Assembly (NCBI GenBank): GCA_035631875.1
Contig: DASQHX010000010.1
Location: forward strand, 1 to 64,000
DNA length: 64,000 nucleotides
Reading direction: 5' to 3'
From: Nitrosopumilaceae archaeon
GTDB taxonomy: Archaea; Thermoproteota; Nitrososphaeria; Nitrososphaerales; Nitrosopumilaceae
The notes under the pieces were generated by a model, which was not told where the DNA came from, ran no database searches, and saw only the letters and a list, made by a program, of their open reading frames with translations. Within the stretch, counting starts at the first letter, position 1. Each line of letters opens with the position of its first letter. This document shows positions 1-64,000 of this stretch, in pieces. The position numbers and the translations under genes are program-made.

Positions 1-1
1 T

Positions 2-2020
2 TACTCGGCCTTTGGTACTGGTGGACAGTTCGCAACTCCAGTATCAACCTCCACAGTTCTGAGCTCAAATGCTGTTTCTACCATATTTGGTCAATCTATA
101 ACATTTACAGCCACAGTCTCACCAAGTACAGCAACCGGAACAGTACAGTTCAATGATTCAAGTACGATACTTGGCACAGATGTAGTATCATCAGGTCATG
201 CAACCTTTACCACATCATCATTATCCATAGGATCACACAACATTGTAGCAAAGTATCTTGGCGATGCAAATGATGCGGCAAGTACTAGTGCTCCATTGGC
301 ACAGACTGTAAACCAGGTAACCATCACTACAACAACCCTGACATCATCACAAAACCCATCAACCATCAGCCACTCTGTCACATTTACAGCAACAGTCTCA
401 CCAAGTACAGCAACCGGAACAGTACAGTTCAATGATTCAAGCACCAGCCCATCTACTATACTTGGTACAAGTACAATATTGTCTGGTCAGGCAACATTTA
501 CCACACAATCATTATCAATTGGTTCTCATAATATTGTCGCAAAATATCTTGGCGATGCAAATGATGCTCCAAGTACAAGTACATTCACGCAAACTGTAAA
601 CCAGATCAGCATATCTACTACCACAACAACACTCGCATCATCACAAAACCCATCAACCATCAGCCACTCTGTCACATTTACAGCAACAGTCTCACCAAGT
701 ACAGCAACTGGAACAGTACAGTTCAATGATTCAAGTACGATACTTGGCACAGGTGTAGTATCATCAGGTCATGCAACCTTTACCACATCATCATTATCCA
801 TAGGCTCACACAACATTGTAGCAAAGTATCTTGGTGATGCAAATGATGCGACAAGCAATTCGTCTGCACTAACACAAACAGTAAACCAAATCACCACTAC
901 AACAGCTGTAGTATCATCATCAGCCAACCCATCATCATTTGGACAATCAGTTTCATTTACTGTAACTATCACACCAAACACTGCAACTGGCACCGTACAG
1001 TTTGCAATTGATGGAGTAAACACTGGCTCTCCAGTTACACTATCAGGCGGCACTGCTACCATTAGCTCATCTTCATTATCGGTAGGAACTCATACCATAA
1101 CTGCTGCATATTCTGGTGACACAAATGACATTCCTAGTAGCAGCGCATTAACACAGATCATAAACCAGATTACATTAACTACTACCGCAACAACCCTCAC
1201 ATCATCACAAAACCCATCAACCATAGGCAGTTCTGTCACATTTACAGCCACAGTCTCACCAAGTACAGCAACAGGAACAGTACAGTTCAATGATTCAAGT
1301 ACGATACTTGGCACAGGTGTAGTATCATCAGGTCATGCAACCTTTACCACATCATCATTATCAGCAGGCTCACACAACATTGTAGCAAAGTATCTTGGTG
1401 ACACAAATGATGCGACAAGCACTAGTGCTCAATTGGCACAGACTGTAAACCAGGTTACCATCACCAGCAGCACAATTTCATTGAGCTCAAACACCACTTC
1501 TACAATATTTGGTCACTCTGTCACATTTACAGCAACAGTCTCACCAAGTACCGCAACTGGCACTGTACAATTATTACTTAGTGGAACCAACTTTGGTTCT
1601 CCAGTAGCATTGTCAGGTGGTCAGGCAATATTTACTACGTCTTCTATACCTGTAGGAACATATTCTTTAACTGCATCATATTCTGGCAATACCAACTTTG
1701 GTCCTAGTACCTCAAACTCTGTTCCAATTTCTACTATCATAACCATTGGAGGTTCAGGTTCAACTCCAGGAAGTGTAGGTGGTAATAATGATGACAACGA
1801 TGAAAAGAACTCTGATAATGATAAAAACAATGGTAATCACAATGATGAAAAGAATTCTGATAAGGGGGATAACAATGATGAAAAGAACTCTGATAATGAT
1901 AAAAACAATGGTAATCACAATGGTGAAAAGAATTCTGATGATGGAAATGGTGAGCATGGAGAAAATGGCAAATCCAAACAAAAACAAAATCACTCTGGTG
2001 ATAAACACGGAGACGACTAG
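2..2020 (+). CDS. Ig-like repeat surface protein, 5' end outside window
   Basis: The reading frame is open from the left edge, so the start and probably a signal peptide lie upstream. The visible 672 residues contain six tandem beta-rich repeats of about 93-98 residues. Each carries a version of TFTATVSPSTATGTVQF, then a GSHNIVAKYLGD or THTITAAYSGD strand, which is the bacterial Ig-like (Big_3) pattern. The last 90 or so residues are a hydrophilic low-complexity tail of Asp, Asn, Lys, Glu, Gly and His. No membrane anchor or sorting signal is visible at the C terminus. Such proteins are usually extracellular adhesins or S-layer-associated; that role here is inferred from architecture only. Confidence 0.85.
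   Translation, partial: YSAFGTGGQFATPVSTSTVLSSNAVSTIFGQSITFTATVSPSTATGTVQFNDSSTILGTDVVSSGHATFTTSSLSIGSHNIVAKYLGDANDAASTSAPLAQTVNQVTITTTTLTSSQNPSTISHSVTFTATVSPSTATGTVQFNDSSTSPSTILGTSTILSGQATFTTQSLSIGSHNIVAKYLGDANDAPSTSTFTQTVNQISISTTTTTLASSQNPSTISHSVTFTATVSPSTATGTVQFNDSSTILGTGVVSSGHATFTTSSLSIGSHNIVAKYLGDANDATSNSSALTQTVNQITTTTAVVSSSANPSSFGQSVSFTVTITPNTATGTVQFAIDGVNTGSPVTLSGGTATISSSSLSVGTHTITAAYSGDTNDIPSSSALTQIINQITLTTTATTLTSSQNPSTIGSSVTFTATVSPSTATGTVQFNDSSTILGTGVVSSGHATFTTSSLSAGSHNIVAKYLGDTNDATSTSAQLAQTVNQVTITSSTISLSSNTTSTIFGHSVTFTATVSPSTATGTVQLLLSGTNFGSPVALSGGQAIFTTSSIPVGTYSLTASYSGNTNFGPSTSNSVPISTIITIGGSGSTPGSVGGNNDDNDEKNSDNDKNNGNHNDEKNSDKGDNNDEKNSDNDKNNGNHNGEKNSDDGNGEHGENGKSKQKQNHSGDKHGDD
104..1610 (+). 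repeat. Tandem ~285-bp coding repeats
   Basis: The sequence around TTTACAGCAACAGTCTCACC recurs at about 104, 383, 677, 1241 and 1526, with a diverged copy at 956. Spacing is 279-294 bp. Several copies are nearly identical at the DNA level over 60 bases or more, which indicates recent duplication or gene conversion rather than conserved protein alone. Confidence 0.85.
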
Positions 2021-2164
2021 AACAATCTAAAAAATGAATAGAGTTTGCCTATTTTATTATAATTGCATTTTCTCTAGTTAAATTATACTACTTTTTATCA
2101 TCAATAATTAGTGTTTTTACTACATAAGATACAATAATCATAAGTTTGTTAATCACCTTGACTT

Positions 2165-3451
2165 ATGATAATAAAAAATTTTAAAGAGCTTGCTACAAAT
2201 CAGGAAAAAAAAGATGCGTTACGTATTATAGAAGCAGGACTAGAAGCTGCATTGCCTGGTGATACGTTAAGAAAAATTGTAAAAAAAGACAGGCTAGTTA
2301 TAGGTAAAAAGACTATATTGCTCTCAAAATATGCTAGAATTTTTGTTGTTGGATTTGGCAAGGCTGCAGATTCTATGGCAAAAGCAGTCTTTTCTCTAGC
2401 CAGAATTAATGGTGGCATTATAGTGATTCCATGTGGTACCCAGTCTGTATTGGTAAATAAAAAATTCAAGATTCTTTATGCTGGCCACCCAGTACCAAAT
2501 AAACAGAGTGTTCATGCAGGAAAACAAATTGTAGAATTTTTAAAAAATAAAAGACCGTCTGATTTTATAATATTTTTAATATCTGGTGGAGGCTCTTCAC
2601 TTGTTTCACTACCTGATGGCATATCACTTTTAGACAAAAAAATTACCACTAGTTTATTATTAAAATCAGGTGCAAACATACAAGAAATAAACTGTATAAG
2701 AAAACATCTCTCAAAAATTAAAGGAGGAAAACTGGCAGAAAGTCTCATATGTGATGCAGTATCGCTTGTAATGTCTGATGTTGTTGGTGATGACCTGTCA
2801 GATATTGCATCAGCGCCTACATATTTTGATAAGACCACCTTCAAAGATGCAGATAAAATATTAACAAAATATGGCCTTAAAAAACACATACCACAAGGTG
2901 TTCTAAAAAGATTAGATCTTGGAATTCATAATAAAATACCAGAGACTCCAAAATCTTCGAAAATAAAGAATCATATCATTGCTACAAACAATGACTGTCT
3001 TGATGTGATGATGCAAAGAGCACGACAGCTTGGATATACTGCAGGTATAATCCACTCTGTATCTGGTGATGTTACACTTGTTGCAAAAAATCTACTGCAA
3101 TCATTTCCAATGAAAAAGCATTCTTGTCTTATTTTTGGTGGTGAGCCTACCGTTAAAGTAATAGGAAATGGAAAGGGAGGAAGAAACCAAGAGCTAGTCC
3201 TATCTATGTTTGGCAAGATTCAAAACAATAGAAAAAATATTGTAATTGCATCGTGTGGCACTGATGGAAAAGATGGAAATACTGATGCAAGTGGTGCAAT
3301 CATGGAAATCTCAAAAGATATTCATGATATACGTAATTTTCTAAAAAACAACAATTCGTACTATTTTTTTAAAAAGCATAAAGGTCTGATATTTACTGGA
3401 CCTACACACACAAATCTTATGGATATTGGTGTATTGTTAAGCAGACAATAG
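2165..3451 (+). CDS. Glycerate 2-kinase (MOFRL family)
   Basis: This 428-residue protein matches the usual length of the glycerate 2-kinase/MOFRL family, which phosphorylates D-glycerate to 2-phosphoglycerate in the cytoplasm. An N-terminal Rossmann-like part contains VVGFGKAADSM and the nucleotide-site loop ISGGGSSL near residue 140. The C-terminal MOFRL domain contains GGRNQELVLS and SCGTDGKDGNTDASGA. The ATG start is preceded by an AT-rich promoter-like stretch. Its 3' end overlaps the convergent gene downstream by 15 bp. In archaea this enzyme feeds glycerate into lower glycolysis; no pathway partner lies next to it. Confidence 0.9.
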   Translation: MIIKNFKELATNQEKKDALRIIEAGLEAALPGDTLRKIVKKDRLVIGKKTILLSKYARIFVVGFGKAADSMAKAVFSLARINGGIIVIPCGTQSVLVNKKFKILYAGHPVPNKQSVHAGKQIVEFLKNKRPSDFIIFLISGGGSSLVSLPDGISLLDKKITTSLLLKSGANIQEINCIRKHLSKIKGGKLAESLICDAVSLVMSDVVGDDLSDIASAPTYFDKTTFKDADKILTKYGLKKHIPQGVLKRLDLGIHNKIPETPKSSKIKNHIIATNNDCLDVMMQRARQLGYTAGIIHSVSGDVTLVAKNLLQSFPMKKHSCLIFGGEPTVKVIGNGKGGRNQELVLSMFGKIQNNRKNIVIASCGTDGKDGNTDASGAIMEISKDIHDIRNFLKNNNSYYFFKKHKGLIFTGPTHTNLMDIGVLLSRQ

Positions 3452-3823
3452 TTTTGTAGCAATGTTTTGTGATGGTTCGATTATTTCAAATTGAATCTGA
3501 ATATTTCGTTGTTCTATTATCTGTTTTATGAAACTAATTCGTGATTCTATTAAATGATCATGATCTTGCTTTTTTCCAGTCAAGTGTTCATGCATTGATT
3601 TTAGATCAAGCATGATCTTTACGGTATCCCCATTTTTTATTATGATTCTACCGATTGCCCAAAAGATCCCAACATGAAGTGCAATGTATTTTGATTGCTC
3701 TTTTGATATTTTATCAAAATAGATCTCAGCATGATCTCGCGTCTGCTCAAACATTGTCTCATCATTTTTGATGACCCATGAGATCATTTTCTCATCACCA
3801 TCAAAATAACAGAGATGATCCAT
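3437..3823 (-). CDS. Conserved-looking hypothetical protein, 128 aa
   Basis: I do not recognise this family. The protein is soluble, with no signal peptide or membrane segment. The N-terminal third is rich in acidic and aromatic residues (MDHLCYFDGDEKM), the middle contains a mildly hydrophobic helix (IALHVGIFWAIGRIII), and a charged HEHLTGKKQDHDHL stretch with several histidines precedes a C-terminal helix. The His cluster could bind metal, but this is speculation. It converges on the glycerate kinase gene with a 15-bp overlap of the 3' ends. Confidence 0.6.
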   Translation of the reverse strand: MDHLCYFDGDEKMISWVIKNDETMFEQTRDHAEIYFDKISKEQSKYIALHVGIFWAIGRIIIKNGDTVKIMLDLKSMHEHLTGKKQDHDHLIESRISFIKQIIEQRNIQIQFEIIEPSQNIATKLLSA

Positions 3824-3899
3824 ATGTCAACCAAAAAGGCGTTGATTGTCTATATATTTTGAATATAGCACTGAATAATAAAAATGAAAACTTGATGGC

Positions 3900-4106
3900 G
3901 TGTTAGAGGCAAACTCTTTCTTCACTAATATGGTAGATGAATTAGTAGAGTTTTCTGAATATGACCCAGAGCTTGCAGAAGGTCTGAAATGGATAGATGG
4001 TGAAGCGCACAAACGTGGTCTGACATTTTATGAGATGGTCTTTCATGTATTGCATAGATATGATATTGATATCAAAGCAAAAGAATGGTTATCTACTAGA
4101 AACTAG
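3900..4106 (+). CDS. Small helical protein, paralogue of the 6.0-kb gene
   Basis: A 68-residue acidic soluble protein of unknown function. The GTG start is preferred over the internal ATG at 3930 because the paralogue begins at the matching place: SFFTNMVDELV here aligns with SFIKLVDEFV there. The pair also shares a GLTFYEM/GITFYDM block and a similar distance to the C terminus. The two copies flank citrate synthase at 2 kb separation. There is no recognisable motif for DNA or metal binding. It converges on the small membrane-protein gene, with only two bases between the stops. Confidence 0.6.
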   Translation: MLEANSFFTNMVDELVEFSEYDPELAEGLKWIDGEAHKRGLTFYEMVFHVLHRYDIDIKAKEWLSTRN

Positions 4107-4108
4107 TT

Positions 4109-4288
4109 TTATGTAATTCCGGAACAAATATCACTTAACAAATTGGGATTGTATTGTCCTGCAGATGTTTTGATATCTGATCTATGAATTACTTTACAAA
4201 TAATGTCAGGAAAGATAAACTCAGTAATAAGAAAAATGCTCAAAAGTAAAACTCCTATCACAATAATGATGCCAATTGGTATTTTCAT
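4109..4288 (-). CDS. 59-aa single-pass membrane microprotein
   Basis: An ATG-started frame of 59 residues begins MKIPIGIIIVIGVLLLSIFL, a clear single transmembrane helix or uncleaved signal anchor. It is followed by a short polar tail with two cysteines (IICKVIH and SDICSGIT). It starts 9 bp downstream of the citrate synthase stop on the same strand, so cotranscription is likely. Function is unknown. Confidence is moderate because the evidence is composition, start codon and operon spacing. Confidence 0.5.
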   Translation of the reverse strand: MKIPIGIIIVIGVLLLSIFLITEFIFPDIICKVIHRSDIKTSAGQYNPNLLSDICSGIT

Positions 4289-4297
4289 TTAAATCAC

Positions 4298-5464
4298 TTA
4301 TTGTTGCCTTTTTTCTAGAGGTACGTATTCGCATCCTGACGGCCCGCAATATTTTCCCACATAGACTGCTTTTGGTCTGTAAAGCATTGGTTTTGGTGCA
4401 GCTTCGGCAAATTTTTCTTCAATGATATGAGCTGTCCATCCTGCAACTCTAGAGATTGCAAAAATTGGCGTATTCAAATCCATTGGAATTTTTAGCATAT
4501 AGTAAGCAGATGCACTGTAAAGATCCACATTTGGAAAAATATCTGATCCTTTTACCTTTTTCATCTCTTCTTCTGTAATGTCTTCAACTTTTTTTGTAAT
4601 TTTATACCAAGGGTCTCCTGTTTTTTCAGATAATCGTCTTGATAATTCTCTGAGCACTTCGGCACGCGGATCAAATGTCTTGTATACAGCATGACCCATT
4701 CCCATTATTTTTTTACCTTGAACAAGTTTTTCTTTAATCCATGGTTCAACGTTCTCTTCAGTCTTGATATCTAAAAGCATCTTCATTACTTGAAAATTAG
4801 CTCCGCCATGCAATTCACCGCTTAGTGCACCAATGGCAGCACTGACTGCAGCATACATGTGAGCACGTGTGGATGCAACTTCTCTTGCGGCAAAAGTAGA
4901 TGCATTAAAACTATGTTCCGCATGTAAAATCAAACAAATGTCAAAAATTCTGGCAAATTCGTTATCTGGTATGTTTCCTGTAAGCATGTAAAGAAAATTA
5001 GCGGCATGGCTAAGATCTTTTGATGGTTGAATGATTTCCTTTCCATTGCGAATTCTGTCCCAGCATGATGTGATTATTGGTAGTTTGGAAATAAGATTAA
5101 TGGCTCTGGCATAATTTGTAGGCCTATCATCTGATTTTTCATTGTCATATGCAGAAAGTATTGCCACAGAAGACTGCAAAACATCCATGGGGTTTGCTGT
5201 TTTTGGCAAATTCTTGAGGTTTTTCTCTAGACCTTCTGGGACTTCACGTGAAGTAACAAGTTTGTCATTAAATTCAGCAAGTACTGCTTTTGACGGAAGA
5301 TCATCATTGAGTAACATGCATGCAGTTTCCTCAAATGTAGATTTTTTGACAAGGTCCAAAATGTCATATCCTCTGTAAATTAGTTTGCCATTTATGCCAT
5401 CAATTGCAGAAATCTTTGTATCAGCTACCTCGATATTGCGAAGACCAATGTTTTTTGTTTGCAC
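4298..5464 (-). CDS. gltA: Citrate synthase
   Basis: A 388-residue citrate synthase of the short archaeal/Gram-positive type, which condenses oxaloacetate with acetyl-CoA. It is complete, from IEVADTKISAIDG with the IYRGYDI block to the C terminus. Expected active-site residues are visible: His219 in GELHGGAN, His258 in MGMGHAVYKTFDPRAE and Asp314 in FPNVDLYS. The 2-methylcitrate synthase subfamily is similar, so minor propionyl-CoA activity cannot be excluded. In Nitrososphaerota this enzyme serves a TCA route used mainly for biosynthesis. A small membrane protein follows immediately downstream. Confidence 0.92.
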   Translation of the reverse strand: MQTKNIGLRNIEVADTKISAIDGINGKLIYRGYDILDLVKKSTFEETACMLLNDDLPSKAVLAEFNDKLVTSREVPEGLEKNLKNLPKTANPMDVLQSSVAILSAYDNEKSDDRPTNYARAINLISKLPIITSCWDRIRNGKEIIQPSKDLSHAANFLYMLTGNIPDNEFARIFDICLILHAEHSFNASTFAAREVASTRAHMYAAVSAAIGALSGELHGGANFQVMKMLLDIKTEENVEPWIKEKLVQGKKIMGMGHAVYKTFDPRAEVLRELSRRLSEKTGDPWYKITKKVEDITEEEMKKVKGSDIFPNVDLYSASAYYMLKIPMDLNTPIFAISRVAGWTAHIIEEKFAEAAPKPMLYRPKAVYVGKYCGPSGCEYVPLEKRQQ

Positions 5465-5555
5465 TAGTATTACTGCAAAAAATACGTATTAAAATTATAC
5501 CATACTAAAACATGGTACAGCGTAACTAAATACAAATTTTAATCCTAAAATTTTC

Positions 5556-5867
5556 TTAACTTACTGTGCATTTTATTTTGTTTATTTTTACTAAAAATTC
5601 CCCAATTGGTTTTTGGTAGGAGAATTCCACTAATTTCTCATTGAGTAATTCTAAGAAAACATTAGCCGTTCCACTATCAAGCTCAGCAAATATGCTACTT
5701 AGATATTCTGGATGATCATAGCAATCAGGCAAATAAGACTGGAACTTTTCATATAGTATCCTAAAAACATCATGCAATAGTTTGGTGCTACCTATTTCAA
5801 GTAATGATTCTTCCAGGGCTAGACTTACGAGTGCTTTTTTTACCTTGTTTGCATCTGGAAACATCAC
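5556..5867 (-). CDS. Hypothetical helical protein, 103 aa
   Basis: A soluble, probably all-helical protein without recognised catalytic motif. The order of helices (VKKALVSLALEESLLEIGS, then LLHDVFRILYEKFQSYL, then a PEYLSSIFAEL segment and a final LLNEKLVEFSY helix) is reminiscent of the small NitrOD5-type domain found repeatedly in Nitrososphaerota, but I cannot confirm that by eye. It may start at the first or second ATG (MMFPD). The gene stands alone between citrate synthase and the divergent 6.0-kb gene. Confidence 0.55.
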   Translation of the reverse strand: MMFPDANKVKKALVSLALEESLLEIGSTKLLHDVFRILYEKFQSYLPDCYDHPEYLSSIFAELDSGTANVFLELLNEKLVEFSYQKPIGEFLVKINKIKCTVS

Positions 5868-6003
5868 TCCAGTATATGGAAATTTGCTAAAATGTTCTTG
5901 TCTTTTAGAAAAGTTACATACAGGAAAGCAGTCAAAAATTAAGCAGTTTGTCTAATCTGACAACTTTGTGCCATATAGCACAAATTTTCAAAAAAGATTG
6001 AAA

Positions 6004-6225
6004 ATGAGTGAAATGGAAGACAGTTTCATAAAACTAGTTGATGAATTTGTCCTAGTTTCAAATGACCCCGAAGTTCTTGAAGAGATAGGTCAGCTTGACA
6101 GGGAATCAAGATTGCTTGGAATAACATTTTACGATATGTATTGTGTTGTTTTACAAGATGTGGCAGGACATCAAAATCTTGTGTCTCGATTCAAAATTTT
6201 CATGAATGCAAAGAAAACAGTTTGA
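6004..6225 (+). CDS. Small helical protein, paralogue of the 3.9-kb gene
   Basis: A 73-residue soluble protein from the ATG at 6004; an upstream in-frame GTG at 5968 would add 12 residues. The ATG is chosen because MSEMEDSFIKLVDEF then aligns with the N terminus of the paralogue at 3.9 kb. Shared features are the VDEF/VDEL helix, a D-P-E acidic turn, and GITFYDM. Function is unknown. It lies 43 bp ahead of the DHH phosphoesterase gene on the same strand and may be cotranscribed with it. Confidence 0.6.
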   Translation: MSEMEDSFIKLVDEFVLVSNDPEVLEEIGQLDRESRLLGITFYDMYCVVLQDVAGHQNLVSRFKIFMNAKKTV

Positions 6226-6268
6226 ATATTTTTGGTTTAAATGAGGGTCATTCTGCCTTGATAATTCT

Positions 6269-7252
6269 ATGACAAGAACTAGTATAGTATGTGTTTCTCA
6301 TAAAGAAGATGCAGATGGAATAGGTGCTGCTTCACTTGTTAGGCAAGCATTTGGTGGTGAAACAAAACTGGTTGACTATCCAGGTCTTATGACTGAGCTT
6401 GAACAGCTAAAAAATAACGACTCTCTGAAAACTTTGTATATTTGTGACCTGGGTCTAAGTAAAACTAATCAAGACCAATTTATTGAGTTGTTATCAGCTC
6501 TTAGAAAAAAACGAATTTCAATTACATATATTGATCACCATGATTTGGATGAAAATGTAAAAAAGAAAATCAAATCACTCAAAGTTAAACTAATTCATAA
6601 CGTCAATGAATGCACTACAGTTCAGGTATATGATGCGTTTAAGAAAAAGATGACAGATCACAGCGCTTTTGTAGCTGCATGCTCTGCAATAACTGATTAT
6701 ATGGAAGATAGGCCATTGGGCTCAAAACTTCTTCAAAAATTTGATAGACAATTTGCTTTGCTTGAAGCGACTGTTCTCACATTTACTATTGTGAGCCACC
6801 AAAAAGACAGTGAATATCTGCTTTATCTTGTAGATGAACTAAGTGAGGCAAAATATCCGCATGACATTCCAAATGCCTTTGAATTTGCACGTTTACAGGC
6901 AGAAAAAATCTCTGGCGTGATTCAAAAAGTAAAAGATAACATGAAAACCATGAAAAATCTTGCATACATGGAGGTTACAGACTCTGGTGCAAGCATGGTT
7001 GTAAATTTTGTTTTAGGTATGTCAGGAAAAGATGTAGGAGTATCTTACAAATTAAGAGAAGACCATGGAATCTATGCTGTATCAGTTAGGGGTTCTAGAG
7101 CATCCAAGGTTCATCTTGGAAGAATCGTTAATGCACTGGCAACTGAACTTGGAGGCTCTGGCGGAGGACATGACAAGGCATGCGGTGCAGTCATACCAAA
7201 AGAAAAGATAACTCTTTTTCTAAAAAAATTTAATTCTAAATTGGCACATTGA
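6269..7252 (+). CDS. DHH/DHHA1 family phosphoesterase
   Basis: A 327-residue DHH-superfamily protein. The N-terminal DHH domain has the metal-binding motif HKEDADGIGAA near residue 10, an aspartate in YICDLGLS, and the signature YIDHHDLDE near residue 90. The C-terminal DHHA1 domain ends with GGSGGGHDKACGAVIP, the substrate-binding glycine motif of RecJ- and nanoRNase-like enzymes. Family members hydrolyse short oligonucleotides, ssDNA, cyclic dinucleotides or pyrophosphate; which applies here cannot be read from the sequence. It is short for RecJ and lacks an OB domain, so it resembles archaeal NrnA/GAN-like proteins. Confidence 0.85.
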   Translation: MTRTSIVCVSHKEDADGIGAASLVRQAFGGETKLVDYPGLMTELEQLKNNDSLKTLYICDLGLSKTNQDQFIELLSALRKKRISITYIDHHDLDENVKKKIKSLKVKLIHNVNECTTVQVYDAFKKKMTDHSAFVAACSAITDYMEDRPLGSKLLQKFDRQFALLEATVLTFTIVSHQKDSEYLLYLVDELSEAKYPHDIPNAFEFARLQAEKISGVIQKVKDNMKTMKNLAYMEVTDSGASMVVNFVLGMSGKDVGVSYKLREDHGIYAVSVRGSRASKVHLGRIVNALATELGGSGGGHDKACGAVIPKEKITLFLKKFNSKLAH

Positions 7253-7279
7253 TTATAAAAAACTTGATTTTTTTAGAGT

Positions 7280-7735
7280 TTAAATCATTTCTGCTATCAC
7301 ATCGATTTCTACACATGAATTTAAGGGAAGGCTTGCAACTCCTATGGCTATTCTACTATGTTGTCCCTTTATTCCAAATATTTCAAAGATCAAGTCTGAT
7401 GCAGCGTTAATTACTTTGGGCTGCTCAGTAAATTCTGGTGTAGAGTTGACAAATCCAGAAACTCTAATGATTCTTGAGATTTTATCCAAGCTTCCAAGCT
7501 CATTTTTAATCTGGGCAAGTGCATTTATTATGCAAAGTTTGGCCGCCTTTTGTGCATCCTCAATTGAAATCTCTTTTGACACCTTTCCCAAATATACTAC
7601 CTTGCCATCTTTTATTGGAATTTGACCTGAGACAAACACAAGTTTGCCTGTGACAACAACAGGAACATAAGAGCCAGCTGGTTTTGGAGGACTAGGAAGA
7701 ATGATACCAAGTAAAGCAAGTTTTTCGTCTATCAT
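7280..7735 (-). CDS. RidA family (YjgF/UK114) enamine/imine deaminase
   Basis: The 151-residue product starts at MIDEKLALLGIILPSPPKP, the usual N terminus of the longer RidA subgroup; an upstream in-frame start would add 35 unlikely residues. Family landmarks are GSYVPVVVTGKLVFVSGQIP, a central AAKLCIINALAQIK helix, and a C-terminal segment SRIAIGVASLPLNSCVEID that carries the arginine and cysteine of the trimer-interface active site. RidA hydrolyses reactive 2-aminoacrylate and related imines. The subgroup with LLGIxLPxPPKP is often called YjgH-like, and its activity may differ. Confidence 0.88.
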   Translation of the reverse strand: MIDEKLALLGIILPSPPKPAGSYVPVVVTGKLVFVSGQIPIKDGKVVYLGKVSKEISIEDAQKAAKLCIINALAQIKNELGSLDKISRIIRVSGFVNSTPEFTEQPKVINAASDLIFEIFGIKGQHSRIAIGVASLPLNSCVEIDVIAEMI

Positions 7736-7843
7736 AAAATCTGATTTTATTGTATGGGTTTTAACTTTATCTTCATAAAATATGAAGACTGTACATCTAT
7801 GAATTTTATAAAATAAACAATAACATACATAGAAAGTCAAAAT

Positions 7844-7867
7844 CTTATATACCCCATCATAGGGTAT
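7844..7867 (+). promoter_or_regulatory. TATA box followed by 19-bp near-palindrome
   Basis: CTTATATA lies about 30 bp before the start codon of the secreted protein gene, the right place for an archaeal TATA box of a leaderless or short-leader transcript. It runs into ATACCCCATCATAGGGTAT (7849-7867), in which the ATACCC and GGGTAT arms match perfectly around a 7-bp centre. The position between TATA box and expected transcription start suits a repressor site. Confidence 0.45.
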
Positions 7868-7879
7868 GAATTCACTGAA

Positions 7880-8470
7880 ATGAATAAAACAATTCTAAAA
7901 ATTTCAAGTGCTGCGATATTTCTGATTTTAATATCATCATATGTAGGAACTAGTTCAAATGCATATGCAGTTTGGGGACATGGTATAACACATGGTCCAT
8001 CATTTGGTCATATCTATGATTTTACCTATCATGACGGACTGAAAATCGATAGTCGTACTTTTGATATATCCAAATTCAGCCAAAGTATACCAACACAGAC
8101 ATTTTACGTTAACGTGCCATCAACAGTTACCTTAAAGGTATTTCATACTGATGGTGTACAATACCTAAATCATGTTGGACTTTACATAACTGCTAGTAAC
8201 AATCCTACTGTTTACTCAAATGGTGAATGGATAGCATATGACAAAGGTGTTGGTTTGACAACACATGATCCTAACAAATTATTCAAATCAGTTACAGTTA
8301 GTACATCTACGCAAGGACACTACATGTATCTGACATTTAAGATAACTCCACAAGCACCAATGGGTACGTCAAACATCATTGTAAAAGCATGGGATTATAG
8401 AAATGCTCCAATCCAAAGTACTGTTAGTGGCGCATTACAGATTATAAAGTGGCAATCATCGCTAACCTGA
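7880..8470 (+). CDS. Secreted protein with signal peptide, unknown function
   Basis: The 196-residue product begins with a classical signal peptide: MNKTILKISS, a hydrophobic AAIFLILISSYVG core, and an AYA cleavage site near residue 30. The mature part is beta-rich, with repeated T/V/S strands (TFYVNVPSTVTLKVFHTDG, LTFKITPQAPMGTSNIIVKAW), suggesting a single cupredoxin- or Ig-like beta sandwich, without the Cys/Met copper ligand pattern. Several His residues occur at the mature N terminus (WGHGITHGPSFGHIYDFTYH) and could bind metal. No membrane anchor is seen. It has its own promoter with a possible operator. Confidence 0.65.
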   Translation: MNKTILKISSAAIFLILISSYVGTSSNAYAVWGHGITHGPSFGHIYDFTYHDGLKIDSRTFDISKFSQSIPTQTFYVNVPSTVTLKVFHTDGVQYLNHVGLYITASNNPTVYSNGEWIAYDKGVGLTTHDPNKLFKSVTVSTSTQGHYMYLTFKITPQAPMGTSNIIVKAWDYRNAPIQSTVSGALQIIKWQSSLT

Positions 8471-8584
8471 AAATAACATCCTAATTCAAATAAAATATTA
8501 GAATTTTCTAAAATTTTAATTATTAAAACAGATTTGAAGATTTGCGTTTTTTCATAGAATCACATACGTAGACTATATTATGTT

Positions 8585-8830
8585 GTGAATAAAATGTTTA
8601 ATATGGAAAAAAGACATCATCCAACCCAAAAAGATCTGGACGTATTGATGTCAAAATTGAATGCTCTTGAGGCTTCAGCAACTGATAACTTTCAAAAGTC
8701 ACTTATTGGTGTGCTAAGGGTACTTGCTGAAAACCAATTACACTCTTTAAACGAATTTGATCACCTAAAGAAGGCAATTGATTTGCTCACACTGCAAATC
8801 TTCAAAGTTGAACGTAAAGCAGATTCATGA
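8585..8830 (+). CDS. Hypothetical helical protein, 81 aa
   Basis: A GTG start is used here; the ATG three codons later is equally possible. The product is a soluble, predicted all-helical protein with heptad-like hydrophobic spacing (LDVLMSKLNALEASA, LIGVLRVLAENQL, LKKAIDLLTLQIFKVERK). This suits a small coiled-coil or four-helix-bundle oligomer. No motif is recognised. It is separated by promoter-sized gaps on both sides and is probably transcribed alone. Confidence 0.5.
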   Translation: MNKMFNMEKRHHPTQKDLDVLMSKLNALEASATDNFQKSLIGVLRVLAENQLHSLNEFDHLKKAIDLLTLQIFKVERKADS

Positions 8831-8930
8831 TTCAAATGGATTTTGTAATTTATTTTAAAATGTTGCTAAATTGATAGCTGAAAGGCATTTAATAAAAGAT
8901 TAAATTCAGGCTGACATTTTTTTGAAGCAC

Positions 8931-9767
8931 ATGAAAGAGCCTCACAATTATCGTAAAGTAGGGTATTCCATGATTGTAATCTCTGTTTCACTTACAGTCA
9001 TTGGCTTGATCTCCTGGTCAATAGGAAGTAACTATCATTTTGGTACTGGACTTATGGCTGGGCAAGAAATTGATGCCATGACCACAAAACAAGGTTACAA
9101 CATTGTCTCTTTTGATCATGCTGCGCCTGTAGGTGCAAAATTAAAGTTGCTTGATCATACTGATTCTATTAATGATACAAAAAAACTTCAAGACCAGTAT
9201 CAACAAAATGCCAACGGATTACAAATTCTTGTATTTGGAAACTCTCGTGATAGTAATGTAGATTTGATGGCACATGCAGAAGTAGCAGCTTTTACTCCAG
9301 CACAAGGCTATAATATTATTTTCTTTAACAATGCAATGCCTGTTGGTGCAAAATTATCTATGAGTAAACATGATGATCATCTTGTTAATGCTACTGCGGA
9401 CGAACAAACACAACAAGTAGCTAATAAGGATCCAGATGTTAATGTAATAATTTTTAGTCCTTCTTATGCAGATAATTTGAGGATGGTATTAGGTTCTGGC
9501 TCATCTACAGGTGGGGTTAATGCTTCATCTATAACACCTACACCGTCGGTGACCATGCCCAGTGTTTCTCCTGTTACTAACACTAATGCTACTATGAATA
9601 ATGGCAATGAATCTGCAATAATCTCTCAAAAATTAAACAACACAAATAGTACTTTGCATCAAACAGGACAGCAGACAATGACATCAACTAATGTAAATCA
9701 AACCACTACAAATGGTACACACAAATCTGCAAACATTAATGAAAACTTGGCCATTACTACAAAATAA
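8931..9767 (+). CDS. Membrane-anchored extracellular protein with internal duplication
   Basis: The N terminus has one transmembrane helix (YSMIVISVSLTVIGLISWSIG), then an extracellular domain and a Ser/Thr/Asn-rich tail of about 110 residues with many N-x-S/T sequons. The domain contains a duplication: GYNIVSFDHAAPVGAKLKL recurs as GYNIIFFNNAMPVGAKLSM about 85 residues later. I do not recognise this domain. An in-frame TTG at 8922 would add three residues. The architecture suggests a glycosylated cell-surface protein; the role is unknown. Confidence 0.6.
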   Translation: MKEPHNYRKVGYSMIVISVSLTVIGLISWSIGSNYHFGTGLMAGQEIDAMTTKQGYNIVSFDHAAPVGAKLKLLDHTDSINDTKKLQDQYQQNANGLQILVFGNSRDSNVDLMAHAEVAAFTPAQGYNIIFFNNAMPVGAKLSMSKHDDHLVNATADEQTQQVANKDPDVNVIIFSPSYADNLRMVLGSGSSTGGVNASSITPTPSVTMPSVSPVTNTNATMNNGNESAIISQKLNNTNSTLHQTGQQTMTSTNVNQTTTNGTHKSANINENLAITTK

Positions 9768-9779
9768 TACTTGAAATAA

Positions 9780-9932
9780 TTAAAGCAAATCTTCATCAAT
9801 TTCTTCTATGGGATCTATGTATTGGATGCATGAACATTGTGGTATGAGGCATTTGCCTACTTTTGCAAAAGAGCGGTTTTTGTCTGATGGTTCATGAGCT
9901 TGATCAATGTGATGACACCTCTTGCAATTCAT
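9780..9932 (-). CDS. 50-aa Cys-rich protein
   Basis: An ATG-started 50-residue frame with MNCKRCHH at the N terminus and KCLIPQCSC in the middle: a CxxC followed by C-x4-C-x-C, as expected of a small zinc-binding protein. The acidic tail is EEIDEDLL. It fills an otherwise empty gap between two genes on the other strand. Such microproteins are common in Nitrososphaerota, but the function is unknown. Confidence 0.5.
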   Translation of the reverse strand: MNCKRCHHIDQAHEPSDKNRSFAKVGKCLIPQCSCIQYIDPIEEIDEDLL

Positions 9933-10005
9933 ATACGAAAAGAAATTTTATCTTTTATTTAACATTTGAATTACACACAAATAACCAAACTAATCTTTGA
10001 ATTAT

Positions 10006-12036
10006 ATGCAAGCAAATAACCTCATAAAAGAAACCAGCCCCTATCTTTTACAACATGCATACAATCCAGTAAAATGGTATACTTGGGGAGAAGAAGCGTT
10101 AAAAAAAGCAAAGGATGAAAATAAACCTATTTTTTTAAGCATTGGATATAGTGCATGTCACTGGTGCCATGTGATGGCACACGAATCATTTGAAAATGAA
10201 GATATTGCACAAATCATGAACGAAAATTTTGTTAATATCAAAGTAGATAGAGAAGAGCGTCCAGACATTGATGATATTTATCAAAAAGTTTGTCAGCTAA
10301 CAACTGGCAGTGGAGGCTGGCCATTGAGTGTATTTCTTACTCCTGAACAAAAACCATTCTATGTTGGTACTTATTTTCCGCCATTGGACAACTATGGCAG
10401 ACCTGGTTTTGGTAGTTTGCTTAGACAATTATCACAAGCTTGGAAAGAGAAACCCAATGATGTAGAATCTGCAACTGAGAATTTCATGAACGCACTGCAA
10501 CAAACCGAATCAATATCTTTAGCAACAAAGCTAGAAAAAGCAATACTTGATGAGGCTGCATTGAACCTTCTTTCTATGGGTGACCCAATAAATGGAGGGT
10601 TTGGACAAGCTCCAAAGTTTCCTAATGCAGCAAATCTTTCTTTTATGTTAAGATACTCAAAACTTTCTGGAATTGCAAGATTTCAAGAGTTTGTTTTCAA
10701 AACACTAAACAAGATGGCAAATGGTGGAATTTATGATCACCTAGGCGGTGGATTTCACAGATATTCTACAGACTCTCGATGGCTTGTTCCGCATTTTGAA
10801 AAGATGCTATATGATAATGCACTCTTACCAATAGTTTATGCAGAGGCATATCAAATTACTAAAGACACAAGATATCTTGAGGTTGTAAATCAGACTTTGC
10901 AATACGTATTACGTGATATGACTTCATCTGATGGAGGATTTTATTCTGCACAGGATGCAGATTCAGAAGGTGAAGAAGGTAAATTTTATGTTTGGAAGAA
11001 AAATGAGATCCAAGAAATCATAGGCAAGGATGCTGATATTTTTTGTCTTTATTTTGATGTAGTTGATGGTGGAAATTTTGAAGGCCATACAATATTACAT
11101 AATAACATCAATATTTCCACGGTGGCATTTCAATTTGGTAAAACGGAGCAAGAAGTAAAAGAGGTCATACAAAAATGCTCTGAAAAACTCTTTGAAATAC
11201 GTTCAAAACGAGTAGCGCCAGGAAAAGATGAAAAAATCCTTACAAGCTGGAATGCACTTATGATATCTGCGTTTGTCAAGGGATTTAGAATTTCAGGGCA
11301 AACAAGATTTTTAGAAATTGCAGAAAAATGTGTGAACTTTATACAAAAAAATCTCACAAAAAATGGTGAGCTTTTAAGAACACATAAAGACGGACAGGCA
11401 AAGCTCAAGGCATATCTTGATGACTATGCCTATTTTACAAATGCGCTTTTAGACCTCTTTGAAACAAATCCAGATAAAAAATATCTCGAACTTGCAATTT
11501 ATTATGCAAATTATTTACTTGAACATTTTTGGGATGAGGATGAAAAAAACTTTTTTTTCACTGCAGACAATCATGAACAATTAATTATTCGAACAAAAAA
11601 CATTTACGATCTATCTCTCCCATCAGGAAATTCCGTTGCAGCAAACACATTTCTAAGACTCTATCATATTACACAAAACATCAAGTATCTTGATGTTTCA
11701 GTTAAGATAATGGAATCACTTTCAACAATGGCGGCAGAAAATCCGTTTGGATTTGGGCAACTTTTAATTGCAATGTATCTCTATTTGCAAAAACCAACTG
11801 AGATCACTTTACTAAATAAAGAAAATGATGAGATTTATGTAAATCTGACTAGACGATTTCTGCCAGAATCCATACTGGTGACAATTCTAAAGGAAGAATA
11901 TTTGGAAGACCTACAAAACTATCCGTTTTTTGCAGGAAAAGAATATGACAAAACAAGAACTAAGGTTTTTGTATGTAAAAATTTCACATGCTCATTACCA
12001 CTTTATTCGTTAACTGAAATAGAAAAACTACTTTAA
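10006..12036 (+). CDS. Thioredoxin-domain protein of the DUF255/YyaL (SSP411) family
   Basis: At about 676 residues this is the typical full length of the family. The N-terminal thioredoxin-like domain carries [20 protein letters not shown] and the redox motif SACHWCHVM, followed by [16 protein letters not shown] and [11 protein letters not shown]. The remaining 500 residues form the alpha/alpha-toroid (glycosidase-like) part with [19 protein letters not shown] and [14 protein letters not shown]. The biochemical role of the family is unsettled. The ATG at 10006 starts the conserved N terminus; a TTG three codons upstream is less likely. The 3' end overlaps the convergent gene by 9 bp. Confidence 0.9.
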
Positions 12037-12351
12037 ACTTTTAATATTTATCTCTAATTTTTGTCCAACACTTGGGCTGCCCATCTTTTCATATCTGCGT
12101 TTTGGCATGATGATTGTTATCGCAGTCTGTGCGTAACTTTTTATTGCTATTGTTGGCTGGGATTGAAGTATTGCTTCAATAAATGGAGCTATTTGTTCTC
12201 TGAGTTCTGGCTCTAGTTTGTTATTTATCGCATCAAGCATGAGCTGTTTTTGTGACATGGGTTCTGTTTGTACGTCTTCAACAAGTGATAATTGAACTGT
12301 CTGACCGTTGTCTACAAGCTGTTGAATTTGATAATGAATTACTTCTGACAT
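12028..12351 (-). CDS. Hypothetical soluble protein, 107 aa
   Basis: No family is recognised. The N-terminal half is polar ([20 protein letters not shown]), the middle forms an amphipathic helix ([18 protein letters not shown]), and the end is a basic strand-rich segment ([18 protein letters not shown]). No cysteines, signal peptide or membrane helices are present. It converges with a 9-bp overlap on the DUF255 gene and is followed upstream, on the same strand, by another hypothetical gene 45 bp away. Confidence 0.55.
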
Positions 12352-12396
12352 GTATGATCCTAAATAGTGTAGGAATTTATCTCTAACGTAAATAAA

Positions 12397-12681
12397 CTAT
12401 ACTTTGGCATCTAAAATGCCTTTTTTAATTTGAGCTGTTCTGTGTTTAATTATTTGATGAAATTCTTGAATATCATCAAGACTTGGTTTTTGTTTCTGGT
12501 TTGCATAAGCTTGTAAAAAACCTGAATATACACAACCAATTATTATTCCAAAAGTCGTGACTGTAATGTCTTTAACATCAGGGGCATATTCTTGTGCAAA
12601 CTGTTTGTAAGAAGAAGCTTCGTTGATATAGTAATCTATAAGATTAATGATGAAATCTTTGGTTGTTGCAGGGATAGCCAA
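12397..12681 (-). CDS. Hypothetical helical protein, 94 aa
   Basis: A predicted helical protein beginning MAIPATTKDFIINLIDYYIN. The central segment VTTFGIIIGCVYSGFLQAYA is moderately hydrophobic and could be a buried or membrane-associated helix. The C terminus is basic (IIKHRTAQIKKGILDAKV). There is no recognised motif. It is the first gene of a probable two-gene unit with the 107-residue protein. Confidence 0.5.
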   Translation of the reverse strand: MAIPATTKDFIINLIDYYINEASSYKQFAQEYAPDVKDITVTTFGIIIGCVYSGFLQAYANQKQKPSLDDIQEFHQIIKHRTAQIKKGILDAKV

Positions 12682-12833
12682 TAATTAAGATTTCAAACTA
12701 TCGTTTATAATGTTTGATTTTAAAGAAAACGAACAAAAATTCTAGTGCATTCATCATGATATCATGTAATTAGAGAAAATACTAACATAATGTTGACCTA
12801 GTTTCTTTTTAGATTGATCGCAGACTCTTTGTC

Positions 12834-12953
12834 ATGCCTATAGAAATCAATAGAATAAACAAAGAGTGCCCTCAGTGTAAGAACTCTACTATGTTTAATA
12901 CTGGTAAGGGTTATTTTTGCGGAAAATGCTTGAGCACAACTCAAATGGCTTAA
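12834..12953 (+). CDS. 39-aa zinc-ribbon microprotein
   Basis: ATG-started frame with ECPQCKNSTMF and GYFCGKCLS, giving two CxxC knuckles 16 residues apart, the classic minimal zinc ribbon. It lies 26 bp before the start chosen for the next gene and is probably cotranscribed with it. Its presence argues against the longest upstream start for that gene. Function is unknown; similar ribbons can bind nucleic acid or protein partners. Confidence 0.5.
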   Translation: MPIEINRINKECPQCKNSTMFNTGKGYFCGKCLSTTQMA

Positions 12954-12979
12954 TTATTATTCATTTTTACCTAACAAAT

Positions 12980-13438
12980 ATGCAATGGAGGCTTGAGCGA
13001 GAAGGAGATTATTTTCGAATCTTTGATGAGAACAAAAACATAGCCGGATATTTTGCTCCAGAGTATGGCGATATATTTCCACAAGAAAAAATTGACGATG
13101 TAATTGAGGAAATGCATAAAAAACACGAAAAAATCCCAGGTGGATACCTATTACTTCCTATGATAAAATTTGGGATATTTAGTCTTGATAATGAAATAGA
13201 AATGGATTATCTTGAAGCAAGAATAGATGAAGTAAGAGATAGAATTGTGTGGTGGCAAAAATTTATTGCATCTCAAAAAAACCATAGTCATAAAATCCGC
13301 GTATCTCATACAGACCCAGATATGTTAAGTATTACCTTTCCAATCTCGTTTGCTGTTCCGATTCCTTTAGAAAAAAATGCTTTACTTGATGAGCTGCGAT
13401 CTACATTTGATGTATTAAATAATCAAGGTTTGCTGTAG
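12980..13438 (+). CDS. Hypothetical protein, 152 aa
   Basis: The start is placed at the ATG giving MQWRLEREGDYFRIFDENKN, because the longer frame from 12917 would overlap the zinc-ribbon gene and adds an unconvincing N terminus. The protein is soluble and mixed alpha/beta, with an acidic helix (EKIDDVIEEMHKKHEKIPGG) and a second long helix (YLEARIDEVRDRIVWWQKFI). No known motif is seen. Pairing with the zinc ribbon upstream suggests a functional link that cannot be named. Confidence 0.55.
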   Translation: MQWRLEREGDYFRIFDENKNIAGYFAPEYGDIFPQEKIDDVIEEMHKKHEKIPGGYLLLPMIKFGIFSLDNEIEMDYLEARIDEVRDRIVWWQKFIASQKNHSHKIRVSHTDPDMLSITFPISFAVPIPLEKNALLDELRSTFDVLNNQGLL

Positions 13439-13457
13439 TAATTTTATTATAAAAAAG

Positions 13458-13967
13458 CTACTCTGAATTGGTTTTGGCTTTGTAAAATGAATCAAGAGCT
13501 CTTGATTCATAGTTAAATGCCTGTTCTAAGAGTTGATCAGATCTGATCTTAGTAGAATTATCCCCTGTCTGAATCCATTCTTTTAAGAGTTTATCACTAT
13601 CAAGTTGAGCTTGAGTAGAAAGTTTGAATAATTCTAAAGAAGGTGCAAAAGGCTCTGGCGGCTTTAGATTATTGTATTTTGATAATATGTTGTTTAGAAC
13701 AGATGTATGTGTATCTGAAATTTGTAATATGTCATGCTTTGTTATGTTTCCATTTTGATATTGTATTATTTTTGCATCATAGTTGGCAGTTTCATTTTTG
13801 AGATCATTTTGCAATTGTGCAAGACTGTCACCAAAACTCTGACCTGATATTTTTGCCTGATCAAGATTATAATTGAACATGATGACTAGACCAATTATTA
13901 TCACTCCTGCAACAATTGCCATGTGCATCTTTCTTTTTGGATTTGGAATTTTCTTCTTCTTCAACAA
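13458..13967 (-). CDS. Membrane-anchored extracytoplasmic helical protein
   Basis: A very basic N terminus (MLKKKKIPNPKRKMH) precedes one transmembrane helix (MAIVAGVIIIGLVIMF), so the remaining 130 residues should face outside. They form predicted long helices with Asn/Gln-rich loops (FGDSLAQLQNDLKNETANYD, LEQAFNYESRALDSFYKAK), a pattern seen in small surface helical bundles. No cysteines or catalytic motif. Function unknown. Confidence 0.55.
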   Translation of the reverse strand: MLKKKKIPNPKRKMHMAIVAGVIIIGLVIMFNYNLDQAKISGQSFGDSLAQLQNDLKNETANYDAKIIQYQNGNITKHDILQISDTHTSVLNNILSKYNNLKPPEPFAPSLELFKLSTQAQLDSDKLLKEWIQTGDNSTKIRSDQLLEQAFNYESRALDSFYKAKTNSE

Positions 13968-14029
13968 TGTTGGTAATTTCAGATATGAAATAAATCTATT
14001 CTAAAAAACATGAACTTTTTTGAAAGAGG

Positions 14030-14317
14030 CTAGTCAATATATGTTCCTTCAGCGTCCGCCTTGAGCTCTATTATCAATACGCTTCCACTTATGTATGAGT
14101 CATTTCTTACCGTTCGAACGCGTCCCACTTCCAAATGATATGGCCAAATGTCTACTACAATAGTTCCAATCTTTACATCAGAGGGAGCATCAGTAATGAC
14201 AATATCTTCTTTTTTTATTCCATAATCTACAAGCTTTTTTATACAATGATTAAGTAACGGTTCTGGCAATCCATGATTTATTGCCCAAACAGTACCTTCG
14301 TATTCAATTTTTTCCAA
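14030..14317 (-). CDS. Hypothetical protein, 95 aa
   Basis: A compact soluble alpha/beta protein with no recognised family. Notable segments are GTVWAINHGLPEPLLNHCIK, IVITDAPSDVKIGTIVVDIW and SGSVLIIELKADAEG. The single Cys and scattered acidic residues do not form a known site. It sits between a membrane protein and a stand-alone RAM protein on the same strand but with gaps large enough for its own promoter. Confidence 0.5.
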   Translation of the reverse strand: MEKIEYEGTVWAINHGLPEPLLNHCIKKLVDYGIKKEDIVITDAPSDVKIGTIVVDIWPYHLEVGRVRTVRNDSYISGSVLIIELKADAEGTYID

Positions 14318-14444
14318 TTTCTGATAAGTTAATTCACTTCTATAATTATCCTTCGAAAAATGATCGTCGCTAAATTTTGACTAAAAAACAAAATTATGTT
14401 TTTATAAAATATGATTCTAACAATACTCTGATTTCTTTAATTTG

Positions 14445-14678
14445 TTATTGATTTACAACATTTAGCGTCATTGTACTTATGACTCTTGGCATACTTCGTA
14501 TTTTAAGAGAAATTGCCTTGTCAAAGTTTTCTTGCGTATCTGCCTCCATCTCAATTATGATATCGTATGCTCCAAATGTCACAAACGCATTCTTTACTTG
14601 TGGAATCCTCTTTAGTTCTTCTACAACGTATTCTTCCGCTCCTAGATCACAATTAAGTAGAATGTATCCTCTATGCAC
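14445..14678 (-). CDS. Stand-alone Lrp/AsnC ligand-binding (RAM) domain protein
   Basis: A 77-residue RAM domain without a helix-turn-helix. It shows the usual beta-alpha-beta-beta-alpha-beta order: GYILLNCDLGAEEYVVEEL, then VKNAFVTFGAYDIIIEMEA, then a helix and VISTMTLNVV. RAM domains bind amino acids or related small molecules and form oligomers. Stand-alone forms are thought to act as effector sensors or partners for full Lrp regulators. A second one (81 aa) sits inside the purine operon. Confidence 0.85.
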   Translation of the reverse strand: MHRGYILLNCDLGAEEYVVEELKRIPQVKNAFVTFGAYDIIIEMEADTQENFDKAISLKIRSMPRVISTMTLNVVNQ

Positions 14679-14730
14679 AAATTCATTTCAAATTAGTTCT
14701 TACTTAACTTTTGTCTATTATTTTTAAAAA

Positions 14731-14804
14731 GCCAACGAAGGGATTTGGACCCTCGACCTTCTGATTACAAGTCAGATGCTCTAGCCAGGCTGAGCTACGT
14801 TGGC
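14731..14804 (-). tRNA. tRNA-Thr (anticodon UGU)
   Basis: Read on the minus strand the 74-nt molecule has acceptor arms GCCAACG and CGTTGGC, a D arm with AGCTCAGCCTGGCTAGAGC, and an anticodon stem-loop TCTGA-CTTGTAA-TCAGA with anticodon TGT. The T arm is GAGGG-TCCAAAT-CCCTT with one weak pair. CCA is not encoded. No intron is seen. A TTTTAAAC promoter-like box lies about 30 bp upstream on the minus strand. Confidence 0.95.
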
Positions 14805-14922
14805 ATTAAGTAAGAGGAAAGTTAGGGTGGTTTAAAATGTTATTACATTGACAAGTTAATAGATGATGTATTAAAAAATAATTAGCGTAACAACTATTTA
14901 ATATCAAAAATCAATAACACTA

Positions 14923-15390
14923 GTGAAAAAAGACAATATTTCAATTATACATGTAGATAGAAATCTTGTTTTGCAAAAAAAGAAGTATTTTGTAGGTAAT
15001 GTATTACTACACGACATTTCACGTATAATTAAATCACTTGAACAAAAAATATACCATGTAACTTTCCAAAAAGGCGCTAAAACTAAATTGCATTACCATG
15101 AGGCAGGGCAGACGCTAATTGTGATTGAAGGTAGGGGAATACTTGTCACATATGAGAAAATTAGAGGTACTATAAAAACAGGCTTGAAAATTAGGCAGTT
15201 TTCAAAAACTCTCCTTAAAAAAGGAGATGTTGTCTACATTCCAAAACATACTTTACATGTACATGGTTCTATAAATAAAAAACAAAAATTTTCCCATATT
15301 GCAATTAATTCCTTTACCTCTGCAGGGCTAGAAGCAAAAACGATATGGTTTGATTCAGATTTGGAAACTTTTGCAAAGAACATATCATAA
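14923..15390 (+). CDS. Cupin-domain protein
   Basis: A single-domain cupin of 155 residues with a GTG start. Cupin motif 1 is seen in KLHYHEAGQTLIVIEGRGIL (two histidines and a downstream Gly-rich turn). Motif 2 is seen in KKGDVVYIPKHTLHVHGS, with the expected PxxxxHxxH spacing. It should bind a divalent metal and may act as a dioxygenase, isomerase or small-molecule sensor; the substrate is unknown. A TATA-like TATTTAAT lies about 25-30 bp upstream. Confidence 0.85.
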   Translation: MKKDNISIIHVDRNLVLQKKKYFVGNVLLHDISRIIKSLEQKIYHVTFQKGAKTKLHYHEAGQTLIVIEGRGILVTYEKIRGTIKTGLKIRQFSKTLLKKGDVVYIPKHTLHVHGSINKKQKFSHIAINSFTSAGLEAKTIWFDSDLETFAKNIS

Positions 15391-15432
15391 CGATATTACG
15401 ACTACAAGAATCGTGTTATATTCAAAAGTTCA

Positions 15433-16275
15433 TTATCTGGATGCTGTAGCAATCAAAACATCCCATGGAAATTCTATCTTTTCATTTTTAATAAATTGAG
15501 AAGTGTTTTGCTCTGCTTCTTTTTTTATTGCATCAACTATTTCAATTCCCTTAGTTTTAATTTTTTGCCAAATTGAATTTGCGGTAGAATTCATGTAATC
15601 TGTCCAATATTCCTCAAAGTTGCCTATATGATAAGCAAAAGTGAATTTCATTATTTTTATATCTACAAATCCTACTGTGCCTATTTCATTTTTCAAATCT
15701 TCCGGATCACCAAATCTGTGAACCGTTGGAGTTCCTTTTACTCTTATGTCTGGAATATGGTGTAGAATTGAATTCATTATACAACTAAAATATGGTACAC
15801 CTGACTGTGTTCCATGAACTGCTATTGCTATTCTGCCATCTTTTTTCATAATATTTCTAATTGATTTTAGTACTTTGTATACATCTGGAAAAAACATCAA
15901 ACCATACTGACAAACTATTTTGTCAAAATTTACATGAAAGCCAAGATTTTCTGCATCCATCTCAATAAAATCTGTATTTTTAAATTGAATTGATTTTTGT
16001 GCAATACCTAACGCTATTCGTGAGATATCTATTCCAACAAGATTTCCTGAATTCCCAAGTAGGCGTGAAATTTCTTTTGAAACTACACCAGTTCCACATG
16101 CTACATCTAATACAGAATCACTAGGTTTGATTTCTGCAGCTTTTACCAATTCTTTTGTAGATTTAAAAGGTCCAGCATCACTATTTGCCCAATTATTATG
16201 ATATTGGGACGCAACAGTATTCCAATTTGCTCTAGTATTGATTTTGTATTCAATTGGATTAAACGTTGAACTCAT
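15433..16275 (-). CDS. Class I SAM-dependent methyltransferase
   Basis: A 280-residue Rossmann-fold methyltransferase. Motif I is VLDVACGTGVVSKEI, followed by the acidic loop NLVGIDISRIALG and the post-II segment TDFIEMDAENLGF. It looks like the UbiE/Methyltransf_11 group, whose members methylate small molecules such as quinones or lipids. The C-terminal third (residues ~200-280) contains the substrate-cap region with FEEYWTDYMNS. No neighbouring gene suggests the substrate. Confidence 0.85.
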   Translation of the reverse strand: MSSTFNPIEYKINTRANWNTVASQYHNNWANSDAGPFKSTKELVKAAEIKPSDSVLDVACGTGVVSKEISRLLGNSGNLVGIDISRIALGIAQKSIQFKNTDFIEMDAENLGFHVNFDKIVCQYGLMFFPDVYKVLKSIRNIMKKDGRIAIAVHGTQSGVPYFSCIMNSILHHIPDIRVKGTPTVHRFGDPEDLKNEIGTVGFVDIKIMKFTFAYHIGNFEEYWTDYMNSTANSIWQKIKTKGIEIVDAIKKEAEQNTSQFIKNEKIEFPWDVLIATASR

Positions 16276-16434
16276 AATTGTTTTGATAATATTATTAAAG
16301 TTAATCCTTTCTGATCAAAATATTGTTGAACTTTAGTTTATAATTTCAGAGGTATTGAGAAGATATGTATGTTTTTTTGATTAAACAAAATCAGAATAGC
16401 CAAAGCTTAAATTAATTACAATTAAACAAATCAC

Positions 16435-16695
16435 ATGACATTTTTCAAAGTGAATGTGACAATAGAAAATAAACCAGAAATAAGTGATCCTGAAGGCGAT
16501 ACTATATTAAATGACTTGGTTCTAAAAGATCATAACGTTTCTGTGAAAAAGGTTCGCTCTGCAAAGACACTCAAATTTGATGTAGATGCAAAAAACCGAA
16601 AGATTGCTGAAAAAATTGTAATGGATTTATGTAATGAATTTAGAATTTATAATCCACTTGTAAGTAAAGTATCTGTTGAAAGTTTTGATGCCTAA
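16435..16695 (+). CDS. purS: Phosphoribosylformylglycinamidine synthase, PurS subunit
   Basis: At 86 residues this is a standard PurS, the small dimeric subunit that joins PurQ and PurL in the FGAR amidotransferase. Recognisable parts are FKVNVTIENKPEISDPEGD and SVKKVRSAKTLKFDVDAKN. In most genomes purS is directly followed by purQ and purL; here a CBS-domain gene on the opposite strand lies between them. The 3' ends of purS and that gene overlap by 4 bp. Confidence 0.92.
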   Translation: MTFFKVNVTIENKPEISDPEGDTILNDLVLKDHNVSVKKVRSAKTLKFDVDAKNRKIAEKIVMDLCNEFRIYNPLVSKVSVESFDA

Positions 16696-17132
16696 CTACT
16701 TTTTACTACCTTACGGTTAAGGGCAGTGGTATCCTCAAGGGCCCCATCTATCAACAGTTTACTTCGTAAGTATTTTGCCAAGTCTGTTTCAGTTATGATT
16801 CCAACAAGATTCCCATTCTCAAGAACAAGGAGTCTACGAATATTTTTATTAATCATTTTTTGAACTGCATCCTCTATTGGAGTCATAGGTTCTACCCATC
16901 GAAAATTATGTGACATTATTTCAGAGAGAGGCACGTCTGAACTTTTCCTATCTGAAGTTGAGACTTTACGAGCAAGGTCTCTTTCTGTAACCAATCCTAT
17001 CGGGGTGCCGTCTTTTATAACTACAAGGGAGCTGATTTCTTTTTCTGCAAGTAAAAATGCGACATCTTTTGCAGTCTTGTCATGTTCTATGGTAATCACG
17101 TTACGTACCATGATGTCACGTACTTGACCCAT
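16692..17132 (-). CDS. Two-CBS-domain protein
   Basis: A stand-alone Bateman module of about 146 residues starting MGQVRDIMVRNVITIEHDKT. CBS1 covers about residues 5-65 with SSLVVIKDGTPIGLVTERDL. CBS2 covers about 75-130 with IRRLLVLENGNLVGIITETDL. CBS pairs bind adenine nucleotides such as AMP, ATP or SAM. Its place inside the purine locus, convergent with purS and divergent from purQ, is suggestive of adenylate sensing but is not proof. Confidence 0.88.
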   Translation of the reverse strand: MGQVRDIMVRNVITIEHDKTAKDVAFLLAEKEISSLVVIKDGTPIGLVTERDLARKVSTSDRKSSDVPLSEIMSHNFRWVEPMTPIEDAVQKMINKNIRRLLVLENGNLVGIITETDLAKYLRSKLLIDGALEDTTALNRKVVKSS

Positions 17133-17216
17133 AGCTAGTACCAAAAAGTATTAGGATAAAAATGATTTCATTTTCATTCGATTCAATTTAATAATACTGT
17201 CAAGCAATGAAGAAAT

Positions 17217-17897
17217 GTGAAAGTTGCTGTTATTGTATTTCCAGGAAGTAACTGCGATCGGGATATGCATCATGTACTTTCAGACGTCTTTAAATTAAAA
17301 ACAGAACTTGTTTGGCATACTGATGAACTTCCAAAAAATATAGATGCGGTAGTTCTTCCAGGAGGTTTTTCATATGGTGATAGACTTCGTGCTGGAGTTA
17401 TTGCAGCTCACAGTCCTGTAATTTCTGACATTAAAAAAATGGCAGAAAAAGGGATGCCGATTCTGGGCGTTTGTAACGGATTTCAAATTCTAGTAGAGGC
17501 AGAACTTTTACCGGGAGCACTTCTTAAAAATACATCACTTACATTCATGTGTAAATGGACTGAGATTATAGTAAAAAATAACAGGACTCCATTTACCAAT
17601 AAATTAAAACTAAATCAAAGAATTCCTATTGCAATTGCTAATGGAGAAGGTAGGTATTATGCTGACAAGGAGACACTAAAATCATTAAAGAAAAACAATC
17701 AGATTGTTTTTACATATGGTGAGGAAGTAAATGGGGCCTCGCTTGATATTGCTGGATTATGCAATAAACAAGGTAATGTCGTTGGCATGATGCCACATCC
17801 TGAAAGATCTGCAGAATCTATTATTAATCCAAAGAATTCAAAACCGGCTTCATTAATTTTTGAATCCCTGTTGAATACATTGGGTGTAGCACAATGA
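17217..17897 (+). CDS. purQ: Phosphoribosylformylglycinamidine synthase, PurQ glutaminase subunit
   Basis: A 226-residue class I glutamine amidotransferase with a GTG start, MKVAVIVFPGSNCDRD. The nucleophile Cys86 sits in ILGVCNGFQIL, and the catalytic His-x-Glu is in GMMPHPERSAE near the C terminus. It hydrolyses glutamine and channels ammonia to PurL. The stop overlaps the purL start by 4 bp (ATGA), so translation is probably coupled. Confidence 0.95.
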   Translation: MKVAVIVFPGSNCDRDMHHVLSDVFKLKTELVWHTDELPKNIDAVVLPGGFSYGDRLRAGVIAAHSPVISDIKKMAEKGMPILGVCNGFQILVEAELLPGALLKNTSLTFMCKWTEIIVKNNRTPFTNKLKLNQRIPIAIANGEGRYYADKETLKSLKKNNQIVFTYGEEVNGASLDIAGLCNKQGNVVGMMPHPERSAESIINPKNSKPASLIFESLLNTLGVAQ

Positions 17898-20059
17898 GTC
17901 TCACTCCACAAGAACATGTTTTTCTTGAAAAGAAAATTGGTCGTAAACCTAGTCCTGTAGAATTACAGATTATTGCAGCAGAATGGTCAGAACACTGCTC
18001 ATACAAATCATCAAAAAAACATTTGAAACTTTTGCCTAGAGATGGAAATAGAGTAATCTCTGGTCCAGGTTATGACTCAGGGGTTCTAGATGTTGGTGAT
18101 GGTTATGTTGTAACAGTACACATTGAAAGTCACAATCATCCTTCTGCTGTTGAACCCTATGGTGGTGCGGCTACTGGTGTAGGTGGTGTTATCCGTGATA
18201 TTTTATCTGCAGGAACAAGGCCAATTGCAATACTTGATGGTTTACGATTTGGTGACATTGAAAAAGATTCTCATGCAAGATGGCTTTTCAAAAATGTAGT
18301 GCGTGGAATTGCAGACTATGGTAACTGCCTTGGGATTCCAACAATTGGCGGTGAAATTGAATTTGATAAGTGTTTTACAAACTATGCACTTGTTGATGTC
18401 GCAGCTATTGGATTTGGTAAAAAAGAAAAACTCATAAAAAATAGAGCAGATAAAGACGACTTTGTTGTTTTAATTGGAGGTTCTACTGGGCGTGATGGAA
18501 TTGGCGGCTCACAATTTGCATCAGATAAGCTAGAATCAGAAAACCGTTCAGCAGTTCAAATACCAGATCCATTTATAGAAAAATTGGTTATAGAAGCAAT
18601 ACTTGAAGCAAGAGATCAACACTGCATAAAAGCAATGAAAGACTTGGGTGGTGGAGGTCTTTCTTGCGCTATTTCCGAAACATCTGACGCATTATCTGTT
18701 GGAATAGAGATGGACGTTGCACGTATTCACAAGAGGGAGGCTAGTATGTCCCCAACAGAGTTGATGGTTTCAGAATCACAAGAGAGAATGCTTGTCATAA
18801 CGGACAGACAAAAACTTCCAATATTAAAAAAAATATGTGAAAAATTCAAAGTCCCATATTCTGTTATTGGCAAAGTAAAAGAAGATAGAATGATGCAAGT
18901 CAGAGTTGAGACAAACACAATAGCAAATCTGCCTAGTAGTGTAATTGCAAATGCGCCACTTTTAGATAGATCTGCATCAAAACCAAAATATCTAAAAAAA
19001 ATCAGAGAGATAAAAAAACCAAATACCCCAAAAAACCTAACTGGAACACTTCTTCAAATGCTTACAAATCCTAACATTGCAAGCAAGATCTGGGTGTATG
19101 GGCAGTATGATCATGAAGTTGGAATAAGAACTGTAATAAAACCAGGGTGCGATGCATCTGTCCTCAGATTAGATAACGGTAAATTCCTGTCCGTAAAGAT
19201 TGATGGTAATTCTAAACAATGTTACATTGATCCCCGTCAAGGCGCCATAGGGTGCTTTGAAGAGGCGTGTAGAAATGTTGTTTGTACTGGCGCTACTCCA
19301 ATTGGCATGGTTGATCATTTACAGTTTGGAAATCCAGAGGACCCTGAAATTTTTTGGACATTTAAAGAATCATTAGAGGGAATATCAGAATTTGCAAAAT
19401 ATTTTGAAATTCCATGTGTTGGAGGCAAGGTTAGTTTTTACAATGAAACAGACAACGGTCCAATAAAGCCTACTCCGTTGATTGGGGTTCTTGGGTTGAT
19501 AGATAAAAAACCATTACTTGCACAAAAAATTGCAAATAACGACATGCTTGTTATTGTAGGAGAAACAAAAGATGAACTTGGTGGTTCAGAATATTATGAA
19601 TATGTCCATGATATCATTGGTGGAAAATCTCCAACAGTAGATATGAAATATTCCAAACTAAATCAACAAATCGTATTGGAACTGATAAATCAAGAATTGA
19701 TAAATTCTGCTCATGACTGTTCAAAAGGCGGTCTTGCAGTGGCGGTATCTGAACTATGTATTACAAATAATATGGGCTGTGTGGTATCAATAGATAAAAT
19801 ACCCGGCCAAAAACTAAAACCTGACGAGATTTTATTTTCTGAATCTCATTCTCGTTATCTGTTGGTTATAGACCCAAAGAACTCTGATAAAATAAAATCT
19901 CTATTAAAACAAAAAAATGTCTCATATGCGTTCATTGGTAAATTTTCTGGTTCTGGTATAATATTTAGAAACAAAACAAAAACAATTATCAATCTAAGGA
20001 TTGATAAGGCACAAGACAAATGGCTAAACTCATTGGAGTCGCTGATTACTCATGGTTAA
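17894..20059 (+). CDS. purL: Phosphoribosylformylglycinamidine synthase, PurL subunit
   Basis: At 721 residues this is the small PurL form that works with PurS and PurQ; it performs the ATP-dependent amidation of FGAR. It shows two PurM-like halves: IAAEWSEHCSYKSSK, HIESHNHPSAVEPYGGAATG and GGSTGRDGIGGSQFAS in the first, and KDLGGGGLSCAISE and AHDCSKGGLAVAVSE as the repeated glycine-rich motif. It overlaps purQ by 4 bp at its start and purF by 8 bp at its end, a tightly coupled unit. Confidence 0.95.
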   Translation: MSLTPQEHVFLEKKIGRKPSPVELQIIAAEWSEHCSYKSSKKHLKLLPRDGNRVISGPGYDSGVLDVGDGYVVTVHIESHNHPSAVEPYGGAATGVGGVIRDILSAGTRPIAILDGLRFGDIEKDSHARWLFKNVVRGIADYGNCLGIPTIGGEIEFDKCFTNYALVDVAAIGFGKKEKLIKNRADKDDFVVLIGGSTGRDGIGGSQFASDKLESENRSAVQIPDPFIEKLVIEAILEARDQHCIKAMKDLGGGGLSCAISETSDALSVGIEMDVARIHKREASMSPTELMVSESQERMLVITDRQKLPILKKICEKFKVPYSVIGKVKEDRMMQVRVETNTIANLPSSVIANAPLLDRSASKPKYLKKIREIKKPNTPKNLTGTLLQMLTNPNIASKIWVYGQYDHEVGIRTVIKPGCDASVLRLDNGKFLSVKIDGNSKQCYIDPRQGAIGCFEEACRNVVCTGATPIGMVDHLQFGNPEDPEIFWTFKESLEGISEFAKYFEIPCVGGKVSFYNETDNGPIKPTPLIGVLGLIDKKPLLAQKIANNDMLVIVGETKDELGGSEYYEYVHDIIGGKSPTVDMKYSKLNQQIVLELINQELINSAHDCSKGGLAVAVSELCITNNMGCVVSIDKIPGQKLKPDEILFSESHSRYLLVIDPKNSDKIKSLLKQKNVSYAFIGKFSGSGIIFRNKTKTIINLRIDKAQDKWLNSLESLITHG

Positions 20060-21488
20060 GGAAAACTGTGGAGTTGTAGGCATCTTCAGTCTTGATGGTG
20101 CAAATGTTATTCCGATGATAATTGATTCTCTAAGAGCACTTCAACATAGAGGACAAGAAGCATGGGGGGTAGCGGTTCCAAAAAAACAACCATACAAACA
20201 GCTTGGATTGGTATCCTCTGCAGTTTCAGAATTTGACAAAGTTACAAGAGAGTATGCATCTCCTGCTGCAATCGGTCACGTAAGATACTCTACTATGGGA
20301 GGAAGTAATTTGGAAAATGCTCAGCCATTAAAGGTAAAAGATCTTTGTATTGCACATAATGGTACAATATCAAACGTTGAAGAATTATCAGGAATGGTAG
20401 GAGGATGTACTTTTACACCACAAAATGCTAGTGATACGTTGATTGCTGCTAAGCGATTGGTCTCACTCATGTCAGAAAACGGTAAGCTTGGTAATGCATT
20501 ATCAATTTTAAAAAATGAAATGGTAGGATCTTTTTGTTTTACTTTTGTATCTGATGACAATGCAGTATATGCAGCTCGTGATCCAAAAGGATTTAGACCA
20601 ATGGTTGTTGGCTTTAGAAAAGATACTAATACATATATTGTAGCTTCAGAATCTGCTGCACTTGCAGCGGTTGGAGCACAACTAATTCGTGATGTAAAGC
20701 CAGGTGAGCTGATAAAAATTAGTAATGCTGGTTTAGAGTCTGAAATGTTTTCTGAAGAAAAAAAACCGGCTCATTGTTCGTTTGAGTTCACCTATTTTGC
20801 ACATCCCTCTAGCGTTATGGAAGGTTCTAATATTTACATGGTAAGAAAAAAAATCGGACAGTATCTAGCAAGAAAGTTTCCAATTAAAGATGCAGATATA
20901 GTAATTCCTGTACCTGATTCAGCAAGACCTGCAGCACTAGGATATGCTCAGGAGTTGGGAATTCAATTTGAAGAAGGTTTGTTAAAAGATAGATACAGTA
21001 GAAAGGGGCCATTACGAAGTTTTATTGAACCGCATCAAAGTGATAGAGTAGAAATAAACCGTTGGATAATACCGATTACCCAAGTTATTGATGGTAAACA
21101 CGTAGTTGTAGTTGACGACAGTCTTGTGAGAGGAACAAGCTCAAAGGCGATCATCAAGGCCTTGCGACGTGCAGGAGCAAAAAAAATTAGTATGGTAATA
21201 ACATTTCCGCCAATAAAATACCCGTGTTATGCTGGAATCGATTTTCCTTCACAAGAAGAACTTGTGACGTTTTTTGATAAAAGTGGTGAATATTCTGAAG
21301 AAGAAATGGTAGAAAAAGTACGACAAGTTGTTGGTGCAGATTTCTTGGGATATAATGATGCAAAAAATTTGGCAAACGCGATTGGAATAGATACTAATTC
21401 TATGTGCTTTACTTGTTCTACTGGTGATTATTCTCCGCTTGGAATAAAACCTATCTTTAAGAGCAGAGCTGAAATTAAAGGCGAATAA
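20052..21488 (+). CDS. purF: Amidophosphoribosyltransferase
   Basis: A 478-residue PurF, catalysing the first committed step of purine synthesis, PRPP plus glutamine to phosphoribosylamine. The N-terminal nucleophile hydrolase domain begins MVKENCGVVGIFS, with Cys6 becoming the N-terminal nucleophile after removal of a short propeptide. The C-terminal phosphoribosyltransferase domain contains the PRPP loop VVVVDDSLVRGTSS. Late cysteines in SMCFTCSTGDYSPLG fit the iron-sulfur-bearing PurF type. The next gene starts one base after its stop region. Confidence 0.95.
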   Translation: MVKENCGVVGIFSLDGANVIPMIIDSLRALQHRGQEAWGVAVPKKQPYKQLGLVSSAVSEFDKVTREYASPAAIGHVRYSTMGGSNLENAQPLKVKDLCIAHNGTISNVEELSGMVGGCTFTPQNASDTLIAAKRLVSLMSENGKLGNALSILKNEMVGSFCFTFVSDDNAVYAARDPKGFRPMVVGFRKDTNTYIVASESAALAAVGAQLIRDVKPGELIKISNAGLESEMFSEEKKPAHCSFEFTYFAHPSSVMEGSNIYMVRKKIGQYLARKFPIKDADIVIPVPDSARPAALGYAQELGIQFEEGLLKDRYSRKGPLRSFIEPHQSDRVEINRWIIPITQVIDGKHVVVVDDSLVRGTSSKAIIKALRRAGAKKISMVITFPPIKYPCYAGIDFPSQEELVTFFDKSGEYSEEEMVEKVRQVVGADFLGYNDAKNLANAIGIDTNSMCFTCSTGDYSPLGIKPIFKSRAEIKGE

Positions 21489-21489
21489 A

Positions 21490-21735
21490 TTGGAATTAGC
21501 ATATGTGTTGGTAAAAGCCAAAATGGGACACGAGGTAGATGTTATGAATGCCATTTTGAAAATAGATGGTGTAAAGGAGGTTCTTGGAACTTATGGTCAA
21601 TACGATATCTTTGTAAAAGTTCAAGTTCAAACAAGAAAGGAGATTGAACTAATAATTACTAAAAAGATCCGTAGGGTTAGTAACGTTCTATCTACCACCA
21701 CTCTTTCTGTTATACCTAGTCAAGACTATAAATAG
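21490..21735 (+). CDS. Stand-alone Lrp/AsnC RAM-domain protein in the purine operon
   Basis: An 81-residue RAM domain with a TTG start placed directly behind purF. It has AYVLVKAKMGHEVDVMNAI, the VKEVLGTYGQYDIFVKVQV core, and a final VLSTTTLSVIP strand. No DNA-binding domain is present. Tight linkage to purF suggests a regulatory or ligand-binding part in nitrogen or purine balance. It is the second stand-alone RAM protein in the window (other at 14.4 kb); both share the VxxxFGxYDI/YGQYDI core. Confidence 0.85.
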   Translation: MELAYVLVKAKMGHEVDVMNAILKIDGVKEVLGTYGQYDIFVKVQVQTRKEIELIITKKIRRVSNVLSTTTLSVIPSQDYK

Positions 21736-21767
21736 ACTTTATAATTAACCATAAATTATTTTATTTT

Positions 21768-22145
21768 ATGAGAAAAGATTTTCTTGCAGTAATATGTGGT
21801 GGTATTGTTATCGTTGTAATAGTTACAGTCTTGTTAATTGTACAAGGACCAACTGAGAAATATGCTATATTTTTAGATCCTTTCAAGGATAAGCAATCAC
21901 TGGTTACTGATACTCATGTAACAGTTCGAAATATAGGAAAAGAGTCTCTTACTAATGTAAGAGTGGACTATGGAGGGAGTAGCAAACCTGATATTATTCC
22001 ATTGTTAAAACCTGGAGAAAAAGTAATACTCTCACCATCTGCAGGAAGTGATCTTCAGGAAGTTACTGTAACAACAGATCAGGGAGTCAATGTTACTAAA
22101 CCATATAGAACTCCCATAAATATGCCAGGCATGATGGGTTCCTAA
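21768..22145 (+). CDS. Membrane-anchored small protein in the purine operon
   Basis: A 125-residue protein with one N-terminal transmembrane helix (FLAVICGGIVIVVIVTVLLIV) followed by an external beta-rich domain. The segment LVTDTHVTVRNIGKESLTNV resembles the start of a small CARDB- or Ig-like fold (NxG-x-x-x-TNV pattern). The C terminus is Met/Gly/Pro-rich (NMPGMMGS). It has no evident purine role and may only share the transcript. Confidence 0.6.
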   Translation: MRKDFLAVICGGIVIVVIVTVLLIVQGPTEKYAIFLDPFKDKQSLVTDTHVTVRNIGKESLTNVRVDYGGSSKPDIIPLLKPGEKVILSPSAGSDLQEVTVTTDQGVNVTKPYRTPINMPGMMGS

Positions 22146-22196
22146 CAGAACGTATTTTGTATCAGTTTAAATCTAACGCTGATCAACGACGCGTGT

Positions 22197-23024
22197 TTGA
22201 AGTTTCTTCGTTCAGGTAAGGTAAAAGACATTTATGAATTAGATGATGGAAATTTGCTTTTCCATTTTAGTGATAGGGTTTCTGCATTTGATGTAAAGTT
22301 TCCTACTCCCATTCCAAGAAAAGGAGAAGTTCTTTGCAAATTTGCTGAATTCTGGTTCAAAAAAATTCAGACACCAAATCACTATGTAAGAACAGAAACA
22401 AAAGACAAAATAGTTGTAAAAAAAATGGAAATGATTCCAATAGAATGTGTTGTTAGAGGATATTTCTATGGGAGTCTGATTCAGAGATGGAAGGAAGGTC
22501 AAGTCACAATCCCGAAAAATACTGATACTAGAATTGCGGCAAAGATGCCTGAACCTGTATTTGATCCTACAACAAAATCGGAAACACATGATCTTCCAAT
22601 TACCAAAAACATGGCTATTGATATGGGTCTTATCAGCTCAAAAGATTATGATTGGTTAGAAGAAACATCTATTAATATTTACAAAAACATGTCTAAAATA
22701 TCAGAAAAAGCTGGATTCATCTTAGCTGATTTGAAATTAGAATTTGGAAAATCATCTAATGAAATATTGTTAGGTGATTCTATTGGTCCTGATGAATATA
22801 GAATGTGGCCAAAGGTTGCATATCAAGTAGGTAAAATACAAGAAAGTTTTGACAAGCAACTTTTACGTGATTGGTTGGCAACACATGGGTATCAAAAAAA
22901 GTTTGAAGACGATAGAAATGCTGGTAAAGCACCAATAGCACCAGAATTGCCATCCGAACTATCGCATGAAATGTCATCTAGGTACATTACTGCATACGAA
23001 CGTATTACTGGTAACTCACTTTAA
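22197..23024 (+). CDS. purC: SAICAR synthase
   Basis: A 275-residue phosphoribosylaminoimidazole-succinocarboxamide synthase, joining CAIR with aspartate using ATP. Signature parts are FLRSGKVKDIYEL with a TTG start, RVSAFDVKFPTPIPRKGEVL, VECVVRGY-type sequence IECVVRGYFYGSL, and LADLKLEFG with GDSIGPDEYRMWP. It is the last purine gene of this cluster. The TTG is preferred because the conserved N terminus starts there. Confidence 0.95.
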   Translation: MKFLRSGKVKDIYELDDGNLLFHFSDRVSAFDVKFPTPIPRKGEVLCKFAEFWFKKIQTPNHYVRTETKDKIVVKKMEMIPIECVVRGYFYGSLIQRWKEGQVTIPKNTDTRIAAKMPEPVFDPTTKSETHDLPITKNMAIDMGLISSKDYDWLEETSINIYKNMSKISEKAGFILADLKLEFGKSSNEILLGDSIGPDEYRMWPKVAYQVGKIQESFDKQLLRDWLATHGYQKKFEDDRNAGKAPIAPELPSELSHEMSSRYITAYERITGNSL

Positions 23025-23340
23025 CTCGAATTTCAATTTAGACCGAACCTTAAAATTTCTTATTTTGCTAATTATGTGATATCATGATGACCAGAATTTC
23101 CCAAAATGTTATTTTTTACAAAATTTTTGGGAATTTTTGTAATGGTACTATATGTATAAGAATGGTATAATATTGATAATTATACTAGCATGTTAGTGAG
23201 TATAAAGTATTCTTAATAGTAGTAGTGATATATTTTTAAAACCTTAATAATATTTTTAGTAACATAAAAAAAAGTAACATATTAGATAACAAAATATGAT
23301 GTCATGATCTTTTAGTAATAATTATAATTCAAAGGAGGAA
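23025..23340. other. Intergenic region with inverted repeat and strong ribosome-binding site
   Basis: No gene is seen in these 316 AT-rich bases. TTCCCAAAA (23098-23106) and TTTTGGGAA (23125-23133) form a perfect 9-bp inverted repeat with an 18-nt loop and a following T-run, a possible purC terminator or regulator site. Several TATA-like stretches follow. AAAGGAGG at about 23332-23339 abuts the next start codon, an unusually strong Shine-Dalgarno for this window, and implies a leadered transcript for the regulator gene. Confidence 0.5.
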
Positions 23341-23883
23341 ATGTCGACCTTACTCCAAAAAGAAATCAAAATAAATAGAATCGTTACAACTAACATAGAG
23401 CAGGCAAAAGCACTAGATGACCCTGCAAGAATTAAGATCCTGCAAATTCTATATCATAAACAATTTTCTGCAGAACAAATAGTGGAAGAATTGCACAAAA
23501 CTGGTTACAATAAAGCTACCACTACAATCAGACATCATTTGGATGTTTTAAAACGGGCAGGTCTTGTGGAAATTGTAAAAATGGAAGAAATTCGAGGAGC
23601 TGTAATGAAATTTTATGGAACATCAATTAAGCTTCTGGGATATGATGTACCTCCAAACTTTGATTCTGATTATTCTAAAACAATAGATGATGCATCTATA
23701 ACGATACAAAAGATGATAAAAAATATTGTTCAAAATAATATATCAAAATCAAAAAAGAAAAATATTGAAAAACGTACTAGTGCAGAACAAAACTATGACC
23801 AATACCTCTTAATAGAAATAGTAAATAGGGCACTAACAAAAGTCTTAGAAAATCATAGTTCTAATTTTATACAAAAAAAGTAA
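23341..23883 (+). CDS. ArsR-like winged-helix transcriptional regulator
   Basis: Residues ~20-95 form a winged helix: AKALDDPARIKILQILYHKQ, then the recognition region TTTIRHHLDVLKRAGLVEIV and a wing. This is the ArsR/HTH_20 pattern. The C-terminal 80 residues are lysine-rich and helical with no recognised ligand site, and the metal-binding cysteines of classical ArsR are absent. A strong Shine-Dalgarno and a long upstream region suggest controlled expression. The targets are not evident. Confidence 0.8.
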   Translation: MSTLLQKEIKINRIVTTNIEQAKALDDPARIKILQILYHKQFSAEQIVEELHKTGYNKATTTIRHHLDVLKRAGLVEIVKMEEIRGAVMKFYGTSIKLLGYDVPPNFDSDYSKTIDDASITIQKMIKNIVQNNISKSKKKNIEKRTSAEQNYDQYLLIEIVNRALTKVLENHSSNFIQKK

Positions 23884-23889
23884 ATTATT

Positions 23890-24306
23890 CTAGTTTATGT
23901 CAATAGAAAAAACTCCTTTTGAATCTGGATTTTGTAGAGTTTTGATCATTTGACGAGGAATGGAATTTGAAGCCAGATCACAATTAATTGCCAATGTCCT
24001 AGGGCAGATAAAAGAGCTTTTTCTAATTACAATGTCATGAGGATTTGTTAAAATTAAATTCTCATGGCCGTTACCTTTGACCTTAAAGGAAACATCTTTT
24101 ACTGATATTGTAAAAAAAATTTCTGATTTAGAATTTAGCATAAGAGTTTTCATTTGTTCTGGTATGTCATTACAACCACAAGATGCTTCAACTCCAATGA
24201 TACAATCTCCATTTAATGTAAGATTTGGTTCTGTTGTTATCTCAATTGTTTTTGGATGAAGTGATCTAATATTTTTGTGACCGTTAAACAAGATCTCAAA
24301 ATGCAT
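23890..24306 (-). CDS. DUF371 family protein
   Basis: A 138-residue archaeal protein matching the DUF371 pattern: FNGHKNIRSLHPKTIEIT, then LTLNGDCIIGVEASCGC, a GNGHENLILTNPHDIVIR segment, and ICPRTLAINCDLAS-type RSSFICPRTLAINCD near the end. Several cysteines (CGC, C in CPR, NCD) could bind metal. The function is unknown, but the gene is often found near information-processing genes in archaea. It converges with the regulator gene and is divergent from proteasome alpha. Confidence 0.8.
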   Translation of the reverse strand: MHFEILFNGHKNIRSLHPKTIEITTEPNLTLNGDCIIGVEASCGCNDIPEQMKTLMLNSKSEIFFTISVKDVSFKVKGNGHENLILTNPHDIVIRKSSFICPRTLAINCDLASNSIPRQMIKTLQNPDSKGVFSIDIN

Positions 24307-24347
24307 GATCGCACATCTGTATAGACTTAAATTAAACCTTCAAAGGT

Positions 24348-25097
24348 ATGAAAATTGAAATGTTACCAGCGGCTGCAGGTTATGATAGAGCAATTACTGT
24401 TTTTTCACCAGATGGAAGACTTTACCAGGTTGAATATGCAATTGAAACAGTAAGACGTGGAACACTTGCAATTGGGATAAAATGTAAAGATGGAATAATT
24501 CTTGCAGTTGAAGAAAAACCAAGAAAATTACAAAATTCAGAAATCACGCAAAAGATATTTCAAGTAGATGATCATATAGGAGTTGCTGCTGCAGGATACA
24601 TTCCTGATGCTAGGTCACAAGTTGATAATGCAAGATTTTTTTCACAATCAAACAGAATGATTTATGATGAACCAATAGAGGTAGAATCAGTAGCAAAACA
24701 TCTTGCAGATCAATGTCAACAATTCACTCAATATGCTGGAGTTAGGCCTTTTGGAGTGGCATTGATTATTGCTGGAATAGACAAGAGTGGAAGTTCAGTA
24801 TTTCTGACTGATCCAAGTGGCACATACATCTCATACGATGCGGTTGCTATTGGTTCTGGTTCAGATCAGGTAACCGAATACCTAGAAAAATATTACAAAA
24901 AAGATATGTCATTAGAAGAAGCAGCAGAACTTGCCATTGAATCAATATATCTTGTAAGTGAAGAAAAAGAAGGTACAAAACATGTTAAAATGGCACAAAT
25001 ACTAAACAACACAAAGGTTCTAACAAAAACTTTAGAAAAAGATATTGAAAAATATGCTATAAAGGCAAAAGATTCTGCAGCTAAAAGACAAAAATAA
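24348..25097 (+). CDS. psmA: Proteasome subunit alpha
   Basis: A 249-residue archaeal 20S proteasome alpha subunit, forming the outer rings and gate of the core particle. The N terminus has the diagnostic GYDRAITVFSPDGRLYQVEYA signature. Other family blocks are ILAVEEKPRKLQNSEITQKI, GVAAAGYIPDARSQVD and FLTDPSGTYISYDAVAIG. A Lys/Ala-rich tail ends the protein. Start could be the first ATG or the ATG four codons later; both leave the signature intact. Confidence 0.95.
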   Translation: MKIEMLPAAAGYDRAITVFSPDGRLYQVEYAIETVRRGTLAIGIKCKDGIILAVEEKPRKLQNSEITQKIFQVDDHIGVAAAGYIPDARSQVDNARFFSQSNRMIYDEPIEVESVAKHLADQCQQFTQYAGVRPFGVALIIAGIDKSGSSVFLTDPSGTYISYDAVAIGSGSDQVTEYLEKYYKKDMSLEEAAELAIESIYLVSEEKEGTKHVKMAQILNNTKVLTKTLEKDIEKYAIKAKDSAAKRQK

Positions 25098-25136
25098 TCT
25101 CTACTATTTTATAATCCAACAGAGGATTTTATTTCA

Positions 25137-25952
25137 TTGAAACTTTCAATTGCAATTCCAGATTCTTCAGTAAGTGATGAATCAACAAATCTTGGTAAAT
25201 CAACAAAAATTTCTTTAATAGCTAGGGCATGTGCAATTTTTCGTGTACAATCTATTTACATTTATCATGAAAGCTCTGGAAGTGATAGCGATAGAACATT
25301 AATACGCACCATTTTAAAATATCTTGAAACACCGCAATATCTTAGAAGAGGACTTTTCCAAAGAATTTCAGAACTACGGTTTGCTGGAAGCTTAAGTCCA
25401 TTAAAAATTCCACATCATTCTTACACATCAGATTCAAGACAAGTAAAAGCTGGAGACATAAGAGAAGGAATGATAGTTTTTGCAAGAGGTAAAAAATCTG
25501 TAGATGTAGGACTTGAACAACTCATTTTGTATTCTGGACATGATGAAGTAGGAAAAAGAGTCACAATGCAATTTAAGGCTGGATATCCAGAACTTTTGGC
25601 AAAGCAAATCTCTAGAAACGAAATTAAGCAATATTGGGGATATGAGGTAAAAGAAAGCGCAAATTTACGTGCACTTCTTTCTGGATGGAATTCTAATGTG
25701 ATATTGACCTCAAGAAAAGGCAAACCCATACACAAAGCACAAAATTATTTCGATGAAATTTCAAATAATCCAGTACTGGTTGTGTTTGGTACTCCTGAAC
25801 GAGGAATACATGAAATTCTTGGAGTGTCGATAAAAGAAATTCCAAAATCACAGAATCTTAATTTCTTTCCTGAACAGGCTACTGAAACTGTACGACTAGA
25901 AGAAGCAATCCTTGGTACTTTGGCGATCTTAAATGTTCTTACTCGCAAGTAA
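25137..25952 (+). CDS. SPOUT-superfamily RNA methyltransferase (putative uridine-N3 type)
   Basis: A 271-residue protein of the archaeal/eukaryotic Methyltrn_RNA_3 (COG2106) family, which commonly sits just ahead of the L3 operon. It starts at a TTG (LSIAIPDSSV). The SPOUT fold is indicated by the N-terminal strand/helix with TKISLIARACAIFRVQSIYI, the internal OB-like insertion around SDSRQVKAGDIREGMIVFA, and the C-terminal SAM-knot region LVVFGTPERGIHEILG. It probably methylates 23S rRNA uridine, by family; the exact site is inferred. Confidence 0.82.
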   Translation: MKLSIAIPDSSVSDESTNLGKSTKISLIARACAIFRVQSIYIYHESSGSDSDRTLIRTILKYLETPQYLRRGLFQRISELRFAGSLSPLKIPHHSYTSDSRQVKAGDIREGMIVFARGKKSVDVGLEQLILYSGHDEVGKRVTMQFKAGYPELLAKQISRNEIKQYWGYEVKESANLRALLSGWNSNVILTSRKGKPIHKAQNYFDEISNNPVLVVFGTPERGIHEILGVSIKEIPKSQNLNFFPEQATETVRLEEAILGTLAILNVLTRK

Positions 25953-25983
25953 GTTTATTATTGTTTTATAGAATAATTTTTTA

Positions 25984-26085
25984 TTGTCTAAACAAAAACG
26001 CATATTACTTTTTGCAATAATTGCTGGTTTAGCTGGTGTTGTAATAGGTGGTATTGTTATTGTGTTTATGATTTCACATTTATAA
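25984..26085 (+). CDS. 33-aa membrane microprotein
   Basis: A TTG-started frame encodes SKQKRILLFAIIAGLAGVV and a further hydrophobic stretch ending in SHL. It is a basic N terminus followed by a single glycine-zipper-like transmembrane helix. It sits between the SPOUT methyltransferase and the ribosomal operon, 31 bp after the former. A hydrophobic 33-residue frame can arise by chance, so confidence is limited. Confidence 0.4.
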   Translation: MSKQKRILLFAIIAGLAGVVIGGIVIVFMISHL

Positions 26086-26123
26086 TTTTTAGATCGTTTT
26101 TGCAAAAAATTACTATAATTTGG

Positions 26124-26133
26124 TATTTTAAAT
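26124..26133 (+). promoter_or_regulatory. Promoter of the ribosomal cluster (TATA box)
   Basis: TATTTTAAAT lies about 45 bp before the L3 start codon. With the usual 25-bp spacing, transcription would start near 26155, leaving a leader of about 20 nt. It is the only convincing promoter before the long chain of overlapping genes. Confidence 0.45.
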
Positions 26134-26174
26134 AGTAGACTTATAATGGGGTTTACGACATTTAGCGTTTATCA

Positions 26175-27167
26175 ATGGGCCATAGAAAACATAGTCAGCC
26201 AAGGCGAGGAAGTCTTGCATATCTTCCAAGAGGTAGAGCAAAGAGCATGGAAGCGAGAATTCGTACTTGGCCACAAGAAGAAGGCGATCAGCCAAAACTC
26301 TTGGCGCATGCTGGATTCAAAGCCGGTTGTATTAGAATAGCAAGTATTGATGATCGAGATAAAACTCCAAACTTTGGCAAACAACTTGTTAGCCTTGGAA
26401 CCGTAGTTGTCACACCGCCAATTGTTATAATTGGAGTTAGAGGATATTCAAAAGATAGATACGGTATTGATTCTTCTTTTGATGTTTATGCAAAAGAATT
26501 ACCAAAAGAATTGCCTAGGCTATTTACAGCAAAATCTGACGAAAAAAGTCTTGAACATGCAGAAAAATCACTTGGAAGAATTGATGAAATTTTTGCCATT
26601 GCAGCCATTTTGCCAGGACAAGCAGGTATTGATCAAAAAAAACCTTATGTTTTTGAGATAGCAGTAAAAGGTGGAGATATACAAAAACAATTTGCGTTTG
26701 TTAAAGATCTTTTAGGTAAAGAAGTTAAAGTTGATCAAGTTTTTCAAAAAGGCGCTGATGTTGATATTGCAGCCATAACAAAAGGTAAAGGAATTGAAGG
26801 CCCGATTACAAGATGGGGAGTAAAAAAGAAACAACACAAATCAAGAAAAAGTGTAAGAGCACTTGGTACATTAGGTCCAATTAGTCCGGCAACTATCATG
26901 TATACTGTTCCAAGAGCTGGTCAACGAGGTTTTCATCAAAGAACACAATACAACAATAGGATAATGATAATGAGTAACACACAAAATTCTGAATTCAAAA
27001 TTAATCCTGCAGGAGGATTCAAACATTTTGGATTAGTAGAAGGAGATTTTGTTGTAATACGAGGTTCAATTCCAGGAACTTATAGAAGATTAGTTAAACT
27101 ACGTTCTCCAATGCGTCACAGAACTTCTAAAATTACACAGCCAAAAGTTTTGGAGATAATGATATGA
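26175..27167 (+). CDS. rpl3: 50S ribosomal protein L3 (uL3)
   Basis: A 330-residue archaeal uL3 starting MGHRKHSQPRRGSLAYLPRG. The conserved TRWGVKKKQHKSRKSVRALG and GQRGFHQRTQYNNR blocks of the peptidyl-transferase loop are present, and it ends in RHRTSKITQPKVLEIMI. It is the first gene of the cluster and overlaps rpl4 by 4 bp. An overlapping frame starting at 26146 is a shadow. Confidence 0.96.
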   Translation: MGHRKHSQPRRGSLAYLPRGRAKSMEARIRTWPQEEGDQPKLLAHAGFKAGCIRIASIDDRDKTPNFGKQLVSLGTVVVTPPIVIIGVRGYSKDRYGIDSSFDVYAKELPKELPRLFTAKSDEKSLEHAEKSLGRIDEIFAIAAILPGQAGIDQKKPYVFEIAVKGGDIQKQFAFVKDLLGKEVKVDQVFQKGADVDIAAITKGKGIEGPITRWGVKKKQHKSRKSVRALGTLGPISPATIMYTVPRAGQRGFHQRTQYNNRIMIMSNTQNSEFKINPAGGFKHFGLVEGDFVVIRGSIPGTYRRLVKLRSPMRHRTSKITQPKVLEIMI

Positions 27168-27979
27168 CCATACAAGTATTTTCAATAAATGGCTCAAAAC
27201 AAGAAGAGATCGAATTACCACTTGTTTTTTCTACACCACTGCGAACAGATCTTTTACATCGTGCATACATAAATTTAGAATCACATAAGTTTCAAACTCA
27301 AGGACGATATCCACTTGCTGGTATGAATGTTGTAGCAGAATCAAATAGTCCTCCAACAGGTCATCATCAATCAAGAGTTGCTAGGATGCATGGAGGTGGT
27401 GGTGGTAGACAGGGCCAAGGTGGCGGTGTTGCAATGGTGCGAGGTGGAAGACAAGCACATCCTCCTACCACAGAAAAAGTGACTTACAAGATGTTAAATA
27501 AAAAAGAAAATAAACTTGCTTTGTGTTCTGCAATTGCGGCAACTACATCTGAATCACTAGTAAAATTACGTGGTCATAAAATTGATAAACTTGAATCGTT
27601 TCCAATTGTTGTTTCTGATGAAATTGAATCTATATCAAAATCAAAAGAACTTGCAAAATTTTTTGAAGCGCTTAATCTGACACAGGATATTGATAGATTA
27701 AAAAATAGACTAAAGCGTCGTTCTGGAAAACCTCAGTTGAGGGGTAGAAAATCAAAAATTGGAAAAAGCATATTGATTGTAGTAAAAGACTCTAAGAATT
27801 TGTCAAAAGCAACTGGGACATTTTTAGGTGTAGATGTAAAAGCAGTGAATAGTTTGAGTGTATTAGATCTAGCTCCTGGTGCTCAGCCAATAAGACTAAC
27901 AGTATTTTCAAAGGGCGCAATTGAGGAATTGGCAAAGATAAAATCTCCACATTTGGAGTTAATGGTGATAAAAAGATGA
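27164..27979 (+). CDS. rpl4: 50S ribosomal protein L4 (uL4)
   Basis: A 271-residue archaeal uL4. The long basic loop that lines the exit tunnel is clear in HHQSRVARMHGGGGGRQGQG and VRGGRQAHPPTTEKVTYKM. The C-terminal globular part has VKDSKNLSKATGTFLGVDV. It overlaps both neighbours by 4 bp, a sign of translational coupling. Confidence 0.96.
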   Translation: MTIQVFSINGSKQEEIELPLVFSTPLRTDLLHRAYINLESHKFQTQGRYPLAGMNVVAESNSPPTGHHQSRVARMHGGGGGRQGQGGGVAMVRGGRQAHPPTTEKVTYKMLNKKENKLALCSAIAATTSESLVKLRGHKIDKLESFPIVVSDEIESISKSKELAKFFEALNLTQDIDRLKNRLKRRSGKPQLRGRKSKIGKSILIVVKDSKNLSKATGTFLGVDVKAVNSLSVLDLAPGAQPIRLTVFSKGAIEELAKIKSPHLELMVIKR

Positions 27980-28242
27980 ATGTAGAAGAAGCAAATCACA
28001 TTGTACTCAAACCGTATGTTACAGAAAAGACATTTGCACTAGTTGAAAATGAAAACAGAATTTGTTTTCTAGTTAAGGACACTTCTACTAAACCAAAAAT
28101 CATGGAAGCAGTAAAAATTCTTTACAAAGAAGAACCTGTAAGTGTAAATGTTTGCAGAACAGTTTATGGTAAAAAGGCATTTGTCAAATTCCAAACTGTA
28201 GAAAAGGCAAGGGATCTTGCAACGAAGATAGGAATGCTATAA
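27976..28242 (+). CDS. rpl23: 50S ribosomal protein L23 (uL23)
   Basis: An 88-residue uL23 with the family core VLKPYVTEKTFALVENENRI and the RTVYGKKAFVKF strand. It sits at the exit-tunnel mouth and docks SRP and other factors. After its stop a 41-bp gap breaks the otherwise overlapping gene chain, at the place where rpl2 normally stands in archaeal clusters. Confidence 0.95.
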   Translation: MNVEEANHIVLKPYVTEKTFALVENENRICFLVKDTSTKPKIMEAVKILYKEEPVSVNVCRTVYGKKAFVKFQTVEKARDLATKIGML

Positions 28243-28283
28243 TATGGTCTGCTTTGAATCATTTCGAATGATGGTGAATATGT

Positions 28284-28679
28284 GTGGTTAAAGAATTCAA
28301 GTATAGAGGAGTGCCTACAGAAGAATTACAGACTCTATCCTTAGAAAAACTCTTTGAGCTGTTTCCAGCAAGAGCTAGAAGGTCTCTTACTAGAGGCATT
28401 ACGGATAATAAAAGAAAACTACTAGAGGAAGTAAAGTTGGTAAAAGCAGGGAAGAATGCCACACCAATTAAAACTCATCTTAGAGATTTAATAATTCTTC
28501 CATATATGATAGGACTTACAATCAATGTTTTCACAGGTAAAGAATTTCATCCAGTAATAATAAAACCAGAAATGGTTGGTCACTATTTGGGTGAGTTTTC
28601 ATTAACAAACAAAAGGGTTCAACACGGAGCACCAGGTGTCGGAGCATCACGTTCTAGCTTGTATGTGCCATTAAAGTGA
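28284..28679 (+). CDS. rps19: 30S ribosomal protein S19 (uS19)
   Basis: A 131-residue archaeal uS19 with a GTG start. Diagnostic parts are FKYRGVPTEELQTLSLEKLF, LLPARARRSLTRG-like LFPARARRSLTRG, IILPYMIGLTINVFTGKEF and the C-terminal GHYLGEFSLTNKRVQHGAPG. It follows L23 directly because L2 is missing. It overlaps rpl22 by 4 bp. Confidence 0.96.
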   Translation: MVKEFKYRGVPTEELQTLSLEKLFELFPARARRSLTRGITDNKRKLLEEVKLVKAGKNATPIKTHLRDLIILPYMIGLTINVFTGKEFHPVIIKPEMVGHYLGEFSLTNKRVQHGAPGVGASRSSLYVPLK

Positions 28680-29140
28680 GTAATATGCAATTCAAATACT
28701 CTTTTCAAAATTATGATAGGACAAGACACGTTCGCGCTTCACTTAGGGAAAAAACAATTTCTCATAAACACGCACGTGAAATAGCAGTTAAAATAAAAGG
28801 CATGTCGATTGAAACTGCCAGAGATTATCTGCAAGATGTCATAAAATTGAAACGTGCAGTGCCATTTAGAAGATATAACAACGAAGTGGGACATAAATCA
28901 GATACAGGAGTAATGGCTGGACGATATCCACAAAAAGCGGCCACTGAATTTGTTAAACTTATTGATAATTTAGAATCAAACGCAGAATACCGTGGAATGG
29001 ATTTGGATAGACTAAAAATAATAAATGCCACTGTGCATAAAGGAAGAAAACTTCAAAGGTTTACTCCACGTGCAATGGGAAGAGCATCTCCAAAAGTTGA
29101 CATACTAACACATGTAGAGCTCGTAGCTCAGGAGATTTAA
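28676..29140 (+). CDS. rpl22: 50S ribosomal protein L22 (uL22)
   Basis: A 154-residue uL22. The archaeal N terminus contains ASLREKTISHKHAREIAVKI, and the tunnel hairpin region ends in GRKLQRFTPRAMGRASPK. The GTG start overlaps the rps19 stop (GTGA); an ATG two codons later in MSNMQFKYS could also be used. Confidence 0.95.
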   Translation: MSNMQFKYSFQNYDRTRHVRASLREKTISHKHAREIAVKIKGMSIETARDYLQDVIKLKRAVPFRRYNNEVGHKSDTGVMAGRYPQKAATEFVKLIDNLESNAEYRGMDLDRLKIINATVHKGRKLQRFTPRAMGRASPKVDILTHVELVAQEI

Positions 29141-29141
29141 G

Positions 29142-29924
29142 ATGTCATCAGTAAAAAATGTGATAAATGATAGTTACAAACTCATGCTTCTAAAAGATTA
29201 TCTTAGAGAGGCAATTAAAGAAGCAGGGTTTTCTGAAGTTGATATACAAAAGACACCGACAGGAACTCGTGTCGGGTTGCATGTTACAAGACCTGGTATA
29301 GTAATAGGCAGAAAAGGTTCTGGAATACGTGATCTGACAAAAGTCTTAGAAAAAGACTTTGATCTTAAAAATCCACAAATTTCAGTTATAGAAATCATTA
29401 GACCAGAACTTCAACCAAGTGTGATGTGTAATAGGATGTCTCAACATCTTGCAAGAGGAACTGCATTTAGACGTGCTGTGATGTGGACCATGCAAACAAT
29501 AATGAATGCTGGCGCAATGGGTGTGCAAATTACAACCTCAGGAAAATTAAGAGGCGATCGTTCCTCTTTTGAAAAACATAGTAAAGGAATTTTGCCTAGA
29601 GCTGGTCATTTTGCAGATGTTATAGTTTCTGAAGATATTGTCCACGTTCAAACAAAGATGGGCCTGATTGGAGTGCGAATTAGAATTGCAATAAAAGAAA
29701 GATACATTCCAGAATTTGAACTTAGAACGATGAAAAAAGAAGCAGTAATAGCAAAACCGTTGGTAATAGAAGAAAAAGAAATCGAAGAAAAAGAAATAGA
29801 AGAAATAGCAGAAATTCCGGCAGATCCGACAAAACCACGAACTGAAAGTGAATTAATTGCAATCGAAGAAAAACTTGTTGAACAAGTAGAGACATTTGAA
29901 GAAATTGAAGAGGAATTAAAGTAA
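29142..29924 (+). CDS. rps3: 30S ribosomal protein S3 (uS3)
   Basis: A 260-residue uS3. The KH domain carries GTRVGLHVTRPGIVIGRKGS and the later block is GVQITTSGKLRGDRSS. The last 60 residues form an acidic Glu/Ile-rich tail (EEKEIEEKEIEEIAE), longer than in bacterial S3 but of a kind seen in archaea. Its stop shares one base with the rpl29 start. Confidence 0.95.
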   Translation: MSSVKNVINDSYKLMLLKDYLREAIKEAGFSEVDIQKTPTGTRVGLHVTRPGIVIGRKGSGIRDLTKVLEKDFDLKNPQISVIEIIRPELQPSVMCNRMSQHLARGTAFRRAVMWTMQTIMNAGAMGVQITTSGKLRGDRSSFEKHSKGILPRAGHFADVIVSEDIVHVQTKMGLIGVRIRIAIKERYIPEFELRTMKKEAVIAKPLVIEEKEIEEKEIEEIAEIPADPTKPRTESELIAIEEKLVEQVETFEEIEEELK

Positions 29925-30127
29925 TGGCACGAATGAAAATGAAAACAATACGTCAATTCAATGAAACTGATCTAAAAGGTAGATTAGAACAACTTCGTTC
30001 AGAACTTACAAAATTACGCATAGAGTCATCAAAAGGTACTCTTAAAAAAGAAAGTGGTAAATTGAAACCATTGCGAAGAGATATTGCTAGAATGTTAACA
30101 AGACTAAACGAGATGAAAAAACAATGA
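29924..30127 (+). CDS. rpl29: 50S ribosomal protein L29 (uL29)
   Basis: A 67-residue two-helix protein: RQFNETDLKGRLEQLRSELT then LKPLRRDIARMLTRLNEM. This is the standard uL29 hairpin at the tunnel exit. It overlaps rps3 by one base and rnp1 by four. Confidence 0.93.
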   Translation: MARMKMKTIRQFNETDLKGRLEQLRSELTKLRIESSKGTLKKESGKLKPLRRDIARMLTRLNEMKKQ

Positions 30128-30390
30128 TTACTCAAGAAAATCTGCCCCAACACGAACTAATAGGCTTAGAAGCTATGATAATGAAAAGTAATAATGAACA
30201 AATCACTGGCATCTCAGGAAAGATTCTAGATGAAACAAAATCAATGTTATTTCTAAATACAGTAAACGGCATTAAAAAAATACCAAAAGAAAATACTATG
30301 TGGAAGTTTTCTTTTGATAAAAATGAATCTATAGTAAACGGGAACTTACTAACAAAAAGACCGCAAGAAAGATTGGGAGGCAAGGCATGA
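30124..30390 (+). CDS. rnp1: RNase P protein component 1 (Rpp29/Pop4)
   Basis: An 88-residue archaeal Rpp29. It has the small Sm-like barrel with LPQHELIGLEAMIMKSNNEQ, GISGKILDETKSMLFLNT and a KKIPKENTMWKF strand. It helps RNase P mature tRNA 5' ends. Its location between L29 and S17 is the standard archaeal position and supports the call. Confidence 0.9.
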   Translation: MITQENLPQHELIGLEAMIMKSNNEQITGISGKILDETKSMLFLNTVNGIKKIPKENTMWKFSFDKNESIVNGNLLTKRPQERLGGKA

Positions 30391-30710
30391 CACGTAATAT
30401 TGGAATTCCAGTAACTGTTCCTACAACAGAATGTACTGACCATCTTTGTCCATTTCATGGTACGCTTAGTGTACGTGGTAAATTGATTCAAGGCAAAGTA
30501 GTAAGTGCCAAGGCTCCAAAAATGGTTGTTGTTCAACAAGAAACTCCAAAGTTTATTACAAAATACAAAAGATACGCAAGAAGTCAAAGCAAAACACATG
30601 CATACAAACCATCTTGCATTGATGTAAAAGAAGGAGATATCGTTCTAACCGCAGAGTGTAAACCTATCTCAAAGAGCGTCTCATTTGTAGTCGTGGAGGT
30701 CAAATCATAA
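30387..30710 (+). CDS. rps17: 30S ribosomal protein S17 (uS17)
   Basis: A 107-residue archaeal uS17: CTDHLCPFHGTLSVRGKLIQ, then the OB-fold core with VVQQETPKFITKYKRYARSQ and CIDVKEGDIVLTAECKPISK. It overlaps rnp1 by 4 bp and shares a base with rpl14. Confidence 0.95.
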   Translation: MTRNIGIPVTVPTTECTDHLCPFHGTLSVRGKLIQGKVVSAKAPKMVVVQQETPKFITKYKRYARSQSKTHAYKPSCIDVKEGDIVLTAECKPISKSVSFVVVEVKS

Positions 30711-31147
30711 TGGGTGCAACCAAAAGTCGTGCAGTATCTGCAAAAGGTGTTCAAGAATTTAGACCGTATATTACTAGAGCACTTCCACTAGGCGCTCAAA
30801 TTATTTGTGCAGATAATACAGGCGCAAAAGTTTTAGAAATTATAATGGTACAAAAAACAAAAACCAGAGTTTCAAGATATCCTTCTGCGGCAGTAGGTGA
30901 TTTTGTAAATGTAGTTGTCAAAAAAGGACCAGGAGAATTACGCGGTCAAATTTTTGGAGCCGTTGTAATAAGACAAAAATATCCAATTAAGAGATTAAGT
31001 GGAGTAAGACTTTGTTTTGAGGATAATGCAGGTGTATTGGTTACACCTGAAGGGGAGATCAAGGGAACTGAGATCAAAGGCCCTGTTGCAGCAGAAGCAT
31101 CAGAAAAGTGGCCAAGAATAGCAAACCTTGCATCCATGGTGGTATAA
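30710..31147 (+). CDS. rpl14: 50S ribosomal protein L14 (uL14)
   Basis: A 145-residue uL14 with ALPLGAQIICADNTGAKVLE, VGDFVNVVVKKGPGELRGQI and GVRLCFEDNAGVLVTPEGEI. The length fits archaeal uL14, which has a short N-terminal extension. It is separated from rpl24 by one base. Confidence 0.96.
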   Translation: MGATKSRAVSAKGVQEFRPYITRALPLGAQIICADNTGAKVLEIIMVQKTKTRVSRYPSAAVGDFVNVVVKKGPGELRGQIFGAVVIRQKYPIKRLSGVRLCFEDNAGVLVTPEGEIKGTEIKGPVAAEASEKWPRIANLASMVV

Positions 31148-31148
31148 A

Positions 31149-31697
31149 ATGAAGCCAACAATAATACGAAACAGAATGATTTACCAAGCACCACATCATT
31201 TTAAAAGTAAACAACTGGGATCAATGCTTTCAAAAGAATTACAAGAAAAATATAATAAAAACAGTGCGCGTGTAGTTGAAGGCGATAATGTAAAAGTAAT
31301 GCGTGGCGAATTCAAAGGAATAGAAGGTAAGGTAACTCAAGTGTCTTCAGAAAAAAATGGAGTAGCAATTGAAGGAATAAAACGTGAAAAGCTCAAAGGT
31401 GGTAATGTAGATCTTTACATTCATACGTCAAATCTTATGATTACTAGCTTAAATCTAGAGGATAAATGGAGACAAAACAGACTTGAGGGACAAAAAACAA
31501 AAACTCTAAAAGAAAAATCCATAGAATCTCAAGAAATTTCAAAACCAAAAGAATTTCCTGAAATTAAAGAAAAACCAAAACAAATCAAAGAAACACCAAC
31601 AAAGTCTAAAGAGAAAATTACTAAATCAGAAAAACTACCAGAAAAAAAAGGAAAACAAACAAAAGCAGCTAAATCGGTAAAAAAGGAGACTAAGTAA
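31149..31697 (+). CDS. rpl24: 50S ribosomal protein L24 (uL24) with Lys-rich tail
   Basis: The start is set at the ATG giving MKPTIIRNRMIYQAPHHFKS, one base after the L14 stop; an earlier in-frame ATG would overlap rpl14 and adds a non-homologous stretch. The KOW motif is in DNVKVMRGEFKGIEGKVTQV. From about residue 115 the protein continues as a 65-residue Lys/Glu/Pro-rich tail (EKPKQIKETPTKSKEK and similar) that most archaeal L24 proteins lack or have shorter. Confidence 0.93.
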   Translation: MKPTIIRNRMIYQAPHHFKSKQLGSMLSKELQEKYNKNSARVVEGDNVKVMRGEFKGIEGKVTQVSSEKNGVAIEGIKREKLKGGNVDLYIHTSNLMITSLNLEDKWRQNRLEGQKTKTLKEKSIESQEISKPKEFPEIKEKPKQIKETPTKSKEKITKSEKLPEKKGKQTKAAKSVKKETK

Positions 31698-32413
31698 TGG
31701 TAAGCATAGCAGGAAGCAAGAAATTAAAACGTCAAATGGCTCCAGTTTTTTGGGGCATAACTAGAAAGAATTCTAGGTTTGTAGTAACTGTAAAACCTGG
31801 GGGTCACTCAAAACATCTTGCAATACCAAGCGCGGTCTTTATACGTGATACTTTAAAACTTGTAAATACACTAAGAGAAGTAAAATCAGTAATTTATGGA
31901 GGAAAAGTAAAGGTAGATGGTGTTACACGCCGTTCTTTACACCACGGAATTGGTCTTATGGATGTAATAGAGCTTGAAGGAATTCAAGATGTTTATAGAC
32001 TGGTACCAAAGAATTCCTTTGTACTGCAGCCAATTAAGATAAATCCATCTGAAAAGACTAAGAAATTACTTCAAGTAACAAAAAAAGCTACAATAAAAAA
32101 TTCTAAAATGCAAATTGGATTTCATGATGGTCGTACTCTGATCTCTGACGCAAAAGTAAATATCGGTGATACGTGCGTTATACAAGTTCCAGAGACTAAA
32201 ATTCTTGATATTATAAAATTAGAAAAAGGTGCCCAGGTCATAATTAAAAGTGGAATTAATGCAGGTCATGTTGGTAAAGTTATTGAGATAAAAGAAGGAA
32301 CATTTGTACTTCCACGACGTGCATTGGTAGATATTGGTGAAAGACAAATTGATATTCCATCGGAGCTTGTGATGGCAATAGGAAAAGACAAGCCTGTGAT
32401 ACAAATAGAGTGA
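31697..32413 (+). CDS. rps4e: 30S ribosomal protein S4e (eS4)
   Basis: A 238-residue S4e, a ribosomal protein of archaea and eukaryotes only. It has KKLKRQMAPVFWGITRKNSR at the N terminus, an S4 RNA-binding segment with VIYGGKVKVDGVTRRSLHHG, and a KOW-like end around VIKSGINAGHVGKVIEIKEG. It overlaps rpl5 by 4 bp. Confidence 0.95.
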   Translation: MVSIAGSKKLKRQMAPVFWGITRKNSRFVVTVKPGGHSKHLAIPSAVFIRDTLKLVNTLREVKSVIYGGKVKVDGVTRRSLHHGIGLMDVIELEGIQDVYRLVPKNSFVLQPIKINPSEKTKKLLQVTKKATIKNSKMQIGFHDGRTLISDAKVNIGDTCVIQVPETKILDIIKLEKGAQVIIKSGINAGHVGKVIEIKEGTFVLPRRALVDIGERQIDIPSELVMAIGKDKPVIQIE

Positions 32414-32940
32414 ATATTATGTCGCAAAAACTAGAATCCCAAATGAAGAAAATAACCGTTGCAAAAGTAGTATTAAACATGGGTGTAGGTAAATCAGGTG
32501 AACCAATTGAAAAAGCAAAGCGTGCATTAGAACAAATTGCTGGCCAACAGCCAAGTCCTCGTATGGCAAAAGCAACACAAAGAGATTGGGGGGTCCACAA
32601 AGGTGAACCCATAGGTGTAGCTGTAACCCTTAGACGAGAATCGGCAATTGAATTAATTAAAAGATTATTTGAAGCAAAAGGTAACCAGATAAAAGGCTCA
32701 TCTTTTGACGATTTTGGGAATCTTTCATTTGGAATAAAAGAACATATCGACATTCCGAAAGTGAAATATGATCCTAATGTTGGTATTTTGGGATTGGATG
32801 TATCAATTTCATTAGCTAGGCCTGGATTTAATATTAGATTTAGAAGTAAACACAAGGCAAGCGTTGGACGTCATCACAGAATTACAAGGGAAGATGCAAA
32901 GGCATTTCTGATCAAAGAATTTGGAATAGAGGTAGTATAA
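32410..32940 (+). CDS. rpl5: 50S ribosomal protein L5 (uL5)
   Basis: A 176-residue uL5 with a GTG start, MSQKLESQ following three codons later. Family blocks are VLNMGVGKSGEPIEKAKRAL, GVAVTLRRESAIELIKRLFE and FGIKEHIDIPKVKYDPN. It binds 5S rRNA in the central protuberance. The next gene starts directly after its stop. Confidence 0.95.
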   Translation: MNIMSQKLESQMKKITVAKVVLNMGVGKSGEPIEKAKRALEQIAGQQPSPRMAKATQRDWGVHKGEPIGVAVTLRRESAIELIKRLFEAKGNQIKGSSFDDFGNLSFGIKEHIDIPKVKYDPNVGILGLDVSISLARPGFNIRFRSKHKASVGRHHRITREDAKAFLIKEFGIEVV

Positions 32941-33120
32941 ATGGTAAAAAATAGAGATTATGCAGTAACAGGAAGAACAGTACACAAATTTGGCAAAGGT
33001 TCGAGATGGTGTAAGCGGTGTGGAGACTATAATGCTGTAATTCAAAAATATGATCTAGACTTATGCAGACGTTGTTTTCGTGAAGTTGCGGTATCATTAG
33101 GATTTAGAAAATTCAAGTGA
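32941..33120 (+). CDS. rps14: 30S ribosomal protein S14 (uS14), zinc-binding type
   Basis: A 59-residue frame directly between L5 and S8 encodes a zinc-type uS14. The two knuckles are WCKRCGDY and LCRRCFRE, and the end is [11 protein letters not shown]. This length is typical of the archaeal short form. Confidence 0.95.
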
Positions 33121-33124
33121 GAAT

Positions 33125-33517
33125 ATGCCTTCAAATAATATAATTTCAAACCTATTTGTTACGCTTTTCAATACTGAAGCTAGAAGAAAAGATGAGTGTA
33201 TTGTATTGCCATCATCAAAACTTGCTATGGAAATACTAAAGACACTTCAAAATCATAGCTATATTGGGGAATTTGAACACGTTGATGATAAAAAAGGCGG
33301 TAAATTCAAGATTCAACTTTTAGCAAAAATAACAAAATGTGGTGCAATCACTCCTAGATTCAAAGTAAAAAAAGACGATTATGCTAAATGGGAACATGAA
33401 TACCTTCCTTCATATTCGCGTGGTATGCTTTTAGTTACTACAAATCAGGGTGTAATGTCTCATCATGAAGCAACAACAAAAGGATTGGGAGGATTATTGA
33501 TAGGATATGTCTACTAA
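33125..33517 (+). CDS. rps8: 30S ribosomal protein S8 (uS8)
   Basis: A 130-residue uS8: NIISNLFVTLFNTEARRKDE, then EILKTLQNHSYIGEFEHVD, and the C-terminal signature RGMLLVTTNQGVMSHHEATT. The final 11 bases overlap the rpl6 start. Confidence 0.95.
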   Translation: MPSNNIISNLFVTLFNTEARRKDECIVLPSSKLAMEILKTLQNHSYIGEFEHVDDKKGGKFKIQLLAKITKCGAITPRFKVKKDDYAKWEHEYLPSYSRGMLLVTTNQGVMSHHEATTKGLGGLLIGYVY

Positions 33518-34064
33518 AGAAATCGAAGTCCACGAATTGACAATTCCGGTACCTGAGAATGTTAAGGTTACCGAAAAACACAGAATACTAAATGTTGAAG
33601 GACCATTAGGTAAAACAAGAAAAAACTTTAAAAAAATACCAGTAGATTTGCAAGTAAACGGAAAAAACATCATACTAAAATCACTTGGAATAAGAAAAAA
33701 AGACTATGCTATATTCAAGACCTCCGAATCCATCATTAAAACTCTCATCAAAGGTATTCAACAAGGATATACCTTCAAGATGAAGATAGTTTATGCCCAC
33801 TTTCCAATAACAGTAAAAGTAAAAGATGATAATATACTAGTAGAGAATTTTCAAGGTGAGCGTGCAGCTCGTATTTCAAAGATAGTAGGCAATACCAAAG
33901 TCACTACAAAAGGGGATGATGTGATAATAACAGGTTCCGTTTTAACTGATGTATCTCAAACTGCAGCAAGTTTACAACAAAATACCAAAGTCAAAAACAA
34001 AGATCATAGAGTTTTCTTAGATGGGATCTATTTATTTGAAAAATCTGATGGGATTCAAAAATAA
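33507..34064 (+). CDS. rpl6: 50S ribosomal protein L6 (uL6)
   Basis: A 185-residue archaeal uL6 with two similar domains: VTEKHRILNVEGPLGKTRKN and the second with FPITVKVKDDNILVENFQGE. The end reads NKDHRVFLDGIYLFEKSDG. It is the last gene of this block. L32e, L19e, L18, S5, L30 and L15, which usually follow in archaea, are absent, and a tRNA gene comes next. Confidence 0.95.
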   Translation: MSTKEIEVHELTIPVPENVKVTEKHRILNVEGPLGKTRKNFKKIPVDLQVNGKNIILKSLGIRKKDYAIFKTSESIIKTLIKGIQQGYTFKMKIVYAHFPITVKVKDDNILVENFQGERAARISKIVGNTKVTTKGDDVIITGSVLTDVSQTAASLQQNTKVKNKDHRVFLDGIYLFEKSDGIQK

Positions 34065-34108
34065 TCTTAGCAAGGATTAAATCCGCATATTCTACGAACA
34101 AACCTATT

Positions 34109-34182
34109 GCCGCCCTAGCTCAGCGTGGTAGAGCAGCTGACTGTTAATCAGCTGGTCGTCAGTTCAAGTCTGACGGGCGGCG
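34109..34182 (+). tRNA. tRNA-Asn (anticodon GUU)
   Basis: The acceptor arms GCCGCCC and GGGCGGC pair perfectly, with discriminator G. The D arm contains AGCTCAGCGTGGTAGAGC. The anticodon stem-loop is GCTGA-CTGTTAA-TCAGC with anticodon GTT, and the T arm is GTCAG-TTCAAGT-CTGAC. CCA is not encoded and there is no intron. Confidence 0.96.
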
Positions 34183-34188
34183 CTTATT

Positions 34189-34216
34189 ATATTTCTAAAT
34201 TCGAATTATGAAATAT
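34189..34216. repeat. 28-bp palindromic element, copy 1
   Basis: Outer arms ATATTTC and GAAATAT and the core AATTCGAATT are perfectly palindromic; only the two base pairs between them (TA and AT) fail to match. It begins seven bases after the tRNA-Asn gene. Two other copies share the outer arms and a central TCGA. Confidence 0.7.
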
Positions 34217-34267
34217 TATATCTTGTTTACGACGATTCTATTTTTTAAAAATTAGTGTTTGTGCCTT

Positions 34268-34295
34268 ATATTTCAAAACTCGAGTTTTGAAATAT
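34268..34295. repeat. 28-bp palindromic element, copy 2 (perfect)
   Basis: The half-site ATATTTCAAAACTC is followed directly by its exact reverse complement, giving a perfect 28-bp palindrome centred on CG. It shares outer arms and TCGA centre with copy 1, 79 bp away. The sequence could form a long hairpin in RNA or bind a dimeric protein in DNA. Confidence 0.75.
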
Positions 34296-34383
34296 TGTTA
34301 TGCGATCACATTTGTGTTTATTCTATTAGACTACTTAGATCTTATACCGATCATAACATCTGGATATATGCAGGAGGTCCGCA

Positions 34384-34632
34384 TTGGCCAGAACAAGACG
34401 CGCAAATAGATATTGTGTGGATTGTGGGGGAAGATTAGTCTATTACCCCCGTCTTTCTAACCCAAAAGCTCCTAACGAACATAGGGTACTGGTTTATGCT
34501 TGTCCAGACTGCACTAAAGATTTTGATAAACCAAAGATGTTTTCCATTAAGAGAAATGTTGTAGATGAACCCATAGAAACTGTAGAAATAGAGATAGTTC
34601 AAGCAAGGGAAAAAGTACAAGTTACAAATTAA
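34384..34632 (+). CDS. Zinc-ribbon protein, 82 aa
   Basis: A basic N terminus (MARTRRANRY) is followed by CVDCGGRLVYYP and, 25 residues on, ACPDCTKDF, forming a four-cysteine zinc ribbon. The C-terminal 30 residues are acidic. The TTG start is supported by a good Shine-Dalgarno, AGGAGGT, about 6 bp upstream. The ribbon resembles small RNA-polymerase- or ribosome-associated zinc proteins, but no specific family is recognised. It follows the tRNA and the two palindromes. Confidence 0.65.
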   Translation: MARTRRANRYCVDCGGRLVYYPRLSNPKAPNEHRVLVYACPDCTKDFDKPKMFSIKRNVVDEPIETVEIEIVQAREKVQVTN

Positions 34633-34970
34633 AGTAAAAGAACAATAAAACTTGAAAAATTAGAAAAATTCAAAATTAGTCATAAAAGCTAAACCCCTCT
34701 TGATTTCCTCTATGTTGTACATTGGGTGATATTTTCAAAAAATCGATTTTTTGTGGGGGGTTTAACATTTGTGCGTACATATGCTAGCCAATGGTAAAAA
34801 CATCCCCATTACCTGGTAAGACTTGGTCTGATCTTTTATGGTATGACTAAAAGCTCAACCCCGTCTTTTGTCATAGTTTTATCAAGATTCTTGGGTCTTT
34901 TTTCATGGATTTTTGGCATTTAGATTTGGATGTTTTGAATTTAAGTTCTGTTCAATAGTTGGGTGTTAGA
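34633..34970. other. Non-coding region with nested inverted repeats
   Basis: No gene is seen in these 338 bases. CAAAAAATCGATTTTTTG (34736-34753) is a perfect 18-bp palindrome. It lies between TAAACCCC (34690-34697) and GGGGTTTA (34757-34764), which also pair. At 34842-34875 TATGAC-T-AAAAG pairs with CTTTTGTCATA around a loop containing CAACCCCG. The stretches TAAAAGCTAAACCCC and TAAAAGCTCAACCCC, 160 bp apart, form a direct repeat. This could be a structured RNA gene or the edge of an old element. Confidence 0.45.
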
Positions 34971-35367
34971 CTACTGATCTTCTTTTTGTTCAGTTTCAGG
35001 TGTTGATATGCTATCTTTTTGATTGTAATATGAAATGACACTTGGTTTACACATGTAACAGAAAATGAATACACGGAGTATAATTTGTATTATTTCATGG
35101 TAATTGAATTTATTCGGTAGAACATAGAAAGTTGATATTATTTCATATCCGACAACTACCAGTATGATTATTCTTGACCATTTTTTTCTAATAAAGAAAA
35201 CTACCGCCGTTCCTAACCAAATTATACCAATCGTTATTTCGAATACAGAGAGTGATTTAGCCAACAAACCATTTGTAGTATACAATAATCCTGCAATTGT
35301 GTTAGATAATCGCAATAGGAATGATCCCTTTAGGTCTACTTACTCTTGTAGATGTTTCTGACTCCAT
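34971..35367 (-). pseudogene. Frameshifted small multi-pass membrane protein
   Basis: The intact frame covers about 110 residues with four hydrophobic segments (SVFEITIGIIWLGTAVVFFI, SRIIILVVVGYEIISTFYVL, IIQIILRVFIFCYM and an N-terminal one). It has only a poor TTG start. The missing N terminus is present in the next frame: an ATG at 35367 encodes MESETSTRVSRPKGIIPIAI and meets the main frame if one T (minus strand) at about 35304 is removed. The joined product would be a normal 130-residue membrane protein. Either the gene is broken by a 1-bp insertion or this is a sequencing error. Confidence 0.6.
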
Positions 35368-35451
35368 TTCTACATAACTATCTAAAATTGATTATTAATA
35401 ACGTGGATGTTCTTGCACAATACAAATCTAATAGAAAGAAATTGTCACATA

Positions 35452-35630
35452 CTATCGCTTTGAAGCCAGTTTAATCAAACTTTCAATCTTATTTTGTCCG
35501 TTCCAGCTTGATTCCCAGCTTGTTAGGCAGGAGTTTTCTTAATTGAACTATGGTCGTTGATAAAGTTGTAATGTATTCTCATAGCGTCTATTAGATTCTG
35601 TGCAGATTCCTTATGATCCATTACTCTCAT
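35452..35630 (-). pseudogene. Remnant of a transposase C terminus
   Basis: On the minus strand an ATG-started fragment reads ESAQNLIDAMRIHYNFINDH then SSIKKTPA, the typical C-terminal end of DDE transposases with an HYNFIRxHxxxxKTPAxxAG pattern. A stop replaces the residue after TPA, QAG follows, and another frame continues with NKIESLIKLASK before a stop. Several disabling changes are therefore present. The upstream catalytic part is missing. It marks a past insertion sequence; no terminal repeats could be assigned. Confidence 0.6.
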
Positions 35631-35656
35631 TACTTTTTATGTCTCTGAAAACACCT

Positions 35657-35897
35657 TTAGGGTTCTGCAATTCTTTCTTCCTCATCCAAACACTGAACAT
35701 AGGATCCATCTTCTTGACAGTAACAAGCTCCTCTCTTGACCGTCTTTATCAAGAATGGTTTCTTTGATTCTTACAAAAGAGGCAAATTCCTCATCTGTCG
35801 GATTCATTTTTTGGTCCAAATAGGTCTCTTCCCTTATTCCACTACATCTTCCTTGGTAAACACCCTGCTTTTGGCCATCAATTATTCGATAAATCAT
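35657..35897 (-). pseudogene. Frameshifted small protein with Cys-rich C terminus
   Basis: The first frame encodes MIYRIIDGQKQGVYQGRCSG and then NPTDEEFASFVRIKETILDK before turning into unlikely sequence. From the same point the next frame encodes RGACYCQEDGSYVQCLDEEE and ERIAEP before a stop. A loss of two bases in the GAGAG run near 35745-35750 would explain the change; restored, the protein would be about 80 residues. The family is unknown. It lies next to the transposase remnant. Confidence 0.55.
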
Positions 35898-35940
35898 TAG
35901 TATTTGTAATTTTCATAAAATAAAATTAATGGATAAAAAA

Positions 35941-35991
35941 GCCGTTGGGTCAGGGTCTGGGATAAGGGTTACATGATATGACCCAATCGGC
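35941..35991 (+). other. G-quadruplex motif within a hairpin-forming inverted repeat
   Basis: GCCGTTGGGTCA (35941-35952) and TGACCCAATCGGC (35979-35991) pair with a single bulged base. Inside and overlapping the left arm is GGG-TCA-GGG-TCT-GGG-ATAA-GGG (35947-35968), a canonical four-run G-quadruplex motif on the plus strand. It stands out in a genome this AT-rich. It could be a regulatory RNA, a transposon end or a replication/transcription pause site. Confidence 0.5.
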
Positions 35992-36131
35992 GAATGACTT
36001 GGTATTACTATGGAACTAGTAATTCATAATTTCTTGTATGTTCTAAAAAAATACATTATTTGGTACCATTTAATGTCACAAAATACCAAACTTTACTCGT
36101 TTATTCTACTCATTTAGCCATAACTAATCTA

Positions 36132-36299
36132 TTAGTTATGTTTGGTAGAAAGGATTTTGCCACAATCTTTACATTCAATACAGTTTTGTTCTTGTTGAAT
36201 GTTATCAGAACCACATCTTATGCAAATACGAATATACTTTCTTGTCTCTTTTATTCCAAAGAAGTTCAAAAGTTCAGAATTATGATACCCTGACACCAT
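36132..36299 (-). CDS. 55-aa zinc-ribbon microprotein
   Basis: An ATG-started frame with ICIRCGSDNI and NCIECKDCGK, giving CxxC and CxxCxxC-type knuckles about 13 residues apart. The N terminus (MVSGYHNSELLNFFGIKETR) is ordinary soluble sequence. It lies in the decayed patch, and could be an accessory-element gene. The overlapping plus-strand frame is a shadow. Confidence 0.45.
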   Translation of the reverse strand: MVSGYHNSELLNFFGIKETRKYIRICIRCGSDNIQQEQNCIECKDCGKILSTKHN

Positions 36300-36423
36300 T
36301 TTCTTACCGATAGTTAATTATGTTATCGTAAGATTTAATCTCTCTGTATGCATTGAATTGCATTGCAAACAAAGAGCACCTATTTTTAACTTTAAAATAA
36401 CAAAATATGGGATTCTCTATCGT

Positions 36424-36606
36424 TTATTTCCATTTTTGATTTTTACGCCACTTTAATTTTTGTAACCGATACGTGTAATTTCTTAGAAAATCCTGAGTAA
36501 ATTTCTTACCATATTTTTTATGCATGAATATCATAAGATCATTCCAGTCTAGAGTAGCCATGTGTTCCAATGTTTTTTTATCTGGTGCGGGGATTTTACG
36601 TTCCAT
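36424..36606 (-). CDS. Hypothetical basic protein, 60 aa
   Basis: A small, strongly basic helical protein: MERKIPAPDKKTLEHMATLD then YGKKFTQDFLRNYTYRLQKL and a WRKNQKWK end. No motif is recognised. Charge and size would suit nucleic-acid binding, but this is inference. It stands between two Cys-rich microprotein genes in an accessory-looking stretch. Confidence 0.45.
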   Translation of the reverse strand: MERKIPAPDKKTLEHMATLDWNDLMIFMHKKYGKKFTQDFLRNYTYRLQKLKWRKNQKWK

Positions 36607-36697
36607 ATTGTAATATGTAAATTGACTACCTGTAAGCCTTTTGATTTTATATGATATGATAGCAATTTATAGTGACTTTGATATTTTCAAGTTTAGA

Positions 36698-36793
36698 ATG
36701 GTTCTTTGCTACAAGTGCTCTGATGAGAAGCATATCGAGTGTCTAGGAAAAATGGGTCTATTTGACTGTGATTGTCAACGATGTAAAAAATAA
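36698..36793 (+). CDS. 31-aa Cys-rich microprotein
   Basis: MVLCYKCSDEKHIECLGKMG is followed by FDCDCQRCKK: six cysteines and a histidine in 31 residues, including CxxC and CxCxxC groups. This is compatible with one or two zinc sites. It is followed 78 bp downstream by a same-strand hypothetical gene. The frame is short, but the cysteine density is not expected by chance in AT-rich DNA. Confidence 0.45.
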   Translation: MVLCYKCSDEKHIECLGKMGLFDCDCQRCKK

Positions 36794-36871
36794 TGTTTTA
36801 GATTAGCTTAAAGTCAATTTAATTATAAAAGAACACATAATTCATTTAGATATCAATTCAATAATCAAAGC

Positions 36872-37213
36872 ATGGAAAAATTTGAAATTTCATTAAAGAC
36901 AAGTAAAAAACTAACCGATCAACAGATCAGAAAAATGCAAGAATATTTTAACGAAATACCTATTGAAGAAATTCTGGCAGGTTTGCACTTTGCAAAAAAT
37001 AGATGGATTGCAAAAGATGCAGGTGTGCTAAAAGTAGGACGAAAAAGCATAATCAAGCGTGAAATTCACTCAATAACTTCAGAACAAGCACAGTGGAGAT
37101 TAAAAAATTGGAAGATGATGATTGCAAATTATAGGAAATTAGGATACAGTTATCCAACTATTTCTAGGATAAAAAAAATCCTTCAAGAAATAAGCAAGAA
37201 AAAACCTAAGTAG
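36872..37213 (+). CDS. Hypothetical basic protein, 113 aa
   Basis: A basic, mostly helical protein: LTDQQIRKMQEYFNEIPIEE, a central WIAKDAGVLKVGRKSIIKRE, and a lysine-rich C terminus (ISRIKKILQEISKKKPK). No family is recognised; the helix pattern and basicity are compatible with DNA binding. It converges with the cdvB-like gene, the stops overlapping by 8 bp. Confidence 0.5.
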   Translation: MEKFEISLKTSKKLTDQQIRKMQEYFNEIPIEEILAGLHFAKNRWIAKDAGVLKVGRKSIIKREIHSITSEQAQWRLKNWKMMIANYRKLGYSYPTISRIKKILQEISKKKPK

Positions 37214-37847
37214 TTGGCTCTTGAGTGCGTGTAGTGGAAGGTAGAGAAGTAGGTAGATCTGGAATGGTTTGTCTCACTTGACCTTCTAATACTGCATGTG
37301 CCTCTTCTAATATGGTTGATGTGTCCACATTTGGAGTCTCTATTGCAATGCTGGCATTTCCATTAACTGACGCACCTGCCATAATATCTCCTAATATGTT
37401 AGAGAGATCTTGCATTGATGAATTAGCTTCTGGCATAAGGCCACCGAGTCCAGCACTTAATCCCTTTATTATTGACATACATGGACTCAGTGTTACTACA
37501 ACATCACCAAGTTCAGAAATTGTGTTTAATCTGAGTTGAATTTGCTCCATGGCAAGTTTTGCACTTGTTACCATCTTGTTCATTTTTCTAATTTCATGTA
37601 ATTCTGTAGCATAAGCTTGTGAATATGGATTGTTTTGAAGTTTTACTGCCTCAACAACCTTTTTGAAAATAAAATTATCTTTTTCTTGTAATTTTGCAGT
37701 TATGGAATCAAGTTTTACTATCTGAAGCTGTAGTCTTTTTTGCGCTTCATCAATTTTTGGTTTAAGTGGTGTGTCTGGTTTTACCTTGTCAATTACTCTT
37801 TGAGATATACTCTCTTTTTGCTGATTCCATTTATTGGTAAAGTTCAT
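37206..37847 (-). CDS. CdvB/ESCRT-III-like (Snf7) protein
   Basis: A 213-residue ESCRT-III-type protein. The basic first helix region (KPDTPLKPKIDEAQKRLQLQ) and coiled-coil KLDSITAKLQEKDNFIFKKV lead into the acidic segment with MSIIKGLSAGLGGLMPEANS and LSNILGDIMAGA, typical of archaeal CdvB homologues. The tail contains IPDLPTSLP, similar to the proline-rich MIM2 motif that binds the CdvC/Vps4 MIT domain. No winged-helix domain is present, so it is closer to the CdvB1/B2-type paralogues. It should act in membrane remodelling and division. No cdvA or cdvC is adjacent. Confidence 0.8.
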   Translation of the reverse strand: MNFTNKWNQQKESISQRVIDKVKPDTPLKPKIDEAQKRLQLQIVKLDSITAKLQEKDNFIFKKVVEAVKLQNNPYSQAYATELHEIRKMNKMVTSAKLAMEQIQLRLNTISELGDVVVTLSPCMSIIKGLSAGLGGLMPEANSSMQDLSNILGDIMAGASVNGNASIAIETPNVDTSTILEEAHAVLEGQVRQTIPDLPTSLPSTTRTQEPTT

Positions 37848-37968
37848 GATTTCTGACTGAATGTGATTAAACTTTAGGCTTTAAGGTGTCATGTTCTTCC
37901 CAATGATGTAACTGCAGTGACAGATATCTATGGTTACAATTTCTTATTGTCACATGTATTGATTTATA

Positions 37969-37996
37969 ATGTTTCTAAATTCGAATTGTGAAATAT
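37969..37996. repeat. 28-bp palindromic element, copy 3
   Basis: The run TTTCTAAATTCGAATT is identical to copy 1 at 34.2 kb, and the right arm GTGAAATATTAT matches it closely. One outer pair is G-T and two inner pairs mismatch, at the same positions as in copy 1. It lies between the starts/ends of the cdvB-like and thioredoxin genes. Confidence 0.65.
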
Positions 37997-38011
37997 TATT
38001 TTTGAATGCTG

Positions 38012-39184
38012 TCAGCCAAAGGTAAATGTGTATATCTGAAAACCAGGATTAGCTGTTATAGTTAGAGTATGTGGACCTGCCTGACTTGTCAAAACAATAT
38101 TGTATAATCTATTTTCAGAAATATGGGCAATTCCATTTTGAACATCATCACCAGAGTCTGATGGTTTTATCGAATTTCCATCAAGCGAGATCTGAAGTGT
38201 AGAATTATTTGCAGCTACTATGTGAACTGATTTTGCAAAGTAAGAAAGCACAATTTTTCCATTGTCTGAAACAAGTTTCATACTATCTGGAAGATTCTGC
38301 CATTTTCCATCAAGATAATAATTGTCCCTGTTTTGCTGAGTCGGTAAAGAATATGTTACAGTTTGACCTGGATTGAATCCTTCGGAATTTCCAAGATAGT
38401 TTCTTCCTTCCACAAAATTATATCCAAAATAAAGTTCTGGGGTTTGAGAATTAGAAAATTGATATTCTGGCATGTTTACAAGTGATTGATCCGCTTGAAT
38501 ATTTAATCCAAGATGTTTACTGCGTTCATCTAAAAGTTGTTGAATTACTTTTTCAGTTTCATCATAATTTCCTTCTCCGATATGATCATGTCGTATGTAG
38601 CCTTGATAATCAGTAATGTATTCTCTTGGCCAATATTGATTACCAAATGCAGCCCATGTTTGATGATCACTATCAAGTACAACAGGATATTTAATACCAA
38701 ATTTTTGAACTGCAAATTTCACATTGTTAATATCTTTTTCAAATTCGAATTCTGGAGAATGAACACCTATTATGAGTAATCCTTTGTCTGCATATTTTTC
38801 ATTCCACGCAGTAATGTATGGCAGTGTTCTGATACAGTTTATGCAACTATATGTCCAAAAATCATAAAGTATTACTTTATTTTTCATAGTATTCTTTAGA
38901 TCATCTGGTGTAGTGTTGATGTATCCTGATATTCCTACCAAATCTGGAGCTTTAAAATTATGGCTTTCATCTATAGGAAGGAGTGTAGTATTTGCCATAG
39001 GTTGAGTTGCAAGTGTGTTACCATTTGGCTGTATTGTCTCATTTGTAGCCTGAATATTGTTTGATTGATTAGGCGTAGATGTTGGTTTTGACATGTCTAA
39101 GGAATTAAAATATGCGCCTATCGCTCCAATTGCAACCACTACTATTATTCCAACTATGACTGCACTTTTAATTTCTGATCTCAT
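38012..39184 (-). CDS. Membrane-anchored thioredoxin with DipZ-like C-terminal domain
   Basis: One N-terminal transmembrane helix (SAVIVGIIVVVAIGAIGAYF) anchors the protein outside. Residues ~75-230 form a TlpA/redoxin domain with the redox site Cys114-Ile-Asn-Cys117 in WTYSCINCIRTLPYI and IIGVHSPEFEFE. Residues ~240-390 match the beta-rich C-terminal domain of DipZ-type proteins (ELYFGYNFVEGRNYLGNSEG, then ISLDGNSIKPSDSGDD). In DipZ this is fused to a CcdA membrane part; here ccdA is the next gene, 4 bp away. The pair should carry electrons outward to extracellular disulfides. Confidence 0.88.
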   Translation of the reverse strand: MRSEIKSAVIVGIIVVVAIGAIGAYFNSLDMSKPTSTPNQSNNIQATNETIQPNGNTLATQPMANTTLLPIDESHNFKAPDLVGISGYINTTPDDLKNTMKNKVILYDFWTYSCINCIRTLPYITAWNEKYADKGLLIIGVHSPEFEFEKDINNVKFAVQKFGIKYPVVLDSDHQTWAAFGNQYWPREYITDYQGYIRHDHIGEGNYDETEKVIQQLLDERSKHLGLNIQADQSLVNMPEYQFSNSQTPELYFGYNFVEGRNYLGNSEGFNPGQTVTYSLPTQQNRDNYYLDGKWQNLPDSMKLVSDNGKIVLSYFAKSVHIVAANNSTLQISLDGNSIKPSDSGDDVQNGIAHISENRLYNIVLTSQAGPHTLTITANPGFQIYTFTFG

Positions 39185-39188
39185 ATTA

Positions 39189-39920
39189 TCATCCTAACAA
39201 TAAATTGTTCAAAAGTGGAAAACTTGCTATTGCTGCAAGCTGGTTTGTAAATACTAGAAATCCCAATAAAATAATGAAAGCTCCCATAATTATTGAATAA
39301 TATTTCAAATGTTTGCTCATTGCTTTTATGATTCTTGTAAATCTAGAAAAGAAAATCCCCATCAAAAGAAATGGAATTCCTAACCCTAGTGAATACGCAA
39401 GCAATAATGTAAATGCATGACCTGGTGATGTTGCAGCTAATGTAAGTATGCTTCCTAAAATTGGTCCAATGCATGGAGTCCAACCTGTTGCAAATGCCAA
39501 TCCAAAAAGAAATGACATTGGATAACTTGCTTTTGTTCTGTTTGGAAGAAATTTTTTTTCAAAATTTAGATTTTTAAGCTTAGTAGATAACAACATGAAC
39601 ACACCAAACGCAATTATTATGATTCCACCTATGTGATTGAATCCGGCAAGAATGTTTCCAGCTGTGCTAGATAAAACACTGTTTAAAATCACGCCAATAA
39701 CAGAAAAGACAACTGAAAATCCAAGAACAAAAAAAATCGTATTAAGCATAATGTTTATTCGGCTTGCAACAATGTTGACAGTTCCATTATTTCTTTGAAG
39801 ATCAGTCAACGTAGTTCCAGAAATATATGCCAAAAATGCAGGTATCATAGGTAGTATACATGGAGCAAGAAACGAACCAAGACCCGCTAATGCCGCTATA
39901 CCTATTCCAATGTCTGCCAT
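39189..39920 (-). CDS. ccdA: CcdA-like transmembrane thiol-disulfide transporter
   Basis: A 243-residue protein with six or seven membrane helices. The CcdA signature is at the N terminus, LGSFLAPCILPMIPAFLAYI, with its proline-flanked cysteine, and the second conserved cysteine is in FATGWTPCIGPILGS. These two residues shuttle electrons across the membrane from cytoplasmic thioredoxin. The partner is the thioredoxin protein encoded immediately downstream. Together they rebuild the DipZ/DsbD layout as two chains. Confidence 0.9.
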   Translation of the reverse strand: MADIGIGIAALAGLGSFLAPCILPMIPAFLAYISGTTLTDLQRNNGTVNIVASRINIMLNTIFFVLGFSVVFSVIGVILNSVLSSTAGNILAGFNHIGGIIIIAFGVFMLLSTKLKNLNFEKKFLPNRTKASYPMSFLFGLAFATGWTPCIGPILGSILTLAATSPGHAFTLLLAYSLGLGIPFLLMGIFFSRFTRIIKAMSKHLKYYSIIMGAFIILLGFLVFTNQLAAIASFPLLNNLLLG

Positions 39921-39983
39921 GACTTAATTTTGCTGTTTTATTATTAATGCCTTCTTCCAAATCTGTACCAAATCGTCTTGATT

Positions 39984-41114
39984 TTATATAATTCCGAATT
40001 TTTTGCCAGCATATTCAAACACATCTATTGATTTTTCAATATTTTCTTCTGCAAGTAATGCTGTCACCGAAATTCTTATTCGAGCTGAACCTAGTGTCAC
40101 TGTAGGATATCTGATTGGTTGCGCAAATATGCCATTGTCAAATAAATATTTGCCAAATTCCATTACTTTCTTTTCAGATCCTATTATGATCGGAATTATG
40201 TGACTAGACGAATTGAAAGCATATCCAATGGAATCGAGTCCTTTTTGCATCATTTTGATATTTTTCCAGAGTTTCTTTCTATGTTTTTCACGTTTAGAAG
40301 AAAATCGTTCTAGTGCAAGTTCCACAAGAAAACTTGGTAATGCCGAAGTATAGATAAAAGGTCTAGATATATTTACGATAAGATCTCTTACTTCAGTTCT
40401 CGATGCAACATATCCACCAAAAGCTCCTAGACCCTTGCTTAGACTGCTGACATAGACATCGATCTTATTTGCAACACCAAAATGTTCGGCAGAACCTTTT
40501 CCATCATGACCTGTTACAAAATCTCCATGTGCATCATCTAAGACAAGTGTGGCATTGTTTTTACCTGCAATCTCTGAAATCTTCTTTAATTCTGCAAAAT
40601 CACCATTCATGCTAAAGACACCTTCTGTAACTATGAACTTGCGATCTGCTTTTTGCCGAATCTTTTTCTCTAGATCGGCAATATCATTATGCCTGTAAAC
40701 GACGATTCTTGCCCCAGAGAGCCTGCATGCATCAATTATGCTTGCATGGTTCAACTCATCACTGAGAACTAGAGCTCCTTTTTGTGTAAGTGGTGGTATT
40801 GAACCAAGATTAGCCATGTATCCTGTGGGAAATATGAGTGCAGATTCTTTGGATTTATGACGTGCAAGTTTTTTCTCTAACATGCTAAAGGATATGTCAT
40901 TTCCTGCTACCAGTCGTGAACTTGATTGCAATTGCATGTTTGGAATTTTATCATTACCTAGTCCAAGATAATCATTTGAACAAAGATTGACAAGTTTTTT
41001 TTTCTTAAATAATATGTATTGCCCCTGCACACGATTGTCTTGTAGTTTTCTGTAAAGATTCCTTGTTTTTATTTTTTCAAGGGTTTCATTTACAAAATTA
41101 AATTTATGTGTCAA
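39984..41114 (-). CDS. bioF: 8-amino-7-oxononanoate synthase
   Basis: A 376-residue alpha-oxoamine synthase. It contains CSNDYLGLGND, the PLP-binding lysine in YVSSLSKGLGAFGG, and DDAHGDFVTGHDGKG. In biotin synthesis BioF joins pimeloyl thioester with alanine. Related KBL and ALA synthases share these motifs; the position directly after bioB, with an 11-bp overlap, decides the call. Confidence 0.9.
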   Translation of the reverse strand: MTHKFNFVNETLEKIKTRNLYRKLQDNRVQGQYILFKKKKLVNLCSNDYLGLGNDKIPNMQLQSSSRLVAGNDISFSMLEKKLARHKSKESALIFPTGYMANLGSIPPLTQKGALVLSDELNHASIIDACRLSGARIVVYRHNDIADLEKKIRQKADRKFIVTEGVFSMNGDFAELKKISEIAGKNNATLVLDDAHGDFVTGHDGKGSAEHFGVANKIDVYVSSLSKGLGAFGGYVASRTEVRDLIVNISRPFIYTSALPSFLVELALERFSSKREKHRKKLWKNIKMMQKGLDSIGYAFNSSSHIIPIIIGSEKKVMEFGKYLFDNGIFAQPIRYPTVTLGSARIRISVTALLAEENIEKSIDVFEYAGKKFGII

Positions 41115-42084
41115 GACCTATTCTTGAAATCATCTGCATGTCTTCATAAGCTGTGTTTCCACCAATAGTTAGATATCCTCCAGTTATGATTCCGTTTGCG
41201 CCTCCAAGAAGAGCTTTTTCTTGTTCGGTTGCAAGATGAACTTCTCGACCACCTGCTATCTTTAGTATTGTTTTTGGCATTAAAAATCTAAACACAGCTA
41301 TTGTGCGTAATATTTCTGAAAGTGGTAATTTTGTTTGAAGCTCAAGCGGAGTTCCATTTTGCGGAACTAGAATGTTAATTGGACATTCTTCTGGACTTAG
41401 ATCTGCTAAGTCAAGACCAAGTTCTAATCTTTGTATTCTGGTTTCACCCATGCCAATAATTCCACCGCAACAAAGCTCAAGACCTGTTTTTTTGATAATT
41501 TTGTTTGTATCAATTCTTTCTTGATAAGTGTGAGTAGTACATATCTTTGAAAAAAAGCTTCTTGCTGCCTCTAAATTATGATTGTATCTTTTTACATGAA
41601 GCTCTTTAAGACGCATAGCCATATCTTCATTAATGAATCCAAGTGAACAATTTACTTCTATTCCAACCTCAGAGTTTACCTTTTTAATTATTTCACAGAT
41701 TTGCTCAAAATCCTTTTCAGACGGTCCTCGCCATGCACAAACAAGGCAGAAACTTTTAACTCCGTTATCTTTTGCAATTTTTGCATTTTCCATTATGGTT
41801 TCTGCCGGCAATAGCTTGTATGTGTCAATACCAGTTTTATAAAATCCTGATTGGGAACAAAAAGAACAATCTTCAGGACAGGTACCCTTTTTTGCATTAA
41901 TTAATGTCTCTACATCTATTACGTTCCCATTAAATTTTCTTGTAATTTCATTTGCTGCATCTGATAAGAATTTCAATGAGTCTTCTGAAACATTGATAAG
42001 TGATGCAGCTTCGTCTGCATTAATTTTTTGATTAGATAGAATTTTTTGTTTGCATTGTAAAATGAATATCTGTTCTGAATTCAT
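41104..42084 (-). CDS. bioB: Biotin synthase (radical SAM)
   Basis: A 326-residue BioB. The radical SAM cluster cysteines are Cys69, Cys73 and Cys76 in GTCPEDCSFCSQS. Further BioB hallmarks are YNHNLEAARSFFSKICTTHT, the GLELCCGGIIGMGE block and GGREVHLATEQEKALLGGAN near the end. It inserts sulfur into dethiobiotin. It is the first gene of the bioB-bioF unit and is preceded by a BirA-type operator that covers its TATA box. Confidence 0.94.
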   Translation of the reverse strand: MNSEQIFILQCKQKILSNQKINADEAASLINVSEDSLKFLSDAANEITRKFNGNVIDVETLINAKKGTCPEDCSFCSQSGFYKTGIDTYKLLPAETIMENAKIAKDNGVKSFCLVCAWRGPSEKDFEQICEIIKKVNSEVGIEVNCSLGFINEDMAMRLKELHVKRYNHNLEAARSFFSKICTTHTYQERIDTNKIIKKTGLELCCGGIIGMGETRIQRLELGLDLADLSPEECPINILVPQNGTPLELQTKLPLSEILRTIAVFRFLMPKTILKIAGGREVHLATEQEKALLGGANGIITGGYLTIGGNTAYEDMQMISRIGLDT

Positions 42085-42124
42085 AGTCAGTGTTTTTCTG
42101 ATTCCATTAATAAGATTATTGTAA

Positions 42125-42156
42125 TTGTAAACCTAAAAAATATAGATGGTTTACGC
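42125..42156. promoter_or_regulatory. BirA-type biotin operator over the bioB promoter
   Basis: TTGTAAACC (42125-42133) is separated by 14 bp from GGTTTACGC (42148-42156). The established BirA operator consensus is TTGTAAACC, 14-16 bp, GGTTTACAA, so 16 of 18 consensus bases match. On the minus strand the spacer holds CTATATTTTTT, a TATA-like box placed about 50-60 bp before the bioB ATG. A bound biotin-BirA dimer would block TBP access. Confidence 0.75.
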
Positions 42157-42187
42157 TTTTTTCATCGTTATTAGTCTGTACAAGGAA

Positions 42188-42346
42188 TCAATTGATCATA
42201 GTAGGGCAAATGTGTCCTTGTGATGCATTGTATCTTTGTCCGCATTTATTACATATTGCCAACTCTGAATTCGATTTGGTACAGTTATGACTTTCATTTG
42301 TTTGCAGTATTTTTTTACATATTGGACATGAACGGATCTGCGGCAT
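42188..42346 (-). CDS. 52-aa zinc-binding microprotein
   Basis: An ATG-started frame with RSCPICKKIL, then HNCTKSN, ICNKCGQRY and GHICPTM: four to six cysteines with two CxxC knuckles and spaced histidines, as in a small zinc finger. It lies upstream of bioB on the same strand, but the bioB operator separates them, so it need not belong to the biotin unit. Function unknown. Confidence 0.5.
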   Translation of the reverse strand: MPQIRSCPICKKILQTNESHNCTKSNSELAICNKCGQRYNASQGHICPTMIN

Positions 42347-42450
42347 TGGTTAAGATCTATCTCATAAATGACAACACATCACGTTAAAGTGTATCTGAAT
42401 GAAAACAATTACTGCGTCATGCTTAATTATTTCCTCATTGCATGTTTTGC

Positions 42451-42666
42451 ATGGCTTCTAAAAGACGATCAAAAAAAGCAAAGAGACGAGCTAAGCCTGC
42501 GCCAACACGCAAACAAATGATCACAGTGCATGCAGCTCTAAACAGAGCTAGAAGAGCACATGATATGGCAAGGCGAGAAGGAAACAGACTGAAATTGTCT
42601 GTTGCAGTACGCAACCGCAGAATAAGGGAGCTCGAAATGAAACTTAGACGAGCGCGAAGGAGATAG
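42451..42666 (+). CDS. Very basic small protein, 71 aa
   Basis: The product MASKRRSKKAKRRAKPAPTR continues as an Arg/Lys-rich helix ending in LEMKLRRARRR. More than a third of the residues are Arg or Lys, and acidic residues are few. An upstream ATG three codons earlier is possible but less likely. Composition points to nucleic-acid binding, perhaps a nucleoid or ribosome-associated protein; this is inference from charge. Codon use is more GC-rich than that of neighbours because of the arginine codons. Confidence 0.6.
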   Translation: MASKRRSKKAKRRAKPAPTRKQMITVHAALNRARRAHDMARREGNRLKLSVAVRNRRIRELEMKLRRARRR

Positions 42667-42671
42667 TTTTC

Positions 42672-43991
42672 TCAAACATCCTTCGTGACTTTTTTTATAG
42701 TATCCATAGTACCATCAAGTAAGAAATCCAATTCTTTTTCAGATATTGCAAGTGGTGGTACAAGCATTATGATATGACCCAACGTTCGCAAGTAAATTTT
42801 ATGTTTTTTAGCTTCCAAGAAAATTTTTTGATGTATTTTTTTATCTGGATTAATTGGAGTTTTTTTATTTTTATTACTTACAAGTTCAATTGCCATAAGC
42901 ATGCCTTTGTGTCTCACATCTCCTACAATACTCAAATTAGAAATCTCATTAATTCGTTTTTCAAATTGTTTTGACTTAATTTTATTTTTTGAAATTAGAT
43001 GATTTTTATCATATAATTCAAGATTTGTAATGGCCGTGGCACATGCAAGAGGATTCCCAGTAAAAGTATGACCATGAAAGAAATGCTTCATTTCCTTGTA
43101 ATTCCCTAGATACGAATCGTATATTTTCTGATTTGTTAAAGTGACTGCAAGTGGCAAATATCCTCCGGTGAGCATTTTTCCATAGGTGACTATATCTGGA
43201 ATGCTTTTTTGAGTGTGATATTCTATAAATGAACCCAGTCTTCCAAAACCAGTTGCAATCTCATCTAAAATAAAAAGAACATCATATTTTTTACATAACT
43301 GACTTATTTTTTTCTGGAATTCAGGTGGATAAATTATTACTCCGCCTGCAACCTGCGCTCCACTTTCCATTACAAATGCTGCAAGATCTTTATTTTTTAC
43401 AAATATTTTTTCTATTTTTTCAAGACAATGTTCTTGATATTCTTTAAACATAAATGTTTCTGGCATTCTATATTTATGCGGTGTTGGTGTTTTAATTACA
43501 GGAAATAATATGTTTTTAAATTTGGAAAAAAAGGTTGGAACATAACCAATTGACATTGCACCAACAGTGTCTCCATGGTATCCATTTTCTAACGTGACAA
43601 ATTTTATTTTGTTTTTATGTCCAATATTTTGCCAATATTGAATTGCCATTTTGATTGCAATTTCCATTGCAGTTGAACCATCATCAGAGTAAAACACTTT
43701 GCTCATTCCAGGAGAAATCCTGACAAGTTTTTCAGCAAGTAACTCTGCTTGATCATTTGTAAGATTAAACAATGATGAATGTTGCAGTTTTTTTGTTTGT
43801 TTTATCATTGCATTAACTAATTCTTTTTTAGAATGCCCCCACACATTACACCACATGCTTGCTACTCCATCAAGAAGTTTGTTTCCCTCTGAATCTACTA
43901 GCCACATACCATTACCTTTTGTTATGACATCAAATTTTTTCCATTCATTCATCTGTGTATATGGATGCCACACAAAATCTTTGGAATTCAA
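42672..43991 (-). CDS. bioA: Adenosylmethionine-8-amino-7-oxononanoate aminotransferase
   Basis: A 439-residue class III aminotransferase. BioA features are WHPYTQMNEWKK at the N terminus, VDSEGNKLLDGVASMWCNVW, the GYHGDTVGAMSIGYV block, and the PLP lysine in VTYGKMLTGGYLPLAVT. It makes 7,8-diaminopelargonic acid with SAM as amino donor. It is divergent from bioD across a gap of about 70 bp that must hold both promoters. Confidence 0.93.
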   Translation of the reverse strand: MNSKDFVWHPYTQMNEWKKFDVITKGNGMWLVDSEGNKLLDGVASMWCNVWGHSKKELVNAMIKQTKKLQHSSLFNLTNDQAELLAEKLVRISPGMSKVFYSDDGSTAMEIAIKMAIQYWQNIGHKNKIKFVTLENGYHGDTVGAMSIGYVPTFFSKFKNILFPVIKTPTPHKYRMPETFMFKEYQEHCLEKIEKIFVKNKDLAAFVMESGAQVAGGVIIYPPEFQKKISQLCKKYDVLFILDEIATGFGRLGSFIEYHTQKSIPDIVTYGKMLTGGYLPLAVTLTNQKIYDSYLGNYKEMKHFFHGHTFTGNPLACATAITNLELYDKNHLISKNKIKSKQFEKRINEISNLSIVGDVRHKGMLMAIELVSNKNKKTPINPDKKIHQKIFLEAKKHKIYLRTLGHIIMLVPPLAISEKELDFLLDGTMDTIKKVTKDV

Positions 43992-44054
43992 TCAGTAAAA
44001 ATTCTAACTTTGGCAATAATAATGGTACGGTGAATTATTAAGGATCAGAGATAA

Positions 44055-45291
<1,237 letters not shown>

Positions 45292-45519
45292 AATAGAACT
45301 TTATCTGAAATGTAATAAGAATAAATATTTTGTTGATATTTCTTTTAATATAGAAATAATCCTGTTTCTAACTGTGATATTTTTTGACTTTGAAGATATT
45401 TTTTAGCAACGATTTTACGCCACTAAAATGGGTTAATTAATTTTCTTGTTAAGTTTAAGAATCACTTTGAATTTAACAATTAAAATATTATCAGTAAAAT
45501 CTAATTATAACTCAGAGAT

Positions 45520-45789
45520 TTACCTGATTATCTTCTTTCCTTTTGTATTTTGATTTTCTGCTTCTAATAATTTTAATAAATCATAGTTCATTTTTTCAAC
45601 ATAGGCTCTTAATCGATTAATCATCTCTTGTTCATTTTTGGCATGCAATTTCTTTTCAATTATATTATATAATTCTGTGATATCTTCAGCTGTTGAAAAA
45701 TACTGATCAATTATTTCTCGTTTCATGCCAGTACTTTCAATGACTTGTAACATTTCATCTACTGAACGGTGCATATGATCATCAAACAT
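45520..45789 (-). CDS. Small protein of the ELY-RLR module family (A)
   Basis: An 89-residue helical protein. The first part, SVDEMLQVIESTGMKREIID, is followed by ITELYNIIEKKL and QEMINRLRAYVEKM. The same order and motifs occur in three other proteins encoded at 46.7, 48.7 and 53.7 kb. The family is not one I recognise. It lies 24 bp downstream of the TrmB regulator gene and probably shares its transcript. A regulatory or oligomerisation part is likely; the exact role is unknown. Confidence 0.65.
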   Translation of the reverse strand: MFDDHMHRSVDEMLQVIESTGMKREIIDQYFSTAEDITELYNIIEKKLHAKNEQEMINRLRAYVEKMNYDLLKLLEAENQNTKGKKIIR

Positions 45790-45813
45790 ATAATCATTGA
45801 AATAATTAAATTA

Positions 45814-46674
45814 TTAGCAAATTTTGGAACTTGCCCATGAATAATCAAATAAGGTACGTATTGAATCAGTTAGAGATTTCGAGTTTGACCATATTGCAAA
45901 TACATTATCTGAATTATGTGTAGCATTTCTTAAAAATAATATCGCTTCATTATCATCTTTTATAATAAAGCACCTATTGCCTGTTTTTTCTACAGACATT
46001 AATCTAATCTTTTTCTTGTCAAATCGAGCAAGAAAATTAGGTAAAGCTGTTGAAGGAGAAAGAATTATTCTTACATCTGTTAAAGAATCTGAAATCGTTT
46101 CGAAAATATCTGCATAATGAAATCTTGCAATATCTTTTTCACTTCCTAATATGGTAATTCTCTTCTCTGCATTTTTTATCATACTTTTAATCTTTGAATA
46201 AATCGGAGCAGCTCCTTCCAGCATCTGTAATCTTTCATTTTCTATCTCATTTGTTTCAACTGTATATGCAGGTATTTTCTTCCATAATTCTGTAAGATTA
46301 TCTTCCTCTTTTGCAAGTGTGTTTATTTTTTCTTTTTCAGTATTAATTAAAGAAGAGATTGCTTGTTCAAATGGTAGTGGGACATATTTGGTTGGAGATG
46401 AAAATTTAGCAGTTATGATCCCTTTACCTTCTAATGCATGTAGAATTTGATACGCTTCTGTTCTTATTATATTAAGAGATTTGGAAACTTCAGGTCCAGA
46501 CTTTGGTCCATGTTTTCCAAGAAATATGAAAACTTTGGCTTGATTTGATGTTAATCCATATTTTAAAAGCTCATTTTTTATTTTTTCTAATCTCATTTGG
46601 TGTTCTTGTAGATTAGAATCATCATCAGCAGATGCAAAAACTCCAATCTGAATATTATTATCTATTAATTTCAT
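45814..46674 (-). CDS. TrmB-family transcriptional regulator (1)
   Basis: A 286-residue regulator with a winged helix at residues ~30-95: LLKYGLTSNQAKVFIFLGKH, then EVSKSLNIIRTEAYQILHAL and KGIITAKFSSP. After a short coiled coil (EKINTLAKEEDNLTELWKKI) comes a phospholipase-D-like effector domain with SMIKNAEKRITILGSEKDIA, as in TrmB proteins. It is closely similar to the TrmB protein at 60.9 kb. Sugar-binding cannot be inferred. It is flanked by, and overlaps with, genes for ELY-RLR module proteins, forming a three-gene unit. Confidence 0.82.
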   Translation of the reverse strand: MKLIDNNIQIGVFASADDDSNLQEHQMRLEKIKNELLKYGLTSNQAKVFIFLGKHGPKSGPEVSKSLNIIRTEAYQILHALEGKGIITAKFSSPTKYVPLPFEQAISSLINTEKEKINTLAKEEDNLTELWKKIPAYTVETNEIENERLQMLEGAAPIYSKIKSMIKNAEKRITILGSEKDIARFHYADIFETISDSLTDVRIILSPSTALPNFLARFDKKKIRLMSVEKTGNRCFIIKDDNEAILFLRNATHNSDNVFAIWSNSKSLTDSIRTLFDYSWASSKIC

Positions 46675-47204
46675 ATTTTAGCCTCCTTGATCACTTCTTT
46701 TTTCATTTTATTAGATTCGTTTAGTTTTGCAACATGTGATCTCAAACGGTTAATCATCTCTTGCTCTCTCTCATAATGTATTCTATTTTCAATAACGTGA
46801 TACAATTCCGATGTGGCTTCATCAGTTGTAAATATTTTATTAAGCATATTTCTTTTAATGCCAACACTTTCAATTAGATTCCACATTTCAAATACTGATG
46901 TAGCTTTTTGATCATTAGACAATGTGAATTTCTGTTTGTTATTTACAATTAATTTTTCTTTATTTACAATTGGTTCTTCTTTATTTACAATTAATTCTTC
47001 TTTATTTAATTGAGGCATATCTGGTCTCTTGAGTACTGTTTGAGATATGGTTGATAGGGTAGGCCCTCTTGCATTTGTTTGGTCTTTCATTAATTTATTG
47101 TAGCTTGGTTTATTAGAAACTCTGATAGTTGCACCAGATTGTGTCCATGGGAATATTCTTTCTAGGACAGTAGTATGCTCATTATGGTATCCTATCTGTT
47201 CCAT
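46671..47204 (-). CDS. ELY-RLR module protein with variable N terminus (B)
   Basis: The last 85 residues carry the module: SVFEMWNLIESVGIKRNML, then SELYHVIENRIHYEREQEM and INRLRSHVAKL. The first 90 residues are polar and probably disordered, with a short internal repeat (KEELIVNKEEPIVNKEKLIV). The end overlaps the TrmB start by 4 bp, so the two proteins are likely made together. No catalytic motif is present. Confidence 0.65.
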   Translation of the reverse strand: MEQIGYHNEHTTVLERIFPWTQSGATIRVSNKPSYNKLMKDQTNARGPTLSTISQTVLKRPDMPQLNKEELIVNKEEPIVNKEKLIVNNKQKFTLSNDQKATSVFEMWNLIESVGIKRNMLNKIFTTDEATSELYHVIENRIHYEREQEMINRLRSHVAKLNESNKMKKEVIKEAKI

Positions 47205-48007
47205 ATGTCATTGCACCTGAAATTTTGCATTATTACATTGTTTTAGTGTAATGTGAACCAATTTCACTCAAATTATGTCTATAGAGTTATAAAAATACCA
47301 ACTACCAAAAATGGAAATGACTTTGACGCAAAATGCAGTAAAATGAAATCATATGGTATTTTTCTATGATGCAAAGATTATAGTGATAATTTCCTTGTTT
47401 TGTAATTAGCATAGATGTTAATTATTTATAAATCTATAAAATCATAATTGTATAAAATGTTTCAATATTATTCCTATGATTAATATTGATTAGAATTTTT
47501 TGTGGATGATAAAAATGATTTCTAGATTATATAAAAAAAGATTTAACATAGAGTTGGTTTGTATTATGATTCTTACAGTGAACTAGAATATGTCTTACGG
47601 ATTTTAAATTAACACATGTTACTTATTATTAACAAATTGTAATATATCAAAAATAAACGGATTTAAATTATATTTTAATATATGATGTTACATGATCAGA
47701 TTTGAATCCGCTTATGTTAACATATGAATTGTACCGTGAAGAATTTAGATGATATTTTCTTAATGGCGATAATAATTATTTTTTACAAAATCATTGACAG
47801 TTATAAATTTAGTTTTACATATTAAACCAAAATTAAATTTTAGTTAATTTTTTTAGCACCATATTTTTCATATCTGATTTTATGTTATCTGTGTTTTATT
47901 CTTCTATAATTGATCAACAATGAATATGTCTGTGTATGTACTAAACTTGTACAGACTCTGAATAGGAAAGTTTAATTAATTTTTTATTGCAGTTAATAGT
48001 TCAACAT
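47205..48007. other. 800-bp AT-rich divergent intergenic region
   Basis: No gene of convincing quality is seen on either strand. AAAAATACCA (47291-47300) and TGGTATTTTT (47354-47363) form a perfect 10-bp inverted repeat 53 bp apart, the left arm next to a TTATAAAA that may be the minus-strand promoter for gene B. CGGATTTTAAATTAA near 47599 and CGGATTTAAATTA near 47658 are a short direct repeat. The length is unusual for this gene-dense window and could hide a small RNA. Confidence 0.4.
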
Positions 48008-48484
48008 ATGTCAATTCCAGAACAGAAAGCATTTGGTCAATTCTCGTCTTCTATAACTCAAAGACCGCTCAGTTTAGATCCTGTAAAAGTCATATTACAT
48101 TCTCAAGAAGATACATTTGGTGAAAAACATCCTATAGAGTTTAATGAAAAAGGAGATATTATCATAAAACAATCAGGCATGTATCTCGCTATTGTTGGTT
48201 TGCAAATTGGCAAGATAATAGGCGACAAACCGCGTTGGATAGATTTTTGGCTGAGATTAAATGGTGTTGATGTACGTAACTCTAATGTTAGAGCAGTGAT
48301 ATCTGATCCTGCAGTAAAAGATGTAATCGTTAACCAATCGGTTGTACGTCTAAGAAAAGGTGATGCACTGAATATAATGATGTCAGCAGAGGTAGCAGAT
48401 GAAGGATTGGGTATAGAATCAATTCGTCCAGAAGGTGAACCACTAATACCTAGCATAATTTTGACAATTTTACAACTGCAATGA
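48008..48484 (+). CDS. C1q/TNF-like jelly-roll protein
   Basis: The ATG giving MSIPEQKAFGQFSSSITQ is preferred over an upstream TTG. The 158-residue protein has a jelly-roll pattern: FNEKGDIIIKQSGMYLAIVG, RWIDFWLRLNGVDVRNSN, and VRLRKGDALNIMMSAE with a strand-only end ILTILQLQ. The G-x-Y near the start, followed by x-L-x-NG and a KGD-x-L-x-I turn, is typical of C1q-like trimer domains. No signal peptide is present, which is odd for a surface protein. Function unknown. Confidence 0.55.
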   Translation: MSIPEQKAFGQFSSSITQRPLSLDPVKVILHSQEDTFGEKHPIEFNEKGDIIIKQSGMYLAIVGLQIGKIIGDKPRWIDFWLRLNGVDVRNSNVRAVISDPAVKDVIVNQSVVRLRKGDALNIMMSAEVADEGLGIESIRPEGEPLIPSIILTILQLQ

Positions 48485-48709
48485 TTTTCTCATAATTTAA
48501 GGAATTTTAATTATTTTAATGAGTACATGATTTATTTAAACCATAAAAAATGATTGTCATTGAAAGCTTTTAATTTCTGAGTTTGACACCTCTCTTAAAT
48601 TGATTTAGTTTGTAATACGAGGTCACAAATACTTGAATCATCTTTTCTCAACGATAATAATGAATCTACTTGCAAATATGTGATGTAAAGTGGAAATGAT
48701 AAGTTTCTT

Positions 48710-49594
48710 TTATATCGCTATTTTTTCTACTGACTTCACAAACTCTTCATCTTTCATTTTTTCAACATATGCTCTCAAACGCCTAATCATCTCTTGTTCC
48801 CTTTCGCGATGAATTTTTTTCTCAGTAAATTGATATAATTCAGATATGGCCATGTGTGATTTTTGTCGTAATAATGAGAATCGTCCAGTATTTCCATATT
48901 TTGGATGAATAAAATAAAAGGTTGATCCTTTGTTCAATTTGCTTTCAACCCATATCTTTCCACCAAGAGATTCTATAATGCCTGTACATAGAAATAATCC
49001 TAAGCCCAGTCCATGATGTCTTCTTCTGTAAGATGAATCCTCTTGGACCAATTTTTCAAATATTTTTTCCTGCATTTTTTTAGGTATTCCTTTTCCATTA
49101 TCTATTACAAAAAATGTGACTTGCTCACTCTCTTCCTTCACACCTATCTTAATAATGCCGTTATTCTTTGGCACAAAATCGATTGAATTAAGAATAAGAT
49201 TAGTTATGATTTGTTCTAATCTATATGGGTCTGTTCTAAGCAATGTTTTTTCTTTAACTAGACTTACAATGTTGATATTTTTTTCATCTGTAACAGGTTT
49301 TAGTTTTCCTATGATTCTTTGAACCAATTTATCTGCATCAATATCTTCAAATAAAAATAACATTGTTCCATAAATCAATTTATTGGTATCAAGTATATCG
49401 TCTATTTCATTCCTCAATCTTGCTGCATTAGCTGATACAACATTTAATGCTTGTAATTGTTCATGATTTAATTTTCCTACTATTTTTGGATTTGTTAGAA
49501 CTTGGCACCATCCTGTTATCAGAGTTAATGGAGTTTTCAATTCATGTGAGAATAACGCAAGAAGTTCTTCTCTAAACCTGTCTAGATTATTCAT
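48710..49594 (-). CDS. Sensor histidine kinase fused to the ELY-RLR module
   Basis: A 294-residue kinase lacking a sensor domain. The HisKA helix starts almost at the N terminus, with His17 in LLALFSHELKTPLTLITGWC. The ATPase domain shows NLILNSIDFVPKNNG (N box), VIDNGKGIPKK (G1) and HGLGLGLFLCTG (G2). After residue 235 comes AISELYQFTEKKIHREREQE and IRRLRAYVEKM, the module shared with three neighbours. It lies 11 bp downstream of the PAS kinase gene in the same unit. With no sensor part it may depend on the upstream kinase. Confidence 0.85.
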   Translation of the reverse strand: MNNLDRFREELLALFSHELKTPLTLITGWCQVLTNPKIVGKLNHEQLQALNVVSANAARLRNEIDDILDTNKLIYGTMLFLFEDIDADKLVQRIIGKLKPVTDEKNINIVSLVKEKTLLRTDPYRLEQIITNLILNSIDFVPKNNGIIKIGVKEESEQVTFFVIDNGKGIPKKMQEKIFEKLVQEDSSYRRRHHGLGLGLFLCTGIIESLGGKIWVESKLNKGSTFYFIHPKYGNTGRFSLLRQKSHMAISELYQFTEKKIHREREQEMIRRLRAYVEKMKDEEFVKSVEKIAI

Positions 49595-49605
49595 AAAAAT
49601 ACTCT

Positions 49606-51843
49606 TTACGTGATCCCCGGTTTAGGTGAAAATTGGTTTTGTTTCTCAATCTCTAATATTTCAGGTTTTGTTTCTATTGGAATAGTAAAATAAAATAAAG
49701 TTCCCTTGCCAGTATCGCTATCAAGCCATATTTTTCCACCTAGTGCTTCAACAATGCCTTTGCATATTGACAAACCAAGACCAGAACCCCCGTGTTTTCT
49801 AGTAGCAGAAGTATCCAACTGATAGAATTGTGTGAAAAGATGATGTTGTTTATCTTTTGGAATTCCCATGCCGTTATCCTTGACTGTGAATAGAACCTTG
49901 TCATCATTTCTTTCTGCTCTCATTTCAATTCTTCCTCCATTGGCAGGTACAAAGTCTACAGCATTAAGAATAAGATTGTTTAAAACCTGCTCCAACCTAG
50001 AGCGATCACCTTTTAATATTAAATTCTCCTTGGTTGAATTAATAAATTCAATATGCTTTGGTTCCATGGCAACAAGGAGATTCTTTGATAAGAAATCTAA
50101 CATTTCAGTCACATTTACATCTTTGTGATCAAATTTCATTTTCTTCATGTCAAGTTTTTGGGCATCTAACATGTCAGTAACCAGATCTCTGAGTTTGGTT
50201 GCATTAGATAAGATTGCATCTATAGCCATTGATTGTGCATTATTAATTTGTCCCATTATCTTTGGATTCTTGAGTGCTTGACACCACCCCATTATTGGTG
50301 TGAGTGGAGTCTTTAGTTCATGGGAGATCATTGAGGTAAATTCTTCTTTTGCAATGTCTAATTTTTTGAGTTCATCATATTGTGCTCTTATCATATTTTC
50401 TTTTTCTATTAGTTTATTTCGTGTCTCATGAATTTCTGTTAAATCAGTTAAAACTACAGTTCTTCCAATAAGATTGCCATTCTCATCATACAAGCTGGTT
50501 CCATTTAACATCGCAGGAAAAACACTACCGTCTTTTCTTTTCATCCAGATATCTTTTTGTTCTACTTGTTCATTTTTTTTCCACGCTTCAAGATTTTCCC
50601 TTAAATCATCGATACTTCTTTCTGCAGTATGATCATAAAATGACTTTCCTATTGCCTCTTCTTTTGTATAACCAAGAGCCTTTGCATATGTTTCATTACA
50701 ATCAGTTAGAACTCCTTCTGTTGTAATACTACGCAACAGACCTGGAGCTTTTTCATATAATGTCCTGTATTTTTGCTCCATTTGTGAAAGTAATCCATGT
50801 GATTTTTCAAGCTCCTCAAACTGGGATCGTATGCGAGCTTCGTCATGCTCAAGTTTTTTTCTTGTCTCATGAATTTCTGTTAAATCAGTTAAAACTACAG
50901 TTCTTCCGCTTAGGTTACCATTCTCATCATACAGGGTTCCACCACTCATCAAAACAGGGAAAACACTGCCATCTCTACGTTTCATCCAAATTTCTAGGTG
51001 TGAAATTTCACGAGTTTTCTTCCATATCTCTACATTATCAATCATATCTTTGTGACTTATTTGCGCAGTATGATCAAAAATCGACTTTCCTATGGCCTCT
51101 TCTTTTGTATAGCCAAGTGCCCTTGCATATGCCTCATTACAGTCTAAAATAATTCCATCCACAGAAATAGTCCTCAGCAAACCAGGAGATTTTTCATATA
51201 GTGTCCTGTATCTTTGTTCAGCTATTTTTAAGCGGCTATTTGATCTTACTAGTTGGTTTACCTGTGCATGTAATTCTTTTTGGTTTTCTTCAAATATTTT
51301 TTTTGCACGATAAGTTTCTGTCATATCTGTCAATGCTACTGTTCGTCCAACCAAATTGCCTTGCTCATCGTATAAACTTCCACCTCTTAGTAGAGTGGGA
51401 AAAACACTACCGTCTTTTCTTTTCGCCCAAATTTCTGCCTCTGTAATTTTTTTGGTGCTCATCCATTCTTTAAAATTATTTTTCATAGCTTCGATGCTTC
51501 TTTCCGCAGTATGATCATAAATCGACTTTCCTATTGCCTCTTCTTTTGTATAACCAAGAGCCTTTGCATATGCCTCATTACAGTCTAAAATGATGCCATT
51601 TACTGTAACAGTACGTAATAAAATAGGTGTGCTATCGTATAGATTCTTGTATTTTTGCTCAACTGTGGTAAGAATGTTGTCTGATTTTTGTAGTTGCGAT
51701 AATTGTTGTCGATGGCGTTTTTTATTTTCTTTGGTCTTACCGTTTGACTTAATGATATTTATTTTGCCTTTTCCAATAGACTTGGAACGTATTTGTAGGT
51801 CATCCAGTCTCTTGTTGGATTTTGAATGTGTTTTTCCATTCAT
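49606..51843 (-). CDS. Three-PAS hybrid-type sensor histidine kinase
   Basis: A soluble 745-residue kinase. Three PAS/PAC units lie at about residues 65-185, 208-325 and 355-470, each with an almost identical CNEAYAKALGYTKEEAIGKS or variant and KRKDGSVFP. Coiled linkers separate them. HisKA follows with His508 in FTSMISHELKTPLTPIMGWC, then HATPase with NLILNAVDFVPANGG, VKDNGMGIPKDK and GGSGLGLSICKG. No membrane segment is present, so it should sense a cytoplasmic signal such as redox or a small ligand. The start overlaps the response-regulator stop by 4 bp. Confidence 0.92.
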   Translation of the reverse strand: MNGKTHSKSNKRLDDLQIRSKSIGKGKINIIKSNGKTKENKKRHRQQLSQLQKSDNILTTVEQKYKNLYDSTPILLRTVTVNGIILDCNEAYAKALGYTKEEAIGKSIYDHTAERSIEAMKNNFKEWMSTKKITEAEIWAKRKDGSVFPTLLRGGSLYDEQGNLVGRTVALTDMTETYRAKKIFEENQKELHAQVNQLVRSNSRLKIAEQRYRTLYEKSPGLLRTISVDGIILDCNEAYARALGYTKEEAIGKSIFDHTAQISHKDMIDNVEIWKKTREISHLEIWMKRRDGSVFPVLMSGGTLYDENGNLSGRTVVLTDLTEIHETRKKLEHDEARIRSQFEELEKSHGLLSQMEQKYRTLYEKAPGLLRSITTEGVLTDCNETYAKALGYTKEEAIGKSFYDHTAERSIDDLRENLEAWKKNEQVEQKDIWMKRKDGSVFPAMLNGTSLYDENGNLIGRTVVLTDLTEIHETRNKLIEKENMIRAQYDELKKLDIAKEEFTSMISHELKTPLTPIMGWCQALKNPKIMGQINNAQSMAIDAILSNATKLRDLVTDMLDAQKLDMKKMKFDHKDVNVTEMLDFLSKNLLVAMEPKHIEFINSTKENLILKGDRSRLEQVLNNLILNAVDFVPANGGRIEMRAERNDDKVLFTVKDNGMGIPKDKQHHLFTQFYQLDTSATRKHGGSGLGLSICKGIVEALGGKIWLDSDTGKGTLFYFTIPIETKPEILEIEKQNQFSPKPGIT

Positions 51844-52208
51844 TGGCCACTGTAAACCTGTTGAATTTTTTCCACGAAAATATCTATATCGAGGGGTTTT
51901 CTAAGATATGAACGAACCCCGGTTTTTAACAATTCACTGATTTCTTCATCTGTAATTGATGATGCAGTAAGTAGTATGATCTTTTGTTTTTCAATCAATC
52001 CTTCTTTTTTTAAGGAATCTAAAACATCAAATCCACTAAACTCTGGCATGGCTAAGTCTAAAAGTACAACATCATATGGATTTTGTTTAAGTAGTTTGAT
52101 TCCTTCTCTTCCATCGGTTACAGAAGTATACTGATGTCCAGACGCAGTCAGAACAGTCCCAAGAAGCATGTTGATGTCAGAATTATCATCTATGCCTAGA
52201 ACTTTCAT
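51840..52208 (-). CDS. CheY-like response regulator (receiver only)
   Basis: A 122-residue receiver domain. The acidic pair is Asp7-Asp8 in LGIDDNSDIN, the phosphorylation site is Asp51 in VVLLDLAMPEFSG, and the conserved lysine is in SYLRKPLDID. No output domain is present. It is the first gene of the unit RR, three-PAS kinase, module-fused kinase, so it is the likely phosphate acceptor of one or both kinases. Confidence 0.93.
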   Translation of the reverse strand: MKVLGIDDNSDINMLLGTVLTASGHQYTSVTDGREGIKLLKQNPYDVVLLDLAMPEFSGFDVLDSLKKEGLIEKQKIILLTASSITDEEISELLKTGVRSYLRKPLDIDIFVEKIQQVYSGQ

Positions 52209-52329
52209 TTTTGAAATACCCCATGATTCATTAGGTTACCATGCATTGTATGGAGACCACAAGTTATTTCACATAATCCTGTCTTTTTGTTCATGTTTGA
52301 TTTTGACATATACCTACTGAATCATATAA

Positions 52330-52338
52330 TTATATAAA
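52330..52338 (+). promoter_or_regulatory. TATA box of the FNT transporter gene
   Basis: TTATATAAA lies about 65-70 bp ahead of the ATG, the best TATA match in the gap between the divergent response-regulator and transporter genes. It implies a leader of about 40 nt. Confidence 0.4.
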
Positions 52339-52400
52339 ACTAGGGTAAAACAAAAATTTACATCTCCTCCTTTATTAGCAGGGAATTGCATTTGTGCCTA

Positions 52401-53609
52401 ATGCAACGCGACGGAGGTTTTGAGCTAAGAGAAAAGATCCAAAAACTTGTAGGACGAGATAGTAATCTAGTAAAAAATAACACTGAAGTGAATTTATTAT
52501 TAAAGTCCCTTTTTGAAGTGCGGCTGTTAGCAAAAGAGTTGTACCCTAGCAATGAAGCACTTAAAGTGATTCTTGGTAAACAATATTTGTTTAAAAAAGA
52601 CCAAATTGCGCAAACAAGTGCAAATAAAGCTGAAATGATAATAGATCATGCAAAAGAAATAGCTCTTGCCATAAAGTTGGGAACTTTTAAAGTTGATGAC
52701 AATATGAGAAGTTTAGATTTCTATAATAACATTAAAGAAACATCTAATGCACTACCAACAGATTCTTCAAATTCATTATTACCCAATGAAACAGCAGAAA
52801 AAGTAGCACAAATAGATATGCAAAAGGTAAATACGAATACCTTTTCAACATTCATACTTGCAATACTGGCGGGTGCATTAATTGCTATTGCTGGAGTTTA
52901 CTTTACATTTGCCACAAGTCAGATAATAGTAACTCGTACTTTTACGCAAATATTTGGTGGTTTGTTATTTAGCTTTGGACTTATGGCTGTAGTCATTACA
53001 GGCGCCCAAATGTTCACAGGAAATACTTTGGGCATGATGAATATCGCAAGCAGAAAACTAAAACCAACCAAGCTGTTAAGAAATTGGATTATAGTATATG
53101 TTGGAAATTTTGTAGGGGCGGCTGCAACTGCGGGAGTTCTCTACATGAGCAAAGCCTGGACTAGTAATGGTTATCAATTTGGAATAAAAGCATTGATGAT
53201 AGCAAGCCATAAGGTAAGTCTTGGTTTTGTTGACGCATTTTTCTTGGGAATTCTTTGTAACAGTCTTGTCTGTTTAGCCATATATCTTGCAGCTAGTAGC
53301 AAAAAGGTTAGCGATAAGGTCTTGGCAATAATGTTTCCAACTGCGGCTTTCATAGCCATGGGATTTGAACACTGTGTAGCAAACATGTACTTCTTAACAT
53401 TCGCATCACTGATAAAAAACGACCCTTCATTATTGTCAGCCATGCAAACAGCAGGGGTAACAGTAGATACTTCTCATCTTGATTATATGGGCATAGTTAG
53501 TAATCTGCTACCTGTTACCTTGGGAAATATTGTCGGAGGTTCAGTCTTTATTGGCCTCATGTACTGGCTCGCATATATGCGAAATAATAAAAAACAGAAC
53601 CAGATCTAA
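52401..53609 (+). CDS. Formate/nitrite transporter (FNT) with extra N-terminal domain
   Basis: Residues ~135-400 are a complete FNT channel: NTFSTFILAILAGALIAIAG, GGLLFSFGLMAVVITGAQMF then TGNTLGMMN, LLRNWIIVYVGNFVGAAATA, GFEHCVANMYFLTF and NLLPVTLGNIVGGSVFIG, with six membrane helices. Such channels carry formate, nitrite or similar anions. The first ~130 residues are soluble, helical and not normally present in the family (FELREKIQKLVGRDS, ANKAEMIIDHAKEIALAIKL). The ATG at 52401 is used; a TTG five codons upstream is possible. Nitrite transport would suit an ammonia oxidiser, but this is inference. Confidence 0.88.
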   Translation: MQRDGGFELREKIQKLVGRDSNLVKNNTEVNLLLKSLFEVRLLAKELYPSNEALKVILGKQYLFKKDQIAQTSANKAEMIIDHAKEIALAIKLGTFKVDDNMRSLDFYNNIKETSNALPTDSSNSLLPNETAEKVAQIDMQKVNTNTFSTFILAILAGALIAIAGVYFTFATSQIIVTRTFTQIFGGLLFSFGLMAVVITGAQMFTGNTLGMMNIASRKLKPTKLLRNWIIVYVGNFVGAAATAGVLYMSKAWTSNGYQFGIKALMIASHKVSLGFVDAFFLGILCNSLVCLAIYLAASSKKVSDKVLAIMFPTAAFIAMGFEHCVANMYFLTFASLIKNDPSLLSAMQTAGVTVDTSHLDYMGIVSNLLPVTLGNIVGGSVFIGLMYWLAYMRNNKKQNQI

Positions 53610-53683
53610 ACAACAATCAATAGAGTTCTTTGTACTAGAACAATAAAGAATCAAAGCATCTAAAAAAACATAATTTTAATTCT

Positions 53684-53908
53684 TCAATTTTTGATACGTT
53701 CATTACTGTTTTTTATTTTTTCAACATGTTCTCTTAAGCGTCTGATAGTTTCATGGTCTCTTTTTATTTCCTTGATTTTCTTAATCATGTTATATAATTT
53801 CAAGATTTCATTGTGGGTTGGTCGTGATTGTTCCAGAGACTCTCGATCAAATCCATATTGTTGAATTGTATTCCATATTTCTTCGGTAGAAACTTTTCCA
53901 GAAGCCAA
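53684..53908 (-). CDS. Small protein of the ELY-RLR module family (D)
   Basis: A 74-residue helical protein: VSTEEIWNTIQQYGFDRESL, then EILKLYNMIKKIKEIKRDHE and IRRLREHVEKI. It is the module alone and matches the proteins at 45.5 and 46.7 kb and the kinase tail at 48.7 kb. It stands alone, between the convergent FNT gene and purE. Function unknown. Confidence 0.65.
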   Translation of the reverse strand: MASGKVSTEEIWNTIQQYGFDRESLEQSRPTHNEILKLYNMIKKIKEIKRDHETIRRLREHVEKIKNSNERIKN

Positions 53909-53994
53909 TCTGTAACATTTTGTGTTAAGAAGATTTGTAAATGTATTTGTGTGTGTAATAAAAGATTACACTTGTTTGTAAAAGATAAATAATT

Positions 53995-54570
53995 TTATTT
54001 CTTGAATTTTTTATTTGTAAACCTAGTTAATCCAAGTTTTTTTAGCTCATCTGATTCTTTAAGCACTAAACTATGTTGTTTTTGTTTGTGTTGCTTGAGT
54101 TTTCGCTGTATATCACTAAATTCATTAGCAAGTATTTTTAGAGCATACAGTCCTGCATTTGTTGCCTTGTTTACTCCTACCGTTACAACTGGAGAACCTG
54201 TTGGCATCTCTGATATGGATAATAATGAATCCAATCCTCCAAATGCAGAAAACTTGAAGCGATCCGAATTGCCAGACTTGTCGTTATACACCATTATAGG
54301 TACGCCTATTACCGGAATTATAGTGTGAGACGCAATCATTCCTGGGAGATGAGCTGAACCACCAGCTCCTGCAATTATGACTTTGAATCCGTTTTTTTCT
54401 GCATGTTTCGCATAATCTAACAGTCTTGTTGGAGTTCTATGTGCAGATACTATCTGGTCTTCATGCTTTACCCCAAATTCCTCTAAAACAATAGCTGCTC
54501 CATGCATTATTTTGCTATCTGAACTTGAACCCATAATGATACCAACAAGTGGTTTTTTTGAATAACTCAC
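53995..54570 (-). CDS. purE: N5-carboxyaminoimidazole ribonucleotide mutase
   Basis: A 191-residue PurE; the first 160 residues form the catalytic domain with VGIIMGSSSDSKIMHGA, IVSAHRTPTRLLDYA and IAGAGGSAHLPGMIASHTII. The SSSDS and AHRTP motifs bind the carboxyaminoimidazole ribotide phosphate. A 30-residue basic tail (QRKLKQHKQKQHS and beyond) extends past the usual end. With PurK (58.8 kb) it forms the two-step route from AIR to CAIR. It is away from the main purine operon. Confidence 0.93.
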   Translation of the reverse strand: MSYSKKPLVGIIMGSSSDSKIMHGAAIVLEEFGVKHEDQIVSAHRTPTRLLDYAKHAEKNGFKVIIAGAGGSAHLPGMIASHTIIPVIGVPIMVYNDKSGNSDRFKFSAFGGLDSLLSISEMPTGSPVVTVGVNKATNAGLYALKILANEFSDIQRKLKQHKQKQHSLVLKESDELKKLGLTRFTNKKFKK

Positions 54571-54617
54571 AAGATCATTCTACTTTGAATTTTAATAAAC
54601 CCAGCGAATTGGAATTT

Positions 54618-54646
54618 GATATATTTTGATAATTAAAACATATATC
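54618..54646. promoter_or_regulatory. Imperfect palindrome in the purE divergent promoter region
   Basis: GATATAT (54618-54624) and ATATATC (54640-54646) form the outer arms and TTTTGATAATTAAAA the centre of an imperfect 29-bp palindrome. Each arm offers a TATA-like sequence, so it may be the shared promoter of purE and the SRPBCC gene rather than a repressor site. Confidence 0.35.
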
Positions 54647-54668
54647 ATGTAAGCACATACTGTTACGC

Positions 54669-55148
54669 ATGACTGAAATAAAAACGGCTGTTGAGATTAA
54701 TGCTTCTGTAGATAAGGTATGGGAAGTTGTATCTGATCTTGATAAAGATCCAAAATTTTGGACCTCTATTACTTCGATAAGGAATATTTCTCATGAGAGT
54801 AACCAAGTAAAACGTGAGGTCACACTTGCCAAAACCAACAAGTGCCTGCAGACAATCACTCTATATCCCAAAGAAAAAGTACACACAGAATGGACAAAAG
54901 GAATAATCAAGGGCACCAAAGATATTATCCTTATACCAAGAGGCAGTGGTACATACCTTGAATCTGTTTTAGATTATAAATTTACAGGAATGGCAGGTTT
55001 CCTGTCTGGAAAAATTACGAAAGATGTAACAATAGAAACTCAAAGAGCAGTTGAATTCATAAAAGAAAAAGCAGAAGGTGTTGATACTAGTTTAAACATG
55101 GAAGAAAGGAAACATTGGGCAGACATGTACGATGATAAAGAAAAGTAA
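54669..55148 (+). CDS. SRPBCC/START-like family protein
   Basis: A 159-residue protein of the polyketide-cyclase/SRPBCC fold: IKTAVEINASVDKVWEVVSD, DKDPKFWTSITSIRNIS and a long C-terminal helix TIETQRAVEFIKEKAEG. Such proteins bind hydrophobic ligands in a helix-grip cavity. The last 20 residues (NMEERKHWADMYDDKEK) are acidic and outside the fold. No ligand can be named. It is divergent from purE. Confidence 0.8.
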   Translation: MTEIKTAVEINASVDKVWEVVSDLDKDPKFWTSITSIRNISHESNQVKREVTLAKTNKCLQTITLYPKEKVHTEWTKGIIKGTKDIILIPRGSGTYLESVLDYKFTGMAGFLSGKITKDVTIETQRAVEFIKEKAEGVDTSLNMEERKHWADMYDDKEK

Positions 55149-55213
55149 TCTTAATTAAATTAACAAATTTCAAACTTTTAAATTATCATAAAAAGGAAAA
55201 ACAAGTATTATCT

Positions 55214-55780
55214 ATGCAACAAAATCCTCTTGAAGTAAGACGAGCATTTGGACTTCTATTTATTGGTGTCTCAATAGCTGTTGGTGTTGCATCTATCCTA
55301 AGTGAAATTGTTTTTGTAAATAAAACTGCAACCTTTTATTATGGAATAATATGGTTTGGTAGTTTTGGAATTACGTTTGGGATAATTTTTGGCAGGTTTC
55401 GTAAAATAATTTCATCAATTAAAGGAAGAATGAAAAATAGTGTAAAATGGTCAAGAAATATCAAAGCTGTAAACGGCGTGTGTTGGGCAGCGCCATTTGC
55501 TGCAATAGGTGCAGTTCCAAGTTTTTATCAATATTTGATATTACTAGGAATAGGTTTGGGAAATCTCTCGACTTATTTGTTTATGAAAAAATATAGTGGA
55601 TTGGATAACCGTGAACAAATAATTGTTGCAATAATATCACTTGTTGCTATTCCTATTGCAATAGTAATTGATAGCTCTGGATTCATTACAAGTCAAACTA
55701 TTGCTGTGATAACATCTAGAATTTTAATTGCAATTGCATATGGTGCAGGTGGAATTTATGCATTAACTACAAAAAAATAA
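55214..55780 (+). CDS. Multi-pass membrane protein, 188 aa
   Basis: At least five or six hydrophobic segments are present: GLLFIGVSIAVGVASILSEI, FYYGIIWFGSFGITFGIIFG, AAPFAAIGAVPSFYQYLILL, GLGNLSTYLF, IIVAIISLVAIPIAIVI and VITSRILIAIAYGAGGIYAL. A basic cytoplasmic loop (KIISSIKGRMKNSVKWSRN) lies between helices 2 and 3. No transporter signature is recognised. It follows the SRPBCC gene with a 65-bp gap and ends 15 bp before the convergent surface-protein gene. Confidence 0.65.
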   Translation: MQQNPLEVRRAFGLLFIGVSIAVGVASILSEIVFVNKTATFYYGIIWFGSFGITFGIIFGRFRKIISSIKGRMKNSVKWSRNIKAVNGVCWAAPFAAIGAVPSFYQYLILLGIGLGNLSTYLFMKKYSGLDNREQIIVAIISLVAIPIAIVIDSSGFITSQTIAVITSRILIAIAYGAGGIYALTTKK

Positions 55781-55795
55781 TATATGCAAAAAATT

Positions 55796-58723
55796 CTATT
55801 GAGAGCTTCTCGTATCTGTGACCTTTTCAGGAGGCCCTACTTTGTAAAATGTATTAGGAAATGCTTGATTGTTGTATTCTGTAGCAATCCATGAAGCAGA
55901 TCGAGCAGTAGTCGAGTATCGGAATTCGTCTAGACTTCCTTTAAAAAATTCTGCTAGTGTATTGGCGTTATTAGTAGAAGTAGAAGCACCTACATAAAGA
56001 GAATTAGGCAAACCACTTGGGGGAACAGTATTTGAGGAGGTTTGTCTTACACCATCAACATACCATATGTTTGTCGTTCCATTGTAAGTATAAACAGCAT
56101 AATGCCAACTGTTCGCCAAAGGTATGGGGGTTTTTGTCAGCATGTTTGTTGTACCGCTTGGCGAGAATTTCCATGCATCCATACTAGTTGTTGTCTGAAA
56201 ACCCGTTCTGAAGGCAGTTGACGTACTAGCTGATGGATATGGTGTAACATCTTGCTGTAAGGAAGAGAAGTCTTCTTTTGCAACTGGTGTGGGAGCGTTA
56301 TACCAAATTGATACTGTTTTTGGATGATTAAGTAAAGGCATTCCAGTAAGAGTAGTGTTTTGAACGAAAAGTTGATTTACTCCATTAAGAGTTGTACCTC
56401 CGCCAATTTTCCCTAAAACTTGTCCACAATTGGGTAGATTGACAGGAGAGAAAAAATTCTTGTTAGATGTACTGTCTAGAACTGTTGTGTCACCGCTCGA
56501 AGTGTCAGATTTTATCTCTACTGCTGCGTCCACCCATGTATCAGAAGATGAGGTGTGGACATGCCATTGAAATGTTGTAGATATGCATGTTGTTGATGGA
56601 AAAGCCACACTTGACGCAACTGTATCATGGTTAATATCTATTGGGTGCGTGAGCCAAGTTTCAAACTCTGTGGGATTTTCTAGATCCCATGGAGGATGAT
56701 TGAAACCACAACTAGTACCGCACTGGGCGCCATATCCTACTGCTGCTTGATCCATAAGTAAGCTATTTGGCCAAAGGTTAGTCACGCTAATTGAAACAGT
56801 TTGGCTTGTACCAGTAACTGCAGGTTCAAGAGGAGCCACTGGAGTGGTTTGATCTACTCCATATATGGAATATGCTACTAATGACATGTAATTATTACCG
56901 CCAGTAGTAGTCCCATGAATATCGGCAGTTCCAGTAGGAGGATTTAGTAAATACCAAAACTCGGTATCTACGTTACCAAGTACGTGTGCTTGTAGTTGTG
57001 TTAGCGCTTGATTACCGTAAGTGATGGAATTAAAGGTTGTAGGGTGATCAGCAGATGCTGTAACTAATAACAGTCTATCTGTATGACTTCCGACAGGAAA
57101 ATTCTTTATGTTTTGATATGATTGTGCAGTTGAATTTGTAAAATTAAATTGCATAAGTTCTAAGGATGGAGGAGTACCGACAGACGATGGGGTATTTGCA
57201 AAATGCCAAACACCTGCATAAGTTGGATCCCATGTACTTGTAATATTTTGTTGATTTGTTGCAGCAGTATTGTTATAATACATGTAAATAACATTGTTAG
57301 GTGAATTGTAAATATTTGGGACTTGAACCCACGCTGTTAATGAACCTGTAGTTGTGGTATAGTTTTCAATTTCATGGTCTAATTTTGTTTTTCCATCACA
57401 TGCCGTAAATAAAACGTCATATCTATTGCTCTTGGCATAATTTTTCAGATCAGTATCTGTTGTTTCATTTATTAAAAGAGGAAAGTTGTAGAAAGCACTA
57501 GATTTTATCTCTACTGCAACTGATGCATAATTTTGACTACTGCCACCCCAGTTCCACGTCATCGTTTTTGTTGTTGGCAAATAAGTCATATTATAACTAC
57601 TTCCTCCAGTGAATGTAGTACCAGAAATTGGTTTGTTCCATTCAAGGGTTTGCCCAATATTTTGTATAAGAGTATTACCAGTTGGTACCGCAATAGAATC
57701 TATTACCCAACTGTTAATACTTGTTGTATTTGCCTTCACCAAACCACTATTTCCAGAACCGGTTCTATAAGCACTAAAAGAAATTGGGTATGTCTGATCA
57801 ACTCCAAAAAATGAATATGCGCCAAGTTCCACATTTGCCGTACCTGTCATTGTCACTGCAATATTTGCACTACCTGTTGGAGGATTTACCAAATACCAAA
57901 TTTCAGAATCGACAGTATTGGTTGTTCCGTTTGCTCTTGTTAGAGATATTCCAGAATAAGTTAATGATTGCACAGTTCCAGTATTAGATTCAATACCAAC
58001 TAGTAATAGTCTATTTGAACCTGAACCAACAACAAAATTAGGAAGAGTATATGATGATGATCCTGATCCTGTGGTGTTTTTCACATTATCTAATAGAATT
58101 GGGGTGGGATTACCAGCTATTTGCGTATAGTTCAAAGTTATTCTTTTACGAAATTGCCAGTGATTGTCATACCAACCAACATTTGGTGCGACTTGAGTTT
58201 TAATTACAGTGCCTCGTGCAGTAGTTATTGAAATTGTAACTGGATCGGTAAAACACGTGTAAGGAATTCCAGTTGTGAAAGATCGTTGAGGAAGAATTAT
58301 TGAACTAGCACTTTGGGTAGACATTGAATTAATTTTTGAATTACTAGGTATATGATAGACAGGTATGGTAGTTAAACTCTCAGCATTTGTTATTGAATTG
58401 GAGAGTGCACCAGTTACATTTAAAGTCGGACTATCAATTTCTATTTTTGTAACATTAATTGGTACCTGACCTGTATTTGTTAAAGTAAAATTAAATTGTT
58501 GTGTAGAGGAATGATAAACAGAATTCTCTATTGATAGTGATTCTTGATTTTTACTTATTGCGGCTGTATTTGTAAATGTTTCAACTAAAATGGTTTTGAA
58601 TAAAGTAAAATTCTGCGTACTTAAAACAAGGCCTATTGTGCCCAAGATGGCTACAACGGTAAGCATTATCATTGCAGTCATAATTGTACCTAGACCTAGT
58701 CTATGACCTGCATGTATCATCAT
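55796..58723 (-). CDS. Giant pilin-like surface protein: DUF2341 and LamG domains with inserted modules
   Basis: The 975-residue product starts with a type IV pilin-like N terminus (GLGTIMTAMIMLTVVAILGT), anchoring it in or at the membrane. Residues ~60-180 are a beta domain. A DUF2341-like domain begins at ~184 (WYDNHWQFRKRITLNYTQIA), stops at ~205, and resumes at ~411 with YNFPLLINETTDTDLKNYAK. A LamG-like domain begins at ~503 (AGVWHFANTPS) and resumes at ~747 with VLDSTSNKNFFSPVNLPN, ending with SLDEFRYSTTARSASWIATE. The two inserts resemble each other (NRLLLVGIESN / DRLLLVTASAD, EIWYLVNPPTG / EFWYLLNPPTG, both ending VEIKS). The role is probably carbohydrate or surface binding. Confidence 0.8.
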   Translation of the reverse strand: MMIHAGHRLGLGTIMTAMIMLTVVAILGTIGLVLSTQNFTLFKTILVETFTNTAAISKNQESLSIENSVYHSSTQQFNFTLTNTGQVPINVTKIEIDSPTLNVTGALSNSITNAESLTTIPVYHIPSNSKINSMSTQSASSIILPQRSFTTGIPYTCFTDPVTISITTARGTVIKTQVAPNVGWYDNHWQFRKRITLNYTQIAGNPTPILLDNVKNTTGSGSSSYTLPNFVVGSGSNRLLLVGIESNTGTVQSLTYSGISLTRANGTTNTVDSEIWYLVNPPTGSANIAVTMTGTANVELGAYSFFGVDQTYPISFSAYRTGSGNSGLVKANTTSINSWVIDSIAVPTGNTLIQNIGQTLEWNKPISGTTFTGGSSYNMTYLPTTKTMTWNWGGSSQNYASVAVEIKSSAFYNFPLLINETTDTDLKNYAKSNRYDVLFTACDGKTKLDHEIENYTTTTGSLTAWVQVPNIYNSPNNVIYMYYNNTAATNQQNITSTWDPTYAGVWHFANTPSSVGTPPSLELMQFNFTNSTAQSYQNIKNFPVGSHTDRLLLVTASADHPTTFNSITYGNQALTQLQAHVLGNVDTEFWYLLNPPTGTADIHGTTTGGNNYMSLVAYSIYGVDQTTPVAPLEPAVTGTSQTVSISVTNLWPNSLLMDQAAVGYGAQCGTSCGFNHPPWDLENPTEFETWLTHPIDINHDTVASSVAFPSTTCISTTFQWHVHTSSSDTWVDAAVEIKSDTSSGDTTVLDSTSNKNFFSPVNLPNCGQVLGKIGGGTTLNGVNQLFVQNTTLTGMPLLNHPKTVSIWYNAPTPVAKEDFSSLQQDVTPYPSASTSTAFRTGFQTTTSMDAWKFSPSGTTNMLTKTPIPLANSWHYAVYTYNGTTNIWYVDGVRQTSSNTVPPSGLPNSLYVGASTSTNNANTLAEFFKGSLDEFRYSTTARSASWIATEYNNQAFPNTFYKVGPPEKVTDTRSSQ

Positions 58724-58795
58724 ACTTCAAATTCACATTAAACTGGTTATTATTGACAGTATGTAGTAAAATAGAACAGACTTGATAAATGGACT

Positions 58796-59950
58796 TTATT
58801 GATTTTGTTTATGGAATTTTATGAGATTTCTTACCTCTCCGGCTTTTTTGATTAATGAATCAATGTCTTTTGTATTTTTCTCATCCACCAAATTAAAGTG
58901 CCCCATCTTTCTTTGAGGTTTTACTTCATCTTTTTGATACATCTTTAGGTATACTCCATCTTCTGGTTTGAGTGTGATTGGTTCGTATCTACCTTGAAAG
59001 TCCTTTGGTCCCAAAATATTGCACATTACTGTATAGTGCAACAAATCTGTTTTTCCAAGTTCAAGTCCAAGTATTGCTCTGAGATGTTGTTCAAACTGTG
59101 ATGTCACACTAGATTGCAGTGTATGGTGACCAGAGTTGTGTACTCGTGGAGCTATCTCATTTATGAGTACTTTGTCATCTAGAGTTACAAACATCTCTAT
59201 TCCAAAAACTCCTGCACCATGAAGTACCTCCATTGTTTTTCTGGCAATTTTTTCAGCTTCTTCTGAAATTTTTTTACTTACTCTGGCTGGTGCAATTGTC
59301 ATTTTGAGAATGTTATTTTCATGAATGTTTTCTACAAGTGGATATGTGGCAATTTCGCCTTTTGTGCTTCGTGCAGCTATGACTGATACCTCCATTTGAA
59401 AATTGACTATTTTTTCAAGCATCATTGATCTATCTTTGAATTGTTCATATGCAGGAATTATTTGACTGGGATTTTCTATTCTAAAATTTCCTCTGCCATC
59501 ATATGCATCTTTTCTTGCCTTGAGTATTGCAGGATATTCAAACAATGTTATTTTTTCTTCAAGTTCTGGTAAAGACTCTATTATGGTGAAATCAGATACA
59601 GGAAGTCCATTTTCACGCATGAATTTTTTTTGCAAGTATTTGTCTTGAATTATTTTTAGCGTAGAAGGTGACGGGTTTATTGTTATATCATTATTTAATG
59701 ACTCTAATACTTCACTATCTCCTGATTCTATTTCATATGTTATGATATCAGATTGTAATGATAACTCTACAATTGCATTTTTATTTTTAAAGTCTGCTAC
59801 AATTTGCTTTGCTCCAACTTTTGATGCCGGACAATTCTTTGTAGGATCTAAAACTATGACATCAGAAACGTGCCCAGGCATTTTTTTTGCAGCTTCGGTT
59901 AGCATCATGCCAAGCTGACCGCCACCTATTATTCCTAGAACTTTGGCCAT
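58796..59950 (-). CDS. purK: 5-(carboxyamino)imidazole ribonucleotide synthase
   Basis: An ATP-grasp enzyme of about 384 residues. The ATG that gives MAKVLGIIGGGQLGMMLTEA is the expected start; an upstream ATG adds six residues. Family blocks are ILKARKDAYDGRGNFRI, EVSVIAARSTKGEIATYPL, and NEIAPRVHNSGHHTLQSSVT. It makes N5-CAIR from AIR, ATP and bicarbonate for PurE. It is encoded 4.2 kb from purE, with unrelated surface and lipid-binding genes between. Confidence 0.93.
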   Translation of the reverse strand: MAKVLGIIGGGQLGMMLTEAAKKMPGHVSDVIVLDPTKNCPASKVGAKQIVADFKNKNAIVELSLQSDIITYEIESGDSEVLESLNNDITINPSPSTLKIIQDKYLQKKFMRENGLPVSDFTIIESLPELEEKITLFEYPAILKARKDAYDGRGNFRIENPSQIIPAYEQFKDRSMMLEKIVNFQMEVSVIAARSTKGEIATYPLVENIHENNILKMTIAPARVSKKISEEAEKIARKTMEVLHGAGVFGIEMFVTLDDKVLINEIAPRVHNSGHHTLQSSVTSQFEQHLRAILGLELGKTDLLHYTVMCNILGPKDFQGRYEPITLKPEDGVYLKMYQKDEVKPQRKMGHFNLVDEKNTKDIDSLIKKAGEVRNLIKFHKQNQ

Positions 59951-60106
59951 CAAAATGACTCCTTTCATGTTTTAAAAATAGTTACCTGTAGACAACAATT
60001 CTATTCTTATACGATTGTATTGTATAGTTTTTCCCAATTGTGGGAAATGTTATTTCATAAATCTCACTAGGCTTTAAATACGATTTTATGGAATTTTTTT
60101 ATTATA

Positions 60107-60844
60107 ATGGATGCATCTCATGTCAAAGTACGAACTGGAATTCCAGGTCTTGATTCTATTATCTCAGGTGGATTTAGGGAGGGAAGAACTCTTGTTTTAT
60201 CTGGATCCCCAGGAAGTGGAAAGACAACATTTGGAATGCAATTTCTATATTCTGGCGCTAAAGATTTTGATGAACCTGGTGTGTTTGTCACTCTTTCTGA
60301 AGGTCCAAACGAAATAAAAAATGATTTTAAAATGTATGGATGGGATATCCAGAATATGGTAGATGAAGGAAAGATGCTAATGATTGACGCTAGACCCTTC
60401 AAGATGGATGAGGGTTTCATTGCGTTAGATGAATCACTATATCGGGGAGAAACACTTCCTTACATGCACTTGACACAATTAATTCTCAGTAGCATCAAAA
60501 GAGTGCAAGCAAAGCGTGTCGTCATTGACTCCCTCACAGTTCTTGCCATGCAGTATACAAATCCATTTTATGCAAGACAAGGACTACAGGGGTTGATTCA
60601 TGCTCTAGAAGACCAAAACTGTACTTCAATCCTGATCTCAGAAAATATCCAGACTCCAAAAATCCCAATAGAGTGGTACGTTGCATCTGGTGTTGTTCTG
60701 CTTCACCATATCAGAAAGGAAGATACGATGGAGCGTTCCGTACAAGTAATAAAAATGCGTGGAATTCGTCACAGTGAACAAGTCTTCCCCATAAAAATAA
60801 ATGAAAACGGCCTACAGGTTTTGCATCCTAGATTAAATCCGTAG
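60107..60844 (+). CDS. KaiC-like single-domain RecA-superfamily ATPase
   Basis: A 245-residue protein starting MDASHVKVRTGIPGLDSIIS. Walker A is GSPGSGKTTFG near residue 33, and Walker B is in RVVIDSLTVLAM. It has one KaiC domain (circadian clock KaiC has two) and the pattern SEGPNEIKNDFKMYGWD common in archaeal KaiC-like proteins. Those are thought to act as signalling ATPases, sometimes for motility or stress. The gene converges with the TrmB regulator gene downstream. Confidence 0.88.
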   Translation: MDASHVKVRTGIPGLDSIISGGFREGRTLVLSGSPGSGKTTFGMQFLYSGAKDFDEPGVFVTLSEGPNEIKNDFKMYGWDIQNMVDEGKMLMIDARPFKMDEGFIALDESLYRGETLPYMHLTQLILSSIKRVQAKRVVIDSLTVLAMQYTNPFYARQGLQGLIHALEDQNCTSILISENIQTPKIPIEWYVASGVVLLHHIRKEDTMERSVQVIKMRGIRHSEQVFPIKINENGLQVLHPRLNP

Positions 60845-60879
60845 ATTTGACTATATTGTTTTAGATTACTGTTTAAGAT

Positions 60880-61734
60880 TTAGAGATGGATGTTTTTAGA
60901 TTTAGCCCAAACCTGGCTAAATAACATATTCATTGAATAAACCATTGAAGCTGCATCTGTCCATATTGCAGTCATTTGTTGACTAACCTGACTAGCGTTT
61001 TTTATAAAGAATAATATTTCTTCGTTGTCTTTAGTGATAAAGCACAAATTATCCTGAATTTCCTCTGACATTTTTTTAACTTTGTCTCTATTAATTTCAT
61101 CAAAAACATACATGATTTTTTCTGAAGGGGCAGTTAGCAATTTAAGATCAATTTCTGAATTATCTACTAATTCAAAAAAGTCTGAATGATAGAATTTCAA
61201 GTAATCTTTTTCTGAACCTAATACAAAAAAGTTTTTCTTTGTACTTCCAGCCATTTCTTTTATTTTGCTGTGAATTTGGTTTATCCCTTGCAGCATTTGG
61301 AACTTGTCCACTTTAATCACATTTGTTGCAGCAAATTCTGGAATGGTATTCCAAAGATCTGTAATGTTTCCTTCTTGTTTCTCTAATGTGTTTACGCGCT
61401 CTTTTTCTGCATTAACTAGTACCCAAATTGCTTTATCTAGTGGTACTGCAGAAAATCTGATTGGATGTTGGAATGTAGCTGATACAACTCCCTTGTTTTG
61501 TAGACTGGTCAAAAGATGATATGTTTCGGTTCGTGGCAATTTCAATGACTTGCATACTTCAGGTGCAGTTTTAGAGCCATATTTTCCTAAAAAGATGTAA
61601 ACTTTGGACTGGTTAGAAGTCAATCCAAACTTTGACAATTCATCTTTTAATTTATCAAGCGATAATCGGTGTTCATACATTGTCGAGTCTGACGTGGAAT
61701 CGAAAATGGATATTTGTAGTTCTTCGTCTTTCAT
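60880..61734 (-). CDS. TrmB-family transcriptional regulator (2)
   Basis: A 284-residue paralogue of the 45.8-kb regulator. The winged helix reads LSKFGLTSNQSKVYIFLGKY and EVCKSLKLPRTETYHLLTSL, then KGVVSATFQHP. The effector part has NQIHSKIKEMAGSTKKNFFV and LGSEKDYLKFY, again like the phospholipase-D-like TrmB domain. It is not flanked by ELY-RLR genes. A palindrome about 110-140 bp upstream may be its operator. Confidence 0.82.
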   Translation of the reverse strand: MKDEELQISIFDSTSDSTMYEHRLSLDKLKDELSKFGLTSNQSKVYIFLGKYGSKTAPEVCKSLKLPRTETYHLLTSLQNKGVVSATFQHPIRFSAVPLDKAIWVLVNAEKERVNTLEKQEGNITDLWNTIPEFAATNVIKVDKFQMLQGINQIHSKIKEMAGSTKKNFFVLGSEKDYLKFYHSDFFELVDNSEIDLKLLTAPSEKIMYVFDEINRDKVKKMSEEIQDNLCFITKDNEEILFFIKNASQVSQQMTAIWTDAASMVYSMNMLFSQVWAKSKNIHL

Positions 61735-61845
61735 TTTTATCTTCCTAGAATCCCTATTGTAATTTCACTAGAATATATTGTAGGCAAGTCTATTTGTTTT
61801 GATCTGGCGATCCGCTTATCTGATCTTGTGTATATACATATCATA

Positions 61846-61874
61846 AATAATTTACCAATATATTGTAAATTATT
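61846..61874. promoter_or_regulatory. 29-bp near-perfect palindrome upstream of TrmB (2)
   Basis: AATAATTTA (61846-61854) and TAAATTATT (61866-61874) are exact reverse complements. The 11 bases between, CCAATATATTG, contain a 10-bp palindrome offset by one C. It lies upstream of the TrmB gene and downstream of the coiled-coil gene on the same strand, so either an operator or part of a terminator is possible. Confidence 0.45.
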
Positions 61875-61896
61875 GATTAATACTGGAATATTTATG

Positions 61897-62433
61897 TTAT
61901 ATTTTGATTTCATTTTCTTCCTCCGACATTACATGAAAGATCGCTTTATATGAGAATTTGGACCCTAGTTTACCTAATTTTACAAAATTAATCTCAAATG
62001 GCAGTTCGTGGTTCATGAGAGTAACACAACCAATTTCTTTTTTCAATCCTTTTGTGACAAGACTGTCTACTGATTCTTTTGCTTTTTGAATTTTTTCTAT
62101 CTCTGTTTTTAGCTCTTCTACAGCTTTGAAGTAAAGTTCAAGTTCACCTTTTAGTCCAAGTCCATCATAAACTGAAATAGCTCCATAATCAAGCCAATTT
62201 GCTTTATTGTTCTTTTTCTTTACTGGTTTTTTCTTTTTTGGATCTGTTGGACCTTCTAATTTTGTTTTTAAATCTGCAAGATCCTCAGGATTTGTTGATT
62301 GATCTCCTCTGATTTTTTCCCCGATTAATTTTGAATATTCTTCTGATTGTTTCTTGAGCTCATCAAGGTATTGTTGTAATGACGTTTGGAGTTCTTCTAT
62401 TGTTCTAAAACGCATTATTTGTCCTGTTTGCAT
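61897..62433 (-). CDS. Hypothetical coiled-coil protein, 178 aa
   Basis: Residues ~8-45 and ~100-125 are predicted coiled coils (TIEELQTSLQQYLDELKKQS, YFKAVEELKTEIEKIQKAKE). Between them lies a lysine-rich linker (PTDPKKKKPVKKKNNKANW). The C-terminal 50 residues look globular (IGCVTLMNHELPFEINFVKL). No membrane segment or signal peptide. It is separated by one base from the upstream gene, so they are cotranscribed and may interact. I do not recognise the family. Confidence 0.6.
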   Translation of the reverse strand: MQTGQIMRFRTIEELQTSLQQYLDELKKQSEEYSKLIGEKIRGDQSTNPEDLADLKTKLEGPTDPKKKKPVKKKNNKANWLDYGAISVYDGLGLKGELELYFKAVEELKTEIEKIQKAKESVDSLVTKGLKKEIGCVTLMNHELPFEINFVKLGKLGSKFSYKAIFHVMSEEENEIKI

Positions 62434-62434
62434 G

Positions 62435-62926
62435 TTATCTTTCCACTTCTCCTATGTGTATAGAAGTATCAGTAACAACACTTTCCATATTTGAATATGG
62501 CAAGCGCTGTAATTTTTTTGTTGCAGCACGCAGAGTTGCAATTTTTTTGTCCTTATGCATCCTATCTGACTTTGCCATATTAATTATTGTAGGGATGGCA
62601 TACCGCAATACATTTGCAGTCTCATCCAAAGTAAGCTGGTCAAACCGTTTTTGTTCACATTTAAAATTAGGCTTTGTTATAAAAATGTCAAGTGTTGGAG
62701 TAAGCAAAGCTCTTGTTTCTGGAGCAAGATTTAGGAGTGCAGGGTTTAAATCAATTGAAAATCCCAGAAAATTAGTGATTACTTTTAATGAATTGTACAG
62801 GTCGTCAATTACGTTAGTTTTCTCCTTGTCTAATTCGTAAACCTGAACTGCTTCATTAACCAAGTCCTCCATTGTCTTTACTGCTTCTGCTAGACTATCG
62901 TCTTGCACATTGCTGTCAGATGACAT
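62435..62926 (-). CDS. Hypothetical helical protein, 163 aa
   Basis: A soluble all-helical protein: SLAEAVKTMEDLVNEAVQVY, then VIDDLYNSLKVITNFLGFSI, and ETANVLRYAIPTIINMAKSD. No catalytic or DNA-binding motif is recognised. It is the first gene of a two-gene unit with the coiled-coil protein, one base apart, downstream of pilin-like genes on the same strand. A link with the surface appendage is possible but not shown. Confidence 0.6.
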   Translation of the reverse strand: MSSDSNVQDDSLAEAVKTMEDLVNEAVQVYELDKEKTNVIDDLYNSLKVITNFLGFSIDLNPALLNLAPETRALLTPTLDIFITKPNFKCEQKRFDQLTLDETANVLRYAIPTIINMAKSDRMHKDKKIATLRAATKKLQRLPYSNMESVVTDTSIHIGEVER

Positions 62927-63034
62927 TAAAGAAAAATGCCCATTTTTATATAAATAAGATGTGTATGTAAGATAAAATTACAACCTGTTTTTCAGATCTA
63001 TACCATATCATTGTAGTTTTTAATATTATGAGAA

Positions 63035-63838
63035 CTATTTCACTGACCAAACAGTATCAGTACCATTATTTCCGAAAACTCCATTTTGTAGGTTAGCGGT
63101 ACATGTTACATGATTGGCTACATTGGTTGACGAATTGGTTATAGCGTATACGTATTTAAAAAAAGCCGTACCCCCACTTTGCAAATAAGGATATGAAGGT
63201 GGCAAGGGTCCAGATTTTGCTGTGTAAGAGTCTACACCAAATGCCCTGCATGAAAAATTTGGTTGCAGATTTGTTAACAGATTGCTACTTGTCATATTAT
63301 TTACAATCACAAAAAGGAATGTTGCATTATTACCAGTACGTACTGAACTTGGAACTGCTTCAAGTTGTAACCAAAGAGGTTTTACTCCAGGAGAACCCAT
63401 TGAAAATTGCATTGAATTTCCTCTACTTGTTATTAATTTCAAATTATATGAATAAAGTGGGTTTGCCCCTACGGGCATGCTCAGGCCTATGTTTTTTAGA
63501 ATTGAGCCTGGAGAGACAATACAATTATGACAATTATAGCTATTAGTCCAATCAACAACATTTGTAGTTGTATTTTGTACCCACATTCTTGTTATGTTTA
63601 TTGGAAGACTTCCACTGTTTGAAATAGCAACATTGAACCTTCCGTTAGTAATTTGGACACTGTATATGTCAAATTTTTCTTTACCTGTATCAATCATCAT
63701 TTGATTTTTTGCTAAAACTGATTGGTTAAAGCTATCTAAAACATTTAGACTAAATGTTACATATCCAACAGTAGTTACAATTGCAATTATTGCAAAAACC
63801 ATACCTACTACACTACTTAAGCCTCTTCTTGATTTCAT
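63035..63838 (-). CDS. Type IV pilin-like protein
   Basis: The N terminus is an archaeal class III (prepilin) signal: MKSRRGLSSVVGMVFAIIAI followed by VTTVGYVTFSLN. Cleavage would be after the RRG or nearby residues. The rest, about 230 residues, is beta-rich with VQITNGRFNVAISNSGSLPI and a later NATFLFVIVNNMTS, resembling archaeal pilin-like Ig domains. Two cysteines in NCHNCIVSPG and another pair (SCRAFG, TCTANL) may form disulfides. It overlaps the upstream gene by 4 bp. Confidence 0.78.
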   Translation of the reverse strand: MKSRRGLSSVVGMVFAIIAIVTTVGYVTFSLNVLDSFNQSVLAKNQMMIDTGKEKFDIYSVQITNGRFNVAISNSGSLPINITRMWVQNTTTNVVDWTNSYNCHNCIVSPGSILKNIGLSMPVGANPLYSYNLKLITSRGNSMQFSMGSPGVKPLWLQLEAVPSSVRTGNNATFLFVIVNNMTSSNLLTNLQPNFSCRAFGVDSYTAKSGPLPPSYPYLQSGGTAFFKYVYAITNSSTNVANHVTCTANLQNGVFGNNGTDTVWSVK

Positions 63839-64000
63839 GGTGTCACTCTGGTTGTAACTATTGAACCGCGTTGGGTAATTACAGACATGTTGATAGAGGA
63901 TCCATTATGCCAATTGATTTGTGGTTGCACCCATGTGAAATTACCTGGAAGTATTGTTCCTAATGCCTTAGGAACTGTATAACAATTCGTCGAAGGGATA
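63835..64000 (-). CDS. C-terminal fragment of a pilin-like protein, start outside window
   Basis: The minus-strand frame is open to the right edge and gives 54 residues ending in INMSVITQRGSIVTTRVTP before the stop. Its last part resembles the VTISITTARGTVIKTQVAP segment of the 975-residue surface protein, suggesting a related pilin-like beta domain. The stop overlaps the next gene start (ATGA). Confidence 0.6.
   Translation of the reverse strand, partial: IPSTNCYTVPKALGTILPGNFTWVQPQINWHNGSSINMSVITQRGSIVTTRVTP

Follow-up and report, generated by a model that had tools for sequence, protein, structure and literature searches.

Proteins in which a DUF2341 domain (PF10102) is joined to a Concanavalin A-like LamG_3 domain (PF13385) as one fused unit are the closest described relatives of the protein reported here, which keeps the same domain order. 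A likeness to PilY tip adhesins has been noted for DUF2341 proteins encoded in archaeal pilus loci (PMC4858521), and a transformation screen in Methanococcus yielded a hit in a DUF2341 gene next to the epd pilin genes (PMC10133366). Natural insertions of one domain within another are widespread, with insertion sites distributed bimodally along the parent domain (PMC12328240).

The protein we describe shares features with each of these systems and departs from each. It carries an insert of 206–235 aa in each of its two host domains, whereas the largest insertion found anywhere in 38 uninterrupted hosts was 11 aa. As with DUF2341 proteins from type IV pilus loci in archaea, it combines DUF2341 with a pilin-like N-terminus, but its gene adjoins purK, lies near purE and belongs to no recognised pilus operon. 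As in natural nested domains, one domain is inserted into another; nested domains being already known, what is unusual here is that the same insert family (the plug) occurs in two adjacent but different parents in one chain, with a series of occupied and apparently empty sites among relatives and evidence that a plug has been replaced in place between sister species. The inserted module itself resembles a domain of phage minor tail proteins (phrog_2106 and phrog_553; mycobacteriophage, Gordonia phage), where it is terminal or tandem; in the protein described here, from an archaeal cellular genome, it is nested.

The gene occupies positions 55796–58723 of the minus strand (ATG start at 58723, stop codon included) of the window, by which we mean the whole 64,000-nucleotide stretch analysed here, positions 1–64,000 of contig DASQHX010000010.1 in assembly GCA_035631875.1 from a Nitrosopumilaceae archaeon, a soil archaeon akin to the ammonia oxidizers. 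Orthologs were recovered from two genomes of another genus (G233 and G234) and, at full length and 80% identity, from G002, which together with G003 belongs to the same genus as the window species (own genome, G000). The comparison genomes are draft assemblies; in G003 a contig ends at the border of slot 1, and in G234 the contigs end within slot 2. G002 shares the purE-side genes with the window, and G233 shares the purK-side neighbourhood. Three genes separate purE from purK (window 53995–59968): the one described here, one for a putative membrane protein and one whose product is polyketide-cyclase-like (SRPBCC-type).

Read from the N-terminus on the minus strand, residues 1–187 (58163–58723) form a pilin-like hydrophobic helix and a small beta region, as judged from the predicted model and N-terminal similarity. 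Residues 188–205 (58109–58162) carry the upstream half of the DUF2341 unit, its first strand (WQFRKRITLNYTQIAGN), which aligns with the W..YxKxITI..TKV strand of insert-free hosts. This host segment ends with NYTQIAGN at residue 205 and resumes with YNFPLLINETTD at residue 412, leaving a slot 1 insert of 206 aa (residues 206–411, 57491–58108; module HMM 208–412). Residues 412–513 (57185–57490), assigned from Pfam and host alignment, hold the remainder of the DUF2341 unit, with the PF10102 envelope at 57418–57230 (residues 436–498; 37.9 bits against a gathering cut-off of 23.4), followed by the first LamG strand (AGVWHF). LamG is then interrupted after AGVWHFANTPS (residue 513) and resumes with LDSTSNKNFFSPVN at residue 749, so that the slot 2 insert spans 235 aa (residues 514–748, 56480–57184; module HMM 518–743). 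The rest of LamG fills residues 749–975 (55799–56479), again from Pfam and host alignment, with the PF13385 envelope at 56329–55883 (residues 799–947; 45.7 bits against a cut-off of 27.6). Every motif quoted in the original prediction was found where it had been placed, including both interruptions.

The two inserts are homologous, as had been proposed from shared motifs: BLASTP aligned them with E 1e-21 at 34% identity, and their local alignment score is 219, whereas none of 2000 shuffles scored above 76 and insert against host reached only 40–54. Their DNA has drifted apart: the best-matching stretch is 54 nt long at 76%.

Comparison with insert-free relatives revealed that both host domains are split. 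In ten insert-free DUF2341-LamG proteins from related archaea (G137, G009, G022, G109, G164, G126, G211 and G111) and 24 from IMG/VR viral contigs there is no break at either site: the W..RxITI..TKV strand runs on to NFPVLI, and VWHL to DSTSN, and these junctions are precisely the points that the inserts occupy. Among the host ORFs surveyed, large inserts were confined to HMM states ~19–23 and ~131–137. Each plug lies directly after the first beta strand of its host domain. These alignments support the view that one module family has become nested in two different host domains of the same protein.

The module, approximately 205 aa long, drew no match in Pfam, NCBIfam or PDB sequence searches with either insert. 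AlphaFold predicted an all-beta fold for copy 1 (pLDDT 91.9, pTM 0.90, from an alignment with 46 relatives), and this model matched many phage minor tail proteins among predicted viral structures over its full length (TM 0.75–0.88, E down to 7e-15). At the sequence level, 19 of the 46 module members matched phrog_2106 (‘minor tail protein’); window copy 1 had no PHROG match at 0.01. PRD1-type coat proteins and PA5104 were considered as relatives and set aside, as Foldseek against PDB gave top TM values of only 0.27–0.34. Searches of viral contigs with module and window host queries returned no match by their own patterns, and tblastn of the protein and the module against named phages and plasmids likewise found none. 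On one viral contig (L172, IMGVR_UViG_3300037308_000134), the module is N-terminal in two adjacent, phage-structural-looking ORFs (1729–2862 and 2834–5551); one of the two additionally encodes an uninterrupted DUF2341-LamG unit. A phylum-wide sample of 300 genomes contained the module in 12, and named assemblies of Thaumarchaeota and Nitrosotalea contributed 38 loci, mostly as a tandem or terminal domain (including many Nitrosotalea-like proteins) and often beside what we take, by eye, to be Fn3-like domains. It is free-standing in some 60 other ORFs, two of them (C11, C5) in the genome that the window comes from. Common to Nitrosotalea-type archaea and phage tails and so far unannotated, it would deserve a family entry.

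Among the 68 module ORFs collected, nesting in these hosts is limited to a single ortholog group, in which both slots are filled in the window species, G002, G233 and G234, and thus across two genera. The G234 ortholog is spread over two contigs that break inside slot 2 (C104 end and C36 start; L072, L073) and overlap by 54 nt with three mismatches; the break could possibly stem from slot 2 variation within the population. In G003, slot 2 is filled and slot 1 is apparently empty, because the contig starts VTGQLYNF, the host running directly into the DUF2341 core; this reading draws on the four residues VTGQ at the contig end. A second G003 contig, C45, was considered as the missing N-terminal half and proved to be a different pilin-like gene (L084, 478–1989), whose pilin-like N-terminus is followed by what looks by eye like a fibro-slime/PA14-like domain.

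The original prediction offered two origins for the paired inserts: intragenic duplication or a mobile module. Under the first, one copy would have been nested initially and then duplicated into the other loop within the gene, giving all nested copies a common nested ancestor; we regard this as possible, though we lean against it, the alternative being that each copy was captured separately. The plugs occupy equivalent positions in their hosts, the slot 2 copy of G233 falls beside the slot 1 clade (94/86) and a tree in which all eight nested copies form one clade is compatible with the data (AU p 0.18; slot 2 copies as one clade, p 0.08), a weak test because the slot 2 branches are very long. 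In the best tree, the slot 1 copies of both genera form one clade (97/82). Against duplication, that tree scatters the long-branched slot 2 copies, with those of the window species and G002, and that of G003, away from slot 1; the low identity of the two inserts and their short residual DNA similarity argue in the same direction.

Slot 2 differs sharply between the window species and G002. The N-terminus, slot 1, DUF2341 and LamG regions share 83–92% amino acid identity, against 54% for slot 2, and the localised divergence extends to silent sites. At codons for unchanged residues, 52 of 119 (44%) differ silently in slot 2, against 24/150, 28/194, 21/90 and 38/195 (14–23%) in the regions outside it (Fisher p 4e-9 versus the rest); a stricter count, restricted to residues flanked by identical residues, gave 14/36 in slot 2 versus 80/482 elsewhere (p 0.0025). 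A two-breakpoint likelihood fit delimited a divergent segment at residues 511–733 (56525–57193, minus strand) with an lnL gain of 122, the ranges within 2 lnL being 510–511 for the start and 731–746 for the end; nucleotide divergence is 38% inside the segment and 10.5% outside. We infer recombination as the cause: the slot 2 plug was probably replaced, in the window species or its sister, by exchange near the module borders. As the slot 2 copies of the two species group together in the tree (100/99), the incoming plug probably derived from a different slot 2 allele and not from a free-standing copy.

Rapid or diversifying evolution of a plug that stayed in place, as opposed to replacement, is in our estimation an unlikely source of this pattern. 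Slot 2 is also somewhat faster between G233 and G234 (81–86% identity versus 89–93% elsewhere, with no synonymous excess in slot 2), its dN/dS of 0.41 is close to that of the N-terminal region, and faster evolution could contribute part of the excess seen between the window species and G002. However, silent changes at unchanged residues are two to three times higher in slot 2 and only there, the breakpoints are sharp and lie near the module borders, and selection on the protein alone should not raise silent divergence.

Less plausible still, and in our view very improbable, is an ordinary multidomain protein in which the modules sit between domains and split neither host. The Pfam envelopes of DUF2341 and LamG_3 both begin downstream of the slots, and a Pfam-only view would therefore call both inserts interdomain; the split becomes visible only against full-length relatives. 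There, uninterrupted hosts include the strand preceding slot 1 in their conserved unit and have only a short loop at that point, and the strand preceding slot 2 belongs to LamG, because LamG-only domains without DUF2341 also carry it (for example L019, NLVAWWLFDE..DSSDNKNSG). The predicted full-chain model is of medium confidence (mean pLDDT 64), with confident host segments at residues 188–200, 411–510 and much of 750–970; it was folded from alignment A6, since an alignment mixed with free modules displaced the first host strand. Viral models searched by Foldseek with the whole chain returned uninformative multidomain matches with low TM.

A self-mobile protein element, intein-like or transposon-borne and inserted in frame, is scarcely credible: the module does recur in many proteins of these genomes, but repeats at the insert borders do not exceed shuffle expectation, Pfam found no intein, endonuclease or transposase match among the inserts and most module copies are plain tandem or terminal domains. 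The mobile-module proposal is thus supported if mobility means domain shuffling and exchange in place, given the free-standing copies and the probable slot 2 replacement; nothing points to an element that moves itself.

The suggestion that the modules entered tolerant loops is supported by slot 2, which also accepts an unrelated domain. Outside the ortholog group, the only large inserts were found in two viral-contig proteins from IMG/VR, L148 (plus strand, from 3629, 747 aa) and L171 (plus strand, from 3866, 670 aa), each with a domain of approximately 300 aa at the same LamG loop. The best matches of these inserts are to glycosyl hydrolase family 43 (E 4e-6 and 6e-7, below the Pfam cut-off), and by analogy with that family the domain would be a beta-propeller. 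Slot 2 can be considered a recurrent insertion site, because the domain held there by L148 and L171 is unrelated to the module. Methanofastidiosa virus proteins that matched the L171 insert were rejected as further nested cases, having no detectable DUF2341-LamG host. A more ambitious reading, which we hold to be rather doubtful, makes slot 2 a plug-and-socket site: archaea and viruses would fill one LamG loop with different whole binding modules, such as beta modules of the phage-tail type or GH43-like domains, exchanged by recombination at the borders, as a cassette that varies surface recognition on an unchanged adhesin scaffold.

The account that we favour, and judge quite probable, is of a DUF2341-LamG adhesin with one module nested twice and a slot 2 plug exchangeable by recombination. 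On this account, a surface protein of the DUF2341-LamG type, probably a pilin-anchored adhesin, bears two copies of the all-beta module. Each sits in the loop that follows strand one of its own host domain, and the host would fold around the plug. The module is a shuffled domain, free-standing in this clade and shared structurally with phage minor tail proteins, and both host loops tolerate insertion. The slot 1 copies represent one lineage across two genera. In the window species or its sister, a divergent slot 2 allele would have taken the place of the earlier slot 2 content, by recombination close to the borders of the module. The protein provides a natural case in which one domain is accepted by two hosts in one chain. 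Some relatives have empty sites and others a site filled differently, and two sister species differ essentially in one plug, which makes insertion tolerance and module exchange directly testable.

As for function, a pilin-anchored adhesin whose two plugs project, perhaps as binding tips, is the most likely role, with surface location and adhesion both putative. The predicted full-chain model has a long N-terminal helix, and residues 1–187, in which Pfam found no family above cut-off, likely serve as a membrane or pilus anchor. Several further ORFs, in this genome and in related ones, have similar N-termini (23–41% identity). Pilin-anchored surface proteins may cluster around the window region, and pilin-like N-termini were also seen in ORFs at window positions 63035–63838 (minus strand) and G000:C10:78624-79468.
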